A stretch of DNA of 64,000 nt, from NCBI RefSeq assembly GCF_023195775.1, contig NZ_CP096205.1, positions 3,431,001 through 3,495,000 on the forward strand, given 5' to 3'. Of this stretch, positions 1 to 64,000 are shown piece after piece. The position numbers were made by a program, and so were the translations under genes. Every line of letters starts with the position of its first letter. Position 1 is the first letter of the stretch. Below the pieces are notes generated by a model. That model ran no database searches. It saw nothing but the letters and a program-made list of their open reading frames with translations, and was not told where the DNA came from. Source of the stretch: Flavobacterium azooxidireducens (lineage in GTDB: Bacteria; Bacteroidota; Bacteroidia; Flavobacteriales; Flavobacteriaceae).

Positions 1-1
1 A

Positions 2-337
2 ATGGTGATTAAAATGATTACCAAAAAGTGGCTAAACACCATTGTTATTTTCGCAAATAATGGGCAAGAAGGCGTTATAGTTTTACAAGAAAATCATTTT
101 GATTTGATTTTGATGGATTTACAAATGCCTGTCATGGATGGTTACGAAGCCACAATTGCAATCAGAAATGGTGCTGCCGGCGACGAGAAAAAAAATATCC
201 CCATTATTGCTTTAACCGCCGATGTAATGGAAACAACAAAAGATAGAGTGATGGAAATCGGTATGAACAAATACATGTCTAAACCCGTAGATAAAGAATT
301 GTTGTATAAAAATATTGCGGAGTTAGTTATGGTTTAA
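2..337 (+). CDS. Response regulator receiver domain, C-terminal part (5' truncated by window)
   Basis: The visible 111 residues are most of a CheY-like receiver domain. The phosphoacceptor Asp is in LMDLQMPVMDGYEA (about residue 39 of the visible part), the conserved Thr in IIALTAD (about 72) and the conserved Lys in MSKPVD (about 94). The protein ends right after the domain. In Bacteroidota this is typical of a hybrid histidine kinase with a C-terminal receiver, although a stand-alone CheY-like regulator is possible. The first beta strand with its acidic pair is missing, so the true start lies upstream of the window and the ATG at 2 is probably internal. The target and signal cannot be told from this fragment. 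Confidence 0.85.
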   Translation: MVIKMITKKWLNTIVIFANNGQEGVIVLQENHFDLILMDLQMPVMDGYEATIAIRNGAAGDEKKNIPIIALTADVMETTKDRVMEIGMNKYMSKPVDKELLYKNIAELVMV

Positions 338-376
338 TCTTTCAATTGTTTAATGCTCAATCTAATAAAAGTAAAA

Positions 377-394
377 CCTCCGATTTCTCGGAGG
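377..394 (-). terminator. Hairpin terminator for the minus-strand gene ending at 450
   Basis: CCTCCG (377-382) and CGGAGG (389-394) form a 6-bp GC-rich stem with a 6-nt loop. On the minus strand the stem is followed by TTTTACTTTT, as expected for an intrinsic terminator of the gene at 450-3683. A near copy lies downstream of the next gene at 3898-3915. Confidence 0.7.
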
Positions 395-409
395 CTTCTC
401 TTTATAAAA

Positions 410-441
410 CTCAGCAACTCAGTTGCTCAGCATCTTAGTTT
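410..441. repeat. Four tandem degenerate octamers (CYYAGNNN) after the stop codon
   Basis: Four consecutive 8-nt units start with CTCAG, CTCAG, CTCAG and CTTAG (410, 418, 426, 434), each followed by three variable bases. They lie between the stop codon of the minus-strand gene and its terminator. The same arrangement with four units occurs at 3931-3962 behind the paralogous gene. Confidence 0.55.
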
Positions 442-449
442 ATATAAAC

Positions 450-3400
450 TTATTGTTTCACCACTCTCACCGTTCTCGTTTCTTCACCTTGTGTTACAAT
501 CATATTGTAAACTCCCGATGGATAACGGTCACCAAATTGGTAGTTAGCAACTTCGCTTGCATTTACTTCTTTTACTTCTAAAAGTCTTCCGGCCATGTCA
601 TATACAGTCAAGCTCACTTTTTCAGTATTGGAAGTTCTTACATCAACAGCAAAACTGTTTGCAAATGGGTTTGGATAAGCCACTGCTTTGAATTCTGTTG
701 GTAAGTTGATCGTTTCTTCAGTTTTAACTAAATTTGATCTTAGACCACCACCTGGCACTAGAATATTACAATCTTTTCCTGGATAAAAATAACCGTAAAT
801 TTCAGCTTCTACTGTTACCGAATAGTTACCACCCGGCGTTAAAGTCTGCAATGCATTAAAGTTACTCAACCTAAAGAATCGTGCTGATGTAGTGTATACT
901 TGGTTATAGCTAACACCATCACTTAACGTGAAACGATATTGTGTTGCTCCCGTTAATGGTGTAGCATAAATTGGTGTGGTCATTGAGGTTGGTGTAATAC
1001 CTTGCTCACCTCCGCAACTTACTATTGTGGCTTCTGGTGCCTCTGGCGTAAATACTGAACATGTTGCTCCGTATAAAGACCAAACTACTTCTCCGTTTAC
1101 GTCTGCTTTTACACGAACGCGTACCTGATATTCCGCTGCATACACATAGTCAATTCCACTTAACTGTGTTATTTTGAAATTGTTTGTGGAACGTTCTATA
1201 GTAGTGGTTTCAACTGATGTGCCTCCTTCAATTCGACTTACTTCAAATTCATACCCTAAGGCTGAAGTTACTGTAATTGCATAGATTCCCGCTTGAAGTG
1301 ATTGCAATTCTTTACCACAAACTGTACTACTTATAGATGTTGTTGGAACCGATGGTGTATTGATTTCACAAGATGTTCCGTAATCTTGCCATTCATTATT
1401 GATTCTAACCATTACACGGATGGAGTAAGCAGTATTGAAACCTGCAATATCCGTTTCACTGATACGAATCATCGCAATTGTTTTTTCTACTTCTCTAACT
1501 GCCGTTGTAGATAAATTGGTTATCTCATAACGGTAACCTGTTACAGTTGCTCCGTTAGGTAAACCTGTAGGAGTATCAGCTAAAATAGAAGAATTAACAT
1601 GTTGCAATGTAGTTCCATTGAAATAGGGGCGGATTTGGGTTAAAACCGGAGGGCAACCATCCGTTAATTCTCCGGCACAATTTTGAAGAATGCCATCATA
1701 ACAAATTTCGGTAGCTCCCGGATAGATAGTGTCATCGGAATCATCACAATCTAAACCTAAAGATGTTTCGGTATATTCAGATGGTAATAATTCTCCATAA
1801 CAAACAGATTCACTACCTCCAACTGTATATCCATCTCCGTCTGCATCAACATAAAACGAACCCGATCTCCAAACTGTTGGATCATTGTCATCACAGTCGC
1901 CACTAATTCCTTCAGTACTTGTCCAGTCTTCACCGGGAGAAGTGGCTGAAATTTGTGTATCTATATAATAACCATCAGTATCTGCATCTAAATACCATGT
2001 GATTGTGGTAGGGACTTCAGTTACAAAACGACCCATGTACACATAACCATTTCCTAAAGGACCTGTAGTTTGTGTCGCCGAAGTATATTCTACTTGATTA
2101 AGTGAAGTGTTTATTGCTCCGGGATAGAGATTCCAAACACTTCCATCATATACAGCAGGTTGAATTGAGGCTACAGTTCCATTTACATCACCCGAAGAAC
2201 TATTGTATTTTGTTGTTAATGAATACTCATAAGTACCTGTGATAGAAGGAGCATAAATACTAAAATATCTCGTTAAATAATTAGAAGCGGAACCAGTGTT
2301 TGCATAGAACCCATCAGTAATTTTAAAACCAATTGTACGTGTAGCAGAATTACTTGTAAAACCTAAGGTTAAAGGTGTATATTCTGTGGTTCCGGTTGTT
2401 TCTCCTAACGGGAAAATTACAGATGAAGTTTCTCCTACAGGATAGTTATAGCATAAAAAGCCAGCATTAGGAGTTACAATCATACTGGTATTATTTAAAG
2501 TGCTATTGCCAAAAGTTGAATTTAATTCGCCAAAAGTTAAGTTACCGCTTCCTACAGCTAAGTGTCCTTTGGTTAACAACAATTGACTAACTGTTATGTT
2601 TTGATTGTTTAAAGTTAACGTACTTCCTGTAGTTGGCATATTAACTTGCAATCGGGTTACAGTTGTGTTATTGAATAAATTATTTGGTAGAGTAAAATTT
2701 CCTGTTGAATTATTGAATATTAGTGTTGCATAAGTTCCGGAAGCATTAATAGTACCGTTTGTTCTTACGATTGGGTTGTTGCCAGTAAATGTTATTTTTG
2801 AAGATACATTATTACCAAAATTTAATATACCATTAGTTAATGTTAATGTCCCATTTATTGAAGGTGATGGGGGTAAAGAGCTTGCAAAAGTAACACCACT
2901 AGAATTATCTATAATTATATTTGAAATTCCGGATGATTTCATTTCATAAAAATAAGCGGTCTGTGCACTATTTCCTTTATATTCTAAGGTTGAACCATTT
3001 TGATATGTTGCATTAAATCCGGATGCTCCGACACGGGTTCCTTGAAATGAAACTTTTCCGTAAATATTTGAAGTTGTAAGACCGGTAACAGAACCGGAAC
3101 CTAAAAAACGTATTTCACCTCCGGCTTCTACATTTATTCTGCTGGGAGGATTGGAGCCAGACCCAAAAATCAACAAGGCTCCACTCTTTACGGTTATTGT
3201 GTTTGATGTGTTTACTAAAGTTCCATTTACCGTAAGTGTAGCACCACTATTAAGAGTTAAATTTGCACCACATGTCAATGTCTGGCTGGAGGCCACAGTT
3301 CCAGTTCCTGTTAAAATAAAAGGCCTACTGAAGTTAAAAGATCTGTTAATAGTAAATGCATTTGTTGTAATGGTTGCACTACCGCTGCTATTCATAGTTA

Positions 3401-3683
3401 TGGCAGCACTACCTTGTGTTGTAAATGATGACAATGTTACACTACTAACACTATTCATATTTATTTCCAATGTTCCTGTTGAGTTGATAATGACATTTCC
3501 ATTGGTTGTAGGCATAACATTACCACTCCAATTCGGACAAAGTGAAGAGCCTGTTCCTGCACAAAACCATGCTCTTGTTCCGCTATTACTCATTGTTTGG
3601 GCAAATGTGCCGTTTGTTGATAACATAGAAACTACCATAGCAATAGCACAAAGCCATTGCTTTCTTAAAATTGTTTTTTTCAT
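450..3683 (-). CDS. Large T9SS-secreted surface protein with beta-rich N-terminus and MopE-type repeats
   Basis: 1077 residues. There is an N-terminal signal peptide (about 1-29, ending TFAQ). Residues ~60-420 are Ser/Thr/Asn/Gly-rich and weakly repetitive, suggesting a parallel beta-helix or similar fibrous fold. Residues ~563-678 carry Asp-rich repeats (DADTDGYY, GDCDDNDPTVW, DADGDGYT, LDCDDSDDTIYPGATEIC) typical of the putative metal-binding MopE family. Next comes a ~300-residue Cys-containing beta-domain region, then a T9SS type A sorting domain (AYPNPF motif, SGVYNM, ending in basic VRVVKQ). It is probably exported and anchored or released by T9SS, possibly as an adhesin. No enzymatic motif was recognised. 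The last ~400 residues match the next gene, with near identity over the last ~180. Confidence 0.8.
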   Translation of the reverse strand: MKKTILRKQWLCAIAMVVSMLSTNGTFAQTMSNSGTRAWFCAGTGSSLCPNWSGNVMPTTNGNVIINSTGTLEINMNSVSSVTLSSFTTQGSAAITMNSSGSATITTNAFTINRSFNFSRPFILTGTGTVASSQTLTCGANLTLNSGATLTVNGTLVNTSNTITVKSGALLIFGSGSNPPSRINVEAGGEIRFLGSGSVTGLTTSNIYGKVSFQGTRVGASGFNATYQNGSTLEYKGNSAQTAYFYEMKSSGISNIIIDNSSGVTFASSLPPSPSINGTLTLTNGILNFGNNVSSKITFTGNNPIVRTNGTINASGTYATLIFNNSTGNFTLPNNLFNNTTVTRLQVNMPTTGSTLTLNNQNITVSQLLLTKGHLAVGSGNLTFGELNSTFGNSTLNNTSMIVTPNAGFLCYNYPVGETSSVIFPLGETTGTTEYTPLTLGFTSNSATRTIGFKITDGFYANTGSASNYLTRYFSIYAPSITGTYEYSLTTKYNSSSGDVNGTVASIQPAVYDGSVWNLYPGAINTSLNQVEYTSATQTTGPLGNGYVYMGRFVTEVPTTITWYLDADTDGYYIDTQISATSPGEDWTSTEGISGDCDDNDPTVWRSGSFYVDADGDGYTVGGSESVCYGELLPSEYTETSLGLDCDDSDDTIYPGATEICYDGILQNCAGELTDGCPPVLTQIRPYFNGTTLQHVNSSILADTPTGLPNGATVTGYRYEITNLSTTAVREVEKTIAMIRISETDIAGFNTAYSIRVMVRINNEWQDYGTSCEINTPSVPTTSISSTVCGKELQSLQAGIYAITVTSALGYEFEVSRIEGGTSVETTTIERSTNNFKITQLSGIDYVYAAEYQVRVRVKADVNGEVVWSLYGATCSVFTPEAPEATIVSCGGEQGITPTSMTTPIYATPLTGATQYRFTLSDGVSYNQVYTTSARFFRLSNFNALQTLTPGGNYSVTVEAEIYGYFYPGKDCNILVPGGGLRSNLVKTEETINLPTEFKAVAYPNPFANSFAVDVRTSNTEKVSLTVYDMAGRLLEVKEVNASEVANYQFGDRYPSGVYNMIVTQGEETRTVRVVKQ

Positions 3684-3762
3684 TTAAAAAATTTGTTATT
3701 TGGAATTTAGTTTTAAAATCATAACAAATTCAGAAAAATTCAATGGTAATTTTGAGGTAGTG

Positions 3763-3770
3763 CAAACATA
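3763..3770 (-). promoter_or_regulatory. Candidate -7 box for the gene starting at 3683
   Basis: The minus strand reads TATGTTTG, matching the Bacteroidota -7 consensus TAnnTTTG, about 80 bases upstream of the start codon. No convincing TTG lies 17-21 bases further upstream, so the call rests on the -7 box alone. Confidence 0.4.
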
Positions 3771-3897
3771 TACAAATACATTAATTATTTAAATACGATT
3801 AGTGTTAAAACTTAGTGATAAATAAATAATATTACATAATATCTTTTGTCTTTTTTAGTCATTACTTGCATATATTAAACATATAGCAATAAAAAAA

Positions 3898-3915
3898 CCT
3901 CCAATTTCTCGGAGG
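3898..3915 (-). terminator. Hairpin terminator for the minus-strand gene ending at 3970
   Basis: CCTCC (3898-3902) and GGAGG (3911-3915) form a short GC stem. On the minus strand it is followed by seven T residues. It is nearly the same sequence as the terminator at 377-394, so the duplicated gene ends include their terminators. Confidence 0.7.
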
Positions 3916-3930
3916 TTTCTATCTAATTAG

Positions 3931-3962
3931 CTTAGCACCCTAGAACCTTAGTTCCTCAGTAA
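3931..3962. repeat. Four tandem degenerate octamers (CYYAGNNN), second copy
   Basis: Units begin CTTAG, CCTAG, CTTAG and CTCAG at 3931, 3939, 3947 and 3955, with three variable bases each. The position relative to stop codon and terminator is as in the set at 410-441. The variable bases differ between the sets, so the 8-nt period seems more conserved than the exact sequence. Confidence 0.55.
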
Positions 3963-3969
3963 CTTTGTC

Positions 3970-6900
3970 TTATTGTTTCACCACTCTCACAGTTCTCGTT
4001 TCTTCACCTTGTGTTACAATCATATTGTAAACTCCCGATGGATAACGGTCACCAAATTGGTAGTTAGCAACTTCGCTTGCATTTACTTCTTTTACTTCTA
4101 AAAGTCTTCCTGCCATGTTATACACAGTCAAGCTCACTTTTTCAGTGTTGGAAGTTCTTACATCAACAGCAAAACTGTTTACAAATGGGTTTGGATAAGC
4201 CACTGCTTTGAAATCAGTTGGTAAGTTGATCGTTTCTTCAGTTTTAACTAAATTTGATCTTAGACCACCACCTGGCACTAGAATATTACAATCTTTTCCT
4301 GGATAGAAATAACCGTAAATCTCAGCTTCTACTGTTACCGAATAGTTACCTCCCGGCGTTAAAGTCTGCAATGCATTAAAGTTACTCAACCTAAAGAATC
4401 GTCCTGATGTAGTGTATACTTGGTTATAGCTAACACCATCACTTAACGTGAAACGATATTGTGTTGCTCCCGTTAATGGTGTAGCATAAATTGGTGTGTT
4501 TAGTGCGGCTGGTGCAATACCTTCTTCACCTCCACAACCATCTATTGCTGCCTCTGGGGCCTCTGGTGTATATACAGAACATACTGCTCCGTAATTAGAC
4601 CAAACCTCTACTCCATTTACATTTGCTTTTACTCGAACACGAACTTGATATTCCGAAGCATAAACATACTGAATTCCACTTAACAAGGTTAATTTGAAAT
4701 TGTTTACCGAGCGTTCGATTGTAGTTGTTTCAACAGCTACTCCGCCTTCCATACGACTCACTTCAAATTCATATCCTGTGGACGAAACTACTGTAGTAGC
4801 GTAGATAGCAGATTGTAATGATGGTAAAACTTGACCACAAACTGTACTCACTGCCGTAGTTGGAATTGCTGGAGTAAGTATAGTACAAGCTGTTCCATAA
4901 TCTTGCCATTCGTTATTAATTCTAACCATTACACGGATGGAATAAGCAGTATTGAAACCTGCCATATCTGTTTCATTGATACGAATCATCGCAATTGTTT
5001 TTTCTACTTCTCTAACTGCCGTTGTAGATAAATTGGTTATCTCATAACGGTAACCTGTTATAGTTGCTCCTACAGGCAATCCTGTTGGTGTATCTGCCAA
5101 GATAGAAGAATTAACAAATTGCAATGTGGTTCCACAGAAATAAGGGCGAATTTGGGTTAGAACAACCGGACATCCGTCATTTAAATCACCGTTACAGTTT
5201 TGAAGAATGCCGTCATAACAGATTTCTGTGGCTCCTGGGTAAATAGTGTTAGCGTTGTCATTACAATCGCCACCTACTGCTACGTAGCCATCCGGTTGAG
5301 TACATGCTTGCTCTGTATCTTCATCATTACCAAAACCATCTCCATCTGCATCTGCATACCAAATCGTAAGAGGTAAAGTTGTCGCGGCTATTGTATTTGA
5401 ATTATTAGATACAGAAGTAGCATCAGAAGAACGCACTCTGTAATAATAATCAGTTTCTGTATCTAAACCTGTAATTCCAAGTGATAAACCATTAATTGTT
5501 ACATCTTCATAATTTTCTACAAAACTTGGTGTAAATGTATTTTGATCGCCGGTTACAGTAATGTTATCCAAACCAATTCCTCTTGAAGAGATAGCATTAG
5601 GTGTTTCAAATTTCAAACGAACTTGAGAACCTAAATAAGCATCTAAACTATAAGGTGCTGCAGGATTTAAGCTTGAACCCGCCGCTGTTGTAGTTCCTAA
5701 GGAAGACCAATTTGCTCCATTATCGGTTGAAATAGAAATAACAACTTGATTACTATTTCCGGTTACACCTCCAAAAGTTCTGATTGAGAAATTCAATTGA
5801 ACTCCTGTATAGGAAGAAATATTAAATGCAGCTGTAATTATCTGAGAAGTATTACTAACCATTGACAAAGCACCGGAAGAAACAGTAACATTTGTTTCAG
5901 ACCAACCTGGTAAACCTAAAACACCTGTGTTAGATAACAAGGTTTGATTCGGATTTACGCTAATTGAACCAAAGTTTGGAAATGTACTCACATCTAATTG
6001 ATAAGATGAAGCTCCTTCCACAGCCTCCCAATTGGCTGTAAAACTATTACATGTATTATCCGTTGCATCAATTGCATTTGGTTCAGCAATAGCTAATGTT
6101 GTAAAAGTACCTTGAGAAGTATAAACCGATACATCATCAGCATCTCTTGCAAAGGCTTTGTAATAGTAGGTTGTTCCGGTTGATAATCCAGTAGTACTTA
6201 CAGAAAACGCACCAGTTTCAAATGAATCTGAAGTTTCAGACACTTTCGTTCCTTCACCATTTGCAAAACCGTTGGTAGTGCTGTAATAAATACCTCTTTC
6301 AATAACTTCACTACAGCCAACAGCAGTAATATCTCCACCTGCAACAGCTTGATTAGAACCAATCATGGAACTAGTTGGCGACGAAATTGAAGATGGTAAA
6401 GTAATTCCTGAGGCAGTTACAGCTTGAAATGCTGAAGGTGCTCCTGGACTAGAAACTTCAATTGAATCGCTATAATTTGCTACAGTGGAAGGAACAAACT
6501 TTACAAAAATTGTTTTAGAAATTAAATCTCCACCGGCATGCATAAAATCTAATGTAGTACTATAAACACCATTTACAGTTTCGGCATATTCAAAACCATC
6601 CACTGCAGCTATTGTTATATTTCCTGATTTTAAATTACTTCCGGAAACTTCAAAAGATTCGATTTGACTTTCTTGATTAACGCATACATCTTCAAATAAT
6701 AAATCACCAGAAACTTCAAGTGTTTCTATAAGAGCGTTTATAGCCATATCTAACGTTGTTAAAGTCGTATTAGAATCTAACGTTGAAGCATTAATTGTAA
6801 TTGAAAAATTCGTTACATCAACATCAAAATCTTCATCATTATAAGAGAAACTTACTTCCGCTTCAGTAGAGTTTATCCATGTAATTTGATTTAAAGTAAG

Positions 6901-8538
6901 TCCGGAAGGAGCATTATTTAAAGCAAAATCTGCAACATTTAGTGTATTTGAGTTGAATGTATCGTTCACTAATGTTAAAGAAATAACATCAGTATTCAAA
7001 CTATTTTCGGTTAAAACACCGGTTGCTATAACAGAAGGAGCATCTTGCGAAAGAATTGGGCCGGTCCAGTTTCCAAAAATTTCATCACCCGGTGTTGAAC
7101 CGCTTGATGCCGCTGGAATTACTCCAAATCGGATATACTTAGCTAAATCGGCAGCATCTAACGTATAAGCTGTTGCATTTGCATCTAAAATGGCTTCGCT
7201 ATTTGTTCCTAATTCATCATCAGCACGATACCATTGGTAGGAGGAAAGACCTTCCAGATCATTATCAACATCGTTAAATGAATAGGTTGCTGAAACTTCT
7301 TCGGATACATTCAAAATTCCGCTTACAATTACCGATGAGGCAATAGGTCTTGAATTTACCAACTGCCAATCGCTGAAAGATTCAGATCCTTGAACTTCAT
7401 TGATATCTGTTGGAACAACTCCAAATCGCAAATATTTTCCTTCATCGGCTAATTGAATTAGGTAAGATAATGAAGTTGCACCTAAAATAGCCGACTGATT
7501 TAGACCAAAACTATCATCTGCAACATACCATTGATATTCAGAATCACCTTCTACATCGCCAGGAAACTCTGAATATTCATAAGATCCTTCTAACGTTTCG
7601 CCAATATTTAAAATTCCGCTAAAACTTGCAGTAATAGGAGAGGCGAGTGTAGCTTGACTATTTGGATTATTAGTTGCTGTTGATAAAAAGTAATCGGTAC
7701 TTGTGCCCGAGCCATTGTATTCATAAACTCTAACCCAGTAGGTAGTAAAAGGATCTAAATTTGATAAATTTACTGTTGAAGCAGAACCATTGTAAACACA
7801 AAAATAACCCGAAGTTCCTAATTGAGTTCCGGTTGGTGCTCCATTATTCCAATTGTTGTTAGCGGTAAATTCATCACCATCTGTAGGGTCTTCAATTGTT
7901 CCTTGAGTACCTTCTTTTACAAAAACTACTCTATTTGAACCGTTTCCATTTGTCCAATTTATAGAAAGAGAATTAGATGAAACATTTTCAAAAGAAATAT
8001 TAGTAGCTTGAGTTGTAGGTTCTACGATTGGGTTGAACTGGGTTACATCAAAACCACTTAAATTAACATTTCCACTAAAAGTGAATCGTATAAATGTGTT
8101 ATTTGGTATGGAAATATTTGAGATTATTAATGTTCCACAAACACTACTGCTGTTAATCGTTGATGAAGAAGTAACTCCTGTAAGTACTGTATATGGACCG
8201 GCAAGAGTTGTTGAAGTTTCTATTGATGATAAACTCCTTGCAGTACCACTACTTGTTCCATGAACAACAATGTTATTGGTTGCAGAACTGTTTAACTTTA
8301 AAATTACAGAATTTAATTGACTTCTGTGAGTAGCACCAGAGCAAATTCCTCCTGTACCAACACTTCCAAAATTAGTAGTACCATTTGCGTCACGATATAT
8401 AATATCTGTGGAAGGAGAAAATACATATTGAGGATTACCGTTAATAGTTGAACTAGTTATTCTATTAACAGTTACTTGTGCATAGGAAAAAATCCCTATC
8501 CAAAGGAGCACGAAGCTAAATAATATTTTTTTTTTCAT
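3970..8538 (-). CDS. Giant T9SS-secreted surface protein with FnIII, Ig-like and MopE modules
   Basis: 1522 residues. A signal peptide (about 1-21, ending SYAQ) is followed by a beta domain with lamin-tail or jelly-roll character. A fibronectin type III domain (~175-295) precedes two tandem ~100-residue Ig-like repeats containing YQWY-ADDE-LG and KYLRFGV motifs (~300-495). Further cadherin/FnIII-like modules follow, with one jelly-roll segment (~880-1010) holding an LDNITVTG motif. A MopE-type Asp-rich segment (~1058-1124) leads into the same C-terminal module and T9SS sorting domain as the preceding paralogue. The mosaic of binding modules without catalytic motifs suggests an adhesin or carbohydrate-binding surface protein. 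The gene downstream in transcription (450-3683) is its paralogue. Confidence 0.82.
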   Translation of the reverse strand: MKKKILFSFVLLWIGIFSYAQVTVNRITSSTINGNPQYVFSPSTDIIYRDANGTTNFGSVGTGGICSGATHRSQLNSVILKLNSSATNNIVVHGTSSGTARSLSSIETSTTLAGPYTVLTGVTSSSTINSSSVCGTLIISNISIPNNTFIRFTFSGNVNLSGFDVTQFNPIVEPTTQATNISFENVSSNSLSINWTNGNGSNRVVFVKEGTQGTIEDPTDGDEFTANNNWNNGAPTGTQLGTSGYFCVYNGSASTVNLSNLDPFTTYWVRVYEYNGSGTSTDYFLSTATNNPNSQATLASPITASFSGILNIGETLEGSYEYSEFPGDVEGDSEYQWYVADDSFGLNQSAILGATSLSYLIQLADEGKYLRFGVVPTDINEVQGSESFSDWQLVNSRPIASSVIVSGILNVSEEVSATYSFNDVDNDLEGLSSYQWYRADDELGTNSEAILDANATAYTLDAADLAKYIRFGVIPAASSGSTPGDEIFGNWTGPILSQDAPSVIATGVLTENSLNTDVISLTLVNDTFNSNTLNVADFALNNAPSGLTLNQITWINSTEAEVSFSYNDEDFDVDVTNFSITINASTLDSNTTLTTLDMAINALIETLEVSGDLLFEDVCVNQESQIESFEVSGSNLKSGNITIAAVDGFEYAETVNGVYSTTLDFMHAGGDLISKTIFVKFVPSTVANYSDSIEVSSPGAPSAFQAVTASGITLPSSISSPTSSMIGSNQAVAGGDITAVGCSEVIERGIYYSTTNGFANGEGTKVSETSDSFETGAFSVSTTGLSTGTTYYYKAFARDADDVSVYTSQGTFTTLAIAEPNAIDATDNTCNSFTANWEAVEGASSYQLDVSTFPNFGSISVNPNQTLLSNTGVLGLPGWSETNVTVSSGALSMVSNTSQIITAAFNISSYTGVQLNFSIRTFGGVTGNSNQVVISISTDNGANWSSLGTTTAAGSSLNPAAPYSLDAYLGSQVRLKFETPNAISSRGIGLDNITVTGDQNTFTPSFVENYEDVTINGLSLGITGLDTETDYYYRVRSSDATSVSNNSNTIAATTLPLTIWYADADGDGFGNDEDTEQACTQPDGYVAVGGDCNDNANTIYPGATEICYDGILQNCNGDLNDGCPVVLTQIRPYFCGTTLQFVNSSILADTPTGLPVGATITGYRYEITNLSTTAVREVEKTIAMIRINETDMAGFNTAYSIRVMVRINNEWQDYGTACTILTPAIPTTAVSTVCGQVLPSLQSAIYATTVVSSTGYEFEVSRMEGGVAVETTTIERSVNNFKLTLLSGIQYVYASEYQVRVRVKANVNGVEVWSNYGAVCSVYTPEAPEAAIDGCGGEEGIAPAALNTPIYATPLTGATQYRFTLSDGVSYNQVYTTSGRFFRLSNFNALQTLTPGGNYSVTVEAEIYGYFYPGKDCNILVPGGGLRSNLVKTEETINLPTDFKAVAYPNPFVNSFAVDVRTSNTEKVSLTVYNMAGRLLEVKEVNASEVANYQFGDRYPSGVYNMIVTQGEETRTVRVVKQ

Positions 8539-8650
8539 AATATAAAGGTTTTTGTTGTTTAGTAAGTGTAATGAAGGATTAGTGAATAAAAAAAAGTTGT
8601 ATTAAACTTTTAATTATTACTAAACTCTATTTGATATTTTATCTAATTAA

Positions 8651-9481
8651 TTAGGGATTGATGATTTCAATATCATCGATTCTGAATTCTACGGCAGATC
8701 CTGATCCTCTGGTAAATCTAAGACTTTGTATAGTGTTGGGTACATCTACTGCTAAAACTCTTTGATGCCAAGTATTTGAACCAGCAGTAGTTGGTAAATC
8801 TGTCACAGAAACATCAACCCATATAGTTCCGTTGTAATAACTAATTGATAATTCTGAACCATTTGATGCTGTAGTACTTTTATAAATAAGCAATTGTAAT
8901 GTTAGAGGACCGGAATGAGCAGTTAAATCAATTCCATCAATAATGAAACCTCTATTAGCACTTGCCTGTAGAAATAAATAACCAGATCCGGACGCAGAAG
9001 GAAAAACCGATGAAGATATAGGAGCTACATTTCTTATTTGTGGTTGTGTGGAACCCGTGTGAGTATAAGTACAAATGTCATCTTCATCAAAGCCACTTGC
9101 AGCATAATGAGCAGAAATATTTGTATTTGATGTAACGTTCCCCATAGATTCAAAAAAAACAGGACCGGTAACAGGCGGAATTCCAAAGCAGGTAATATTC
9201 TCCCATGTTAATGTTGAACCATTATAAAGTTGCAAACACCGTAAACCACCGGGATAGGAAGTATAAACAATTAATCCGTCTTGTGCAGCAGTTACAGGAA
9301 TTAAGTTTCTTTGGGCTAATGTCACTCTTGGCGGCATAAAACCACCATAATTTGTACCACCTAAATGACTATTCAAATCCAAAACAGATGATGCATTTGG
9401 AGTTGTTGTGTTGATACCCACTTGTGCATTAGAGAAAATAGCACAACTTAAAAAGAACAATAAAATTAATTTTTTTTTCAT
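8651..9481 (-). CDS. Secreted protein with flavobacterial VGINTTTPN leader motif and C-terminal jelly-roll-like domain
   Basis: 276 residues. The signal peptide is about 1-19 (ending SNAQ). It is followed by VGINTTTPNASSVLDL and a GGFMPPRVTLAQRN stretch, a common opening of flavobacterial surface proteins of unknown function. Residues ~100-276 look like a beta-sandwich ending in VEFRIDDIEIINP, similar to the jelly-roll segment of the neighbour at 3970-8538. There is no T9SS sorting domain and no catalytic motif. It lies 112 bp upstream of the giant surface protein on the same strand, so co-transcription is possible. The exact role is unknown. Confidence 0.65.
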   Translation of the reverse strand: MKKKLILLFFLSCAIFSNAQVGINTTTPNASSVLDLNSHLGGTNYGGFMPPRVTLAQRNLIPVTAAQDGLIVYTSYPGGLRCLQLYNGSTLTWENITCFGIPPVTGPVFFESMGNVTSNTNISAHYAASGFDEDDICTYTHTGSTQPQIRNVAPISSSVFPSASGSGYLFLQASANRGFIIDGIDLTAHSGPLTLQLLIYKSTTASNGSELSISYYNGTIWVDVSVTDLPTTAGSNTWHQRVLAVDVPNTIQSLRFTRGSGSAVEFRIDDIEIINP

Positions 9482-9598
9482 GTCTTATCATATTAGAATT
9501 AGATAACCATAAAAGTGCTTTCTCGTCTGTGTAGTATGGATAGATTAGGGGGCCAATCTGTTTGATATATTGAACTTTTGTCTATTTCAATTCTAACT

Positions 9599-9638
9599 GA
9601 ACATAAACCGCCTAAAGTAGTATTTAGACGGTCTGTTC
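9599..9638. other. Imperfect inverted repeat in the 9482-9674 gap
   Basis: GAACA (9599-9603) pairs with TGTTC (9634-9638), and ACCGCCTAAA (9607-9616) pairs with TTTAGACGGT (9623-9632) with one mismatch. It could end transcription of the pectate lyase gene on the minus strand, but no T-run follows, so it may instead be an RNA processing structure or a relic repeat. Confidence 0.4.
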
Positions 9639-9674
9639 AATAGAAATAATATGAAAAAACAATCGCTTTTAAAC

Positions 9675-12161
9675 CTATTTTTTTATAATTTTTTGATCAA
9701 TAACACCTTGATTTGTTTGGATTTTAACCATATAAACACCGTTAGTTAAATCACTCATGTTGATTGTTGTTACGTTGCTTCCATCAACCGATTTTACCAA
9801 TTGTCCTATTAAACTATAAATTGAAATTCGCTCAACAGTAATAGAATTGGCGATAGAAATATTCAAATCATTCGTTACCGGATTCGGATATAAAATAATA
9901 TCTTTTTTAGAAATTGGATTATTTACACTTAAGTTGGTATAAGCTGTTTTGATATAATACAAATTGGCAACACTTCCTTTAGTTATCGTATGACTTCCGG
10001 CAGGAACAGAAGGAATAGTTACTAAACCAGCAGAAGCAGTATAGTTTACATTATCAACTTTAATTGTTCCATTAAATGTAGGATCAAGAACTAATGTTAG
10101 TTCTGATTCTGCCATTGTGGTATAACTGATAATGGTTGGAGTTTCAATTTTTAATCGTGCTGTTAATGTCAATCCATTATATGTAGTATTACCGGGAGTT
10201 GAATTCATATTCGCCGATGTAAAGGTGTAAAATGAACTATTTAAAACAGATTCTGTAAAGTTGTGAATTTCTTCTCCTTGAACAGATCCGTCTCCAATAG
10301 TGATACTCCCACCACCAGATACTGCAGAACCCGAAGATCCAATAGTAGTTATTGTAAAGTCAACATCTTCTGTTGGTGTTCCGGAAACAGTTACTGTTTT
10401 GGCAGCCATGTTTTTAACAAAGCTAATTCCAAAAGCAGGTAAACCGGTGACAGTTACGTCTGTTGCAGTTCCTCCCCAAGTAAATACCATATTAGATATT
10501 GCATTTCCTTCTGGTACAGTTTGATCATTATTGCTTGGTATGGTAAGTGTTTGCGTGCTCACAACTGGGTTGCCAATTCCTTGAACAGCAACCAAATTGG
10601 AAGTATAATTTTGCAATAAAGCCAATAAGCCTGAATTAATTGCATACGAAGTATCATCACCCGGAGCATCAAATGTCCAGCTAATATCACCTCCGCCAAC
10701 TCTTCCTGAATATTGAATTACTCTATCTCTGGCAACTTCAGGTTCATCTATTACTAAATTATTGATGTAGTGTATTGGATTGGTATCAAAATTATTATAA
10801 GTTGCTCCGCCTTGAAAAGCACTTACATTGTTACTAAGCACTTCATTTCTTGTTGAAGCAACATAAGCGTCGAATTGGTTTGGATTGGTTGTTGCATTAT
10901 AGGGAAGGAAACTTTGTTGACCAATCATAAAATTGTTGTATGCTTTAATCATCCCTCCATTTTCGCCTGAAAAAGTTCCGGGAGCACCACCAGCAATATC
11001 CGAACCTTGTTTAGAAATCAACATTGGATATTTTGTATTTCGGAAATAATTTCCTTCCATAAACAACGAAGATGCTAAAGTAGAACCAGCTCCATATTTG
11101 GAAACACCATCATAATAATTGTTGTAAATATGAACAGTATGGCTTCGTACACGTGGATGACGACTATCTGAATGATCGTACCAATTGTGATGATAAGTTA
11201 ATAATCTTGCTGCTTCTGTTCCATTTCCTAACAGATTTGATTTTCCTGTATCCCAAAAGTGATTATATGATATGGTCACATTGCCAGATCTTTTAACATC
11301 CAAAGCTCCATCTCCTTTTGCTTGGTCTGATGCACTTCCTGGATTTCCATAAAATAAATCACAATTGTGAACCCAAATGTAATCGTTGTCTTGCTGCAAT
11401 CCAATATTATCACCTTCACCTGAAGCTGTAAGCATCAAACCAAGGTTACGTATTTCAATATTAGTTCCTTTCTTGATACGAATTCCCCATCCATTTGCCA
11501 ATGCATCGGAACCAACACCTTCAAAAGTGATAGAACCATTTACATTATTTTTATTTTCAATAACAATATCACCATTGTACATATTACTAAAACCAGTGAT
11601 ATTTCCAATTAATCTCACAATTAATGGACGATTATCATTTCCTTTTTTAAATCCGTCTAAAATAGTTTGTAAACCAACACAAGGATTTGATGTAGCTCCT
11701 GTAACGGTTAACGAAATAGTGTTCTTGTTTTGTTCTGTTATGTATAATATAACCGCATTTGGTTTAACAGTTCCCGTAAGCGTATATCCTCCCGGAGCTC
11801 TTCCGTTACTGTGAGCAAATCCATTTCTGGCTTGAGCTAATACAGAAACACTGTTCGAAACAGCTTCTGCTCCTTCAACACCACCAGTTACAGGCACAAC
11901 TTTGATCGTATAATCTCCGGCAGCTAAGCCTAATACGTCTGCTCTAAAATAACTTCCATAATTTCGGATAAGTTGAGTGTCAATAGGTTGATTAGTAAAA
12001 CCACCTCCTGTATAATAAACATTATAACTATCAACCCCATCTAAAGGTGTCCAAGTTACGTAAGCGGTTTCAAGCCAACCGGTAGCTTGGGTAATGGTGA
12101 CTTGTGCATTAAGTTGCACCGAAATAAATAAAATTGTTAAGTAAGATAAAATTCTTTTCAT
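9675..12161 (-). CDS. Pectate lyase, polysaccharide lyase family 1, T9SS-secreted
   Basis: 828 residues. A signal peptide (about 1-19, ending LNAQ) is followed by an FnIII-like domain (~20-110) and a PL1 right-handed beta-helix (~115-500) with WVHNCDLFYG, a Ca-site-like DGALDVKRSGNVTISYNHFWD and the conserved basic RHPRVR (about 334-339). Later regions are an Ig-like insert (~530-620), a beta domain, and a T9SS sorting domain (YPNPVTNDLNI, GVYMVKI). The enzyme should cleave polygalacturonate by beta-elimination outside the cell, feeding unsaturated oligomers to the divergent operon at 12670-18525. It shares a regulatory region with that operon, with a matching operator-like palindrome in front of each gene. 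Confidence 0.92.
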   Translation of the reverse strand: MKRILSYLTILFISVQLNAQVTITQATGWLETAYVTWTPLDGVDSYNVYYTGGGFTNQPIDTQLIRNYGSYFRADVLGLAAGDYTIKVVPVTGGVEGAEAVSNSVSVLAQARNGFAHSNGRAPGGYTLTGTVKPNAVILYITEQNKNTISLTVTGATSNPCVGLQTILDGFKKGNDNRPLIVRLIGNITGFSNMYNGDIVIENKNNVNGSITFEGVGSDALANGWGIRIKKGTNIEIRNLGLMLTASGEGDNIGLQQDNDYIWVHNCDLFYGNPGSASDQAKGDGALDVKRSGNVTISYNHFWDTGKSNLLGNGTEAARLLTYHHNWYDHSDSRHPRVRSHTVHIYNNYYDGVSKYGAGSTLASSLFMEGNYFRNTKYPMLISKQGSDIAGGAPGTFSGENGGMIKAYNNFMIGQQSFLPYNATTNPNQFDAYVASTRNEVLSNNVSAFQGGATYNNFDTNPIHYINNLVIDEPEVARDRVIQYSGRVGGGDISWTFDAPGDDTSYAINSGLLALLQNYTSNLVAVQGIGNPVVSTQTLTIPSNNDQTVPEGNAISNMVFTWGGTATDVTVTGLPAFGISFVKNMAAKTVTVSGTPTEDVDFTITTIGSSGSAVSGGGSITIGDGSVQGEEIHNFTESVLNSSFYTFTSANMNSTPGNTTYNGLTLTARLKIETPTIISYTTMAESELTLVLDPTFNGTIKVDNVNYTASAGLVTIPSVPAGSHTITKGSVANLYYIKTAYTNLSVNNPISKKDIILYPNPVTNDLNISIANSITVERISIYSLIGQLVKSVDGSNVTTINMSDLTNGVYMVKIQTNQGVIDQKIIKK

Positions 12162-12202
12162 AATTAAGGTTTAATATATTTTTTTACAGAAATAAAAATC
12201 TA

Positions 12203-12216
12203 TGCAATGGATTACA
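12203..12216 (-). promoter_or_regulatory. Operator-like palindrome in front of the pectate lyase gene
   Basis: The minus strand reads TGTAATCCATTGCA, differing by one base from the element at 12570-12583. It starts at the base directly after the -7 box (12217-12224), so a bound protein would cover the transcription start. The even, CG-centred palindrome form of the sister site is like LacI-family operators. The regulator itself is not in this window. Confidence 0.65.
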
Positions 12217-12248
12217 CAAAACTATATAATTAAAAATTATGTTGCAAA
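12217..12248 (-). promoter_or_regulatory. Promoter of the pectate lyase gene
   Basis: The minus strand shows TTTG at 12245-12248, a 20-base spacer and TAGTTTTG at 12217-12224. This is a full match to the Bacteroidota -33/-7 promoter. The start codon is about 50 bases downstream. Confidence 0.65.
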
Positions 12249-12561
12249 TAAATTATAAATAATAAAATTATTTTGCTTATTTATTATGATATTAATTTTT
12301 TAAAGCCCTTATTTTATTGGATTTTAGTTAATATTATTTTTTTATTTTCAATCACTAAAACGATGTAGTAGATAAGAAAATTCTATCTATTTATCCAAAT
12401 TCATATTTATTTTATTGATGGGAATTCTTAAAAAGCATACTTATTGAAATGTTTTTATTCAAAATGTGATTTATTTTTTTGAATTTAATGCTATTTTAGA
12501 TACTATTATCAAAGGAATTAAAAAATTTAGGCTTTAATTTTTATTAATTTAATATTTTTCA

Positions 12562-12569
12562 TACTTTTG
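12562..12569 (+). promoter_or_regulatory. -7 box for the pectin operon
   Basis: TACTTTTG fits TAnnTTTG and is followed without a gap by the palindrome at 12570-12583, exactly as on the other side of the region. No good TTG lies 17-21 bases upstream, so this may be the weaker or activator-dependent promoter. The predicted 5' leader is about 95 nt. Confidence 0.6.
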
Positions 12570-12583
12570 TGTAATCGATTGCA
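12570..12583 (+). promoter_or_regulatory. Operator-like palindrome in front of the pectin operon
   Basis: TGTAATCGATTGCA is a 14-bp palindrome with one non-matching pair, centred on CG. It directly abuts the -7 box at 12562-12569. The matching element with the same spacing in front of the divergent lyase gene supports one shared repressor, plausibly of the LacI family. Confidence 0.65.
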
Positions 12584-12669
12584 ATTTTATCAATAAAATG
12601 ATATAATTTCAAATAATAATATAATGTATGTTGCTGGTTAGAAGCAGATTAAAATAGTAAGTCGTTTTT

Positions 12670-13563
12670 ATGAATAAACTACTGTATATCCTTGTATTAA
12701 CTTATTGTAATTTAAACTTTGCTCAAGTTTCAAAAGATACATCTTATACTGTTTTTTCCGAATTTAATAAACAGCTAAAAAAGTATCCTTTCATAGAAAT
12801 TGCTCAAACTACTAGAAATGAATCGATTACTTTAAAAAAAGACATTGCTTTTCATACTGTCTCCAATAGAAATTTACATTTAGATGCCTATTATAAAAAA
12901 TCTGAAAAAAAAATACCTGCAGTTATCTTAATTCATGGAGGTGGATGGAAATCAGGAAATAAATTAATGCTTCAATCATTAGCACAAGAAATAGCCAAAA
13001 ATAATTACCAATGTTTTGCTATAGAATATCGATTATCAGATGAAGCGATTTATCCGGCAGCAATTAATGATATTTTAAATGCTATTCAATTCATCAAGCG
13101 AAATTCCGCAGAATATTCTATCGATTTAAATAATATTGCGTTACTTGGATGTTCATCCGGTGCACAAATAGTTTCGTTAATCGGAACAAAATATCCAAAA
13201 GGAATTAAAGCGGTTGTTAACCTTGATGGAATTCTCGCATTCCATCATCCACAATCACAAGAAGGAAAATTGGCTTCGCAATGGCTAGGTGGAACTTTTA
13301 AAGAAAAACCGGAAGTTTGGGAAGATGCTTCGGCTTTAACACACGTTAGCAAAAGCACACCGCCTTTTCTTTTTATCAATAGTCAATACGAAAGATTTCA
13401 TGCCGGAAGAGACGAAATGATTACCAAAATGAAAAGCTTTAACATCGACTCAAAAGTAGAAACAATCGAAAATAGTCCACATACGTTCTGGCTATTTCAT
13501 CCTTGGTTCGAAAAAACAATAAACTATATAGTAACTTTCTTAGACGAAAAATTAAAATTATAA
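12670..13563 (+). CDS. Secreted alpha/beta-hydrolase esterase, probable pectin/acetyl esterase
   Basis: 297 residues. A signal peptide (about 1-19, ending NFAQ) precedes an alpha/beta hydrolase with an oxyanion-hole HGGGW (89-93), the nucleophile elbow GCSSG (Ser162) and a candidate catalytic His271 in SPHTFW. The fold type resembles BD-FAE/acetyl-esterase proteins. First gene of a five-gene operon, 3 bp ahead of the next gene. By context it probably removes acetyl or other ester groups from pectic oligosaccharides in the periplasm. The exact ester specificity cannot be read from sequence. Confidence 0.8.
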   Translation: MNKLLYILVLTYCNLNFAQVSKDTSYTVFSEFNKQLKKYPFIEIAQTTRNESITLKKDIAFHTVSNRNLHLDAYYKKSEKKIPAVILIHGGGWKSGNKLMLQSLAQEIAKNNYQCFAIEYRLSDEAIYPAAINDILNAIQFIKRNSAEYSIDLNNIALLGCSSGAQIVSLIGTKYPKGIKAVVNLDGILAFHHPQSQEGKLASQWLGGTFKEKPEVWEDASALTHVSKSTPPFLFINSQYERFHAGRDEMITKMKSFNIDSKVETIENSPHTFWLFHPWFEKTINYIVTFLDEKLKL

Positions 13564-13566
13564 CGA

Positions 13567-14544
13567 ATGAACTTTACAAAATCAATCATTGCTTTCTGTG
13601 CAATTTGTGCTTTTTCAAGTTGCAACAGTACAAAATCAACCGCACAAGCTTCTACAAATTCCAAAACATACGCAGAAATTTCAGTGAAAGAAGGCGGAAA
13701 GTGGAATGGCAGAAAATACGAAGGAGGAACATTTAAAAACATTTCTGATTTAAAAGTTCCCGATACACACACCGATCATTCTTTCTATATTCGCTATGAA
13801 GGTCCTGGTTGGGAAAGCAATAAAGTTGGTTACCGATTATATTTAGATTGGCGAAATGCCATCGATATTTTTGGAAAATTAACTGATGAAATGGTTTTGC
13901 CACAAGTAGGTCAAGATGGTTTTGATTCGTATCACAATATGAGCGAGTGGGGAGCTGATATTCTAAAAGTGGGCAAAGGTCTCGGAATTGGTTCCATCGG
14001 AAGAATGGTCAACAACGAAATGCAACATTTCAAGGAAGTCGATTCTACTTTTGCAAAAGTGGATAACAATAAAAACAAATCAGTTGTCAACGTTGATTAT
14101 TTCGGTTGGAAAACCAATGATCAAAAAACAAATCTTAAATCGGAATTAACTATTTTTCCAGACGAACGATATACGAAACACACCATTAAATCTTCCGTAG
14201 CTTTGGATGGAATTTGCACAGGAATCGTAAATTTGTATAATCTTCCAATGGTACAAAAAGTGAGTGAAAACAAAAAATGGGCTTACATTGCAACTTACGG
14301 AAAGCAAACTTTATTTGATGACAACCTTGGAATGGCTGTTTTTTATGAAGTGAATTCGGCTGAAAAGGTATTTCAAGGTGCTCACGATCATTTAATTCAA
14401 TTTAAACCAACATCCAATGAAATTACTTTCTATTTTTTAGGAGCTTGGGAAAAAGAAGTAAATGGAATCAAAACGGAAGCACAATTTTATCAATATTTAG
14501 ATGAAAATTTGAGCCAACTAAATAAATCAAATAAATTAAACTAG
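13567..14544 (+). CDS. DUF4861 family lipoprotein of the pectin operon
   Basis: 325 residues. A lipoprotein signal ends at the lipobox FSSC (Cys about 19). The rest matches my recollection of DUF4861, a beta-rich family common in Bacteroidota polysaccharide loci next to GH105 hydrolases and lyases. Conserved-looking segments include YIRYEGPGWES, YRLYLDWRNAIDIFGK and FDSYHNMSEWGADILKVG. The Trp/Tyr/Asp-rich surface suggests sugar binding or an unassigned enzyme of oligogalacturonate processing. It sits 3 bp after the esterase and 1 bp before GH105. The precise function is unknown. Confidence 0.7.
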   Translation: MNFTKSIIAFCAICAFSSCNSTKSTAQASTNSKTYAEISVKEGGKWNGRKYEGGTFKNISDLKVPDTHTDHSFYIRYEGPGWESNKVGYRLYLDWRNAIDIFGKLTDEMVLPQVGQDGFDSYHNMSEWGADILKVGKGLGIGSIGRMVNNEMQHFKEVDSTFAKVDNNKNKSVVNVDYFGWKTNDQKTNLKSELTIFPDERYTKHTIKSSVALDGICTGIVNLYNLPMVQKVSENKKWAYIATYGKQTLFDDNLGMAVFYEVNSAEKVFQGAHDHLIQFKPTSNEITFYFLGAWEKEVNGIKTEAQFYQYLDENLSQLNKSNKLN

Positions 14545-14545
14545 T

Positions 14546-15778
14546 ATGGAAGAACGTTTAAAATCAATTCGTGTACTGATTATGGCAATGGTTTTTGCCT
14601 TAATTTTAGGTTTACTTTTCGCCAGCTGTCAATCTACTGCTCAAACTAAATCAGATGATAAAACGCTTGTTTCTACAAAGTTGAAATGGTCTGAACGAAT
14701 GGCTCAAACTTTAATGAAAAAACATCCGAATGCATTTGAAATCGATGACAAAACCGCTCCAAAATGGGATTATGTGCACGGCTTAGTGATGACTTCATTT
14801 GAAGAATTATATAAAAAAACGAATAATCAAATGTACTATGATTATTTGAAAGGATACGCAGATGCTACAATTTCTCCCGATGGTTCAATTCCGAGTTACA
14901 GTATGGAAAAGTATAATATTGATATGATTGTTTCCGGAAATATTATGTTTTTTTTATACGATAAAACCAAAGAAGAAAAATACTTGAAAGCAATGCAAAC
15001 GATGCGTGACCAATTGCAAAATCAGCCACGTACTTCCGAAGGTGGTTTTTGGCATAAAAAAATATACCCTAACCAAATGTGGTTGGACGGATTGTATATG
15101 GGTTCGCCGTTTTATGCTCGCTACACGTCAAAATATGAAAACGGAAAACAATTGGACGATGTTGCCAAACAATTTGAATTAATTCAAAAGAACTTACTCG
15201 ATTCCAAAACCGGATTACTTTATCACGGTTGGGATGAAAGCAAAGAAATGGCTTGGTCAAACAAAGAAACCGGTACATCGCCCAATTTTTGGTCGCGTTC
15301 GTTAGGTTGGTATGCGATGGCTTTGGTGGATGCTTTGGATTATTTTCCTGAAAATCATCCTAAAAGAGGTGAGTTGATTTTGTATTTAAATTCGTTATCA
15401 AATACATTACTAAAATACCAACATTCATCCGGATTATGGTACCAAGTTACCGACCAAGGCGATAGAGAAGGAAATTACTTAGAAGCTTCAGGTTCGGCTA
15501 TGTTTGCTTATGCTTTTGCAAAAGGAGCAAACAAAGGATACCTGCCAAAAGAATTTAAAAATCATGCCACCAAAGCTTTTGACGGACTTACACGTGATTT
15601 AATGCAAATAACTCCCGAAGGATATACGATTCTTACCCAAGTTTGTGCCGTGGCAGGTTTAGGTGGAAAACCATTTCGAGATGGTTCGTATGACTATTAT
15701 ATCAACGAACGTAAAAAAGACAATGATCCAAAAGCAACCGGTCCATTTATTTTAGCTGCTTTAGAATTAAATAGATAA
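14546..15778 (+). CDS. GH105 unsaturated rhamnogalacturonyl/glucuronyl hydrolase (YteR/RhiN-like), lipoprotein
   Basis: 410 residues. A hydrophobic segment ends in a lipobox-like FASC (Cys28), so the enzyme is probably periplasmic and membrane-anchored. The (alpha/alpha)6-barrel signature of GH105 is clear: YPNQMWLDGLYMGSPFYARY places the expected catalytic Asp at 181, followed by WSRSLGWYAMALVDAL and a C-terminal FRDGSYDYYI. It hydrates the 4,5-double bond that lyases leave on the non-reducing uronic acid and releases the unsaturated sugar. This directly continues the PL1 and PL10 reactions encoded nearby. Confidence 0.9.
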   Translation: MEERLKSIRVLIMAMVFALILGLLFASCQSTAQTKSDDKTLVSTKLKWSERMAQTLMKKHPNAFEIDDKTAPKWDYVHGLVMTSFEELYKKTNNQMYYDYLKGYADATISPDGSIPSYSMEKYNIDMIVSGNIMFFLYDKTKEEKYLKAMQTMRDQLQNQPRTSEGGFWHKKIYPNQMWLDGLYMGSPFYARYTSKYENGKQLDDVAKQFELIQKNLLDSKTGLLYHGWDESKEMAWSNKETGTSPNFWSRSLGWYAMALVDALDYFPENHPKRGELILYLNSLSNTLLKYQHSSGLWYQVTDQGDREGNYLEASGSAMFAYAFAKGANKGYLPKEFKNHATKAFDGLTRDLMQITPEGYTILTQVCAVAGLGGKPFRDGSYDYYINERKKDNDPKATGPFILAALELNR

Positions 15779-15779
15779 G

Positions 15780-17777
15780 ATGTTAAAAATCAAAAATATA
15801 GTTCATTTACTTGTAGTTTTACTTTATGTATCAATTTCAAATGCACAAGTTAATGATCAATCGTGGCGGAATCTCATTTATAAAAGTGAAAAAGCATGGT
15901 TTGGTTCAAATGAAGCTAAATCAATAGCGGAACAAGTTCTTTTATACCAAAAAGAGAATGGTTGTTGGCCGAAGAATATTCAAATGCATCATCCGCTTTC
16001 GGAAGATGAAAAAAAGGCGGTGATTGCTCAAAAATCAACCTTGAAAGATTGCACGATTGACAACGGAGCAACAAGCCAGGAAATGATTTTTTTATCAAAA
16101 GTCAATCAGCAAATTCCTGATGAACGCTATGAAAAAGCGTTTCTTGCCGGACTGAATTATTTGCTCGAAGCTCAATACGAAAATGGTGGTTGGCCGCAAT
16201 TTTATCCCTTAAAAAAAGGCTATTCTTCACACATTACCTACAATGATGATGCGATGATCAATGTACTTAATTTGCTAAAAGACATTAAAGAACAAAAGGA
16301 TTTTATTTCGATAAAACCTTCGGCAGAAATTGAAAACAAAATCACAAATGCCATCAATAAAGGAATTGATTGTATCTTAAAAACGCAATACAAACAAAAT
16401 AATGTGCTCACGGCTTGGTGTGCTCAACACAATGAATTTACATTTTTGCCGACAGATGCTCGGAGTTTTGAATTGGCTTCGTTAAGCGGAGGTGAGTCGG
16501 CTAAAATTGTATTGTTTTTGATGGATGTAAAAAATCCTTCTAACAAAGTAATTAATGCCGTAAATAGTGCCGTTGCATGGTTTGAAAAAACAAAAATCAC
16601 CAATTTAAAAGAAGAATTAAAATTGGATAAAAATGGAAAAGTGATTGATAAAATTGTGATTCCTTCTCAAAACGAAAAACCAATTTGGGCTCGTTTTATG
16701 GAATTGGAAGACAACAAACCTTTCTTTTGCGATCGTGACGGAATCAAAAAAGATTCGATTTCGCAAATTGGTTTGGAAAGAAGGGTAGGGTATGCTTGGT
16801 ATGGAAATTGGCCTCAAAAAGTAATGGATAAATACGAAAAATGGAAAGTTAAAAATGTCATCAAGCAACCTAAAGATGACCAAAATTTAGTGGTTTCGTT
16901 AGATGATTCAGGTGATTTTAAGTCAATTCAAGAAGCGATTGATTACTCGAAAGCTTTTCCGTATGAGCGAATTACCATTTTCATCAAAAACGGAACATAC
17001 AAAGAGAAAATTAAAATCCACGAATGGAATTCTAACCTGACACTCATCGGCGAAAGCCAAGAAAATACCATCATTACTTTTGATGATTATTTTGATAAGA
17101 TGGGAATGGGAAGAAATAGTACTTTTTACACATATACGTTACTAGTTCAAGCCGATGATGTGATTTTGAATAATTTAACCATTGAAAATTCTTCCGGTGA
17201 AGTCGGTCAAGCTGTTGCTTTATCGGTCACTTCCAATAGAGTAGGAGTGATTAATTGTAAATTATTCGGAAATCAAGACACATTGTACGCCACTGGAACC
17301 GGAAAACAATATTATAAAAATTGTTACATCGAAGGAACCACCGATTTTATTTTCGGAAGTGCGACGGCTTACTTTGAAAATTGTCAAATTCACAGTAAAA
17401 AAGATTCGTATATCACGGCTGCATCCACACCAAAAGACACCAATTATGGTTATGTTTTTAAGGATTGTAAACTAACGTCGGATGAAAAAGTAACAAAAGT
17501 TTATTTAGGTCGTCCGTGGCGAATTTACGCAAAAACTGTTTTTATTAATTGTGACTTAGGAAATCATATTTTACCCGAAGGTTGGCACAATTGGTCAAAA
17601 CCTGAAGCGGAAAAAACGACTTTTTATGCCGAATTTAATAATAGAGGTGACGGAGCAAATCCTAAATTAAGAGTAAATTGGTCACATCAATTATCAAAAC
17701 GACAAGCAAAAAAATATACATTGAAAAATAGTTTAAGTGATGATTCAGCAAACCCATTTTGGTATGAAAAATTATAA
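15780..17777 (+). CDS. Bifunctional PL10 pectate lyase - CE8 pectin methylesterase fusion
   Basis: 665 residues. After a signal peptide (about 1-23, ending SNAQ), residues ~25-360 form a PL10 pectate lyase (ENGCWPKNIQMH, GGWPQFYPL, ITYNDDAMINVL, WCAQHNEFTF, ERRVGYAWYG). Residues ~366-665 form a CE8 pectin methylesterase beta-helix with GQAVAL, GNQDTLYA (Asp500), DFIFG (Asp522) and LGRPW (Arg578), i.e. both catalytic Asp and the Arg. The two activities fit together: de-esterification creates the polygalacturonate that PL10 cleaves. It starts 1 bp after the GH105 stop codon. Both halves look complete and active. Confidence 0.92.
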   Translation: MLKIKNIVHLLVVLLYVSISNAQVNDQSWRNLIYKSEKAWFGSNEAKSIAEQVLLYQKENGCWPKNIQMHHPLSEDEKKAVIAQKSTLKDCTIDNGATSQEMIFLSKVNQQIPDERYEKAFLAGLNYLLEAQYENGGWPQFYPLKKGYSSHITYNDDAMINVLNLLKDIKEQKDFISIKPSAEIENKITNAINKGIDCILKTQYKQNNVLTAWCAQHNEFTFLPTDARSFELASLSGGESAKIVLFLMDVKNPSNKVINAVNSAVAWFEKTKITNLKEELKLDKNGKVIDKIVIPSQNEKPIWARFMELEDNKPFFCDRDGIKKDSISQIGLERRVGYAWYGNWPQKVMDKYEKWKVKNVIKQPKDDQNLVVSLDDSGDFKSIQEAIDYSKAFPYERITIFIKNGTYKEKIKIHEWNSNLTLIGESQENTIITFDDYFDKMGMGRNSTFYTYTLLVQADDVILNNLTIENSSGEVGQAVALSVTSNRVGVINCKLFGNQDTLYATGTGKQYYKNCYIEGTTDFIFGSATAYFENCQIHSKKDSYITAASTPKDTNYGYVFKDCKLTSDEKVTKVYLGRPWRIYAKTVFINCDLGNHILPEGWHNWSKPEAEKTTFYAEFNNRGDGANPKLRVNWSHQLSKRQAKKYTLKNSLSDDSANPFWYEKL

Positions 17778-18525
17778 ATTAATTCTACTTACAGTCGTTT
17801 TATTTTTGGGATGTAAAAGTGCTCAAACCAATGAAACTTCTTTACCAAACGTAACCATTCACATGATTGGCGATTCCACGATGGCCAACAAAAAAAATCC
17901 TGATGAAAATCCTGAACGCGGTTGGGGACAAGTGCTTCCACAATTTTTCAATGATAAAGTCACCATCAAAAATCACGCAGTAAATGGGCGAAGCACAAAA
18001 AGTTTCAGAGATTTAAATCATTGGCAACCCGTTTTAGATTCATTACAACCCGGAAATTATGTCTTCATTCAATTTGGTCATAATGATGGAAAAGAAACAG
18101 ATCCGGCACGATATACCAATCCGCAAACGGCATATCGTTATAACTTAATTCGATACATCGAAGAAACGAGAGCAAAAGGAGCTATTCCGATTTTGTTTTC
18201 ATCTATTGCCCGAAGAAAATTCAATCCAGAAGGTGTTTTGTTGGATGCTCACGGAAATTACACTTTACAAGCTCGATTAGTCGCTCAGGAAATGAGTGTG
18301 CCGTTTATTGATATGCAATACTTAACCGAACAAATGGAAGTTTCGTTTGGGGTGGAAGAATCAAAAAAATTACACCTTCATTTTGAAAAGGGTGAAAATG
18401 CATATTTTCCGGATGGAATTACTGATAACACCCATTTGTCTGTACTTGGAGCAACTGAAATTTGCAAACTTTTTGTGAGTGAATTACGGATGCAACAATT
18501 GCCGTTGGTTAAATATTTAAAGTAA
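17764..18525 (+). CDS. CE12 rhamnogalacturonan/pectin acetylesterase (SGNH hydrolase), lipoprotein
   Basis: 253 residues from the ATG at 17764, preferred over an ATG at 17737 because it gives a clean lipoprotein signal (MKNYKLILLT to LGC, Cys17). It overlaps the previous stop by 14 nt, suggesting translational coupling. SGNH blocks are complete: IGDSTM (Ser38), VNGRST (Gly75), GHND (Asn107) and DNTH (Asp221, His224). It removes acetyl groups from rhamnogalacturonan or homogalacturonan. It is the last gene of the operon and a terminator follows. Confidence 0.88.
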   Translation: MKNYKLILLTVVLFLGCKSAQTNETSLPNVTIHMIGDSTMANKKNPDENPERGWGQVLPQFFNDKVTIKNHAVNGRSTKSFRDLNHWQPVLDSLQPGNYVFIQFGHNDGKETDPARYTNPQTAYRYNLIRYIEETRAKGAIPILFSSIARRKFNPEGVLLDAHGNYTLQARLVAQEMSVPFIDMQYLTEQMEVSFGVEESKKLHLHFEKGENAYFPDGITDNTHLSVLGATEICKLFVSELRMQQLPLVKYLK

Positions 18526-18544
18526 TAATCAATTCTATAAAAAC

Positions 18545-18574
18545 AAAAAAGTGACTTTTCGGAGTCACTTTTTT
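18545..18574. terminator. Bidirectional terminator between converging pectin operon and sulP
   Basis: AAAAAAGTGACT (18545-18556) and AGTCACTTTTTT (18563-18574) form a 12-bp stem with a 6-nt loop, and T-runs on both strands. It can serve both converging genes. Confidence 0.88.
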
Positions 18575-18577
18575 TAT

Positions 18578-20104
18578 CTATTTGTTCAACATTACATTAT
18601 ACGTTGGGTCTTCGATTACATTAACTTCAATAATACTTTCTGCATTTTTAATAAGCGAACGGCAATCGGGACTCAAATGCCTTAACTGGATTTTCTTCCC
18701 TTGTTTGTGGTAGCGTTCAGTCAATCGGTTTAAGGCTTCAATGGCAGACATATCTACGACACGACTTTCTTTAAAATCGATGATAATTTCTGTTGGATCA
18801 TTCAAAATGTCAAACTTTTCAATAAAAGCGGTAGTTGAACCAAAGAATAATGGTTCGTAAATTTCATAATGTTTTACGCCATTGTAATCCACATATTTTC
18901 TGGCACGAATTCGCTTTGCATTATCCCACGCAAAAACCAAGGCTGCTATAATTACACCAATTAAAACCGCTAAAGCTAAATTGTGTAAAAACACAGTTAC
19001 CAAAGTAACCAACACCATTACCAATATATCTGATTTTGGAAATTTGGTAAACGTTTTTAAACTTGCCCACTCAAATGTTCCAATTGCCACCATAATCATT
19101 AAGCCGGTTAGAGCGGCCATAGGAACTTTTTCAATTAAACTACTCCCAAACATCACAAAAACCAATAGCATAACTGAAGCTACAATTCCTGATAATCTCG
19201 CCCTTGCTCCATTTGACACATTAATCAAACTTTGTCCAATCATAGCACAACCGCCCATTCCTGAGAAAAAACCCGATAAAATATTGGCTGTTCCTTGTGC
19301 AACAGCTTCTCTGTTACTGTGTCCGTGACTTTCTGTTAATTCGTCAACAATGTTTAAAGTTAGCAAACTTTCTATCAAACCAACTCCGGCAACAATGGCT
19401 GCATACGGGAAAATTATTTGTAATGTTTCAAATGTAAATGGGATGGAAGGGATGTGAAACGGCGGAAAACCTCCTTTGATTGAAGCGATATCACCAACCG
19501 TTTTAGTATCTAATTTTAAGAAATAAACCAATCCGAAAACAACTAAAATAGCAGTTAATGAAGCCGGAATTGCTTTGGTTAATTTTGGTAAGCCCCAAAT
19601 TATTAACATAGTTAAAAATACTAAACCAAGTAATAAATACAGATTTCCTCCTGTTAACCAATTTCCTGAAATGTCTTTAAATTGATCTAATTGCGACATA
19701 AAAATGATGATGGCCAAACCGTTTACAAATCCAAAAATTACGGGATGCGGAACCAATCGAATGAGTTTACCCAATTTTAAAAAACCTGCTGCCATTTGAA
19801 TAATTCCGGCAATAATTACGGTGGCAAAAATATATTCCACTCCATGACTTTGGGCTAAAGTAACCACAACAACTGCAACAGCACCTGTAGCACCGGAAAT
19901 CATTCCGGGACGACCACCTAAAATACTGGTCACTAATCCCATCATAAAAGCGGCATAAAGTCCGACTAATGGCGAAACTCCTGCTATCATTGCAAATGCA
20001 ACTGCTTCTGGAACTAAAGCTAAGGCAACGGTTAATCCTGATAGTATTTCTGTTTTATAATCTACTTTTTGTTTAAAATCGAATAAATTAATGACTTTTT
20101 GCAT
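18578..20104 (-). CDS. SulP/SLC26 family anion transporter with C-terminal STAS domain
   Basis: 508 residues from the start at 20104. A longer frame to 20173 would add 23 residues not typical of the family, whose members start close to the DFKQKVDYKTEILSGLTVALALVPEAVAFA segment seen here. About 10-12 membrane segments (~25-395) carry the GLYAAF and GAMMGQS-like (GGCAMIGQSLINVSNGARARLS) signatures. A STAS domain covers ~420-508 (DFKESRVVDMSAIEAL). The likely substrate is sulfate or bicarbonate, and coupling to Na+ or H+ is unknown. A promoter about 155 bases upstream leaves a leader with a small ORF. Confidence 0.88.
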   Translation of the reverse strand: MQKVINLFDFKQKVDYKTEILSGLTVALALVPEAVAFAMIAGVSPLVGLYAAFMMGLVTSILGGRPGMISGATGAVAVVVVTLAQSHGVEYIFATVIIAGIIQMAAGFLKLGKLIRLVPHPVIFGFVNGLAIIIFMSQLDQFKDISGNWLTGGNLYLLLGLVFLTMLIIWGLPKLTKAIPASLTAILVVFGLVYFLKLDTKTVGDIASIKGGFPPFHIPSIPFTFETLQIIFPYAAIVAGVGLIESLLTLNIVDELTESHGHSNREAVAQGTANILSGFFSGMGGCAMIGQSLINVSNGARARLSGIVASVMLLVFVMFGSSLIEKVPMAALTGLMIMVAIGTFEWASLKTFTKFPKSDILVMVLVTLVTVFLHNLALAVLIGVIIAALVFAWDNAKRIRARKYVDYNGVKHYEIYEPLFFGSTTAFIEKFDILNDPTEIIIDFKESRVVDMSAIEALNRLTERYHKQGKKIQLRHLSPDCRSLIKNAESIIEVNVIEDPTYNVMLNK

Positions 20105-20210
20105 ATAAATAGTTTGAATATGTTTAAAATGATATTTTGTCCAAAAAAGAAATGGATGTAAAAAATGAACCAATAAAATTATTGGAAATTAAAAAAGAAT
20201 TAACCCACCA

Positions 20211-20255
20211 TCAAGGCGGCGTAAGCTGAGAAGTTGAAGTAGCTGCTTTTTTCAT
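20211..20255 (-). CDS. Possible 14-residue leader peptide upstream of sulP
   Basis: A minus-strand ORF encodes MKKAATSTSQLTPP then TGA. Its ATG lies only about 8 bases after the -7 box TACTTTTG at 20263-20270, so it would be translated from nearly leaderless mRNA. The Pro-Pro-stop ending is the type of sequence that slows ribosomes, which would suit an attenuation leader. Translation and function are unproven. Confidence 0.3.
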   Translation of the reverse strand: MKKAATSTSQLTPP

Positions 20256-20262
20256 AGAGCGG

Positions 20263-20293
20263 CAAAAGTAGTATAAAAAAGTAGAAAGAACAA
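20263..20293 (-). promoter_or_regulatory. Promoter for sulP
   Basis: The minus strand has TTG at 20291-20293, a 20-base spacer and TACTTTTG at 20263-20270. This matches the Bacteroidota consensus. It places transcription start near 20257, about 150 nt before the sulP start codon. Confidence 0.6.
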
Positions 20294-20330
20294 GAAGAAG
20301 GGATTTTGAAATGGTTATGAAAGTTAATTT

Positions 20331-20948
20331 TTATCCAATCAAAAGCCTTTTCTTCAACTTTAAAAACACCAAAGCTGTAATAAAAGCATCACCGGAAGCT
20401 GTGTGACGGTCGCTTCTTTCTACTTTTAAAACTTTGCAAAGTTCGTCTAACGTAGAGTGTTGATCTTCTTGCAAACCTTTGAATTTTTGATACATAGCAT
20501 CGGTATCCATGCTATCGTTTTTGAGTTTTCCTACGTCTAAACGTTTGAGAGCTTGGTTAATCATTTCGATATCAAAATTCACATTGTGACCGATTAAAGT
20601 GGCGTTTTTGATGAATTCTAAAAATCGAATGACAGCTTCGGCTTCTACAATTTTTTCTTCTTTTCCTTCTTTCAAAATTCCGTGAATAGAAGCAACTTCC
20701 GGTTTATAAATAGCTTGTTTTAAGAAAAGCTCCAGCGAATCATTCACAATCACAGAACTATCAATCACAGTAACTGCTCCAATAGATAGAATAACATCTT
20801 TGCGATAATCTAATCCGGTAGTTTCACAATCAAAAACCACATATCTTTTTGGTTTTGAAGGATCGGGTTCGCTCTCAAAATTTTCGAGATAATTTTCCCA
20901 AAATTTCGGATAATCTTTGCTTACTTTTTTAAACCAATCTAATACCAT
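20331..20948 (-). CDS. DnaQ-like DEDDh 3'-5' exonuclease
   Basis: 205 residues. The exonuclease core starts at ~35 and has all catalytic residues: Asp40 and Glu42 in DCETTG, Asp126 in HNVNFD, His182 in RHTASGD and Asp187. It resembles PolC/epsilon-type exonucleases without a polymerase domain. It begins 3 bp after the stop of the cNMP/CBS/DUF294 gene. This pairing is common in bacteria near anion or acetate transporters, as I recall. The substrate, DNA repair ends or a nucleotide signal, cannot be told from sequence. Confidence 0.88.
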   Translation of the reverse strand: MVLDWFKKVSKDYPKFWENYLENFESEPDPSKPKRYVVFDCETTGLDYRKDVILSIGAVTVIDSSVIVNDSLELFLKQAIYKPEVASIHGILKEGKEEKIVEAEAVIRFLEFIKNATLIGHNVNFDIEMINQALKRLDVGKLKNDSMDTDAMYQKFKGLQEDQHSTLDELCKVLKVERSDRHTASGDAFITALVFLKLKKRLLIG

Positions 20949-20951
20949 AGT

Positions 20952-22871
20952 TTAGGTGAAATAAGTGAGTTGAAAACGATTTTTTATAGCATCCTGAATA
21001 TCCCGAATTGGTTGAAAAGCGTTTTTAAGCTTTACTTTATCTGATTTCGATAACTCATTCAAATTCAAATACCTACCATTATTACTATTTAGTAAACCTT
21101 CTTCGGTTCTAAAGAGTGAAAGTGTGGAAAAAGCTTCGGCACAACTTTCAAATAAATCAGCGTTTTGAGGTTCTAATTCGGCCATTTTTTTGTACCGTTG
21201 ATAGGTATTGTTGATGCCTCTTACACCTTGACTTAAAACCAGCAAACGAGCAGCATCAACCAATGGCATGATGGCTCGGCTTTTAATATCAAAAGTATCT
21301 TTGTGTTCACCATCATCTTCCACCAGAAACTGACGGAAAAAGCCTAAAGGCGGTGGATTTTTCAATGCATCCGTACCCAAATAAGCAAAAAATAATTGGT
21401 TGTTGTGAACATTAGCAAAGATGTTTTCTGTAATCAAATCAACTAAATTTTCATCACCAACTATAAAATCATAATCAAAGAAAATGGAACACATCAAAAT
21501 TCCTTTTTCACCGGGTTTATTAATCCACGAATTATATTGTTTGTTCCAATCTGTAACCGATTTGCACCACATAGGATTGCTGGCCATCATGTCTGCCGGA
21601 CAAAATTCGTAACCAACTTTATTGAGTGTTTTGGTCACTTTTTCGGCTAATTCGAGGAAATATTTTTTCACATCGTCATAACGTTCTTCTTCCACATCTT
21701 CAAAAACTAAGGCATTATCTTGATCAGTCATCAATAATTGCTCTTTACGGCCTTGGCTTCCAATATTCATCCAAGCAAATCGAGTAGGGGGTTGCTCTTC
21801 CATTTTTTCAATGGCTAATTCAACGGCTCTTTTGGTGATAGCAATATTGATTTCGCCTACAATATTAGAAATATGTTGAATTGGAATATTTTTATCTAAC
21901 GAATTCTGAATCAAATCGTTTAGTTTTTCACGAACGGCTTTTAATTCTTTAGAACGAGTTGCCCGTTTGGTTTGTTTAAGCAAAACGCCGGGATTATTTG
22001 CTTGTGCTGCTACAACATCATGTTCGGAAATAATTCCCATGATTTTTGATTTATTGGTTCCATCAACGGTAACACAAAGATGGCCAACATTATGTTTGAG
22101 CATCATCATTTGGGTTTCGGCAATAGAAATATTTTCCGCCACAGTAATTACCGGAGCCGACATGATTTGATCGACTGTAATATCAATAGGAAAGAGGCCA
22201 GTGGCGATTTTTGATCGTAAATCTTTATCGGTCACAATTCCAACCGGAAGATTATTATCTTGAATAATTACGCTTCCAATTTTGCTTTGTGTCATGGTTT
22301 GTGCCACAAATTTCACAATATCTTTTCTGGAAGCTGTAATTGGACTTTTTGTATATGAAATTGGTTGAAAATATTGAATTTCAGAACTTTGTTCATCATA
22401 AATCACATTTTCGGAAATCAATTTTCCTTTATTTTCTTTATCGTAAGGGTTTCTGGTGTTGGAAGCAAAACTTTCTAATAAAAAGCTCAAAACTTCAGCA
22501 TTTTGACTTACATAAGGTTTAAAAACTTCGATTGGAATGGCATACAAAAGACTTTCTTCGCGGGCTTTGGCTGTCATTAAGTAATTGTCTTTGGCAAAAA
22601 AGGGACGAAGACCGAGAATATCACCTTCATCACATTTATCAATTAGGGTTTCTTCGGCATCAGAAGTAACGGAAAGTCCGATAGCACCTTCTTTTACAAC
22701 ATAAAAAAAAGGATGTGTTTTATCACCAATTTTGAATAAAACATGGTTTTTTTCTACATGAACTACCTGAATTTCATTAGAAATTGAGACTAATTCAGGA
22801 TAGGTAAGACTGAAAAAAGGTGGAAAATTTTTGAGAAAATCCGCTATTCGTTCAGCAATTGAGTTTTTCAT
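20952..22871 (-). CDS. cNMP-binding / CBS-pair / DUF294 nucleotidyltransferase-like signalling protein
   Basis: 639 residues. Order: cyclic-nucleotide-binding-like domain (~10-135), a CBS pair (~165-300, with VGIVTDKDLRS and GIISEHDVV), a DUF294 nucleotidyltransferase-like domain (~330-475, with the motif GSQGRKEQLLMTDQDNALVF at about 365-385) and an alpha-helical DUF294 C-terminal domain. The GS..GR.E...TD.D pattern is like GlnD/GlnE-type transferases, so it may uridylylate or adenylylate a partner in response to nucleotide binding. Substrate and partner are unknown. It is co-transcribed with the exonuclease downstream. Confidence 0.88.
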   Translation of the reverse strand: MKNSIAERIADFLKNFPPFFSLTYPELVSISNEIQVVHVEKNHVLFKIGDKTHPFFYVVKEGAIGLSVTSDAEETLIDKCDEGDILGLRPFFAKDNYLMTAKAREESLLYAIPIEVFKPYVSQNAEVLSFLLESFASNTRNPYDKENKGKLISENVIYDEQSSEIQYFQPISYTKSPITASRKDIVKFVAQTMTQSKIGSVIIQDNNLPVGIVTDKDLRSKIATGLFPIDITVDQIMSAPVITVAENISIAETQMMMLKHNVGHLCVTVDGTNKSKIMGIISEHDVVAAQANNPGVLLKQTKRATRSKELKAVREKLNDLIQNSLDKNIPIQHISNIVGEINIAITKRAVELAIEKMEEQPPTRFAWMNIGSQGRKEQLLMTDQDNALVFEDVEEERYDDVKKYFLELAEKVTKTLNKVGYEFCPADMMASNPMWCKSVTDWNKQYNSWINKPGEKGILMCSIFFDYDFIVGDENLVDLITENIFANVHNNQLFFAYLGTDALKNPPPLGFFRQFLVEDDGEHKDTFDIKSRAIMPLVDAARLLVLSQGVRGINNTYQRYKKMAELEPQNADLFESCAEAFSTLSLFRTEEGLLNSNNGRYLNLNELSKSDKVKLKNAFQPIRDIQDAIKNRFQLTYFT

Positions 22872-22965
22872 ACCAATAGTAATTAAAACGATAAAGTTAC
22901 ATAAATTCTAAGAGTAGATTCAAATTTACAATCAGATTTATTAACTTTATCAAAAATAGAATAGT

Positions 22966-23568
22966 ATGCAAAATAGAAAATTTATTTTGATTTTAGGATT
23001 CCTGTTAGGATGGTTTTCATTGATCACTCAATTTATCATCATGATTCAAAATAGAGAAGTTGCTGTTTTCGACACTATTGTTCGTTTTTTTACTTTTTTC
23101 ACGATTTTGTCTAATATTTTAGTATCGATCTGTTTTACATCAAACTTATTTAATTTTTCTTCATTTTTTAAATCGTATAAAGTACAAACAGCTATTGCAG
23201 TTTACATTAGCATTGTAGCCATCGTCTATAATGTTATTTTGCGTTTTATTTGGAATCCAACCGGTTTGCAGCGAATTGTTGACGAGTTGTTACATGTTAT
23301 AAATCCGATAGTTTTTGTAATGTATTGGTATATGGCTAAAAACGAAATTTCTATATCGTATAAATTCATTTTTAAAATTTTAATTTTTCCGATACTATAT
23401 TTAATTACAGTTTTATTGATTGGAAATTATTCAAATCATTATCCGTATCCGTTTTTGAATATAAATACAATTGGTTATACGAGTGTAGTGATAAATAGTA
23501 TTGGAATATCGCTAGCATTTGTTCTTGTATCATTATTATTTGTATTTATCAGTAATAGAAGGATATGA
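22966..23568 (+). CDS. Pr6Pr family membrane protein
   Basis: 200 residues with about six hydrophobic segments and little soluble sequence. The pattern (a long first helix, TFFTILSNI, RFIWNPTG, DELLHVINPI, NHYPYPFLNI) matches my recollection of the Pr6Pr/FAR-17a-like group of six-TM proteins. It stands alone, divergent from the DUF294 gene with a 94-bp gap. No catalytic residue or substrate can be named. Confidence 0.7.
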   Translation: MQNRKFILILGFLLGWFSLITQFIIMIQNREVAVFDTIVRFFTFFTILSNILVSICFTSNLFNFSSFFKSYKVQTAIAVYISIVAIVYNVILRFIWNPTGLQRIVDELLHVINPIVFVMYWYMAKNEISISYKFIFKILIFPILYLITVLLIGNYSNHYPYPFLNINTIGYTSVVINSIGISLAFVLVSLLFVFISNRRI

Positions 23569-24020
<452 letters not shown>

Positions 24021-25667
24021 ATGAGAAAAGTTTTTACCTTTTTTGGTGCTCTTCTGTTTATTTACGGAGGTGCACAAACTACTACAGTTACGTATACTGC
24101 GTCGAGTGCAAACTTTCCAAATCCGGAACGTGGATTTTATAAGTACAGTGATACGGAATCTTCATCGTCAAGTGGTTATAATCTTTTGAACCAATCGTCA
24201 TTGACAAACTATCGTACAAATCAGAATATCACATTGATTTTTAGGTATTTTTATTTGAATGATTATGTGAATACTACCATTCCTCAATCTTATTTGGATA
24301 ATATGCAAACGGATTTTAATCGAATTCGTAATGCCGGATTAAAAAGTGTAATTCGTTTTGCTTATTCAGATGATTATGGAGATGATGTTGTGTTAGATGC
24401 TACTAAGGCAAGAATGTTAGAACACATTAACCAAATCAAGCCTTTATTAATTGCGAATGCTGATGTTATTGCCGTTATGCAAGCCGGATTTATTGGTGCT
24501 TGGGGAGAATGGTATTATACCGACCAAGCCGAATTTGGCGGTTGGGGTTATAATGGAACTAGTTTAACTTCTTCAAATTATGCTCACCGAAAAAATATTA
24601 CAGATGCTATTTTGAATGCTTTACCAAACACAAGAGCGGTTCAGATTCGTTATCCAAAGATGAAACAGCAAATGTATAACACTACTACTCCTCTCCCACC
24701 GAGTCAAGCATACACAAACACAAGTTTAGCTAGAATTGGACACCACAATGATTGTTTTTTATCAAGTAATACAGATGTTGGAACTTACACTAATGTGAAT
24801 ACTGAATATCCTTATTTAGATCAAGAAACACAATTTGTACCAATGGGCGGTGAAACATGTGCAGTATTTGAATCGAGAACAAATTGTTCGACTGCTCAAT
24901 TTGAAATGGCTAAATTTCACTGGTCCTATCTTAATTTAGATTATCACCCAAGTGTTATAAATGGATGGCAAACAGGAGATTGTTATCAGGAGATTCAAAA
25001 AAATCTTGGCTATCGTTTTGTATTAACTAGTGCAGTACTACCACAAACTGTTTCGTTAAGTAATCAATTGTCTGTTACCTTAAACATCAATAATGTTGGT
25101 TATGCAGCTCCATTTAATGAGCGTTATGCTTATATTGTTTTGAAAAATGTATCTACAAATGATGTTTTTTCAATTATGTTGGATTCTGATCCGAGAAATT
25201 GGCAAGATCAAGTAACTATTACAGAAAATCTAACTTTACCGGAAGGAATTATTCCAGGAAATTATGATTTGTTTTTACACCTTCCTGATGCTTATGCCTC
25301 TTTAGCAAACAGACCGGAATATGCAATTCGTTTTGCTAACAATAATATGTGGGAAGCATCAACCGGTTACAATAGATTGAACCACAAAATTGAAATTACA
25401 GAAACTCTTGGTATTGCCGACAACAACCGTTTGAAAGTTGTTTTACACCCAGTTCCTGCTGATAATGAGTTAATTGTTGAAATGGATGCAGCATCTGAAT
25501 ATAGCTTTACAGTTTATAATTCATTAGGTCAACAAATGAAATTGAATTCAACTCAAAGCGGAAATAAAGTAAGTTTTGACACGCAAGTCTTAACTAATGG
25601 TGTTTATTTCATTCAGTTTAATAACGGAGAAATCAATGATTCCAGAAGATTTATAGTGAAACACTAA
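24021..25667 (+). CDS. Secreted DUF4874/DUF4832 protein with T9SS sorting domain
   Basis: 548 residues. The signal peptide is about 1-18. Residues ~30-200 fit DUF4874 (NPERGFYKYSD, IRFAYSDDYGDD, MQAGFIGAWGEWYY) and ~210-450 fit DUF4832 (LARIGHHNDCFLSS, PMGGETCAVFE). The pair looks like a TIM-barrel glycoside-hydrolase-like part followed by a beta-sandwich, though no CAZy family is assigned that I know of. The GEWYY region has candidate acidic residues. A T9SS type A domain ends the protein (LHPVPADNELIVEM, NGVYFIQF). It is a single-gene unit with its own promoter and terminator and stands beside the Pel-like locus. Confidence 0.78.
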   Translation: MRKVFTFFGALLFIYGGAQTTTVTYTASSANFPNPERGFYKYSDTESSSSSGYNLLNQSSLTNYRTNQNITLIFRYFYLNDYVNTTIPQSYLDNMQTDFNRIRNAGLKSVIRFAYSDDYGDDVVLDATKARMLEHINQIKPLLIANADVIAVMQAGFIGAWGEWYYTDQAEFGGWGYNGTSLTSSNYAHRKNITDAILNALPNTRAVQIRYPKMKQQMYNTTTPLPPSQAYTNTSLARIGHHNDCFLSSNTDVGTYTNVNTEYPYLDQETQFVPMGGETCAVFESRTNCSTAQFEMAKFHWSYLNLDYHPSVINGWQTGDCYQEIQKNLGYRFVLTSAVLPQTVSLSNQLSVTLNINNVGYAAPFNERYAYIVLKNVSTNDVFSIMLDSDPRNWQDQVTITENLTLPEGIIPGNYDLFLHLPDAYASLANRPEYAIRFANNNMWEASTGYNRLNHKIEITETLGIADNNRLKVVLHPVPADNELIVEMDAASEYSFTVYNSLGQQMKLNSTQSGNKVSFDTQVLTNGVYFIQFNNGEINDSRRFIVKH

Positions 25668-25691
25668 AACAAGTTCATGTTTTTTATAGGG

Positions 25692-25723
25692 ATGATGAAG
25701 TACAAACTTTTGTACTTCATCAT
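25692..25723. terminator. Bidirectional terminator between the DUF4832 gene and the Pel-like operon
   Basis: ATGATGAAGTACAAA (25692-25706) and TTTGTACTTCATCAT (25709-25723) are perfect inverted repeats with T-rich flanks on the plus side. It probably ends the plus-strand gene and may also end the converging Pel-like operon, whose last stop codon is at 25727. Confidence 0.8.
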
Positions 25724-25726
25724 TTT

Positions 25727-28700
25727 TTATTTGGTACGATTCTTTTCTCTAAAACTATGTTTTAAACCAAATTGTACCGTATTAGAATAAAATTTATCTT
25801 GATTAAATATTTCAAAACCGGCTACTAGAGCTGTATAATTAAACAATCGATAGGAAATTGTTCCTGAAAATCGTTGAAATACATCGGCATAATCATCAAA
25901 AAAGTAAGCGGCTTCTACTTTTGCTTTAAAATCATTGGCTTCTAGACCGTAACTGTAGCTAAGTCCTCCTCCACCGAATAGACGTTTGTCTAACATCCAA
26001 TACGGATAACCATCACTTATATCGGCTGATCCGGTTTGAATAGAAGATTCTAAAAACGGAATTAACCTAGATTTTTTCTCTTCACCATCATCCCATGCAA
26101 CTCGCAAAGTGGCAGAAATGTCAATGTTATTATCGGTGATAAAATCGGTATTCGTTTTACTTTTAGTATAATAATTCGATTCAATTCCCAATGTAGCATT
26201 AATTTTCTTCATAAAATAAACACTTTGATACAGAACCGATTGAACATGATAAATCTCTTTGGCATGTCCGGGAGCGGTTTGAACCGGAAAAACATTGACT
26301 TGAGCTGAACTGAAATTTTTCTTGAATGTTTTATTTACACCGGCACCAAACTGAAAATAGGTTTGTTGATAATTATCCATTTCAAATCTAATTCTGGACC
26401 AATATTGATATTTATCAAATGAAAACGGATTTTTATATTGATATTCTACACCGTAAACTCTGGTAAATTTATTATCGTCTGAAATAATTAATTGCTGATT
26501 GTCTTGATTATTCTGTGAACTAGAATCACCAATAATCGTATCAACCGTAGAACGAATTAAAGGGAAAAATTCAGAATATGTACCAGCAAATCGATGAAGG
26601 TTCTTCTTCTTATCATAAAAATTATAAGAATGTCTTGTTGCTAATGAAGCTGTACGGTCTTTGTTGGTTTGAATTTCATTTTCAGATTCAATAAAATTAC
26701 CATATTTTAAACGATTGGTTTTAGTGACGGCCATTCTCACGTTGTCTAAAAACAATTCAGGATAATTGGCTAATAAATCTTGTTGTAAAAATTCATCTTG
26801 ATAAACAACATCTGCATTTAATGCTTTTCTAAGCGATTCTTTTTCTTTTGATTCCGGTAATTCGCTTGCTAAAATCCATGCTTCTTTGAATTTACCCATA
26901 TCATGGTAATAATTTGCCATCAATGCTTTTGTTTTATAATCATCCGGATTTTTATCCATATGACTGTTGTATTCATTGATTAAATTATCATACTGTTTCA
27001 ACTGAAATAACCATTCCATTTTGTTGGCAATATCAATTTCATTACTGTAAAATGACCAATCGTAGGCTTTTTGATAGTTTTTTTCGTTAGCATAAAGCCA
27101 TGTAATATTGGTGGCTAGCTCTCGGTAATCTTCGGAGGGTTCGATTTTTTCTAATTCAACCAAAGCTGTTTGAGGTTCATACCAAAGTAAATGTTGAAGA
27201 TAGTTAAACATACTTTGTTTTCCGGTATCAACACCCAAAAGGGCAATTAAAGCTTGTTTAATTTTTTCTCTATTTTCCGGTGTATTAAAATTAGCTACAT
27301 AACTGTTTAACAAATCTTTATCTCTCGGATTAACCAACAATTGAGCATTTATCCATTTTTCCATAGCTAAATCGTTTGGATAACCAATTAATCTATCTAA
27401 TTCTACAGAATACATAACATTTTCTTTAGTTGGATATTTTGTACAATGTTTTTCTAACATAGTCCAAACTTCATCGCCTTTGTTGTCCCAAGACATGTAT
27501 TCTGCATATTTATTCCAGGTTGGATAATCTATTTTTGGTTCTGCAAGCATGCGTTGTTTTAATGCGGCTTTCTCTAATCTGATTTCTTCTTCATAATTCT
27601 CGGCACTATCTTCTTCGCCTTGTTCAAAAACTTTCACTTTTGCAATGTAAGTGTAATAATCATTTTGCACTTTATTATAAATAAAATCTAGTTCTTTATC
27701 TCTGTATTCGCGATAATCTTTAATTTTAATAACAGGTTCATTGGTGTAAACAGAATATAAATATCCATTCAAATATTTTGTTTTTGAAAAAATTACAGCA
27801 ATTGATTTTAATTGAAGTTCAATGTTTTCAGCATTTTCTAACGATCCGTACAGAAACCAATACTGACTGTTAGACATTGAATTTTCCGGATTTAATTCTT
27901 CTACAATATATTTTCCGTCGTATGATTTATGATTAAATTTTGAAGCTCTCCAGTCTAACGCAATAAAGCCTCCTTCGCCGGCATTTAAAAAGCGTGATTG
28001 CGGAAATGCTGTAGTAAATTCTTTTAGATATTTATCAAATTGAGCCATTAATCCGCCCGATTTTCCTTTGGTTTTTCGCCATCCTAATCCTTTTGCATTT
28101 CTTAGTTCAAAATCACCGGCACTTTTGTTAAACGGACTTGGAATTTGATAAACATCATCCGGATGCACAAAATGATTCCAAATCCCGGTGTATAAATACA
28201 TGGATTGAATGTTGTATTTTGAATTATTATCCACTTCAAAACCACTTGAAATACGAGGATAATCAAACATCCCGTGATGATACGGATCAAAATCAAACTC
28301 GCGGTTTCCACCATCATACGTTTCACCTAAATATAAACTACACATAAAACTAATGGAAGGAAGTCCTTCTTTTAGTCTTTTTAATCCCATTTGATCAATA
28401 TAATTTGACGGCGGAACATATGAAATTGGCAAATCGCCAAAGCTGCTTACTTTCCATTTTTTTTGAACTCCTTCTAATGCAGTAACTATAAATTCGGGTT
28501 TTTTCCAATCTCTTTTTACCAATGAAACGTGGTTATAGCCATGAAATCCCAATTCGTGTCCGTTTTTGATACAGTCTCTCATTAACCAACTACTCACGGG
28601 TTCTACCCTACCTCCGGTAGAAACTTTTTTAGCATCCCATTGACTGAATAAAAAAGGAGGATCAGTTTTGGCATTATAATCAAAAGCGGGAACAGCAGTG

Positions 28701-29653
28701 TAGCTAATTTGATATTTCTTGGCTAAATCTTTCATGTCCGGCCACCAAACATTTCTAACAAAATCGGAAATGGAAAGATTCATTTCAGATTTTATAGGTT
28801 CCATTTTTGTGTCGTATAATGGCGAAGGAAAATCATCTAAAAAGATTGTACTGGTGTTGGCAATTGGATATGGAATTCCTTCTAAACCCATCATCATTCC
28901 TGAAAATAATAATCCTCTATCCATTTTTTCAAATTCAAAGGTAGAATTCAAATTGATGACTCTCCCCTTCCCTATTTTGGACTCTAAAATGGCCGGATAA
29001 GATGGATTATTAATGGATGTGGCATAGATTTTAATTTTAGTTAAATCAAAATTTTCGCCACTCATCCCGAAATGAATAATTGATTCTCGGGTAGAAGTTC
29101 CTGCTAAAGTTGGAATAAAATTTTCTTTAAAATTAATTCCAACAGAAGTTACATCGGTTAAATAATCTGAATTTGTTTTCATTCCGATCATAAAACCAAA
29201 ACGTTTATCTTCACAAGCAAACGGAAGATATAGCGTTCCACCATCTGAAACGAATTTTAAAATTTTAGCTACTGAAGCATCATTTAGTTTTTTTGTTTCC
29301 AAAACACACAGAACACGAGTTGAAGGTGCAATTTCTAAGTTTGCATTCCAAGCTTTAATATTGATGTTTTTGAATGGAATTTTTGTGTAATTACATAGTT
29401 TTTTGATGTGATTGCTGTATTTTACACTGATTGGATTTTCAAAATCTACGACATATTCTACCAAAGGAGGAAGATTTAAATCGGTGTCTGAATAATGTCT
29501 TAATGAACTGTTTTTTCCATCTTTATCTTTTGAAAATAAATCAATATTGTTGGGATTCATTATCGCATCAAAGTCGGCACAGCTTGAAAAAATCAACACA
29601 AAAGCCATGAGGCTGTGTATGATTATTCGATTTAAGTTTGCACGGGTTTTCAT
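25727..29653 (-). CDS. PelA-deacetylase-like + PelB-like (TPR, beta-barrel) fusion lipoprotein
   Basis: 1308 residues. A lipoprotein signal ends at SSC (Cys about 25). Residues ~60-640 hold a DUF2194/polysaccharide-deacetylase-like region with FLDDFPSP (Asp pair near 272) and HELGFHGYNH (near 368-375), which look like the metal-binding Asp and His-x3-His motifs of CE4-like deacetylases. Residues ~690-960 are helical TPR-like repeats (WLYANEKNYQKAYDWSF, ALMANYYHDMGKFKEAW). Residues ~1000-1308 have alternating aromatic beta strands typical of an outer-membrane barrel (QYWSRIRFEM, FQFGAGVNKTF, TVQFGLKHSF). In Pseudomonas these jobs are split between PelA and PelB. It is the last gene of the operon, 2 bp after its neighbour. 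Confidence 0.75.
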   Translation of the reverse strand: MKTRANLNRIIIHSLMAFVLIFSSCADFDAIMNPNNIDLFSKDKDGKNSSLRHYSDTDLNLPPLVEYVVDFENPISVKYSNHIKKLCNYTKIPFKNINIKAWNANLEIAPSTRVLCVLETKKLNDASVAKILKFVSDGGTLYLPFACEDKRFGFMIGMKTNSDYLTDVTSVGINFKENFIPTLAGTSTRESIIHFGMSGENFDLTKIKIYATSINNPSYPAILESKIGKGRVINLNSTFEFEKMDRGLLFSGMMMGLEGIPYPIANTSTIFLDDFPSPLYDTKMEPIKSEMNLSISDFVRNVWWPDMKDLAKKYQISYTAVPAFDYNAKTDPPFLFSQWDAKKVSTGGRVEPVSSWLMRDCIKNGHELGFHGYNHVSLVKRDWKKPEFIVTALEGVQKKWKVSSFGDLPISYVPPSNYIDQMGLKRLKEGLPSISFMCSLYLGETYDGGNREFDFDPYHHGMFDYPRISSGFEVDNNSKYNIQSMYLYTGIWNHFVHPDDVYQIPSPFNKSAGDFELRNAKGLGWRKTKGKSGGLMAQFDKYLKEFTTAFPQSRFLNAGEGGFIALDWRASKFNHKSYDGKYIVEELNPENSMSNSQYWFLYGSLENAENIELQLKSIAVIFSKTKYLNGYLYSVYTNEPVIKIKDYREYRDKELDFIYNKVQNDYYTYIAKVKVFEQGEEDSAENYEEEIRLEKAALKQRMLAEPKIDYPTWNKYAEYMSWDNKGDEVWTMLEKHCTKYPTKENVMYSVELDRLIGYPNDLAMEKWINAQLLVNPRDKDLLNSYVANFNTPENREKIKQALIALLGVDTGKQSMFNYLQHLLWYEPQTALVELEKIEPSEDYRELATNITWLYANEKNYQKAYDWSFYSNEIDIANKMEWLFQLKQYDNLINEYNSHMDKNPDDYKTKALMANYYHDMGKFKEAWILASELPESKEKESLRKALNADVVYQDEFLQQDLLANYPELFLDNVRMAVTKTNRLKYGNFIESENEIQTNKDRTASLATRHSYNFYDKKKNLHRFAGTYSEFFPLIRSTVDTIIGDSSSQNNQDNQQLIISDDNKFTRVYGVEYQYKNPFSFDKYQYWSRIRFEMDNYQQTYFQFGAGVNKTFKKNFSSAQVNVFPVQTAPGHAKEIYHVQSVLYQSVYFMKKINATLGIESNYYTKSKTNTDFITDNNIDISATLRVAWDDGEEKKSRLIPFLESSIQTGSADISDGYPYWMLDKRLFGGGGLSYSYGLEANDFKAKVEAAYFFDDYADVFQRFSGTISYRLFNYTALVAGFEIFNQDKFYSNTVQFGLKHSFREKNRTK

Positions 29654-29655
29654 AC

Positions 29656-31626
29656 TTAATAGATTAGGTCATCAATCTTACTTGATTTGGGTTCGTTTTC
29701 AATTTCATACACGTTTACGTAGGGGCTTTCGTAATACAAAGAGACTTTTCTACCTCTTTTTTCTAACGTGTTAATATGTTCCTTTAACAGGGGTTCTAAT
29801 TGATTTTGATCGGCAAAATGATTTTCTGTTTCTGTGTTGTCATGATAAACAAATACCAAAACACTTTTAGGAATTACGTATTGCGGATTTTCAACAAAAA
29901 ATTTTGGTTTCTTTCTGTTGTAATGATAGATGGAATCACTTTCTAAGTAACTGAATAAAAAGTCTTCGTAGTTAATAAAAAAGTGTTTGTTTAAACTTAA
30001 AGTTTGTGCGATATTATCATTCACAACCGCATAGCTATGTGGAAAATATTCATGCAGAATTTTATCATACGCATCTAAAACCATTCGAGGTGTTTTGTCT
30101 GAGGTTTTGATGTTTTTAAGTGGGTGTATTTGCGAATAAATAATTCCACCAAAGGCCAAAAGTGAAACTGCTACAGCAATTGGTACTTTAAATCGAAACA
30201 CTTTTTTATAAATAGGAAATAATACTCTTAACAAAACAGCTGCCGTAATTCCGAAACAAATTGGAATAAAAACAGATAATGCCAAACGTAACAAATCAGA
30301 ATCAATCCATTCTACATGAATAAAACTCAATGTTACTAAAAGATTGAAATATAACATAAAAACCAACGAAGGTTTCCATTGCTCTTTTTTATACCAAATT
30401 AAAAAAGGTAAAATAATGATGCTAAACAATGAACCGTATTGATAATATTTTAATAATTCATCAAACGGAATAATCAAATTAGGCATATAGGTAAATGATG
30501 TCACTGAAATTAAACTTGACTGCAAGAAAATTAAAAAGTCGTTTTGATAGTATTGACACATTAGAAAATAGGTTACCAAAACAGAACCTGTTCCCAGTAT
30601 GTAAGCCAAAAGAGCTATCCATTTAAATATTAAATAGTTTTTGTTTACAAACACCAAAGCAATTATAAAAAATGGTGGCATCAGAATTAATAAGGTAAAC
30701 AAATCGATTAATCCGATTGCAATAAAACAAATGGTTAAACTGGTGAAATAATTTATTTTTTTAAAATTTATAACATCAGGCTTAAGAATATAAACCATAG
30801 AAGGTATGGCAAATGTTAATCCCATTAAAACAGGCTCATTTTGTAACAAATAGTGAATTTCAATTGGAGAAAATGTATATAGAAAAACATAGGTAAGAAA
30901 AGCTACCATTGGAGCTAAAATTTTTGAGGAAGAGATTTTACGTATCGACCAAAAAACTACCAAACTCAGTATAATGTCTTCAAGAATTGCTAAACTTTGC
31001 AAACCAACTTCCGGACTCACGTCAACTAGTTTAGAATATAAATTACTCATGGCTAATTCGCCTTCAACTGAAACTGTTCCGCCGAACCAAATGTTTTCAT
31101 CAAAAAGGATAACCTTATTCAAGTTTGCCACCCACAAATCGGAAAGTAGATAGGTGTCATAAATATAAAAATAATATCTCCCAATAAATGCTCCTACTAT
31201 TAAAACTATAGTTGCATAAAAAATAAAAACACGATCATCCTTTAATTTTTTTGGCTTTTCTAATTGAACAAGTTCTCTGATGGGTTTTTTGTTTTCAGTA
31301 TCTTTTAAAAATTCAAAAAAACGAGACTTGGCTGTGTCTTTGAAATAACGTACCGGGTTTTTAAAATTTTTAATACCAACTACATCAACCAAAACCACGA
31401 ACATCATGATTAGAACATAATTAATTAGACTGTAAACATTAAATTGTATTAGAACAAAAATAATAACCAGCGATAAACTTCCGTACTTAAACCACTCATT
31501 TACAATAAACTGCAATAAATTGTGACTATATTCACGTTTAACTAACTTGTTGTTGCAGTAATACAAAAACATAAGCAAGAAAACGAGCCGAATGAAACCT
31601 AATAATATGGAGCTAGAAAGTATCAT
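29656..31626 (-). CDS. Unrecognised polytopic membrane protein of the Pel-like operon
   Basis: 656 residues with about 12-14 predicted membrane segments and a soluble C-terminal ~130 residues. A cytoplasmic-looking loop (~85-130) is rich in Lys and Glu. I do not recognise a family. The general shape, many helices plus a C-terminal extracytoplasmic domain, is like GT-C glycosyltransferases, and an acidic YDTYLLSDLW loop follows an early helix, but there is no firm motif. Its place between hydrolase and deacetylase/porin genes suggests a role in polymer synthesis or in assembling the inner-membrane complex, as PelD/PelE do in Pseudomonas. No GAF or GGDEF domain is visible. Confidence 0.7.
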   Translation of the reverse strand: MILSSSILLGFIRLVFLLMFLYYCNNKLVKREYSHNLLQFIVNEWFKYGSLSLVIIFVLIQFNVYSLINYVLIMMFVVLVDVVGIKNFKNPVRYFKDTAKSRFFEFLKDTENKKPIRELVQLEKPKKLKDDRVFIFYATIVLIVGAFIGRYYFYIYDTYLLSDLWVANLNKVILFDENIWFGGTVSVEGELAMSNLYSKLVDVSPEVGLQSLAILEDIILSLVVFWSIRKISSSKILAPMVAFLTYVFLYTFSPIEIHYLLQNEPVLMGLTFAIPSMVYILKPDVINFKKINYFTSLTICFIAIGLIDLFTLLILMPPFFIIALVFVNKNYLIFKWIALLAYILGTGSVLVTYFLMCQYYQNDFLIFLQSSLISVTSFTYMPNLIIPFDELLKYYQYGSLFSIIILPFLIWYKKEQWKPSLVFMLYFNLLVTLSFIHVEWIDSDLLRLALSVFIPICFGITAAVLLRVLFPIYKKVFRFKVPIAVAVSLLAFGGIIYSQIHPLKNIKTSDKTPRMVLDAYDKILHEYFPHSYAVVNDNIAQTLSLNKHFFINYEDFLFSYLESDSIYHYNRKKPKFFVENPQYVIPKSVLVFVYHDNTETENHFADQNQLEPLLKEHINTLEKRGRKVSLYYESPYVNVYEIENEPKSSKIDDLIY

Positions 31627-31629
31627 GAT

Positions 31630-32454
31630 TTATTTTGTGAAATTGGGAACAGATTGTAAATCTATTTTTCCAATAAAATACTCAAAGTTGGTTGATGAGA
31701 GACGTTTTACAATTTGATCATAAAGTAGTTTGTTATCTGCATATTCGATGAGTAAAACCGGAATTTTATATTTAGAACTTGCTTCTATTATGTTTTTCAA
31801 TCGAATTGTAAAATCATTGTTTTCTCTAAGTTTATATGTGTTATCTGTGAAACTGAAATCTGTTGCAACCGATTCAAATAAAACCGATTCGATGAAGTTT
31901 TTGGTGTCCGGAATTAATTCTAATCCTGAATTTTGAACCAAAACATGATTAGGATATTCTTTTTTAATTCTTTGAATTAAGGAAACCAGTTCATTTCGTT
32001 GAGCAAATTGAGGACCGAATGACGAAAAATTATCAATATTATCTAAAAATAAACCATCAAAACCTTTGTCTAATACTTTTTTAATTAACGACATTAAGAC
32101 CACCGAAGTTGATTTGTCTTTTAAATTTAAATAATAACTATCCCAATTATTGTTTTTTCCTAATGTTCTGTTTTTTAATAATTTATAATGTATTGCATTA
32201 CTGTTTACTTCACCTAAACTAATGTAGGCCAAAACATTTTTATTATTCTTTTTTATTTGCTTAATGTCTTCGGTTTTAAAGTTTTTTTCCTCTAAAATAA
32301 CATAGTTATACCCTTTAATTTTAGCTGGATCTAATTTACCGTAGCATACCAAAACAGTGCTCTTGTTAACAGGATTGCTGAAAACAGGAGTGGAAAGCAA
32401 CGATGGCAAAAGCCATAAAAACAAATTAAAACGACGCATAATAATGATAATCAA
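31630..32454 (-). CDS. GH114/GH166-type glycoside hydrolase (TIM barrel), Pel-like
   Basis: 274 residues (269 if the second ATG at 32439 is used, which gives a more usual signal peptide MRRFNLFLWLLPSLLS). The mature part is a TM1410/GH114-like barrel: VLAYISLGEVNS, KGFDGLFLDNIDNF (candidate catalytic Asp) and VLFESVATDFSF (candidate Glu). In Pseudomonas PelA this hydrolase type is the N-terminal half of one protein; here it is a free periplasmic enzyme. The start overlaps the end of pelG by 14-29 nt and the next gene follows after 3 bp. It probably trims or edits a galactosaminoglycan-like polymer. Confidence 0.8.
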   Translation of the reverse strand: MIIIIMRRFNLFLWLLPSLLSTPVFSNPVNKSTVLVCYGKLDPAKIKGYNYVILEEKNFKTEDIKQIKKNNKNVLAYISLGEVNSNAIHYKLLKNRTLGKNNNWDSYYLNLKDKSTSVVLMSLIKKVLDKGFDGLFLDNIDNFSSFGPQFAQRNELVSLIQRIKKEYPNHVLVQNSGLELIPDTKNFIESVLFESVATDFSFTDNTYKLRENNDFTIRLKNIIEASSKYKIPVLLIEYADNKLLYDQIVKRLSSTNFEYFIGKIDLQSVPNFTK

Positions 32455-34039
32455 GTTTTTTGAAAAAACGGAAAATGTGTTTTAGTGTGTAAAACATAAA
32501 AAACATGGCTCCGGCTAACATTCCCACAACACTATATTCAAAACTCACAAATCGGCTAAGAATAAAACCAACTGTAAGGTTTATTGCTATTGCATAAATA
32601 ATTCCTTTTAGTGGTTGTTCTGTTTGACCTAAAGTAAACAAATACAGCGTATTAAGCATTCCCCAAGCTAAGAAGAAATAGCCTAAACCGCCAATGTAAG
32701 TAACTTTTACACTTAATTTTCCTAATTCTTCGTGAAATTGACCTTTGTAACCCCAAGAAGCAAACATCAATTGATAGATAATTACAAAAATTACTGCTGC
32801 AGTTATCAATAAAATAATGATATTTTGCCAATATAATTTATGCAATTCTTTATTGAATAGTTTTGAATTTTCAAACTGCACCAACTTTTGTGTAATATCT
32901 AAAAAGCGAGTAAACGAAGCAATACTGAATTCTAAAACTCCTGATAATAAAAGGAAAACCAAAATTGCCATATCCATTCCAAGTTCATAATCTTTTTCAA
33001 AATAAATTAAAAAAGGAAGCTGACCATCGGCCGTTGTAGACCAAGCAAGAATTCTATCAATAAAGATAAATAAGTAAACACAAATTCCGTATAAAAAATA
33101 ACGATGATTTTGATAAATAAACACTGATGTTTTAATGTTTAAATCTGCTTTTGGCGGATGCTTTCTTAAAAAACTTTTAAAGAAAAAATGCAAATACGTT
33201 TTAGCTGAAATGATTGCAACGCTAATCCCAAACCAATGCGTATAATAAATTAAAAGGTTAGTATATTTATTTAAAACAACTGTTACAAAAGTTCCCAAAA
33301 TAACAGCAACAGTAATCATCCAACGTTGTCTGATTGTGTGCAATGGTGCTAAAACCAGTAAAAGAACGCCTATTAAAAATGCATAAGCAAATATGATAAA
33401 CAGTACTTTATAAGGATAAATATGAATAAAAGAATTCACAAATAGTATGACTGCAAAAACAACAAAAAGTGTTTTAATGCCTAATTTTAAAAGATAATCG
33501 ATGGTTTTTTTAGTCATAGAATAATCAAGATAGTTCCAATAAAAAGTAGCTTGACGACCTATTACTTGAACAAATCCTCCAGTGGAAACAATACCAATAA
33601 TTACACCTAAAACAACTGCTGTAGATTGCAAATGATTAAAATGAACGTGTGTCCACAACGAATAACCAAAAACAACAATAGCAGCAATTTGAAGAAAAAC
33701 AGGAAGAAGATGAAAAATTCCGAGAGGATAATACTGAGCAAAAATTTTAGCTTTAACAGCCATGTAATCCGAAAGTTGAATAGTTTCCGGATTGGTTTCT
33801 ATGTATTCACGTTGTTTGACATTCAAACTCTCTTTATGCTCCAAAGACGTTGTAAGTTGTCTATAGACATAATTTGCTAAATCCTGAATGTCTGAAACAC
33901 CATAATCAGCTTGTGTATCGATATCTCTAATGCCAAAAGATTCTATGGTAGCGGCTACAACTCTGCTGCTCACCGGTTTACCTATTTTATCTTTTACATT
34001 ATTTATTAATACTTTTATATTTTCACTATGCTTTTCCAT
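32426..34039 (-). CDS. pelG: PelG-like polysaccharide transporter
   Basis: 537 residues. About 12 membrane helices start near residue 105, with PelG-like signatures in STGGFVQVIGRQATFYWN, YFLYGICVYLFIFIDRILAWS and a charged ASFTRFLDITQKLVQFEN loop. The family belongs to the MATE/MOP-like exporters that pass Pel polymer across the inner membrane with PelF. The first ~100 residues are soluble and include FGIRDIDTQADYGVSDIQDLANYVYRQL, an extension that classical PelG, as I recall it, lacks. It lies 70 bp after pelF and overlaps the hydrolase gene. Confidence 0.78.
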   Translation of the reverse strand: MEKHSENIKVLINNVKDKIGKPVSSRVVAATIESFGIRDIDTQADYGVSDIQDLANYVYRQLTTSLEHKESLNVKQREYIETNPETIQLSDYMAVKAKIFAQYYPLGIFHLLPVFLQIAAIVVFGYSLWTHVHFNHLQSTAVVLGVIIGIVSTGGFVQVIGRQATFYWNYLDYSMTKKTIDYLLKLGIKTLFVVFAVILFVNSFIHIYPYKVLFIIFAYAFLIGVLLLVLAPLHTIRQRWMITVAVILGTFVTVVLNKYTNLLIYYTHWFGISVAIISAKTYLHFFFKSFLRKHPPKADLNIKTSVFIYQNHRYFLYGICVYLFIFIDRILAWSTTADGQLPFLIYFEKDYELGMDMAILVFLLLSGVLEFSIASFTRFLDITQKLVQFENSKLFNKELHKLYWQNIIILLITAAVIFVIIYQLMFASWGYKGQFHEELGKLSVKVTYIGGLGYFFLAWGMLNTLYLFTLGQTEQPLKGIIYAIAINLTVGFILSRFVSFEYSVVGMLAGAMFFMFYTLKHIFRFFKKLDYHYYASF

Positions 34040-34109
34040 TTTGCATTAGTAGAACACATACATTCTATTTTTGGTTAGGTTTGGGTCTAGGTGTAAATTT
34101 GGGTGGGGT

Positions 34110-35660
34110 TTATGAGGCTTTTACAGATTGTATTTCATCAAGTGATTGGATTAAAATTGGCATTTGTACTTCTTTAACTTCACGAGTAACAACTCTTTCA
34201 TATACTTCTTCATAAGCATTGATGAATTTTCCAATGGTGAAATTATCAATTACTTTTTTTCTTGCATTAATTCCCATTTGCTCTCTTAATTCTTTGTTGT
34301 TAAGAAGCTCCACTACTCTATTTCCAATATCTTCGGCATCTTTTGGTTTACAAATATAACCACAAGAATTATCTAAAGCTTCGGTTACTCCACCAACATC
34401 TGTTGCAACAACAGGAATTCCACAACTCATTGATTCCAATACGGTGTATGGAAAACCTTCGGAAATAGAAGTTAGTATCGAAATATCACCTTCACAAAAC
34501 AATTCGCTTGGATTTTCATGATAACCTGCTAATTTGAAATTGTCTCTCAAATCCAATTCATCAATCAACCGTTCGCATTCTGCAGTATATTCAGGAACAG
34601 CATTATTGTCACCATAAACCAAATACTGAATATTCGGAATTTGACGTTTTGCTACTTCACATGATTTTATCATCGTAACAATATCTTTCAAATCAAAAAT
34701 ACGTGCAGCTGCCACCACTGTTGGAATATCTTTTAAATGTTCCGGTTTTGGTGCTGGTTTAAATACGTTGTGATCGATTCCGTTATAAATAATTTCAATT
34801 TTTTCCGGATCTGCTCCGTACATTTTCTCCCATTTGATATTGAACTTGTTTACAGACAGAATTTTATCTGCTTTGTAATAAACCAATTCAGTAACACATT
34901 CAGAAAATTTAATCAACATCTTTTTAAGGAAAAATGAATATTCTGAAGAGTTGATTGCTAATAAACGTTCACGAATAAAAACACCGTGCTCGGTAACAAT
35001 CATAGGTGTTCCATATTTATACTTTAAAACTAAAGCAGGAATTACAGGAAAACCGGATAAGGTTAAATGAGAAACATCAACTCTTGGTACATCAACAGAA
35101 AGCGGAATTAAAAAACGGTAAATCCAACGCATTCCGGATGTTAAATCATATAATGATACTTTTTCGTTTTCTTGTTCAGAATTCAAATCAGAAACCATAT
35201 AACAAAAAGTTCTCCATACAGGCTCACTTTTCATCGTTTTTTTGTAATCGTGCTTTTGAAAATAACGCCACATTTTTTGGATGGTTTCATCAAAAGCTCT
35301 CACATCTCTATTATTTGAAAAAATGTGTCTAAGTAAATCTTGAAAAACAGGAATAAAAACCTGATTGATTTTATCTAAATCGTTTTTTTCCTTTCGGGAA
35401 ATAATTTTATAGTATTTTTTGCCATAATCAATCATTTCCTGGGGCTCCATTGGAGACCAAAGTGGAACTTGAATTAGGCTTTTTACGTTTTCGCTTAGTT
35501 TATATTTGGTTTTAGACTCAAATTCTGCGTTAATGGAATAAAGTGTAAAGTTTGAATTTTTCACTTCATTACAAAGCATGTGAGCCCATGTAGAAACTCC
35601 ACCGCCATTAAAAGGATAAGTACCTTCTAAAATTAACATTACATCGTGCTTTTTGCTCAT
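34110..35660 (-). CDS. pelF: PelF-like GT4 glycosyltransferase
   Basis: 516 residues with a two-domain GT-B fold. The N-terminal motif LILEGTYPFNGGGVSTWAHML is typical of PelF, and the C-terminal half has SEGFPYTVLESMSCGIPVVATDVGG with the GT4 E-x7-E pattern. It is a cytoplasmic enzyme that uses UDP-HexNAc in Pel synthesis in other bacteria; the donor here is inferred. First gene of the operon, with a well-matched promoter ~200 bases upstream. The start at 35660 gives the family N-terminus. Confidence 0.87.
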   Translation of the reverse strand: MSKKHDVMLILEGTYPFNGGGVSTWAHMLCNEVKNSNFTLYSINAEFESKTKYKLSENVKSLIQVPLWSPMEPQEMIDYGKKYYKIISRKEKNDLDKINQVFIPVFQDLLRHIFSNNRDVRAFDETIQKMWRYFQKHDYKKTMKSEPVWRTFCYMVSDLNSEQENEKVSLYDLTSGMRWIYRFLIPLSVDVPRVDVSHLTLSGFPVIPALVLKYKYGTPMIVTEHGVFIRERLLAINSSEYSFFLKKMLIKFSECVTELVYYKADKILSVNKFNIKWEKMYGADPEKIEIIYNGIDHNVFKPAPKPEHLKDIPTVVAAARIFDLKDIVTMIKSCEVAKRQIPNIQYLVYGDNNAVPEYTAECERLIDELDLRDNFKLAGYHENPSELFCEGDISILTSISEGFPYTVLESMSCGIPVVATDVGGVTEALDNSCGYICKPKDAEDIGNRVVELLNNKELREQMGINARKKVIDNFTIGKFINAYEEVYERVVTREVKEVQMPILIQSLDEIQSVKAS

Positions 35661-36042
35661 AACTTTTAGATAATAAAATTCCGTTCGTCGATGAATCTGC
35701 CTATGCAGAACCAGACAATTTGGTGCACTTTAACAATCTTAGGGTGGTTTGTGGTATTTTTTTGGAACGCCGGCTTTTGGGGACGACTCTAAAAAAAAGT
35801 GATTTACTTGATAAAAACTATAGTAACATTTTATTAATTAATTCTTCAATCTGTAAAACACAAATCAAATGTAAAACTAATTATATACCACACAAAATAA
35901 AAACCTTGAAATCTGTTGAAAACACTCATTTCATCGACGAAATACACACCTAAAAGATGAGTAACCTAAATAGTCGATAAACGGTAAATTAAATTTTAAA
36001 CAGGGTAAAAAGCTTAAAATTTTAACATAAAATAAGACAGAA
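35661..36042 (-). promoter_or_regulatory. 382-bp upstream region of the Pel-like operon
   Basis: No gene is supported here. It contains the promoter at 35866-35896, a long leader of about 200 nt, and two inverted TTCATCGAC motifs: plus strand at 35930-35938, just upstream of the -33 element, and minus strand at 35687-35695 in the leader. The leader could hold a regulatory RNA, but I recognise no known class. Confidence 0.5.
35866..35896 (-). promoter_or_regulatory. Promoter of the Pel-like operon
   Basis: The minus strand shows TTTG at 35893-35896, a 19-base spacer and TACATTTG at 35866-35873. Both elements and the spacing match the Bacteroidota promoter consensus exactly. Transcription would start near 35859. 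Confidence 0.65.
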
Positions 36043-37581
36043 TTATTCCTCCGAAAAGAGTTTTTCTCGAAATTTTCGACCAATAACTATTGAAAGACGT
36101 GTTTTATAATCTTCAATTAACCAATCGCGGTAATTTTTGGTTGAACTACTTAAACAATTTGCAAAATGCCGTACTCTACTTTCGATATCATCTGCTAATT
36201 CTTTGGCTAAAAGTTTTGCCTCCATTAAAGTTTCTGAATTATCAACACACATTGAAGCATGATGATCGATTGATTTTTCAATTACTACTTTTGGACGGAG
36301 GTTATTTGCTAAAGCTACACGATATTCTGATTCAATATCAAAATCTATGTTTACAGTGTTGCCAAACTTTGCCCGAAGTTCAGGGGGCATTTTATAAAAG
36401 AAATTTAATTCAATTTCTACATCACCTTTTAAATTGTGAATGTATTGTTCCGGGTATTTAAAAATATGCTGCCAATCCAACTTATCTGTCCAAAGTCCGA
36501 ATCTAGCTGCATTATTTCCTAAATCAATGATAGTAAATTCATCTTTATTAGGTAGTTTTCTCGAACCGCGACCAATCATCTGAAAATAAAGCGTTAAAGA
36601 TTTTGTAGCACGATTAAGAATAATCGATTCAACCGTAGGTTCATCAAATCCTGTAGTTAAAATTCCAACTGATGTTAAAATTGCATCCGGTGTTTCTTTA
36701 AACCATTTTAGAATATCTTTACGTTCGTCATTTGAATTTGTGTTATCTAAATGTTTGATATTTTTAAACCCTGCTTCTCTAAAAACATCTAAAACACCTA
36801 ATGATGTGATTATTCCGTTATTAAAAATTAAGGTTTTCTTTCCAAATGAATGAGCAGTATAAGCATGTACTAATTTTTCCTGCATAGCCATATTGGTATA
36901 AAGTTCATCAGACGATTTTACTGTATAATCGCCATTTATACCAATTTTTAACGAAGTTAAACCAACATCATAGCTGTAAGTCGTTGCTTTGGCCAAATAG
37001 CCTTTATCAATCAACGAACCAATGCTATTACCCACAATAAGTTCATGATAATTTTCATTCATTGGAAGTTTGATATTGGAACTCAAGGGTGTGGCAGTAA
37101 CACCAAGAAAGAATGTATTTTTAAAAGCATGAAATAATTTTCTAAACGAATTAAAATGAGCTTCATCAATAATTAATAAACCAACATTATCAATAAGTAA
37201 TTTTTCATCGTTCAGCCGATTTTTCAATGTTTCAACCATTGCAACAAAACAAGAATATTCATCTTGATCCGGTAATTCTTTAACAATGCTGTTGATAACT
37301 TTATTCTTTACATCAAATCCTTTCAACATTTTTGAGGTTTGTTTACACAACTCAATTCGATGTGTTAAAACCACTACTTTTTTGTCAAATTTTTCTAAAT
37401 ATCGTCGTGTGATTTCAGAAAAAACAACTGTTTTCCCTCCCCCTGTAGGCAATTGATAAAGTAGATGATAGTTGTGTGGAGCATTTTCAATCTTATCAAA
37501 AATACGATCAATATCACCCAACTGATAGCTGTAGAGCTTTTTCTTCTCTTCAATTTCTAGTAATATATCTTTTTTTGACAT
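36043..37581 (-). CDS. SF2 DEAD/DEAH-box helicase (RadD/SSL2-like)
   Basis: 512 residues. The helicase core is complete: LPTGGGKT (Walker A), VLTHRIEL, DEAH, GVTATP, then the second RecA domain with TTGFDEPTV and QMIGRGSRKLP. The C-terminal ~150 residues are helical and unassigned. It is of the ComFA/RadD-like type used in DNA repair rather than a RNA helicase with long accessory domains. It stands alone on the minus strand, upstream of the Pel-like operon but outside its promoter. Confidence 0.85.
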   Translation of the reverse strand: MSKKDILLEIEEKKKLYSYQLGDIDRIFDKIENAPHNYHLLYQLPTGGGKTVVFSEITRRYLEKFDKKVVVLTHRIELCKQTSKMLKGFDVKNKVINSIVKELPDQDEYSCFVAMVETLKNRLNDEKLLIDNVGLLIIDEAHFNSFRKLFHAFKNTFFLGVTATPLSSNIKLPMNENYHELIVGNSIGSLIDKGYLAKATTYSYDVGLTSLKIGINGDYTVKSSDELYTNMAMQEKLVHAYTAHSFGKKTLIFNNGIITSLGVLDVFREAGFKNIKHLDNTNSNDERKDILKWFKETPDAILTSVGILTTGFDEPTVESIILNRATKSLTLYFQMIGRGSRKLPNKDEFTIIDLGNNAARFGLWTDKLDWQHIFKYPEQYIHNLKGDVEIELNFFYKMPPELRAKFGNTVNIDFDIESEYRVALANNLRPKVVIEKSIDHHASMCVDNSETLMEAKLLAKELADDIESRVRHFANCLSSSTKNYRDWLIEDYKTRLSIVIGRKFREKLFSEE

Positions 37582-37790
37582 TATGAAAATTTAAAAATTC
37601 GGTTTTTGCAAAAATAAGCAGATAAAGTCCTACTATTCAATTTTTAGGTTAATTAATTTCAAAATTTCAATTGCACTATTGCTAAAAGGTTAAATTATAC
37701 ATAAAATCAATTAAAATAATTTATCTGCGGTTTCATATTCAATGAATATTCTTAATTTTACACTCCTTTTCAAAAGCCTTTAAAATAAAT

Positions 37791-39152
37791 ATGAAGTATA
37801 GAATTAAAATCACTCCGATAGACAAATGGGTTATTGATCCTGTTAACCGTTTTATTGGTAAATCAACTACGGGAGGAATTGTTTTATTTCTTTCTGCTGT
37901 TGTTGCTTTAATTTTAGCAAATTCTCCATGGAAAGATGCTTATCATCACATTTGGGAACATAAAATAAGTTTCGGAATCGACAGTGATTTCATGTTAGAC
38001 AAAACGCTACACCATTGGATAAATGACGGATTAATGGCTGTTTTTTTCTTTGTTGTGGGATTAGAATTAAAACGAGAAATTATAGGTGGTGAATTATCTA
38101 ACCCTAGGAAAGCTATTCTTCCTATTGTAGCTGGCTTAGGCGGTATGGTTTTTCCGGCTTTAATCTATTTATTGTTTAATCCAACCGGTGAAGCTCACAG
38201 CGGATGGGGAATCCCAATGGCAACTGATATTGCATTTGCTTTAGGTGTTTTATTTTTACTGGGCAAAAGAGTTCCAACCTCACTAAAAGTTTTTTTAACT
38301 GTTTTAGCTATTGCTGATGATTTAGGTGCCGTTTTGGTTATAGCCTTTTTTTATACTTCTGATATTTCATTCACAAGTTTGATGATAGGATCTATTTTTA
38401 TGATTTTATTAATTGCATCAAATTTACTTGGCGTACGAAATACCTTTTATTACGGAATTTTAGGAATTGCAGGAGTTTGGATGGCCTTTTTGCTCTCTGG
38501 TGTACACGCAACCATTGCCGGAGTGTTAGCTGCTTTTACTATCCCTGCTAATGTGAAGGTTGATGAAATTGGATTTGTAGAAAAAATGAAAGATTATTTA
38601 AATAAATTTAAACATGCCGATCCAAATGGAGTACCAACCGTTACACCGGAACAACTTCACATATTGGAAGATATGCGAACGCTATCTAAACAGGCAATGA
38701 CACCACTTCAACGTTTGGAACACGGAATGCACCCTTTTGTAACTTATGCAGTAATGCCAATTTTTGCTTTAGCCAATGCAGGTGTTACAATTTCTTCCGA
38801 TTCTACAAGTACGGGAATAAGCTATGTTGCAATTGGTATAATTTTCGGATTACTTTTAGGAAAATTTATAGGCATAGTTGGGCTTTCTGCTCTATTTGTA
38901 AAATTAAAACTGACTCCACTTCCAATGGGAATGACCTTTAAACATTTAATAGGTGTAGGTTTATTAGCTTCAATTGGATTTACAATGTCATTATTTATAG
39001 CAAACTTGGCTTTTAAAGATCCAGAACTTATTCATCAAGCAAAAATTGGAATTCTAATTGCATCCTTAATTGGTGGAACAGTAGGATTTTTATTTTTATA
39101 TTTTAGCAACAACAAATCAGAGATAACGATCACAGAAGCTGATACACATTAA
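37791..39152 (+). CDS. nhaA: Na+/H+ antiporter NhaA
   Basis: 453 residues, about 12 membrane helices. Family signatures are present: GLELKREIIGGEL, WGIPMATDIAFALG (Asp146, matching the E. coli Asp133 position) and AIADDLGAVLVIA (Asp176 and Asp177, the ion-binding pair). An insert of ~50 residues between helices (VDEIGFVEKMKDYLNKF to RTLSKQAMTP) is common in Bacteroidota versions. It exports Na+ in exchange for protons in the inner membrane. It is first in a run with two small membrane protein genes. Confidence 0.95.
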   Translation: MKYRIKITPIDKWVIDPVNRFIGKSTTGGIVLFLSAVVALILANSPWKDAYHHIWEHKISFGIDSDFMLDKTLHHWINDGLMAVFFFVVGLELKREIIGGELSNPRKAILPIVAGLGGMVFPALIYLLFNPTGEAHSGWGIPMATDIAFALGVLFLLGKRVPTSLKVFLTVLAIADDLGAVLVIAFFYTSDISFTSLMIGSIFMILLIASNLLGVRNTFYYGILGIAGVWMAFLLSGVHATIAGVLAAFTIPANVKVDEIGFVEKMKDYLNKFKHADPNGVPTVTPEQLHILEDMRTLSKQAMTPLQRLEHGMHPFVTYAVMPIFALANAGVTISSDSTSTGISYVAIGIIFGLLLGKFIGIVGLSALFVKLKLTPLPMGMTFKHLIGVGLLASIGFTMSLFIANLAFKDPELIHQAKIGILIASLIGGTVGFLFLYFSNNKSEITITEADTH

Positions 39153-39154
39153 TT

Positions 39155-39766
39155 ATGCAACGCGAAAAAATTAAAAAAAATAAATGGAGGCAACTTCACA
39201 TGTATTATACCTACACTGGTTTTTACAAGTTCATTCTTGATGGATTAAAAAGTGCTTTTTTACCAACGGCATTAATTGTTGGTGCATTGTTTTACGTACA
39301 TTATTATGTTATAAATATCAATGAAGCTCTAACATTATTGACGCAACGGTATAGTGACTTAACCATATTCTCTGTGTTTTTTGCTTCAGAATCAATTTTG
39401 GGATTACTTCCACCGGACATTTGGATTGCTTGGACAAAAAATACCGACTACCCTATACTTTACCTATCACTTCTAGCAGTACTATCTTATTTAGGAGGCG
39501 TAATATCTTATTTATTAGGAAAAGCAATGCTGATTATTCCTTCTATAAATAATTTTATGGTAGAAAAAATGAGTAAACACATTGCTAATATGCGTAAATG
39601 GGGAGGTTTACTAATTGCTGTTGGAGCACTTTTACCGCTTCCTTTTGCAATGGCAGCTATGGCCGCAGGAATGATTAAATTTAATTTTAAAAACTTCTTA
39701 TTGTTTGCCCTTTTAAGACTGATGCGTTTTGTAGTTTATGGATTTGCTATTTATCAAATGTTATAA
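39155..39766 (+). CDS. VTT/DedA-like small membrane protein
   Basis: 203 residues, 4-5 hydrophobic segments. ESILGLLPPDIWIAW, GGVISYLLGKAM and GALLPLPFAMAAMAAGMIKFNFKNFL follow the VTT (SNARE-associated/DedA) pattern of a helical hairpin rich in Gly and Pro. DedA-type proteins act as lipid scramblases or transporters. It starts 2 bp after nhaA, so the two are probably co-transcribed. A later ATG at 39200 is possible. Confidence 0.65.
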   Translation: MQREKIKKNKWRQLHMYYTYTGFYKFILDGLKSAFLPTALIVGALFYVHYYVININEALTLLTQRYSDLTIFSVFFASESILGLLPPDIWIAWTKNTDYPILYLSLLAVLSYLGGVISYLLGKAMLIIPSINNFMVEKMSKHIANMRKWGGLLIAVGALLPLPFAMAAMAAGMIKFNFKNFLLFALLRLMRFVVYGFAIYQML

Positions 39767-39767
39767 T

Positions 39768-40043
39768 ATGTTAGAATTTTTTAAAAAAACTGCTCTATTA
39801 GAAGGTATTTCTCTTTTGGCACTTTTATTTTTTGCCATGCCAATGAAATACATATTTGACCAAGAAATTTATGTAAAAACCATCGGAATGGCTCATGGAG
39901 TTCTTTTTATAGTTTACATATTATTGGCAGTTATACTTAAATTTAGTTTAAACTGGAGTACAAAACTACTTGCAATAATCTGCATAGCATCAATTATTCC
40001 ATTTGGAACATTTTATGTAGAACGAAAATATTTGACTAATTAA
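39768..40043 (+). CDS. DUF3817 family membrane protein
   Basis: 91 residues from the ATG at 39768, one base after the preceding stop. An ATG at 39738 would add ten residues inside the upstream gene. Three hydrophobic segments with LLEGISLLALLFFAMPMKY and GMAHGVLFIVYILL match the DUF3817 pattern of small integral membrane proteins. Function is unknown. It ends 4 bp from a converging gene. Confidence 0.75.
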   Translation: MLEFFKKTALLEGISLLALLFFAMPMKYIFDQEIYVKTIGMAHGVLFIVYILLAVILKFSLNWSTKLLAIICIASIIPFGTFYVERKYLTN

Positions 40044-40047
40044 TAAA

Positions 40048-40437
40048 TTATTTCTCCAGCCTATCTTTTACATATTCTATTTTGGTTTTACCATGAGCAA
40101 GGGGTTTTCCGTCTTCACTCAAGTTAACCATGGTGATTGAATCCACAGAAATAATCGTTTCGCGTGTCATGATATTTCGAACTTCGCAAGTAAGTGAAAT
40201 TGAAGTGTGTCCAAATTTCACTACATCTATACCAATCTCTACAATATCACCCGGCTTCGCTGAGCTTCTGAAATTTATTTCAGACATGTGCTTGGTAACT
40301 ACTTTTGCATTTTCTAGTTGAATAATAGAATACAGAGCAACTTCTTCATCAATCCAAGCTAATAATCTACCACCAAACAACGTTCCGTTCGGATTCAAAT
40401 CTTCGGGTTTTACCCATTTTCTAGTATGAAATCTCAT
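40048..40437 (-). CDS. Acyl-CoA thioesterase (YciA-like hotdog protein)
   Basis: 129 residues, a single hotdog domain. LNPNGTLFGGRLLAWIDEEVALYS has the catalytic Asp/Asn region of YciA/acyl-CoA hydrolases, followed by FRSSAKPGDIVEIGIDVVKFGHTSISL. It hydrolyses acyl-CoA to free CoA in the cytoplasm, and chain preference is not visible. It converges with the DUF3817 gene. Confidence 0.88.
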   Translation of the reverse strand: MRFHTRKWVKPEDLNPNGTLFGGRLLAWIDEEVALYSIIQLENAKVVTKHMSEINFRSSAKPGDIVEIGIDVVKFGHTSISLTCEVRNIMTRETIISVDSITMVNLSEDGKPLAHGKTKIEYVKDRLEK

Positions 40438-40632
40438 TGTTAGTATATTAAATTCAATTACAAAATTAAGATTAAAAACAGCAACAGCTGGAATTATGTA
40501 ACATATTTAGCGAAAAGGTTTTCGTAATTCAACTAAATCATTTCTACCTCATTATGTAAGTAAACTATATGCATTTCATCGCTAACTACTTTTATATTAA
40601 GAGATTATTTTTTATATTTTTTAACAAAAAAG

Positions 40633-40662
40633 TTGATTATCTCAACTTTTGAACTATCTTTG
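40633..40662 (+). promoter_or_regulatory. Promoter of the OmpA-family gene
   Basis: TTG at 40633-40635, a 19-base spacer and TATCTTTG at 40655-40662 form a full Bacteroidota promoter, about 43 bases ahead of the start codon. Further upstream lie two CATTTC boxes 33 bp apart (40539 and 40572), the second reading CATTTCATCG like the motif before 24021. Confidence 0.65.
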
Positions 40663-40705
40663 CACCCGTATAAAATTTGAACACTAAAATAAAATAAACA
40701 CCAAA

Positions 40706-42007
40706 ATGAAGAAAAACCTACTTATTATTTCTCTGTCAATCTTTGCATATGCAACTTCTTTCGCACAAGATTCTACAGAAGTATCTAAAGTTGATGAATA
40801 CAATAAATGGTCTATTGAATTAAATGCAGGTCAAAGTAAAGGTATTAAACCTTATTCTACTGGTTATTTTGCCAGTAATCCTGATAAAGTACTAGGAAGT
40901 TTTACCATAAACCATTACGAACTTGGAGTACGTTATATGTTTAGCCCTACTTTTGGTTTAAAATTAGACGGAGCTTATGATAATCTTAAAAACTTAAGTG
41001 ATGAAAGTTTAGATTTCGAAATGCAACAAATTAGAATTGGACTTCAAGGTGTTATTAATGCAGCTCGTCTTTTTGATATTCAAGAAAGTTTAGGTCGTTT
41101 TGGAATGTTATTCCACGGTGGAGTTCAAGTAGCTCAAATGTCTCCTCAAATGGGAATCAACGAAGGACGTAATGAGTGGAATGGCGGAATCATGGTTGGT
41201 TTTACCCCAGAAGTTAGAATTACTAAAAATTTAGCTTTAACTGCTGATTTTACACTTATTTCAAATGTTAGACAACACTTCAATTGGGATGGTTCTTATT
41301 CTGATTCAAATAACAACTTAGCCGGTAGTATGTACACCACTTCATTAGGTTTATCTTATTCTTTTGGTTCTCATAAAGTTCACGGAGATTGGGCAACAAT
41401 CACTAGCAAGCAACAAGAAGAAATTGATGCTCTTGAAAAACGTGTAGGTCAAATTGAAAATGACATGAGCGATAGCGATCAAGACGGTGTGCCGGATTAT
41501 TTAGATGCTGAACCAAACTCTATTGCTGGAGTAGCGGTTGACACTAAAGGAAGAATGGTTGACATTAACCAAAATGGCGTTCCTGATGAGTTAGAAAGAT
41601 ATTTGAACAATACTTATGTAACGAATGAAAGCTATAATGCTGACGGAAAAACTTCTGAAATGATGAAAAAATTCATCAATGATGGTTATGTTGCAACTTA
41701 CTTTGATTTCAACAAAAGACAACCAACAAATGTTTCTACAGAAGGTATTGACTTTATTAGAACTTATTTGTTAAACAATCCTACAGCTACTGTTGATATT
41801 ATTGGGTTTGCAGATGAAATTGGAAACACACCATACAACAACAAGTTAGCTAATGATAGAGCTACTAACGTGAAAAACATCTTAGTGAAAGCTGGTATAG
41901 CTCCTGAAAGATTAAATGTAATTTCACAAGGTGAAGATACTTCAGTAGATAAAGATTCTGCAGGTGCAAGAAAATTGGTAAGAAGAGTAACTTTCAAAGT
42001 GAAATAA
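40706..42007 (+). CDS. OmpA-family outer membrane protein
   Basis: 433 residues. Signal peptide (about 1-20, ending SFAQ), an 8-strand OprF-type beta-barrel (~30-230), a short thrombospondin-3-like calcium segment (DSDQDGVPDYLDAEPNS and DINQNGVPDELE) and a C-terminal OmpA peptidoglycan-binding domain (~330-433, with IIGFADEIGNTPYNNKLANDRA). It links outer membrane and cell wall and is likely abundant, with a strong promoter and terminator. It is the expected Flavobacterium major OmpA-like protein. Confidence 0.92.
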   Translation: MKKNLLIISLSIFAYATSFAQDSTEVSKVDEYNKWSIELNAGQSKGIKPYSTGYFASNPDKVLGSFTINHYELGVRYMFSPTFGLKLDGAYDNLKNLSDESLDFEMQQIRIGLQGVINAARLFDIQESLGRFGMLFHGGVQVAQMSPQMGINEGRNEWNGGIMVGFTPEVRITKNLALTADFTLISNVRQHFNWDGSYSDSNNNLAGSMYTTSLGLSYSFGSHKVHGDWATITSKQQEEIDALEKRVGQIENDMSDSDQDGVPDYLDAEPNSIAGVAVDTKGRMVDINQNGVPDELERYLNNTYVTNESYNADGKTSEMMKKFINDGYVATYFDFNKRQPTNVSTEGIDFIRTYLLNNPTATVDIIGFADEIGNTPYNNKLANDRATNVKNILVKAGIAPERLNVISQGEDTSVDKDSAGARKLVRRVTFKVK

Positions 42008-42038
42008 TTAACAATCGATTCTTAATAACTATAAATCA

Positions 42039-42060
42039 ACCTCTGTTTTACGACAGAGGT
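42039..42060 (+). terminator. Terminator after the OmpA-family gene
   Basis: ACCTCTGT (42039-42046) and ACAGAGGT (42053-42060) form an 8-bp stem with a 6-nt loop, followed by six Ts. The next gene starts only 27 bp later, so its transcription needs read-through or a promoter inside the terminator region. Confidence 0.88.
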
Positions 42061-42087
42061 TTTTTTATAACTTTAAAATAAAAAATC

Positions 42088-42492
42088 ATGACAACAAGAG
42101 ATAGTTACATTATCGAAAACAGAGGTGAAGCTCTTGGCGTGGTAACAGAACAATCTTCTAAAGAAGAAAGGTTTCAAAACGTAACCATCCGCCCTATTCT
42201 TAAACTTCAAAATGATTTGTTTGTTGATGTTTTTAAAAATTATATTTCAAAATATAAGAATGATTTTTATTCGTATTCTACCGAAAAGAAATTACAGTTT
42301 ATTGAGAATTCAATCCAAAAGGATATCAAGTTCAGAAACTCATTAAAAGGAATGGTGATTGGATTATTTACTATAAATGAATACGAAGAATACATAAAAA
42401 ATTCATCAAACCTTAATAAAAGAATGATGAATATGTTGATTGAAAGATTAAAAAGCAACATCCAGCTGTTTGATACCCAGCAAGCTTCTTAA
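42088..42492 (+). CDS. Conserved flavobacterial protein of unknown function
   Basis: 134 residues, no signal peptide and no membrane segment. A helical, charged protein: IRPILKLQNDLFVDVFKNYI and IQKDIKFRNSLKGMVIGLFT seem to be its core. I recall similar proteins next to flavobacterial OmpA genes, sometimes labelled glyoxalase without visible support for that here. Its stop overlaps the stop of the converging META lipoprotein gene by 4 nt. Function is unknown. Confidence 0.65.
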   Translation: MTTRDSYIIENRGEALGVVTEQSSKEERFQNVTIRPILKLQNDLFVDVFKNYISKYKNDFYSYSTEKKLQFIENSIQKDIKFRNSLKGMVIGLFTINEYEEYIKNSSNLNKRMMNMLIERLKSNIQLFDTQQAS

Positions 42493-43259
42493 TCAATTTT
42501 CTTAAAAATAGCTTTCATACCGTCCGGATTTGTTAAATACAAGCGATTGTTTTTAATTTTATATCCGGTTGAGCTTTGCAGAGCTTTTAGAAACACATTT
42601 TCCATGTTAGTTTCGCCACAAGCCATTCTTGTGGAAATAATGTTCGTAAACCGCAACAATTCTCTTTCCTGAAAAATTGTTCCGGAAATACGATTGCAAC
42701 CACCGTGACCATTAAATTTCTTTTCGGATGAATTTATTTCTATAATCGGAACTTCTTTAGCAAAATTATTTAAAGTCACTTTTTTGCCTTCCAATTCTTC
42801 TAAAAGCCAAATATCAAATAATCGGTAATCAGCAATATAATTTCCACATCCGGAATAGTTTACATTTTCCTTTTGATTATTTCTTTTTAAACTAATATCA
42901 ACTTTATAATCATGTTTATTATCAGACATGCCATCAGAACAGCTTTGTTTGCTTATTGTCACTTCCATTTCGCCACTTTCTGTATTTACTCGGTATAATT
43001 TTACATTAGCATCCATCGCATAAATAGGTTCGCTATGTGGAACTAAAAATTCATTTTCGACTTCTATGCCTTGAAAACGAATTATTTCTTCAGAAATTTC
43101 TAAACTCCAAAACGGTTCTGTTCCAATTGCTTTAAAATAGCCTTCCGATTTCGATTTCAGCAAAGGAGCTTCTGGTGTAATGGATTTATTTTTAGTATTT
43201 GTTTTAGTAGAACATCCCACAATAAAACAAATAACAACTAGATATACTATCTTTTTCAT
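42489..43259 (-). CDS. Lipoprotein with COG3650-like and META (HslJ-type) domains
   Basis: 256 residues. A lipobox IVGC places the lipid Cys at 16. Residues ~40-145 carry GTEPFWSLEIS and a pair of Cys in SKQSCSDGMSD and SGCGNY, as in COG3650-type periplasmic proteins. Residues ~150-256 form a META domain (FNGHGGCNRISG, STRMACGE). Such proteins are linked to stress or heat-shock resistance in E. coli (HslJ). It is a single gene that converges with the gene at 42088. Confidence 0.8.
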   Translation of the reverse strand: MKKIVYLVVICFIVGCSTKTNTKNKSITPEAPLLKSKSEGYFKAIGTEPFWSLEISEEIIRFQGIEVENEFLVPHSEPIYAMDANVKLYRVNTESGEMEVTISKQSCSDGMSDNKHDYKVDISLKRNNQKENVNYSGCGNYIADYRLFDIWLLEELEGKKVTLNNFAKEVPIIEINSSEKKFNGHGGCNRISGTIFQERELLRFTNIISTRMACGETNMENVFLKALQSSTGYKIKNNRLYLTNPDGMKAIFKKID

Positions 43260-43565
43260 CTCAAATAGAATTACAATTATAACCTTAAATTTACAATTTT
43301 TAATTAAGATTTTTCATTCTTTCGATGAAAACATTTCCTTTTTTAGATTGATTTTGTATTATTTTAAATGCATTTTTACTTCTTCCTGTCAAAAAGAATA
43401 CATTTTTTTTGCAAATACTTAAATCGAAACCCCATAATCAAAGCTTTTTTTGAGCTTTTTACACCCTTTTTAAATTGTTAAAGACTAAATCATAAAAATA
43501 ATCAAAACTCAATATTTTGTAGCTTAATATGATATTTTTTCATTATTATTGTTAAAACGAATGAT
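43260..43565. other. 306-bp divergent gap
   Basis: Divergent upstream region of the META lipoprotein gene and the amidoligase-cluster esterase. It is A/T-rich. A TTCATCGAA motif lies on the minus strand at 43321-43329, with a flanking inverted TTTTCAT/ATGAAAA pair. No convincing TAnnTTTG box was found for either gene, and no RNA gene is visible. Confidence 0.4.
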
Positions 43566-44279
43566 ATGAGAGAAGAATACTTCAAATGGCACTCCCCTAA
43601 CCTTGGCAGAGAAATTCAAATGTTGGTTTTTGGTCATGCTGGTTATCCGGTAATTTTATTTCCCACTTCGATGGGAAGTTATCACGAAAATAGAGATCAA
43701 GGTCTGATTGCTTCTGCTAAATGGTATATCGAACAAGGATTAATTCAAATATTTTGTCCCGATAGTATTGATAAAGACAGCTTTTATAATAAAAAAATTC
43801 ATCCCACACATCGAATACAAAACCATGTATTTTATGATAAAATGATTTGTCATGAAATTGTGGAGCGAGTGAAAAACAATACCTATTCAGGAAAAGTTGC
43901 CGTTGCCGGTTGTAGTTTTGGAGGATATCACGCAGCTAATTTTGCGTTTCGTCATCCTGGTTATGTTAGCCATATGTTTTCGATGGGCGGAGCTTTTAAT
44001 ATCAAAAGTTTTATGGATGGTTTTCACGACGATAATGTTTTTTATAACAGTCCTGAGGATTATCTGCACGGATTAAATGATCGTGAATTGTGGAATATGG
44101 ACATTGTCCTCGGAACTTCCAATTGGGATATTTGTTTTGATGCTAACTTAAAACTCAGCCGAGTCCTCGCCCATCGCGATATTCCGCACTGGCTAGACGT
44201 TAGACAAGACCGCGAACACGATTGGCCGGCTTGGAAAGAAATGTTTCCGCACTATCTATCAAGAATTAAATTTTTTTAA
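43566..44279 (+). CDS. Cytoplasmic alpha/beta-fold esterase of the amidoligase cluster
   Basis: 237 residues, no signal peptide. An esterase-D-like hydrolase with AVAGCSFGGYHAANFAFRHP (Ser117 in GCSFG), FSMGGAFNI and a C-terminal HDWPAW holding the candidate catalytic His. It is 21 bp ahead of an ATP-grasp gene and opens the plus-strand part of the cluster. It may hydrolyse an ester of the cluster's product or release it from a carrier. The substrate is unknown. Confidence 0.8.
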   Translation: MREEYFKWHSPNLGREIQMLVFGHAGYPVILFPTSMGSYHENRDQGLIASAKWYIEQGLIQIFCPDSIDKDSFYNKKIHPTHRIQNHVFYDKMICHEIVERVKNNTYSGKVAVAGCSFGGYHAANFAFRHPGYVSHMFSMGGAFNIKSFMDGFHDDNVFYNSPEDYLHGLNDRELWNMDIVLGTSNWDICFDANLKLSRVLAHRDIPHWLDVRQDREHDWPAWKEMFPHYLSRIKFF

Positions 44280-44300
44280 ACAACATAACACTTACCAACC

Positions 44301-45257
44301 ATGAAGAAAATTGGAATTTTATTTGGAATGGAAGACACCTTCCCCCAAGCGTTCATTGATCGAGTAAATTCAAAAAACGAAAAAGGCATTGTAGCCGAAG
44401 CTGTTTCCATTGATAAAGTCGTTCAAAACAAAGCCACAGAATATGCCGTTATCATCGACCGTATTTCGCAAGATGTGCCATTTTACAGAGCTTATTTAAA
44501 AAATGCAGCTTTAACCGGAACCGCCGTAATCAACAATCCATTTTGGTGGAGTGCCGATGATAAGTTTTTCAACAACTGTTTAGCGGATGTTTTAGGAGTT
44601 CCGTTACCAAATACAGTGATCTTACCTTCTGCTGAACATCCAACCGATACAACCAGCAAATCATTTCGCAATTTAGCCTATCCAATGGATTGGGAAGCAA
44701 TTTTTGATTATGTAAAATTTCCTGCTTATATGAAACCGTATGCCGGTGGTGGTTGGAAAAATGTCTATCGCCTTGAAAACCGAGATGAATTCTGGGAAGT
44801 TCACCGCGAAACCGGACAATTAGTAATGCTTTTGCAAGAAGAAATTGTTTTTGATCAGTATTTCCGCGTGTATTGTTTAGGTGGAAAAGCAGTCAAAATT
44901 ATGCCTTACGAACCAAGAAATCCGCATCATTTACGTTATGTTGTGGATGGACCTCCGGCTGATAAAAAATTGTTAGCAACTGTAAAAGACTATACTTTAC
45001 GTTTGTGTAAAGGTTTAGGCTATGATTTCAATACGGTTGAATTTGCCGTTCGTGATGGAATTCCGTATGCCATCGATTTTGGAAACCCTGCTCCTGATGC
45101 TGAATTGACATCTGTTGGAAAAGAAAATTTTGAATGGGTTGTCGAAGAAGCAGCGAATATGGCTATTGAATATGCTAAAAAGCACAAAGATGGTCAAATG
45201 AACTTGACTTGGGGAACTTTCATGAAAGGTTCTGTAAACGACGCCAAACGATTTTAA
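44301..45257 (+). CDS. ATP-grasp amide/peptide ligase
   Basis: 318 residues. An ATP-grasp fold of RimK-like type: pre-ATP-grasp region (1-95), MKPYAGGGWKNVYRL (ATP-binding Lys and glycine loop), VMLLQEEIVFDQYFRVYCLGGKAVKIMPYEP and a metal-site motif YAIDFGNPAPDAELTSVG. The last reads DFGNPAPD where many relatives have E-x-N-P-x-P-G, keeping the two metal-binding positions. Such enzymes join a carboxylate to an amine through an acyl phosphate. It sits between the esterase (21 bp) and the carboxylate-amine ligase (33 bp). Confidence 0.82.
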   Translation: MKKIGILFGMEDTFPQAFIDRVNSKNEKGIVAEAVSIDKVVQNKATEYAVIIDRISQDVPFYRAYLKNAALTGTAVINNPFWWSADDKFFNNCLADVLGVPLPNTVILPSAEHPTDTTSKSFRNLAYPMDWEAIFDYVKFPAYMKPYAGGGWKNVYRLENRDEFWEVHRETGQLVMLLQEEIVFDQYFRVYCLGGKAVKIMPYEPRNPHHLRYVVDGPPADKKLLATVKDYTLRLCKGLGYDFNTVEFAVRDGIPYAIDFGNPAPDAELTSVGKENFEWVVEEAANMAIEYAKKHKDGQMNLTWGTFMKGSVNDAKRF

Positions 45258-45290
45258 TAAACTCCTTTTAAATAGAATAAAAGAACGACT

Positions 45291-46400
45291 ATGAAGAAAG
45301 ATTTACCCGTTTTTACACTCGGTGTAGAAGAAGAATATTTGATTATTGACCCGGAAACAAGAGATTTGCGTTCGCATATGTCCAAAATTGTAGATGGAGC
45401 CAAAATCATTCTTCAGGAACAAGTGAAAGCCGAAATGCACCAATCTGTTGTAGAAGTTGGTACAAACATCTGTAAAAACGTTAAAGAAGCCAGAGAAGAA
45501 ATTACTTTTTTACGTAAAAAAATTGTCGAATTAGCCGCCAATCAAGGTTTGGTAGTTGGTGCTGCGGGCACGCATCCGTTTTCCAAATGGCAAGACCAAC
45601 CCATTACAGATGATCCTCGTTATCACATGATTGTGAATGAATTGCAAGATGCCGCTCGCTCCAATTTGATTTTCGGAATGCATTGCCACGTGGGAATTGA
45701 AAGTCGTGAAGTGGGTTTACAATTGATTAACCAAGCGTGTTATTTTCTACCGCATATTTTTTCACTTTCAACGAATTCGCCTTTTTGGGAAGGAAGAAAT
45801 ACGGGCTACAAATCGTTTAGAACGAAGGTTTTTGATAAGTTTCCTCGAACAGGTTTACCGGAATATTTTGATTCGGTTCAATCGTATGACAATTTCTTAG
45901 AAACATTAGTCAAAACGAATTGCATTGATAATCCGAAGAAAATTTGGTGGGATTTACGTCTGCATCCTTTTTACAACACGATTGAATTCCGCATTTGCGA
46001 TATGAGTTTAACTGTGGATGAAACGATTTGCATCGTCGCAATTATTCAAGCAATTGTAGCAAAATTGTATAAATTGAATACAGCAAACACTAGTTTTAAT
46101 GTGTATCGATTGGCTTTGATAAAAGAAAATAAATTCCGTGCCGCTCGTTATGGAGTGCAAGGAAATATGATTGATTTTGGTCTGCAAAAAGAAGTGCCAA
46201 CCAAAGATTTAATTCTCGAATTACTTGAATTTATTGATGATGTAGTGGATGAATTAGGAAGTCGAGACGAAATTAATTACGTCCACACCATCCTTCGTGA
46301 AGGAACCGGAGCCGCCAAGCAATTAGCCATTTTCGAACAAACACAGGATTTAACCAAAGTAGTAGATTTTATTACAAGCGAGTTTACAAAAGGAATTTAG
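45291..46400 (+). CDS. GCS2/YbdK-type carboxylate-amine ligase
   Basis: 369 residues with the glutamate-cysteine ligase type 2 fold. LGVEEEYLIID (Glu13-15), HCHVGIES and NTIEFRICDMSLTVDE are the metal- and substrate-binding motifs. YbdK itself makes gamma-glutamylcysteine only weakly, so members in clusters like this may use other amines. It follows the ATP-grasp gene by 33 bp. A 322-bp gap with repeats separates it from the next cluster gene. Confidence 0.9.
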   Translation: MKKDLPVFTLGVEEEYLIIDPETRDLRSHMSKIVDGAKIILQEQVKAEMHQSVVEVGTNICKNVKEAREEITFLRKKIVELAANQGLVVGAAGTHPFSKWQDQPITDDPRYHMIVNELQDAARSNLIFGMHCHVGIESREVGLQLINQACYFLPHIFSLSTNSPFWEGRNTGYKSFRTKVFDKFPRTGLPEYFDSVQSYDNFLETLVKTNCIDNPKKIWWDLRLHPFYNTIEFRICDMSLTVDETICIVAIIQAIVAKLYKLNTANTSFNVYRLALIKENKFRAARYGVQGNMIDFGLQKEVPTKDLILELLEFIDDVVDELGSRDEINYVHTILREGTGAAKQLAIFEQTQDLTKVVDFITSEFTKGI

Positions 46401-46420
46401 AAGGAAGATTTTAGAATTTA

Positions 46421-46490
46421 GAAACATTTTTGTCATTCCGAAACATTTTTGTCATTCCGAAAGATGACGAAGTCGAATTAGGAATCTCCC
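46421..46490. repeat. Tandem 19-mer and dispersed-type repeat
   Basis: The unit GAAACATTTTTGTCATTCC occurs at 46421-46439 and again at 46440-46458, followed by a GAAAGATGACGAAGTCGAAT segment and GGAATCTCC to about 46490. The second part looks like a family of intergenic repeats that I recall from flavobacterial genomes. Confidence 0.55.
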
Positions 46491-46694
46491 GTCTTGACAG
46501 GCAAAAATGTTCACACAACGAAATCCTTCTAAATCCATTAAGCAAAGCTTCAAAAACAAAACCCGCGAAAATCCATTTAATCCAAAAAATCCGTGTTCCA
46601 TTAAAAAAGTTTTAAAATCCGTGTTCAATTAAATTGTTAATTTCTATTGAATAAACAACAATAAAACCTTATCAGCCAACTAAATCAAAAGCGT

Positions 46695-46702
46695 TATCTT
46701 TG
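46695..46702 (+). promoter_or_regulatory. Candidate -7 box for the glutamine-amidotransferase-like gene
   Basis: TATCTTTG fits TAnnTTTG, 20 bases ahead of the start codon. No TTG is found at the right distance. It suggests that the gene after the repeat gap has its own promoter. Confidence 0.4.
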
Positions 46703-46722
46703 CATCAATAAATAGTTACCAA

Positions 46723-47550
46723 ATGAATTCACAAATAAAAATAGCGATTTTAGATATGTACGACGGCGAGCCCAATCAGGGAATGCGTTGTATTTATGAC
46801 ATCATCAACCGATTTAATCAAATGGTTTCATTTCAAGTTTTTGATGTTCGAGGTAAAAATGAATTACCCGACATTAAAAAATTTGATATTTTCATATCAA
46901 CCGGCGGTCCCGGAAATCCATTGGAAGGCGACGGAAAATGGGACGTGAACTATTTCAATTTAATCGATTCTTTGTGGAATTGGAATAACGAAAACGAAAT
47001 GAAAAAACACGTTTTGTTCATTTGTCATTCGTTTCAAATGGCTTGCAAACACTTTGGTTTAGCCGAAATCACCAAGCGAAAAGACACATCTTTTGGCGTA
47101 ATGACTACACATAAAGTGAATGAAGGTCTGACAGATCCATTATTTGAAGGGTTGGACAATCCGTTTTATACCATTGACAGTAGGGATTTTCAAGTGATTC
47201 AGCCTAAGTTGAAGAACATCAAAAAAATGGGTGCTCAAATCATTGCTTTAGAAAAAATCCGAGATCACGTGCAATACGAACGAGCGATTATGGGAATACG
47301 TTTTTCTAATGAGTTTGTGGGATTGCAATTTCATCCGGAAGCCGACCCATTGAGTTTCTTGGCTCATATGAAAAACAAAAGTTTCAAAGAAAAAATCATC
47401 AAGATGAAAGGTCGTCCAAAGTTTCTAAAAATGTTAGAAGATTTGGTGGATGAAGAGAAAATCTATCGCACAAACGAAACGATTATTCCAAACTTTCTTC
47501 GCATCGCCATCAACGATTTGATGAAACATAAAAAAATACTCTCTAACTAA
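46723..47550 (+). CDS. Class I glutamine amidotransferase-like protein
   Basis: 275 residues. The GATase1 triad can be placed at Cys101 (HVLFICHSFQMA), His204 and Glu206 (LQFHPEAD), with STGGPGNP forming the oxyanion strand region. The nucleophile context ICHSFQ differs from the common GxCxGxQ. The protein could supply ammonia from glutamine to a partner ligase or hydrolyse gamma-glutamyl bonds, like PuuD-type enzymes. It follows the GCS2 gene after a repeat-filled gap and ends at a clear terminator. Confidence 0.8.
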   Translation: MNSQIKIAILDMYDGEPNQGMRCIYDIINRFNQMVSFQVFDVRGKNELPDIKKFDIFISTGGPGNPLEGDGKWDVNYFNLIDSLWNWNNENEMKKHVLFICHSFQMACKHFGLAEITKRKDTSFGVMTTHKVNEGLTDPLFEGLDNPFYTIDSRDFQVIQPKLKNIKKMGAQIIALEKIRDHVQYERAIMGIRFSNEFVGLQFHPEADPLSFLAHMKNKSFKEKIIKMKGRPKFLKMLEDLVDEEKIYRTNETIIPNFLRIAINDLMKHKKILSN

Positions 47551-47571
47551 GTTTTATAAATTTTAAATTCC

Positions 47572-47609
47572 AAAAAAGACACACTAGTAATTTCTGTTGT
47601 GTCTTTTTT
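47572..47609 (+). terminator. Terminator after the glutamine-amidotransferase-like gene
   Basis: AAAAAAGACACA (47572-47583) and TGTGTCTTTTTT (47598-47609) form a 12-bp stem followed by further Ts. It is only 17 bp before the next start codon, so the ATP-grasp-like gene downstream depends on read-through or a start inside this region. Confidence 0.82.
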
Positions 47610-47625
47610 TTAAAAATATTTTACA

Positions 47626-48816
47626 ATGAATACAGCTTTCAGAAAACAATTCAACGAAGAATTCTCAACCGAAAAATACAATCAGTTAATTGATTCAATT
47701 ACCGCTGATTTTGATTATAAACCGACTTTCAGAATTGGAGAAACACCTTTTTTCATTTCAAATGAATTAAAAGCTCAATTGTTAGAAGGTTGTAACGAAG
47801 TGATAGCTTTTATTCAACAAGACAACTTCAAAGAATTAACAAACAGAGCATTAGAATTAAACAGAAAAGTCCCAAACGAAGACAATCACACTACTTTTTT
47901 AGCCATCGATTTTGGTATTTGTGAAGAAGATGGAAAAGTTATTCCGAAGCTTATTGAAGTACAAGGATTTCCTTCGTTGTTTAATTTTCAGAACCATTTA
48001 TCGCAAAAATTTGCTGACCTCTACCCTTTTCTAAATGAATTAACTCCTTATTTAAATGGTTTGGATAACGAATCGTATTTGAAATTAATCGAAGAAGTGA
48101 TTTGCAATAATTACCCAAAAGAAAATGTAATTCTGTTGGAAATTGAACCTGAAAAGCAAAACACCAAAATTGATTTCTATTACTGCAAACGCGACATCGG
48201 AATTCCCGTAGTTTGTGTGACAGAATTAATTCAGAAAGGAAAAAAACTGTTTTACACCAATAATAAAGGAATTGAAATTGAAGTAAAAAGAATCTATAAC
48301 CGAGTAATTTTTGACGAATTGGATTTGCGTACCGATTTGCAACTCAACTTTGATTTTTCTGCCGATTTAGACGTAGAATGGGCCGGACATCCGAATTGGT
48401 TTTTCCGAATCAGTAAATTTATTTTACCTTATTTAAAAGGAAAATATTTCATTGAAACCACATTATTAAGCGATTTAAAAGAAATTCCAACTGATTTAGA
48501 AAACTATGTGCTCAAACCGTTGTTTTCCTTCTCAGGAAGCGGCGTAATCTTCCACGTCAAAAAAGAAGACATCGAAGCTGTTACAGAAAAAGACTTATAC
48601 ATTCTACAGAAAAAAGTAAACTATCTTCCCATCATTCAATCACCGGATGGAAAAGTCAAAGCCGAAGTCCGCTTGTTAGCCGTTTGGAAAAAAGATGCTC
48701 CCTCGCCTACTTTAGTTACCAATTTAGTCCGACTAAGTCGTGGCGAAATGATTGGTGTGAAATTCAATAAGGATAAAGATTGGGTTGGTGGAACGGTTGG
48801 GATGTTTGAGAAATAG
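47626..48816 (+). CDS. Divergent, probably circularly permuted ATP-grasp-like protein
   Basis: 396 residues, no signal peptide. The C-terminal third has ATP-grasp features: ENYVLKPLFSFSGSGVIFHV (Lys and glycine-rich loop) and SPDGKVKAEVRLLAVWK. The N-terminal half has FLAIDFGICEEDGKVIPKLIEVQGFPSLFNFQ, where EVQGFPS could supply the metal-binding residues usually found at the C-terminus. This order points to a permuted ATP-grasp, as in glutathionylspermidine-synthase-like proteins. Its place in the cluster supports ligase activity, but the substrates are unknown. Confidence 0.6.
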   Translation: MNTAFRKQFNEEFSTEKYNQLIDSITADFDYKPTFRIGETPFFISNELKAQLLEGCNEVIAFIQQDNFKELTNRALELNRKVPNEDNHTTFLAIDFGICEEDGKVIPKLIEVQGFPSLFNFQNHLSQKFADLYPFLNELTPYLNGLDNESYLKLIEEVICNNYPKENVILLEIEPEKQNTKIDFYYCKRDIGIPVVCVTELIQKGKKLFYTNNKGIEIEVKRIYNRVIFDELDLRTDLQLNFDFSADLDVEWAGHPNWFFRISKFILPYLKGKYFIETTLLSDLKEIPTDLENYVLKPLFSFSGSGVIFHVKKEDIEAVTEKDLYILQKKVNYLPIIQSPDGKVKAEVRLLAVWKKDAPSPTLVTNLVRLSRGEMIGVKFNKDKDWVGGTVGMFEK

Positions 48817-48890
48817 CACTAATTTTTTTAGATAGAAGTATTTCATCGACTGTTCTTTTCATACATTTTTTCTAATTCAATTTTTCTAAT

Positions 48891-49397
48891 CTAAAATGGT
48901 ATTGCAATAATTGAAAAAAATAAAGATGCAAAAAGCACAAACTTTCTGTCACTACAATTATTTAGTTCCTCTATTTCAAATTGATATCTACTATTATTAT
49001 TGATTATTATAAATTTTTTATCATTTGCTTTTTTCTCTATTAACACATTTAGAGCTATTTTATCAATATTAGTATTGTTTTCTAGATTAATACGGTAAGT
49101 AGAATTATTTTTTAGTTTAATAACAAAATTACTATTAAAGTACGTTTGTTTAATTGGAAGATTAAAAGTGTCAGTAATCAATTGCGTTTTAATTTCATCC
49201 TTAATAAATTTTTTATTTTTATTATTCTCGAGTTTAAATGGATTACTATTGGCAACTACGATTTGGCCTATTATAACAATAACTAATATGGCAAAAATGT
49301 AATAGAATAAATTTTTTAAATTTAATCCATTATCATTTTCGTTTCTTAAAAATCCGAAAATATTTGAAAAATATTCGTGTGGTTTTATTCTATACAT
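48891..49397 (-). CDS. Small membrane protein, unknown
   Basis: 168 residues. Two hydrophobic segments (~30-50 and ~150-168) flank a polar Lys/Asn-rich region. Codon use is very A/T-rich and the sequence low in complexity compared with neighbours, hinting at recent arrival or weak constraint. It overlaps the upstream gene by 8 nt. No family is recognised. Confidence 0.5.
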   Translation of the reverse strand: MYRIKPHEYFSNIFGFLRNENDNGLNLKNLFYYIFAILVIVIIGQIVVANSNPFKLENNKNKKFIKDEIKTQLITDTFNLPIKQTYFNSNFVIKLKNNSTYRINLENNTNIDKIALNVLIEKKANDKKFIIINNNSRYQFEIEELNNCSDRKFVLFASLFFSIIAIPF

Positions 49398-49944
49398 TTC
49401 TTTGTTTTATAGCCAATCTTTTAACTTCATTCAAACTTAAATTTGAATTTATAATTCTTTCCACCATTTCTCTCCTCAAACCCTCCAAATCATCATACTC
49501 CAAATACATTGCCCAATCTTCTTCATTTAAAATTTGTTTGATAGTTTTAATCGTTTTGGCGGTTTCGGAGGCATTTCGTAACGCAGCTTTTCCATCATAA
49601 AACGGCATATCTTTATGAAAAAAATCAATGGTTTTCAGTTCAAAATCAACTTGAATAAAGAACAAGTTGGCGGTTTCGTCATTAGGGTAAAAATCAGTCC
49701 AGCGAGAAAAACCTATTTTGGTGTGTTGGTTTTTATAGTTGGTTAATGGTAACAATCGCCAACGACAATTAGCCACTCTTCCCCAATGGTTGGAGATGCG
49801 GTAAACACCTTCCTCGGTAAAAAAATATTCACTTCCTGACTTACTTTTGAAATGCGATTTCTGCAACTCAAAATCCGTTTGAGAAACTTCTTTCCAATGG
49901 CAAAAAGTATGTTTGTGGAAGTTTTTGGAGTGGTAGGTTTTCAA
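49390..49944 (-). CDS. Conserved uncharacterised cytoplasmic protein
   Basis: 184 residues, soluble, rich in His, Trp and Phe. Distinct segments are FHKHTFCHWKEVSQTDFELQ, YRISNHWGRVANCRWRL and TKIGFSRWTDFYPNDETANLFF. I recall related proteins in other Flavobacteriaceae, without a function. It overlaps the genes on both sides (4 and 8 nt), so the three small genes at 48891-50324 form one unit. Confidence 0.65.
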   Translation of the reverse strand: MKTYHSKNFHKHTFCHWKEVSQTDFELQKSHFKSKSGSEYFFTEEGVYRISNHWGRVANCRWRLLPLTNYKNQHTKIGFSRWTDFYPNDETANLFFIQVDFELKTIDFFHKDMPFYDGKAALRNASETAKTIKTIKQILNEEDWAMYLEYDDLEGLRREMVERIINSNLSLNEVKRLAIKQRNV

Positions 49945-50324
49945 TGTTTGAGATTTATTCTTTTGGTGTTTTTTATGTAATAAGGAACTTTTTCCTTTTT
50001 TAAATAATTAAACAACAAATCATTATCAATTATTCCTTTATGAGCAATGAAATAATCGGTAGAATCTTTTTTATTGATATAAACTACAATCGGTTGATTC
50101 TCATTTGTTATAAAATCTCCTTCTAAATATTTTTTTGATAATGTTAATGTTGAATCCATAAATACTTTATAGTGAATATGGTATTCTTTAATCCTGAAAG
50201 CTTTATATACTATTTTAGTTTCTGTAACTAAACCCTGCTTTTTATCATAATCTGCTTCATTGAAAACATTTTCGTCTTTACAACCAAATAACAAGAATAA
50301 AAAAATAAAGTAAATCGGCTTCAT
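49941..50324 (-). CDS. Small lipoprotein, unknown
   Basis: 127 residues. The lipobox FLLFGC puts the lipid Cys at 15. The mature part is charged with a few short beta-like stretches (VFMDSTLTLSKKYLEG, KIVYKAFRIKEYHIHYKV) and no known domain. First gene of a three-gene minus-strand unit that lies inside the amidoligase cluster, directly after two palindromic repeats. Confidence 0.6.
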   Translation of the reverse strand: MKPIYFIFLFLLFGCKDENVFNEADYDKKQGLVTETKIVYKAFRIKEYHIHYKVFMDSTLTLSKKYLEGDFITNENQPIVVYINKKDSTDYFIAHKGIIDNDLLFNYLKKEKVPYYIKNTKRINLKH

Positions 50325-50353
50325 TACTAAAGTATTGTTTTTATATTAGTTAG

Positions 50354-50390
50354 TTACACCTGACAGGTTTTTGAAACCTGTCAGGTGTAA
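50354..50390. repeat. Perfect 17-bp inverted repeat (REP-like)
   Basis: TTACACCTGACAGGTTT (50354-50370), a 3-nt spacer and AAACCTGTCAGGTGTAA (50374-50390). No T-run follows on either strand, so it is more likely a dispersed palindromic repeat than a terminator. I recall similar sequences in flavobacterial intergenic regions. Confidence 0.8.
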
Positions 50391-50441
50391 TGAATATAAA
50401 TTTCAAAGTCAAAATCTATCTTTGTATAAGTTTTATCTGTT

Positions 50442-50516
50442 GCCACGAATTACACGAATTACACGAATTTTAAAAAAGCAATCCAAATAATTCGTGAAAT
50501 TAGTGTAATTCGTGGC
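50442..50516. repeat. Palindromic repeat with 27-bp arms and three 9-mers
   Basis: The left arm (50442-50468) begins GCCACGAATTACACGAATTA and the right arm (50490-50516) is its complement with two mismatches. The left arm holds three tandem CACGAATT[A/T] 9-mers. It abuts the stop codon of the ATP-grasp gene at 50523. This looks like a miniature dispersed element typical of Bacteroidota, without coding capacity. Confidence 0.75.
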
Positions 50517-50522
50517 TAAAAA

Positions 50523-51740
50523 TTAATGCAACTTCTTCACCGCCTGTTGCTCTGCAACTGTGGCGAAGTCTCTCACCAATCGCTCTGCATAATCATCTAA
50601 TAATTCACGAACACGTTCGTGCTTTTCTGATTTCACAATCAATCCGGCATGGTATTCCAACGGTACACGGAAACATACTTCACTATCATTAAATCCACTC
50701 AAATCAGGCTGTTCAAATTTTGATAACGTCAACACAATTCCGGCAAATTGTTTCTTTTGCGAAGGAACTTTATATTCTTTTCCTCTCACCAACGCATCTT
50801 CAATTTTTGCCCATTCTCCCCACAAATTAATGTCGGAAGCAGCTTCCACCATCTCAGCCAAATGAGCTCCACCTACTCTCGAAGAAGTTTCTAAAAAGTA
50901 AATTTTTCCATCTTCATTGCATTTGATAAACTCGGTGTGAGTTGCTCCGTGCTTCATCCCAAACGCTTTCATCACTTGCTCGTTCACTTTTTTAATGGCT
51001 TTGTCATCGGCAGAATTATATGGAATATTGGCACTTCTAAAAATACCGCCACCTTGCGAAATCTCCATCGGCGTAGCCAAATATTGCGATGTTAAACTGA
51101 ATAAAACTTTGCTGTTAAAATTCAATCCGTCACAATGATAAACCGCTCCGGGTTTGAATTGTTCTACTAAATATTTAATGCGATTATTTCCTAATTCATG
51201 TATTTTTTCCCATAATTCATCCTTCGAATGTACTTTCATAATTCCGGATGCAGAAGCTTCCGAACGCGGTTTTAAAACCCAAGGCGGCGAAACCGTTTCA
51301 GCAAAATGATTGATATATTCATCATTAAACAAAGCACTAAATGGCGGTACCGGAACACCTTCGGCTTGAGCTTTCACTCGCATTGCTAACTTGTCACGGA
51401 AATACCTTCCGGTGGTTTGTCCCATTCCGTCAACACGCAAATTTTCACGTAAATAGGTTGCTTTTTCTACATCAAAATCATCCAAAGCCACAATAGCATC
51501 TACTTTTTCCGTTCGCATTAGTCCGGCAACACCTTGCAAAAGCATATCCAAATCCCAATCAATATCTTGCCCCGGCATATAAAAAATTTCATCAATCGAA
51601 TCAAAAGCCCACGGTTTGTCACGCAGTTTTTCGGAAGTGATCAGAAAAACTTTGTTTCCTAATTTCTTCAAATTAATTAAAAAATCATTTCCTTTAAAAT
51701 AATTGGAAATACAGATGAAGGTTTTGGTATTATTTTCCAT
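50523..51740 (-). CDS. ATP-grasp carboxylate-amine ligase
   Basis: 405 residues. Pre-ATP-grasp domain (~1-110; FICISNYFKGNDFLI, VDAIVALDDFDVE), ATP-grasp core with WVLKPRSEASASGIMKV (ATP Lys and glycine loop), KYLVEQFKPGAVYHCDGL and the metal site HTEFIKCNEDGKIYFLETSSRVGGAH. The C-terminal ~80 residues resemble the lid of carbamoyl-phosphate/biotin-carboxylase-like enzymes. It forms amide or peptide bonds with ATP. It is 3 bp after the M17 peptidase gene and last in the minus-strand unit. Confidence 0.88.
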   Translation of the reverse strand: MENNTKTFICISNYFKGNDFLINLKKLGNKVFLITSEKLRDKPWAFDSIDEIFYMPGQDIDWDLDMLLQGVAGLMRTEKVDAIVALDDFDVEKATYLRENLRVDGMGQTTGRYFRDKLAMRVKAQAEGVPVPPFSALFNDEYINHFAETVSPPWVLKPRSEASASGIMKVHSKDELWEKIHELGNNRIKYLVEQFKPGAVYHCDGLNFNSKVLFSLTSQYLATPMEISQGGGIFRSANIPYNSADDKAIKKVNEQVMKAFGMKHGATHTEFIKCNEDGKIYFLETSSRVGGAHLAEMVEAASDINLWGEWAKIEDALVRGKEYKVPSQKKQFAGIVLTLSKFEQPDLSGFNDSEVCFRVPLEYHAGLIVKSEKHERVRELLDDYAERLVRDFATVAEQQAVKKLH

Positions 51741-51743
51741 ATA

Positions 51744-53153
51744 CTATTGGTTTTCAATAAAATTAGTAATTAAATGCACGCCAAAAGCCGTTGCGTGTTT
51801 GGTTTTGGCAAATTCATCATCCACGAAAGTGACACCGGCAATGTCAAGATGTGCCCAAGATGTATGATTTTCGGTAAAAAATTCTAAAAATTTGGCAGCA
51901 GAAATTGCTCCCCCAACCGGTTTTCCGGAGTAATTTTTCACATCAGCAATTTCACTTTCTATGTCCGATTTGTAAGCATCCCATAATGGTAATGGCCACA
52001 AACGCTCCCCTATTCCATCTCCGGCAAGCTGTAATTGTTTGACTAACAATTCATTATTTGTAAATAATGCTCCACATTCATTACCAAAAGTGGCAACGCT
52101 GCTTCCGGTTAAGGTTGCTAAATCAATAACCGTTTCCGGATTATAATTTTTAATTAAATAGGACAAACCATCGGCTAAAATCAGCCTTCCTTCGGCATCG
52201 GTATCAATAATTTCGATGGAATGACCGCTATAACTTCCAATCACATCGCTTGGTAAAAACGAATTGGCGTCCACCGAATTTTCACAAGCCGGAACAATCG
52301 CCGTTACTCGATAAGGAAGTTGTAAATCAGCAATCAATTGCATTGCTCCTAAAACTGCTGCACCACCCGCCATATCACACTTCATATGAACCATTCCGGC
52401 CGTTTTGATGTTGAGTCCGCCCGTGTCAAAAGTGATGCCTTTTCCAACCAAACCAATGTGTTTTTTAGCATTTTCGGGTTGATAATCCATCACGATAAAC
52501 TGTGATTCATTGGCACTTCCTTTTCCTACGGAAACAAAAGCATCTAATCCTAAATCTTTTGATTTTTGATGACCGAAAACTTCGACTGAAAATCCGAAAT
52601 TTTTACCTGTTTCAATTGCCCAATCGGCTAAATGTTTCGGAGTAATTTTATTAGGAGGTAAATCAACCAAATGATAGGTTTCCAATTGAGCATTTGCAAT
52701 TTTCAAGCCTTTATCTATTGCATTTTTGACATCGGAATACGAATTTACTTCAAAAATAAAATCCTCAGATTCCAACGGATGATGCTTTTTATCTTTTTTG
52801 TAATGACCTAATTGATACGTTCCCAGCCATAAACCGGAAATAATCGCTTCGATATTATCTGTGGATAAATCGCCGGAAAGAAACAATTTAGCTTCTTCTT
52901 TAAAATATGTTTTTTGCTTTGCTGAAATTTTTCGAAAAGTTGCTTTAATTGATTTATAATCCGGATCCTTTCCTAAACCGATAAATAAAAAGATATTTTC
53001 ATCCTTTTCATAAAAATAAAGACTGTCTTTTTTTCCTGAAAAAATTGTTTTGGATAAATGGATTTCATCAAAAATAATCGCCTCTTCTGCTTCCAAAAGC
53101 GGAATTAAATTGAGTTTTTTATGGGTTTGATTGTTTGTATAATGGATTTTCAT
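51744..53153 (-). CDS. M17 family leucyl aminopeptidase
   Basis: 469 residues, no signal peptide. All two-metal residues of the family are visible: Lys238 and Asp243 (VGKGITFDTGGL), Lys250, Asp260 (MKCDMAGG), and Asp319, Glu321 and Arg323 in IDTDAEGRL. The N-terminal ~150 residues form the variable macro-like domain. Between an esterase gene (56 bp upstream) and a ligase gene (3 bp downstream), it probably removes N-terminal residues from the peptide-like product or from a modified protein. General peptide turnover is the alternative. Confidence 0.92.
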   Translation of the reverse strand: MKIHYTNNQTHKKLNLIPLLEAEEAIIFDEIHLSKTIFSGKKDSLYFYEKDENIFLFIGLGKDPDYKSIKATFRKISAKQKTYFKEEAKLFLSGDLSTDNIEAIISGLWLGTYQLGHYKKDKKHHPLESEDFIFEVNSYSDVKNAIDKGLKIANAQLETYHLVDLPPNKITPKHLADWAIETGKNFGFSVEVFGHQKSKDLGLDAFVSVGKGSANESQFIVMDYQPENAKKHIGLVGKGITFDTGGLNIKTAGMVHMKCDMAGGAAVLGAMQLIADLQLPYRVTAIVPACENSVDANSFLPSDVIGSYSGHSIEIIDTDAEGRLILADGLSYLIKNYNPETVIDLATLTGSSVATFGNECGALFTNNELLVKQLQLAGDGIGERLWPLPLWDAYKSDIESEIADVKNYSGKPVGGAISAAKFLEFFTENHTSWAHLDIAGVTFVDDEFAKTKHATAFGVHLITNFIENQ

Positions 53154-53209
53154 CGTAAATTTTTATTTTTTGATTTTTGACATTGTAATTGCAATTGATA
53201 TTGTCATTG

Positions 53210-54349
53210 TCATTCTTCTTTCGTACTAAAAAACAACCATTCAATTGCTTTCGGAAATTCATCACTCCAATACACTTCGTTGTGTTTTCCCTGTTCGTTG
53301 ATGCTCAATCGCACTTTCATTTTATCATTTAACGCATCCTTTTTAAGTAATCGCTTTTTGAAATTCTTCACGTGATCAATCATCGTAGCACTTTCATCAC
53401 CGCCGGCATACAAGTAAATTCGGGTATCTTGTGGTTCATCCATATCTAAAAAAGACAATTTGATTTTTGGAACAACCCAAAGCGATGGCGAAAAAATCAT
53501 CAGTTTACCAAAGACTTCGGGATACATAATTCCACTAAAAATACTGACTAATCCACCCATTGAACTTCCGCCAATTCCTGTGAATTCACGTTCAGGTTTG
53601 GTTCTGAAATTTTCATCAATAAAGGGTTTCAATGTGTCGGTTAAAAAACGAATGTACTTTTTTCCTTGTCCGGTACCAAGAACCGTATTACCGACATTAT
53701 ACTCCAAAATTCGTTCACTATCAGCGTGCTCAACTGCAATAACAATGATTTTTCCAATGTTGTATTCAGCCATAACGGCTAACTTCTTATCAATTTCCCA
53801 GTTACCGTATTTTGCATTTTCATTGAATAAATTCTGGGCATCTTGCAAATACATTACCGGATAATGATCTTTTGAAGTCTCATAATCATACGGCAATAAA
53901 GCCCAAACTTTTCGTTTTTTATTCAACTGTGGAATTTCAAATTCTTCGGAAACTAAATGCACTTTTGGTAAAAAATTGGGTTTAAAAGGCAACCAATTGT
54001 GTCGCCATTTTGCTACGTGCTCCTTTTTAACACCGCTATGTTGTTTGCACGAACGATTTTCTGTCCGATTTCCGTATTTATCAATTTCAACTTCGCTCCA
54101 ATCTCCTCGCGTAAATTTGTATAAAAGTTCGTCGGGATACTTAAAATCATAAGGGAATTTATAATGATAAAGTCCTTTTCCGACCTTTTCCATTAGAAAT
54201 TTTTTGTCTTGCGTAATCCAATTGTTAAAATTTCCGGAAATATAAACCGGCCGATCGTCATCTTCATCGGTGGTTAAAAGTAAATTGAGTTGGGGTTCAA
54301 TAATTTCTTTTTCAGGCTGTTGGGGTAGTATATTTTCTGCTGGCTTCAT
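53210..54349 (-). CDS. Esterase D-like hydrolase with N-terminal CBM48-like domain
   Basis: 379 residues, no signal peptide. Residues ~20-110 resemble a CBM48/early-set domain (PVYISGNFNNWI, GLYHYKFPYDFKYPDELLYKF). Residues ~125-375 are a PF00756-type esterase with GIGGSSMGGLVSIFSG (Ser263), YAGGDES and KHNEVYW (candidate His). The combination is known from ferri-siderophore and carbohydrate esterases. It is the first gene of the minus-strand half of the cluster and the second esterase of the locus. Confidence 0.82.
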   Translation of the reverse strand: MKPAENILPQQPEKEIIEPQLNLLLTTDEDDDRPVYISGNFNNWITQDKKFLMEKVGKGLYHYKFPYDFKYPDELLYKFTRGDWSEVEIDKYGNRTENRSCKQHSGVKKEHVAKWRHNWLPFKPNFLPKVHLVSEEFEIPQLNKKRKVWALLPYDYETSKDHYPVMYLQDAQNLFNENAKYGNWEIDKKLAVMAEYNIGKIIVIAVEHADSERILEYNVGNTVLGTGQGKKYIRFLTDTLKPFIDENFRTKPEREFTGIGGSSMGGLVSIFSGIMYPEVFGKLMIFSPSLWVVPKIKLSFLDMDEPQDTRIYLYAGGDESATMIDHVKNFKKRLLKKDALNDKMKVRLSINEQGKHNEVYWSDEFPKAIEWLFFSTKEE

Positions 54350-54565
54350 TCAATTAATTAAATCGAAATTTTCATTCGTATTAAAAAGTAAATATAGCTT
54401 TTTGCATTGTGATTAAAAATATTTTTTAACAGAAATTCGATTAAAACAAAAATAGCTAGTATTTGAATGATTTTTTAATGAATAAATAATTTATGCTCAC
54501 TTTTTCAATCTAAAATCGCATTATTTTTAATAAATTAGCCACTTCAATTTTTACACAACAAACAA

Positions 54566-55648
54566 ATGAAAAATACAGCGTTAACGCACATTCACGAAAG
54601 TTTAGGAGCTAAATTAGTACCGTTTGCCGGATATAATATGCCGGTTCAATATGAAGGAGTAACTGTGGAACACGAGACAGTTCGCAACGGTGTTGGTGTT
54701 TTTGACGTATCTCATATGGGTGAATTTTTATTATCAGGTCCGAATGCGTTGGCTTTGATTCAAAAAGTAACTTCTAATGATGCATCTACTTTAACTATTG
54801 GTAGAGCTCAATACTCGTGTTTGCCTAATAATCAAGGTGGTATAGTTGATGATTTAATTGTTTATAAAATAAAAGAAGAGCAATATTTATTGGTTGTCAA
54901 TGCATCCAATATTGATAAAGATTGGGACTGGATTTCTTCACACAATGATTTAGGTGTGGAAATGAAAAACATTTCAGAAGATTATTCTTTATTGGCAATT
55001 CAAGGTCCAAAAGCGGTTGAAGCAATGCAATCATTGACATCAATCAATTTAGCTGAAATTAAATATTACCATTTTGAAGTAGCTGATTTTGCCGGAATTG
55101 AAAATGTAATCATTTCTGCAACAGGCTACACCGGTTCAGGTGGATTTGAAATTTATTGCAAAAATTCAGAAGTAGAACAAATTTGGAAGAAAGTTTTTGA
55201 AGCCGGAGCATCTTTCGGAATCAAACCAATCGGATTGGCTGCCAGAGATACATTACGTTTAGAAATGGGCTTTTGTTTGTATGGAAACGACATCAACGAC
55301 ACGACTTCGCCATTAGAAGCCGGTTTGGGTTGGATTACCAAATTCACAAAAGAATTTACCAATTCTGAAAACTTGAAAAAGCAAAAAGAAGAAGGCGTAA
55401 CCAAAAAATTAGTCGGTTTTGAATTGTTAGAAAGAGGAATTCCACGTCACGACTACGAAATTTTGGATGTTGAAGGAAATAACATCGGAATCGTAACTTC
55501 CGGAACGATGGCTCCTACTGTTGGAAAAGGAATCGGGATGGGTTATGTGAAAACTGAATTTTCAACTCCTGATTCTGAAATCTACATTCAAATCAGAAAT
55601 AATAAAGTAAAAGCGAAGGTTGTAAAAATGCCGTTTTACAAGAAATAA
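54566..55648 (+). CDS. gcvT: Aminomethyltransferase, glycine cleavage T-protein
   Basis: 360 residues, full length. Folate-binding motifs include [54 protein letters not shown] and the C-terminal [14 protein letters not shown]. It moves the aminomethyl carbon from the H-protein to tetrahydrofolate in glycine cleavage. The other gcv genes are not in the window. I looked upstream for a glycine riboswitch and saw none. Confidence 0.97.
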
Positions 55649-55654
55649 AACATT

Positions 55655-55683
55655 TTGAAATAACGGTTTAAGTATTATTTTTG
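55655..55683 (+). promoter_or_regulatory. Promoter of the YebC gene
   Basis: TTG at 55655-55657, an 18-base spacer and TATTTTTG at 55676-55683 lie ~32 bases ahead of the start codon. Confidence 0.55.
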
Positions 55684-55714
55684 CACAACAAACAGAATAT
55701 TGAAATAAATAGAA

Positions 55715-56425
55715 ATGGGAAGAGCATTCGAATTTAGAAAAGCACGAAAAATGAAACGTTGGTCAGCAATGGCCAAAACGTTCACCAGAATAGGAAAAGA
55801 TATTGTAATGGCTGTGAAAGAAGGTGGGCCGAATGCGGAAACAAACTCTCGTTTGCGAGCCGTTATTCAGAATGCCAAGGCTGCCAATATGCCGAAAGAC
55901 AATGTTGAACGAGCAATTAAAAAAGCATCAGACAAAGACACAGCCAATTTTAAAGAAGTTTTGTTTGAAGGGTATGCTCCACACGGAATCGCTATTTTAA
56001 TTGAAACAGCCACAGACAATAATAATAGAACTGTGGCGAACATTAGAAGTTACTTCAACAAATGCAATGGAACTATGGGAACGCAAGGTTCAGTTGAATT
56101 TATGTTTGACCATACGTGTAATTTCAGAATTCCTGCTGAAGGTCAAAATGTAGAAGATTTAGAATTAGAAATGATTGATTTTGGTGTAGAAGAAATTTTT
56201 GCTGATGAAGACGGAATTCTAATGTATGCTCCTTTTGAAAGTTTTGGTGCCATTCAAAAAGAATTGGAAAACAGAAACATCGAAATTTTATCGTCCGGAT
56301 TTGAAAGAATTCCGCAAATTACCAAAGAAGTCACTGCAGAACAAATGGCTGATGTTGAAAAATTATTAGAAAAAATTGAAGAAGATGATGATGTGATGAA
56401 TGTGTATCACACGATGCAGGAATAG
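55715..56425 (+). CDS. YebC/PmpR family protein (TACO1-like)
   Basis: 236 residues, full length. The N-terminal MGRAFEFRKARKMKRWSAMA and NMPKDNVERAIKK are family signatures, and the acidic C-terminus (EEDDDVMNVYHTM) is typical. The family binds nucleic acid and is described both as a transcription regulator and as a factor that relieves ribosome stalling at proline stretches. Single gene with its own promoter and terminator. Confidence 0.95.
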   Translation: MGRAFEFRKARKMKRWSAMAKTFTRIGKDIVMAVKEGGPNAETNSRLRAVIQNAKAANMPKDNVERAIKKASDKDTANFKEVLFEGYAPHGIAILIETATDNNNRTVANIRSYFNKCNGTMGTQGSVEFMFDHTCNFRIPAEGQNVEDLELEMIDFGVEEIFADEDGILMYAPFESFGAIQKELENRNIEILSSGFERIPQITKEVTAEQMADVEKLLEKIEEDDDVMNVYHTMQE

Positions 56426-56451
56426 TTCCTTTCTCACTTACAGATTAATTT

Positions 56452-56475
56452 AAAACTCTCTTTTTAGAGAGTTTT
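56452..56475 (+). terminator. Terminator after the YebC gene
   Basis: AAAACTCTCT (56452-56461) and AGAGAGTTTT (56466-56475) form a 10-bp stem with a TTTT loop and a following T-run. Confidence 0.85.
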
Positions 56476-56552
56476 TTTAGTTTTTAAGAACAATTTAAAA
56501 TTATAGATTGTTCAACTATTATCAAATTATAAATTACTTACTTTACAAAAAA

Positions 56553-58337
56553 ATGGCTAGATTTAAAGAAAATGATTTGCTTAAAGCAAAAATAAGTGCC
56601 TCCTCGCTTAGTAAAGCCTTACTTATATTCAAATATGCCGATACGCATCGATGGAAATTTTTAATCGGATTAATTTTTCTTTTGTTAACAGGTGGAACAG
56701 CATTGGCTTTTCCAAAATTAATGGGAATGCTAGTTGATTGTGTCAAAGACAAAGATTTAGATGCTGCAAATAATGTAGCTTTGGGATTAATTGCTATTTT
56801 ATTTCTACAGTCCTTTTTCTCGTTTTTTAGAGTGTATTTATTTGTGAATTTCACCGAAAATACATTAGCTAATCTTCGTTTGGCTCTATATACCAATTTG
56901 ATAAAATTACCCATGACATTCTTTTCTCAAAAACGAGTGGGCGAATTAAATAGCCGAATTAGTTCAGACATCAATCAAATCCAGGATACACTTACAACTA
57001 CTATAGCAGAATTTTTAAGACAATTCATCTTAATTATTGGTGGTGTAATCTTGCTCGCCAGCGAAAGCATAAAATTAACTTTAATGATGTTGGCAGTGGT
57101 TCCGCTAGTGGCTGTAGCAGCAGTTATTTTTGGACGTTTTATTCGAAAATATTCAAAAAAAGTGCAGGATTCCGTAGCCGAAAGTCAAGTTATTGTAGAA
57201 GAAACATTGCAAGGAATAAGCAACGTTAAAGCGTTTGCCAACGAATGGTATGAAATTGCACGCTACCGTGGAAAAATAAGCGAAATTGTTTCCATAGCAA
57301 TCAAAGGCGGACAATATAGAGGTTATTTTGCTTCTTTCATTATTTTCTGTTTGTTTGGTGCTATTGTAGCTGTGGTTTGGTATGGAGTTACTTTAAGTAT
57401 AAATGGAGAAATGACTGTTGGTCAATTAATTACATTTGTGTTGTATTCCACTTTTGTTGGAGCTTCTTTTGGAGGAATTGCCGAATTGTATGCTCAAATT
57501 CAAAAGGCGGTTGGAGCTACTGAACGTGTTTTTGAACTGTTGAATGAACAACCGGAAAACATCAATGGCAACCAACCGAAACTAACAGAAAAAATTCAAG
57601 GTAATGTAACCTTCAAAAATGTAGGATTCAGTTATCCGTCACGAAAAGAAATTGAAGTACTCAAAGGGGTAAGTTTTTCTGTGAAATTTGGTCAAAAAAT
57701 TGCATTAGTTGGTCCAAGTGGTGCAGGAAAATCAACAATTTCTGCTTTGTTACTTCGTTTTTATGATTTGAATTCAGGTGAAATTATCATCGATAATAAA
57801 AGTATTTACGACTACGATCTAGAACAATTACGCGGTAATATGAGTATTGTGCCGCAAGATGTTATCTTATTTGGTGGTAGCATCAAAGAAAACATTGCTT
57901 ATGGTAAACCGGATGCTTCTTTTGAAGAAATTCAAATGGTGGCAAAACAAGCGAATGCCTTAGAATTTATTAATGGTTTTCCTGAACAATTTGAAACATT
58001 GGTGGGAGAACGTGGCATTAAATTATCTGGTGGACAGCGGCAACGTATTGCAATTGCTAGAGCTTTATTAAAAAACCCAAGTATATTGATATTGGATGAA
58101 GCTACTTCTTCATTAGATAGTGAAAGTGAAAAACTCGTTCAGGAAGCCTTAGAAACTTTAATGAAAGGAAGAACCAGCATAATCATCGCTCACCGATTAG
58201 CTACTATTAGAAGTGCTGATAATATCTTAGTGTTGAATAACGGAATCATTTCTGAGCAAGGAACACACAAAGAACTCTTAGAAATTGAAAGTGGAATTTA
58301 TAAAAATTTAAGCAATCTTCAATTTTCGGAATATTAA
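56553..58337 (+). CDS. MsbA-like ABC exporter (membrane and ATPase domains fused)
   Basis: 594 residues from the ATG at 56553; an upstream ATG at 56508 adds 15 residues with no family match. Six membrane helices (~35-330) are followed by an ATPase domain with GPSGAGKST (Walker A, 387-395), LSGGQRQRIA (signature, from 491), ILILDEATSS (Walker B) and IAHRL (switch His). It probably works as a homodimer that flips lipids or exports drugs. The short gap to the next gene (65 bp) allows co-transcription. Confidence 0.92.
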   Translation: MARFKENDLLKAKISASSLSKALLIFKYADTHRWKFLIGLIFLLLTGGTALAFPKLMGMLVDCVKDKDLDAANNVALGLIAILFLQSFFSFFRVYLFVNFTENTLANLRLALYTNLIKLPMTFFSQKRVGELNSRISSDINQIQDTLTTTIAEFLRQFILIIGGVILLASESIKLTLMMLAVVPLVAVAAVIFGRFIRKYSKKVQDSVAESQVIVEETLQGISNVKAFANEWYEIARYRGKISEIVSIAIKGGQYRGYFASFIIFCLFGAIVAVVWYGVTLSINGEMTVGQLITFVLYSTFVGASFGGIAELYAQIQKAVGATERVFELLNEQPENINGNQPKLTEKIQGNVTFKNVGFSYPSRKEIEVLKGVSFSVKFGQKIALVGPSGAGKSTISALLLRFYDLNSGEIIIDNKSIYDYDLEQLRGNMSIVPQDVILFGGSIKENIAYGKPDASFEEIQMVAKQANALEFINGFPEQFETLVGERGIKLSGGQRQRIAIARALLKNPSILILDEATSSLDSESEKLVQEALETLMKGRTSIIIAHRLATIRSADNILVLNNGIISEQGTHKELLEIESGIYKNLSNLQFSEY

Positions 58338-58402
58338 TTGCAATAGAATTTTATAATAAATAGAATTTAAAATCATTAAATTACCATAAACGAATTTTTA
58401 AA

Positions 58403-59344
58403 ATGAATAAAATTATAATTCTTCTTGTTTTATCGCTCTTTTTAAAGGGTTGTAATACTACGAAAGATACTAAAATTGACGATTATGTTTTTAAACGAAA
58501 ACAAGAAAAATCAAAATATATTAAAGCATATAATGAAACACTAAAGCTTTGGAAAATTCCTTTTCAGGAAGAAAATATCATTACAAGCTACGGAACTGCT
58601 CATGTTATTATTAGTGGACCAAAAAATGCAGAACCATTGGTTTTGTTGCATGGAATGGATGCCAGTTCAACCATGTGGTATCCAAACATCAAAGCATTAT
58701 CAAAAAATCACCGTGTGTATGCCATTGATTTTTTAATGGAACCCGGCAAATCTGTTTCGTGCGGAGAAACTATTTCAAAAGAAGAAACCATTGCTTGGTA
58801 TAATGAAATTTTTAAACATTATAATTTAAAAAAAATCAAATTAGTAGGTGCTTCTCGCGGAGGTTGGTTGGCAACTTTATTAGCTACTCAAGAAAACAGT
58901 AATATCAGCAAAATGGTTTTGTTGAGTCCGGCACAGACGTTAGAAAATTTAGACAAAATGCACAAAGCTTCTTCTGCACTGATGTTTAAACTTTTTCCTA
59001 ACAAGAAAAAATTAGAAAACACGTTAAATGCTTTTGCTTTTTATCCTGAAAAAATTGATCCAATTTATAAGAATCAATTTTTTTTAGCCAACAAATTTGC
59101 CAAAACGAATATGAGTTTCATACAAATGCAACCATTTTCTAAAGAAGAAATTGAAAAAATTACAATTCCCGTTTTAATTATGATTGGTGATCATGATATT
59201 GTTAATTCTGAAAAAAGTTTAGAAAAAGGAAAAGAACTTCTACCAAAAGGAGAAATGATAACCATTGAGAATGCAGGTCACTTTTTAACTATCGATCAAC
59301 CTGAAGTGGTGAATCAAAAAATGATTGAATTTTTAGAAAAATAA
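58403..59344 (+). CDS. Alpha/beta-hydrolase lipoprotein
   Basis: 313 residues. The lipobox FLKGC puts the lipid Cys at 17. A classical alpha/beta hydrolase follows: LLHGMDASS (oxyanion loop), GASRGG with Ser151, the acid in IGDHDIV (Asp263 or Asp265) and His293 in NAGHFL. The enzyme is periplasmic or surface-bound, and its substrate is not predictable. It lies after the ABC exporter and before a bidirectional terminator. Confidence 0.85.
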   Translation: MNKIIILLVLSLFLKGCNTTKDTKIDDYVFKRKQEKSKYIKAYNETLKLWKIPFQEENIITSYGTAHVIISGPKNAEPLVLLHGMDASSTMWYPNIKALSKNHRVYAIDFLMEPGKSVSCGETISKEETIAWYNEIFKHYNLKKIKLVGASRGGWLATLLATQENSNISKMVLLSPAQTLENLDKMHKASSALMFKLFPNKKKLENTLNAFAFYPEKIDPIYKNQFFLANKFAKTNMSFIQMQPFSKEEIEKITIPVLIMIGDHDIVNSEKSLEKGKELLPKGEMITIENAGHFLTIDQPEVVNQKMIEFLEK

Positions 59345-59367
59345 TTTGTGAAAATTGAATATAAATA

Positions 59368-59398
59368 AAAAACTCCAAGCTATTAACTTGGAGTTTTT
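59368..59398. terminator. Bidirectional terminator between converging genes
   Basis: AAAAACTCCAAG (59368-59379), a 7-nt loop and CTTGGAGTTTTT (59387-59398). It serves the lipoprotein gene (plus) and possibly the cysteine-synthase-type gene (minus). Confidence 0.88.
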
Positions 59399-59424
59399 CT
59401 ATATTTCTTTATTCTATTCTCTTC

Positions 59425-60465
59425 TTACTTAATAAATTCTATCTTCTGAACTTCTTCCATATTTACACTGTCAAAGAAGCCTTGTTCACTCATCCAATCA
59501 TCGCTAAACACTTTACTCATATAACGTGAGCCGTGATCAGGAAAGATTACAATAACGTTGGAATTGACATCAAATTCACCTTCTTCGGCAAATTGTCTGA
59601 TGGCTTGCACTACAGCACCGGAAGTATAACCTACAAATAAGCCTTCTTTAACGGCAATTTCTCTTGTTGTATGTGCACTTTCTTCGTCGGTAACTTTGAT
59701 AAACTTATCAATAATATCAAAATCTGTTGCGGTTGGAATTAAATTTTTACCCAAACCTTCAATACGGTAAGGATAAATTTCTTCGTTATCAAACTCTTTT
59801 GTTTCGTGGTATTTTTTCAATACTGAACCATACGCATCAACACCTAGAATTCTAATATTTGGATTTTTTTCTTTTAAAAATTTTGCGGCTCCTGATAATG
59901 TTCCGCCTGTTCCACTACAGGCAATTAAGTGTGTAATTTGACCACTGGTTTGTTCCCAAATTTCAGGTCCGGTACTTTTATAGTGAGCATCAATATTCAA
60001 CTGATTAAAATATTGATTAATATAAATTGAACCTTTGGTTTCTTCATGCAAACGTTTTGCTACGTTGTAATAAGAGCGTTCATCATCGGCAGAAACGTGA
60101 GCAGGACAAACATATACCTTCGCTCCCATGCTTCGCAACATATCAATTTTGTCACGTGATGATTTTGAACTCACAGCCAAAATGCAGTTGTATCCTTTAA
60201 TGATACTAACCATCGCTAAGCTAAATCCTGTATTTCCGGAGGTTGTTTCAATAATAGTATCTCCCGGAGAAAGTATACCTTGCCTTTCAGCTTCTTCAAT
60301 AATGTAAAGTGCAATTCTATCTTTGGTTGAATGACCAGGGTTGAACGATTCAACCTTTGCATAAAAATTACCTTCTAAATTCTCTGTAATTCTATTGAGT
60401 TTAATTAATGGCGTATTTCCAATTAAATCCAATACACTATTATAAGCTTTTATCTGTTCTTTCAT
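59425..60465 (-). CDS. Cysteine synthase / cystathionine beta-synthase-like PLP enzyme
   Basis: 346 residues from the ATG at 60465; an ATG at 60483 would add six. Fold type II PLP enzyme: Lys48 in [11 protein letters not shown] binds PLP, TTSGNTG (74-80) holds the substrate carboxylate and [11 protein letters not shown] the phosphate. The length and C-terminal [18 protein letters not shown] resemble cystathionine beta-synthase-type proteins without a CBS domain. It probably makes cysteine or cystathionine, and the acceptor cannot be settled by sequence alone. Confidence 0.88.
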
Positions 60466-60521
60466 AAAAAATATGTTAGTCAAGGCAAACTTTTCTTGTT
60501 TTTGGAAACCTTAAAACCTTG

Positions 60522-60552
60522 CAAATTTATAAAAAAAAATTTTATTTTTCAA
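60522..60552 (-). promoter_or_regulatory. Promoter of the cysteine-synthase-type gene
   Basis: The minus strand has TTG at 60550-60552, a 20-base spacer and TAAATTTG at 60522-60529, about 57 bases ahead of the start codon. The -33 part lies within the end of the S9 peptidase gene. Confidence 0.5.
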
Positions 60553-62671
60553 TTCCTTCTAAATCTAAAAGAAAACTAAACTCTTTTGCGAGCTCTTTTA
60601 AAGCTTCAAATCTTCCTGAAGCCCCACCATGACCCGCATCCATGTTTGTATCTAAAAATAATAAATTTTTATCAGTTTTTATTGTACGTAATTTGGCCAC
60701 CCACTTCGCCGGTTCCCAATATTGCACCTGAGAATCGTGTAATCCGGTGGTAACCAACATATTCGGATAATCTTGTGCTTTTAAATTGTCGTATGGCGAA
60801 TACGACTTCATATAATCATAATATTCTTTGTCATTCGGATTTCCCCACTCGTCATACTCACCCGTAGTCAACGGAATCGTATCATCCAACATCGTCGTTA
60901 CCACATCTACAAAAGGAACACCAGCTAAAACTCCGTTATACAATTCCGGAGCCATATTCACTACCGCACCCATCAATAATCCTCCGGCAGATCCGCCTTG
61001 AGCATATAATTTTTTAGGATTGGTATATTTTTGATCAATCAAAAACTTTGAACAATCAATAAAATCGGTAAACGTATTTTTCTTTTTCAATAATTTTCCA
61101 TCTTCATACCATTGACGCCCCATATCTTCTCCTCCACGTATGTGAGCAATCGCATAAATAAAACCTCTATCTAATAAACTTAAAATCGTAGAATCAAAAT
61201 TTGGTTCCATCGAATGTCCGTACGAACCATACGCATATTGCAATAACGGATTATTTCCGTCTTTTTTCACTTCTTTGCGATAAACTAACGAAATCGGGAT
61301 TTTTGTACCATCCATCGCTGTAGCCCAAACGCGTTCTTCTTTATAATTGTTTTTATCAAACTTTCCACCCAAAACAGCTTGTTCTTTCATCACTTGTTTG
61401 GTTTTGGTTCTCATGTTAAAATCAATCACAGAAGACGGTGTAGCCAATGATTGATAACCATAACGCAGAATTTCTGTATCAAAATCAACGTTTGTTCCCA
61501 CATAAGCCGAATACGTTTCAATTTCAAAAGGCAAATAATATTCACCACCACTCCACGGCATAATGCGAATTTTATTCAAACCATTCGAACGCTCTTCCAC
61601 CACCAAATAATTTCTGAAAATCTCAATTCCTTCAATTAAAACAGCATCGTTGTGTGGAATCACATCTACCCAATTATCAGATGTTGTCGCCGTATCCGGA
61701 GTTTTCATCACCTTAAAATTGGTGGAATTATCTTTATTCGTTACAATATAAAAATGATTGTCAAAATGCGAAATATTGTATTCCAAACCTCTCGTTCGAG
61801 GATGAAAAACTTTAAATTTTTCTGCCGGTTTATTAGCATCCAAAAACTGAAATTCCGACGTCAACGTACTGCTACTGTTAATAACTAAGAATTTCTTAGA
61901 TTTTGTTTTCGCTATATAAATGTTGAATGTTTCGTCTTTTTCAAAATAAACCAACTCAGCCTTTTTTACATCAGCACCCAAAACGTGTTTGTGAATTTTA
62001 TCCGAACGCAACGTAACTTTGTCTTTACTTGAATAAAACAACGTTTTATTATCATTTGCCCAAACGGCACTTCCACTCACATTTTCAATTTTATCAGCCA
62101 AAATTTCGCCGGTTTCCAAATTCTTAACCTGAATCGTATAAATTCTTCTTCCGGTTAAATCAGTTGCAAACGAAGCCAATTTGTTGTCCTCACTCACATT
62201 CAATCCACCCAAATTAAAATAAGATTGTCCTTTTGCCATTTCATTACAATCAAACAAAATCTCTTCTTTAGCAGTCAAACTTCCCTTTTTTCTCGAATAA
62301 ATCGGATATTCTTTCCCCGTTTCATACTTCACAATGTAATAATATCCATTGTACAAATACGGAACCGACTCATCATCTTCCTTAATTCTTGACTTCATTT
62401 CCTCAAACAAATCTTTCTGAAAAGCCTGTGTGTGAGCCGTCATTTTTTGATAATATTCATTCTCATCTTTCAGATACTGAATCACTTCCGGATTTTCTCG
62501 GTCATTCAACCAATAATACGGATCTACTCGTTTATCTCCATGTTTTTCAAGAACGGTATCTTTTTTTGCAGCCATTGGCGGCACTATATTTTCTGACATA
62601 TTAGCTTCTTTTTTTTGACAAGAAGTTGCAAAAATAACACAAACTAAACTTAACGATAACCATTTATTCAT
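60542..62671 (-). CDS. S9 prolyl oligopeptidase / oligopeptidase B-like peptidase, lipoprotein
   Basis: 709 residues. A lipobox FATSC (Cys about 18) indicates a lipid anchor. Residues ~30-430 form the seven-bladed propeller ([18 protein letters not shown] at the front) and ~440-709 the catalytic hydrolase domain with GGSAGG (Ser561), HDSQVQYW (Asp646) and DAGHGG (His681). A full-length S9A enzyme that cuts short peptides, probably in the periplasm. It is divergent from ybaB with a 70-bp gap. Confidence 0.92.
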
Positions 62672-62688
62672 AAAAAAATTATTTATTC

Positions 62689-62714
62689 AAAACTATGCAA
62701 TTTACTACATTTGC
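62689..62714. promoter_or_regulatory. Divergent -7 boxes between the S9 peptidase and YbaB genes
   Basis: The minus strand reads TAGTTTTG at 62689-62696 and the plus strand TACATTTG at 62707-62714. Both fit TAnnTTTG and are 11 bp apart, so the two promoters must overlap. No clear TTG was found for either. Confidence 0.45.
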
Positions 62715-62741
62715 AGTTCTAAAACCATAAAAATTATCAAC

Positions 62742-63068
62742 ATGTTTGGAGACCTAATGGGAATGATGGGAAAACTTAAAGAAACCCAACAAAAAATCGA
62801 AGAAACCAAAAAACGTTTAGACCACGTTTTGATAGACGAACAAAGCAATGACGGGCTTTTAAAGGTAACTTTAACTGCAAATCGCACGATAAAATCAATC
62901 GATGTTCACCCAACTTTGCTCGAAGACAAAGAGCAATTAGAAGATTATTTGATTTTGGTTATGAACAAAGCCATCGAAAAAGCAACCAACGTAAACGAAA
63001 CAGAACTCGCCGCAGTCGCCAAAGACGGCATGCCAAACATCCCCGGAATGGATATGTTCAACAAATAA
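62742..63068 (+). CDS. YbaB/EbfC family nucleoid-associated protein
   Basis: 108 residues, full length. [22 protein letters not shown], the central beta part [20 protein letters not shown] and a C-terminal [11 protein letters not shown] are typical of the family. Forms a DNA-binding tweezer-like dimer. In many bacteria it lies by dnaX-recR, but here it stands alone. Confidence 0.93.
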
Positions 63069-63154
63069 CAGACAACGGATAACAGATAACTTTTTTCAAG
63101 AAGCGAATGGCTAGGGCTTTTTCAGTAATCCATTTTCCCGCTTTCCGTTCCAAT

Positions 63155-63187
63155 ATCTTTGGCAAAGTTAAAAACTTTGCCAAAGAT
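63155..63187. repeat. Perfect 15-bp inverted repeat
   Basis: ATCTTTGGCAAAGTT (63155-63169), AAA and AACTTTGCCAAAGAT (63173-63187). It is flanked by segments resembling further dispersed repeats (GGCTAGGGC near 63109 and ATCGGGGCTAG near 63200). There is no T-run, so it is probably a repeat element rather than a terminator. Confidence 0.75.
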
Positions 63188-63260
63188 GATTTCCACTGCA
63201 ATCGGGGCTAGAAAGTAAACCATTTAAAAATCGCTTTTCAAAATTAATTTTAGGTTTTAT

Positions 63261-63764
63261 TTATCCTTTTAAACTCTTTTTAATTGTTCTTTTTAATTTT
63301 CTATTATTACTTTTTAAAACTACAACACCACAAGTTGCAGAAGTACCAAACACTGAAACTGCCTTATCACCTTCAATTATTTCAATCGAATCGATAGAGA
63401 TACTATTAAAATAGTTAAGAATTATACTGTTTTTTGGATATTGATTTAAGTCAATTAACCTAGTACTATTTTTTTGAGTTAATACAAAAATAATTTTGCA
63501 TTTTGCTCCCTTTTTAATACCATCGGACACATCTTCTCCTTCATCAACTTTAATTACAATTCTTTCTGAAATATCTGGTTTTGAAACAATTGAGTCAGAT
63601 TTAATTTTTTCAATAATCTTCTTAATTTTTTCTTCTTTAGAATTAATTTGTTTCAATTCATTAATCCATTCTAAATTCTTTCTTTTAGAAACTAGTGAAT
63701 CAATATTTTGTCCAATGCATAAGAAAGAAAAAAATAGCGTGCTAAGTAGAGATATTGTTTTCAT
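63261..63764 (-). CDS. Small secreted protein with TonB-receptor-plug-like C-terminus
   Basis: 167 residues. The signal peptide is about 1-18 (ending CIGQ). The middle is a Lys/Glu-rich helical part. The C-terminal ~60 residues (SIDSIEIIEGDKAVSVFGTSATCGVVVLKS) match the plug-domain pattern where a conflict strand IEV-KG-AA-YG-GVI is seen. Such plug-like modules without a barrel occur in Bacteroidota sensor-protease and carboxypeptidase-like proteins. Its function is unknown. Confidence 0.6.
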   Translation of the reverse strand: MKTISLLSTLFFSFLCIGQNIDSLVSKRKNLEWINELKQINSKEEKIKKIIEKIKSDSIVSKPDISERIVIKVDEGEDVSDGIKKGAKCKIIFVLTQKNSTRLIDLNQYPKNSIILNYFNSISIDSIEIIEGDKAVSVFGTSATCGVVVLKSNNRKLKRTIKKSLKG

Positions 63765-63811
63765 TTTATTTCTGACGTTTTATAAATTTGAAAAAGATTC
63801 ATTAATTCCCA

Positions 63812-64000
63812 CTAAAAAACCATTTTCTCCAAAGCCTCCAACACATACGTGTGCATCACTTCCTTATAATCCAAATGCGTCACCATTCGCAATTTCCCTT
63901 TTCCTAACGAACTAATGGCAATATTTCTTTGCTTCAGTTTTTCAATTACATCTGCATCTGCAATGGTTGGCTTAACCGAAAAAATAACAATATTCGTCTC
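63812..64000 (-). CDS. L-threonine aldolase, C-terminal 62 residues (cut by window end)
   Basis: The minus strand from 64000 reads ETNIVIFSVKPT to LKQRNIAISSLGKGKLRMVTHLDY and ends EALEKMVF before TAG at 63812-63814. The pattern TNIV-F and IR(K)MVTHLD is the C-terminal domain of low-specificity threonine aldolases (PLP fold type I). The active-site Lys and the start lie beyond the window. It would cleave threonine to glycine and acetaldehyde. Confidence 0.8.
   Translation of the reverse strand, partial: ETNIVIFSVKPTIADADVIEKLKQRNIAISSLGKGKLRMVTHLDYKEVMHTYVLEALEKMVF

Follow-up and report, generated by a model that had tools for sequence, protein, structure and literature searches.

A recurrent set of ligase genes in Flavobacterium azooxidireducens and other Bacteroidota, possibly serving a small gamma-glutamyl peptide pathway

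Do several ATP-dependent ligases encoded close together in a flavobacterial genome belong to one pathway, and what might they make? The question arises from a 64,000-nt window of Flavobacterium azooxidireducens (NZ_CP096205.1, assembly GCF_023195775.1), which is the whole stretch of DNA analysed here and the source of all position numbers. A sequence-only reading had described a single 11-kb amidoligase cluster for a peptide-like product or tag, comprising two ATP-grasp ligases, a GCS2-type ligase, a glutamine-amidotransferase-like protein (GAT), an M17 aminopeptidase, two esterases and a third, divergent ATP-grasp-like protein. All eight genes lie where that reading had placed them (Table 1), the third ATP-grasp-like protein included; the ATP-grasp fold of AG318 and AG396 rests on predicted structures and, for AG318, on a weak RimK-family match as well. 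The genes form two units, a five-gene core (43566-48816) and a convergent three-gene block (50523-54349). Gene clusters of this kind, in which carrier proteins are lacking, are easily missed by tools that seek non-ribosomal peptide synthetases (NRPS).

Table 1. Features of the locus in window positions, with the evidence for each assignment.
Feature	Position	Strand	Basis
EstA, alpha/beta-hydrolase (esterase-like); opens the core operon	43566-44279	+	Near-cut-off Pfam matches, catalytic residues, likeness to solved chains
AG318, predicted RimK/LysX-like ATP-grasp ligase	44301-45257	+	Predicted structure, weak RimK-family match
GCS2-type (YbdK-like) carboxylate-amine ligase	45291-46400	+	PF04107, PRK13515
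GCS2-GAT intergenic stretch; interspersed repeat, no precursor gene	46401-46722		Own-genome matches
GAT, stand-alone class-I glutamine-amidotransferase fold, probably a hydrolase	46723-47550	+	PF00117
AG396, predicted ATP-grasp ligase of the YgiC / glutathionylspermidine synthetase / eukaryotic glutathione synthetase superfamily	47626-48816	+	Predicted structure
Three small genes, outside the conserved set	48891-50324	-	Inside the interval
AG405, putative L-amino acid ligase-like ATP-grasp protein, accessory	50523-51740	-	ATP-grasp_4, profile against solved ligases
M17 leucyl-aminopeptidase-like protein, accessory; 3 bp from AG405	51744-53153	-	PF00883
EstB, PF00756 esterase with N-terminal extension, accessory	53210-54349	-	PF00756

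The core is more than a chance grouping, as the order EstA-AG318-GCS2-GAT-AG396 is kept in 62 of the 68 relatives with enough flanking sequence, from a survey that kept the best 80 of at least 586 confirmed stretches. In the relatives compared, the core genes are all on one strand and the gaps between them are mostly short. Gene-order counts leave out loci with short flanks (12 of 80, 2 of 12 and 3 of 40), and one search was confined to the 8000 candidates with the most words in common, of which 120 were listed. The idea of one eight-gene cluster was rejected, AG405-M17-EstB lying beside the core in only 15 of 68 relatives; what stands of the single 11-kb cluster is the five-gene core, to which the other three genes are accessory. 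These three travel together and are mainly flavobacterial. AG405 matches ATP-grasp_4 at 34.4 bits (cut-off 27), and its profile (A4) matches the solved L-amino acid ligases 4wd3 (86 bits) and 3vot (47 bits), suggesting on sequence grounds an L-amino acid ligase-like enzyme. Seven of the 149 family genomes have a strong AG405 match, each of them one of the 12 with the core, and 11 other family genomes have weak matches only (E 1.6e-8 or worse); the gene is also found beside other versions of the cluster (L125, L213). M17 and EstB score above cut-off for Peptidase_M17 (PF00883, 359 bits) and Esterase (PF00756, 97 bits), respectively.

Co-occurrence extends well beyond close relatives. Within the Flavobacteriaceae, AG318, GAT and AG396 are present in the identical 12 of 149 genomes. 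Across 395 genomes of Bacteroidota, AG318, the most widespread member of the set, has strong matches in 134, AG396 is found in 114 and both occur in 110; weak-match genomes are left out of the phylum counts (5 of 139, 1 of 115 for AG396, and 21 of 107), and the Fisher values for co-occurrence are uncorrected for phylogeny. AG396 is present in 74 of 170 sampled genera, and the distribution across the phylum is patchy. Homologues of AG318 are also known from Acidobacteriota. In 48 of the 110 genomes with both, AG318 and AG396 are separated by more than 10 kb or sit on different contigs, a count to be read with the reservation that draft contigs can make true neighbours look apart. Because so many shared genomes have them non-adjacent, the link between the two is independent of position, and since they still co-occur, scattering of the genes does not refute a functional link. 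The gene-neighbourhood check proposed for this locus was borne out among near relatives and failed for AG318 and AG396 in nearly half of the phylum genomes with both; the broader proposal, of amidoligases for a peptide-like product, is supported by ligases that recur together phylum-wide even where they are not neighbours, whereas no result spoke positively for the tag.

Membership of the set varies. GCS2 was detected in 32 of 33 AG396-positive genomes tested vs. 1 of 23 controls, and a reduced linked form, AG318-GCS2-AG396, is found at two loci (L207, L209). GCS2 is not universal, since it is missing near AG318 at six loci (L121, L125-L128, L134) and absent from 8 of 16 genomes of a variant type. 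In that variant AG318 and GAT occur without AG396 (16 genomes), and in all 10 of these that were examined AG318 adjoins CPAG, a circularly permuted ATP-grasp protein. Two CPAG proteins were scanned; one scored above the CP_ATPgrasp_2 cut-off, with weak matches to GSP_synth and GSH_synth_ATP, and one below. Circularly permuted ATP-grasp genes are known to form a tagging system with genes for alpha-E and NTN-hydrolase proteins. Among 10 chosen neighbours at 6 of the 10 CPAG loci there was no alpha-E protein and a single Asparaginase_2 protein, at L213 only, presumably of the NTN-hydrolase type. Neither AG396 nor GAT accompanies AG318 in 8 of its 134 genomes, and in seven of these (L178-L184) AG318 is the sole recognised member.

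The individual enzymes can be assigned with differing confidence. GCS2 matches PF04107 at 201 bits (cut-off 21) and NCBIfam PRK13515 at 525 bits (cut-off 371), and Glu13, Glu15, His131, His133, Asp221, Arg223, Glu232 and Arg234 are among the columns invariant in five sequences, which we take to be catalytic; by score and conserved columns it is assigned to the YbdK carboxylate-amine ligases. GAT scores 37 bits against PF00117 (GATase), above cut-off, with the catalytic residues Cys101, His204 and Glu206 invariant in 27 sequences. It is probably a hydrolase, and the replacement of GAT by an M29 aminopeptidase at three loci (L205, L216, L217) fits such a role. EstA falls just below the cut-offs of the Pfam abhydrolase and Esterase families; its catalytic residues Ser117, Asp188 and His218 do not vary among the 15 sequences compared, and its nearest solved chains are esterases. 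Neither AG318 nor AG396 matched any Pfam family at E<=0.01. AG318 scores 28.1 bits against the RimK family TIGR00768, below the cut-off of 143.4, and its predicted structure has a RimK/LysX-like fold. The fold predicted for AG396 resembles those of YgiC, glutathionylspermidine synthetase and eukaryotic glutathione synthetase.

The observed genes, their predicted folds, their conserved order and their co-occurrence are best explained, tentatively and at somewhat less than even odds, by a biosynthetic module that assembles a small peptide non-ribosomally, probably one of gamma-glutamyl type, with the three ATP-dependent ligases as its usual core. The following scheme of reactions, reaction order, substrates and product is our inference. 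GCS2 would join the side-chain carboxylate of glutamate, or of a similar acid, to an amine, and AG318 would then add a further amino acid in the manner of RimK or LysX. AG396 would add the last amino acid or cap the C-terminus with an amine, as do enzymes like YgiC or glutathione synthetase; the amine cap is a guess. GAT would act as a gamma-glutamyl-peptidase-like hydrolase instead of an ammonia donor, and together with EstA, EstB and M17 (M29 elsewhere) may trim or recycle the product; in some lineages AG405 could supply one more dipeptide unit. If this is true, more than one in four of the Bacteroidota genomes sampled carry a small-molecule pathway (AG318 and AG396 in 110 of 395), and the co-occurrence, by defining three genes and enzymes, leaves the product question open to direct laboratory test.

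The neighbours of scattered copies provide further observations. Only one gene family recurs in a fixed position: an Amidohydro_3 hydrolase gene immediately precedes AG396, in the same orientation, at 6 of the 20 scattered loci (L222, L223, L224, L231, L235, L240; the domain was scanned in L222, L224 and L235). These six represent two families, and the recurrence counts in favour of the peptide module. Thioredoxin-like genes occur at varying positions at 7 of 20 AG396 loci, likewise in two families. In a single genus, an arginine decarboxylase gene adjoins AG396 (L224, L235), and in a single family an aromatic amino acid lyase gene is found next to AG318 (L201, L212).

An alternative that we consider improbable is protein modification, in which a RimK-like AG318 would append amino acids to the tail of a protein or peptide, other ligases would extend or cap it and the hydrolases would reverse the reaction. 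The structures closest to AG318 include those of RimK, in one entry together with the ribosomal protein that it partners, and of LysX/ArgX with their carrier LysW; this is in keeping with protein modification, as are the several hydrolases encoded beside the ligases. Enzymes of the GCS2 and YgiC/glutathione synthetase groups, however, mostly make small molecules, and no conserved small gene for a carrier or target was found between the core genes: among 132 ORFs of 20-120 residues at 80 loci, none was common to loci less than 85% identical in AG318, although a target may be encoded elsewhere. Comparison of all locus pairs gave five small-ORF clusters, each of two or three close relatives; with 600 bp flanks added there were 33, of which the 12 largest lie by eye in neighbour genes or flanks, outside the core gaps. 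A RiPP precursor in the 322-bp GCS2-GAT gap was rejected. That gap, the large one in the window, is an interspersed repeat (46420-46690 has 44 matches in its own genome, one being itself) and is mostly shorter than about 150 bp in relatives.

A stress solute, with a short peptide or peptide amide serving as osmolyte, is rated lower still. The N-acetylglutaminylglutamine amide pathway of proteobacteria offers a comparison, and the patchy distribution, as well as the joint presence of a ligase, an amidotransferase-fold protein and a peptidase, would suit a solute of this kind. A strong GAT match is nonetheless missing from 42 of the 110 genomes with AG318 and AG396, a gap that also counts against the gamma-glutamyl peptide module, and no acetyltransferase family match was obtained among the ten interval proteins scanned.

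A new low-molecular-weight thiol appears very unlikely. The pairing of GCS2 with a ligase whose fold is that of eukaryotic glutathione synthetase and GspS does recall the logic of glutathione synthesis, with amine conjugation as in glutathionylspermidine, and no more than 2 of 30 core-positive genomes have a PF02955 match above 150 bits, a count for GshB as distinct from the bifunctional GshF. Weaker PF02955 matches, up to 80 bits, in 17 other core-positive genomes are taken by their scores to be RimK-type proteins. Against this, nothing indicates a cysteine substrate, and BshC, the enzyme of bacillithiol synthesis examined (as distinct from BshA and BshB), occurs in all but one of the 66 genomes tested. 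Because it is found in AG318-positive (43 of 44) and AG318-negative (22 of 22) genomes alike, another thiol is predicted with or without AG318, which weakens replacement of a thiol by this product. A graspetide, which ATP-grasp ligases would form from a ribosomally made precursor, is hardly credible, as no small ORF between the core genes is conserved among loci less than 85% identical in AG318 and GCS2 is, to our knowledge, not among graspetide enzymes.

How the gamma-glutamyl peptide module relates to known systems can be judged from its ligases. Iyer and colleagues reportedly predicted amidoligase gene neighbourhoods in 2009, and may mention a related one; Pederick et al. are said to have studied YgiC in 2023. 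No paper on the present gene set was found, as judged mainly by titles and the openings of abstracts. The neighbourhoods of the 2009 work and those of the R2K clade (PMC4431377) are similar in general outline, with ligases and peptidases and without NRPS; the main text of PMC4431377 does not mention Bacteroidetes, glutamate-cysteine ligase, glutathionylspermidine, aminopeptidase or esterase. The fungal E-64 ligase Cp1B has an AG396-type fold and makes the amide of a natural product (PMC12568646). As a structural match to AG396, human glutathione synthetase scores 1.4 and Cp1B 3.5 Z units lower than YgiC, and eukaryotic glutathione and homoglutathione synthetases and Cp1B share 10-16% identity with AG396 over the aligned parts; nothing points to cysteine or gamma-glutamylcysteine as AG396 substrate.

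YgiC itself is 18% identical to AG396. RefSeq names the product of E. coli ygiC, which is grouped here with YjfC and GspS, a peptide--spermidine ligase. At positions which we take to be the active site of YgiC, Asp95, Glu111, Lys297 and Arg349 are kept in AG396, while Arg100, Asn117 and Glu308 correspond to Ala93, Gln113 and Ser303; because of these three replacements, the acceptor and metal site may differ. AG396 is said here to work like YgiC and GspS and is not filed as a member, since the F. azooxidireducens genome contains no match to PF03738 (GSP_synth) and the active site is only partly kept. No GCS2 or RimK-like gene lies within the 14-kb stretch around E. coli ygiC. AG318 matches the RimK alpha-L-glutamate ligases in predicted fold, not by TIGR00768 score. 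GCS2 and E. coli YbdK share 29% identity, the conserved Glu/His/Arg columns included, and GCS2 differs from YbdK-type ligases in having two recurrent ligase partners. A more specific proposal, to which we give a low probability, is that the product is a gamma-glutamyl peptide-amine conjugate, which over a quarter of the Bacteroidota sampled would make alongside bacillithiol and whose dedicated three-ligase pathway would have arisen independently of trypanothione and glutathionylspermidine and would follow the same chemical logic.

The eight genes that the sequence-only reading had assigned to an amidoligase cluster for a peptide-like product or tag are all present where that reading placed them. 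The core operon encodes EstA (esterase-like), AG318 (a RimK/LysX-like ATP-grasp protein), GCS2 (a YbdK-like ligase), GAT (class-I glutamine-amidotransferase fold) and AG396 (an ATP-grasp protein of the YgiC/glutathione-synthetase superfamily), and a convergent accessory block encodes AG405 (an L-amino acid ligase-like ATP-grasp protein), M17 (leucyl-aminopeptidase-like) and EstB (a PF00756 esterase). No Pfam family matches the 184-residue protein between AG396 and AG405, and no connection with the pathway emerged for it; 8 of 80 relatives (the best 80 of at least 586) have it at this position, and the other two small genes were not found there in the 80 relatives at the score used. The 134-residue protein is likewise without a Pfam match; 27 loci have relatives of it close to the core, and it may be no more than a conserved neighbour. 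Between GCS2 and GAT lies an interspersed repeat; it has 44 matches, itself included, in the single 3.82-Mb contig of this genome, among them clusters of copies around 2.33 Mb and 3.63 Mb.

Features of the core operon, the accessory block and their surroundings (window positions)
Feature	Position	Strand
134-residue protein	42088-42492	
EstA, AG318, GCS2, GAT, AG396 (in that order)	43566-48816	+
Interspersed repeat	46420-46690	
Three small genes between core and accessory block	48891-50324	-
184-residue protein (one of the three)	49390-49944	-
EstB, M17, AG405	54349 down to 50523	-

Of 149 genomes of the family, one identical set of 12 contains AG318, GAT and AG396, and none of the three genes occurs in the others; the five-gene core is kept in all 11 of the other loci read from these genomes. 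AG405 gives strong matches in seven of the 12 and in no other of the 149, with weak matches only in 11 further genomes; the convergent AG405-M17-EstB block is found in six of the 11 other loci and is missing from five. More broadly, a scan of named genome contigs confirmed at least 586 AG318 relatives, of which the best 80 were retained. Among the 68 of these with sufficient flank, 62 carry the five core genes in the same order and orientation and 15 the accessory block as well. Flanking genes, named by eye, vary by lineage: Algoriphagus, for example, has pyrE, coaD and a carbonic-anhydrase-like gene beside the core, Dyadobacter an aminotransferase, and Flavobacterium ompA and the 134-residue protein. 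Thus the core is retained as a block while its surroundings differ. Between four of the core proteins, pairwise distances over 79 loci show correlations of 0.90-0.95, uncorrected for shared ancestry. The closest named relatives of AG318 among the matches listed, a Flavobacterium and a 'Bacteroidetes' metagenome genome, are 97% identical. One contig filed as Bifidobacterium breve (L105) carries the core with an AG318 88% identical to the query, and appears to come from a metagenome genome that is mislabelled or contaminated. Flavobacterium sp. ACAM 123 shows two matches to M17 in its accessory block and one to each of the other genes, as if M17 were split or duplicated.

Co-occurrence extends beyond linkage. 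Profiles of AG318, AG396 and GAT, run against one shared set of 395 genomes from the phylum and counted at strong matches alone, found 134, 114 and 86 genomes respectively, with 110 common to AG318 and AG396 (Fisher p = 7e-68, a descriptive value that ignores phylogeny), 84 to AG318 and GAT, and 69 to AG396 and GAT. In 48 of the 110 shared genomes AG318 and AG396 are separated by more than 10 kb or sit on separate contigs; ten of these pairs share a contig, with 11 kb to more than 1 Mb between the genes, and contig breaks may conceal some neighbours among the remainder. GAT is not found at the strong level in 42 of the 110. In a selection of 80 genomes, a search for GCS2 of this subfamily found it in 32 of 33 that are AG396-positive (selected mainly because their genes are scattered), in 8 of 16 that have AG318 and GAT and lack AG396, in one of eight with AG318 alone, and in one of 23 with none of the three (G152, 297 bits). 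The ligases very probably belong to one pathway.

In 6 of 20 scattered AG396 loci, from two families (L222, L223, L224, L231, L235 and L240), the gene immediately upstream of AG396, in the same orientation, encodes an Amidohydro_3 hydrolase, possibly a further partner. In two loci of one genus (L224, scanned, and L235) a divergently oriented arginine decarboxylase gene adjoins AG396, which is of interest because E. coli YgiC is named peptide--spermidine ligase. An aromatic amino acid lyase gene adjoins AG318 in two loci of one family (L201, scanned at 675 bits, and L212).

Several loci substitute or omit components. Sixteen genomes have AG318 and GAT and lack AG396; the ten of them that were read all carry, immediately beside AG318, a protein of about 460 residues (CPAG, for circularly permuted ATP-grasp). 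One of two scanned exceeds the cut-off for circularly permuted ATP-grasp type 2, with weak GSP_synth and GSH_synth_ATP matches, and the second has only sub-cut-off matches to permuted families; the CPAG superfamily is that of the AG396 fold (3n6x is among the AG396 structure matches). At the CPAG-type locus L213 (13386-14375) an Asparaginase_2 gene adjoins AG405. An M29-type peptidase takes the GAT position between GCS2 and AG396 in L205, L216 and L217 (by Pfam for L205 and L217), and L207 and L209 hold the AG318-GCS2-AG396 trio alone. GCS2 is not universal, since it was not found beside AG318 in six loci (L121, L125-L128 and L134) and is missing from half of the CPAG-type genomes. From these patterns, AG318 and a ligase of the YgiC/glutathione-synthetase superfamily appear to form the usual constant part, in most cases together with GCS2, and a peptidase appears able to fill the GAT role. 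Eight genomes hold AG318 without AG396 and GAT, and no partner was recognised in the seven of their loci read (L178-L184). AG318 is divergent in seven of the eight (E 7e-62 to 6e-103) and may therefore have other uses there; homologues of a divergent AG318 are also named in Acidobacteriota (Pyrinomonadaceae metagenome genomes).

Both GCS2 and ATP-grasp ligases proceed through an acyl phosphate when they couple a carboxylate with an amine, and a chain of three ligases points to three bonds or to alternative substrates. GCS2 would start the product with a gamma-glutamyl bond, AG318 would extend it, and AG396 would make a final addition or attach an amine cap, with GAT, EstA, EstB and M17 as putative hydrolases for trimming or recycling. 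The product is probably a small molecule; a gamma-glutamyl bond at its start and an amine or amino-acid cap at its end are a tentative prediction. The loci and genomes above that lack GCS2 or GAT count against this reading. Of 66 genomes tested, 65 have the bacillithiol gene bshC, so the module need not serve as the sole thiol route; GshB is rare (above 150 bits in 2 of 30 genomes tested). The literature searched, outside which lay Iyer et al. 2009, reportedly the most relevant earlier survey for such neighbourhoods, contained no account of this gene set, with a trio spread across the phylum, swaps, and co-occurrence of unlinked genes. Neighbourhoods of ligases and peptidases without NRPS are already a known kind.
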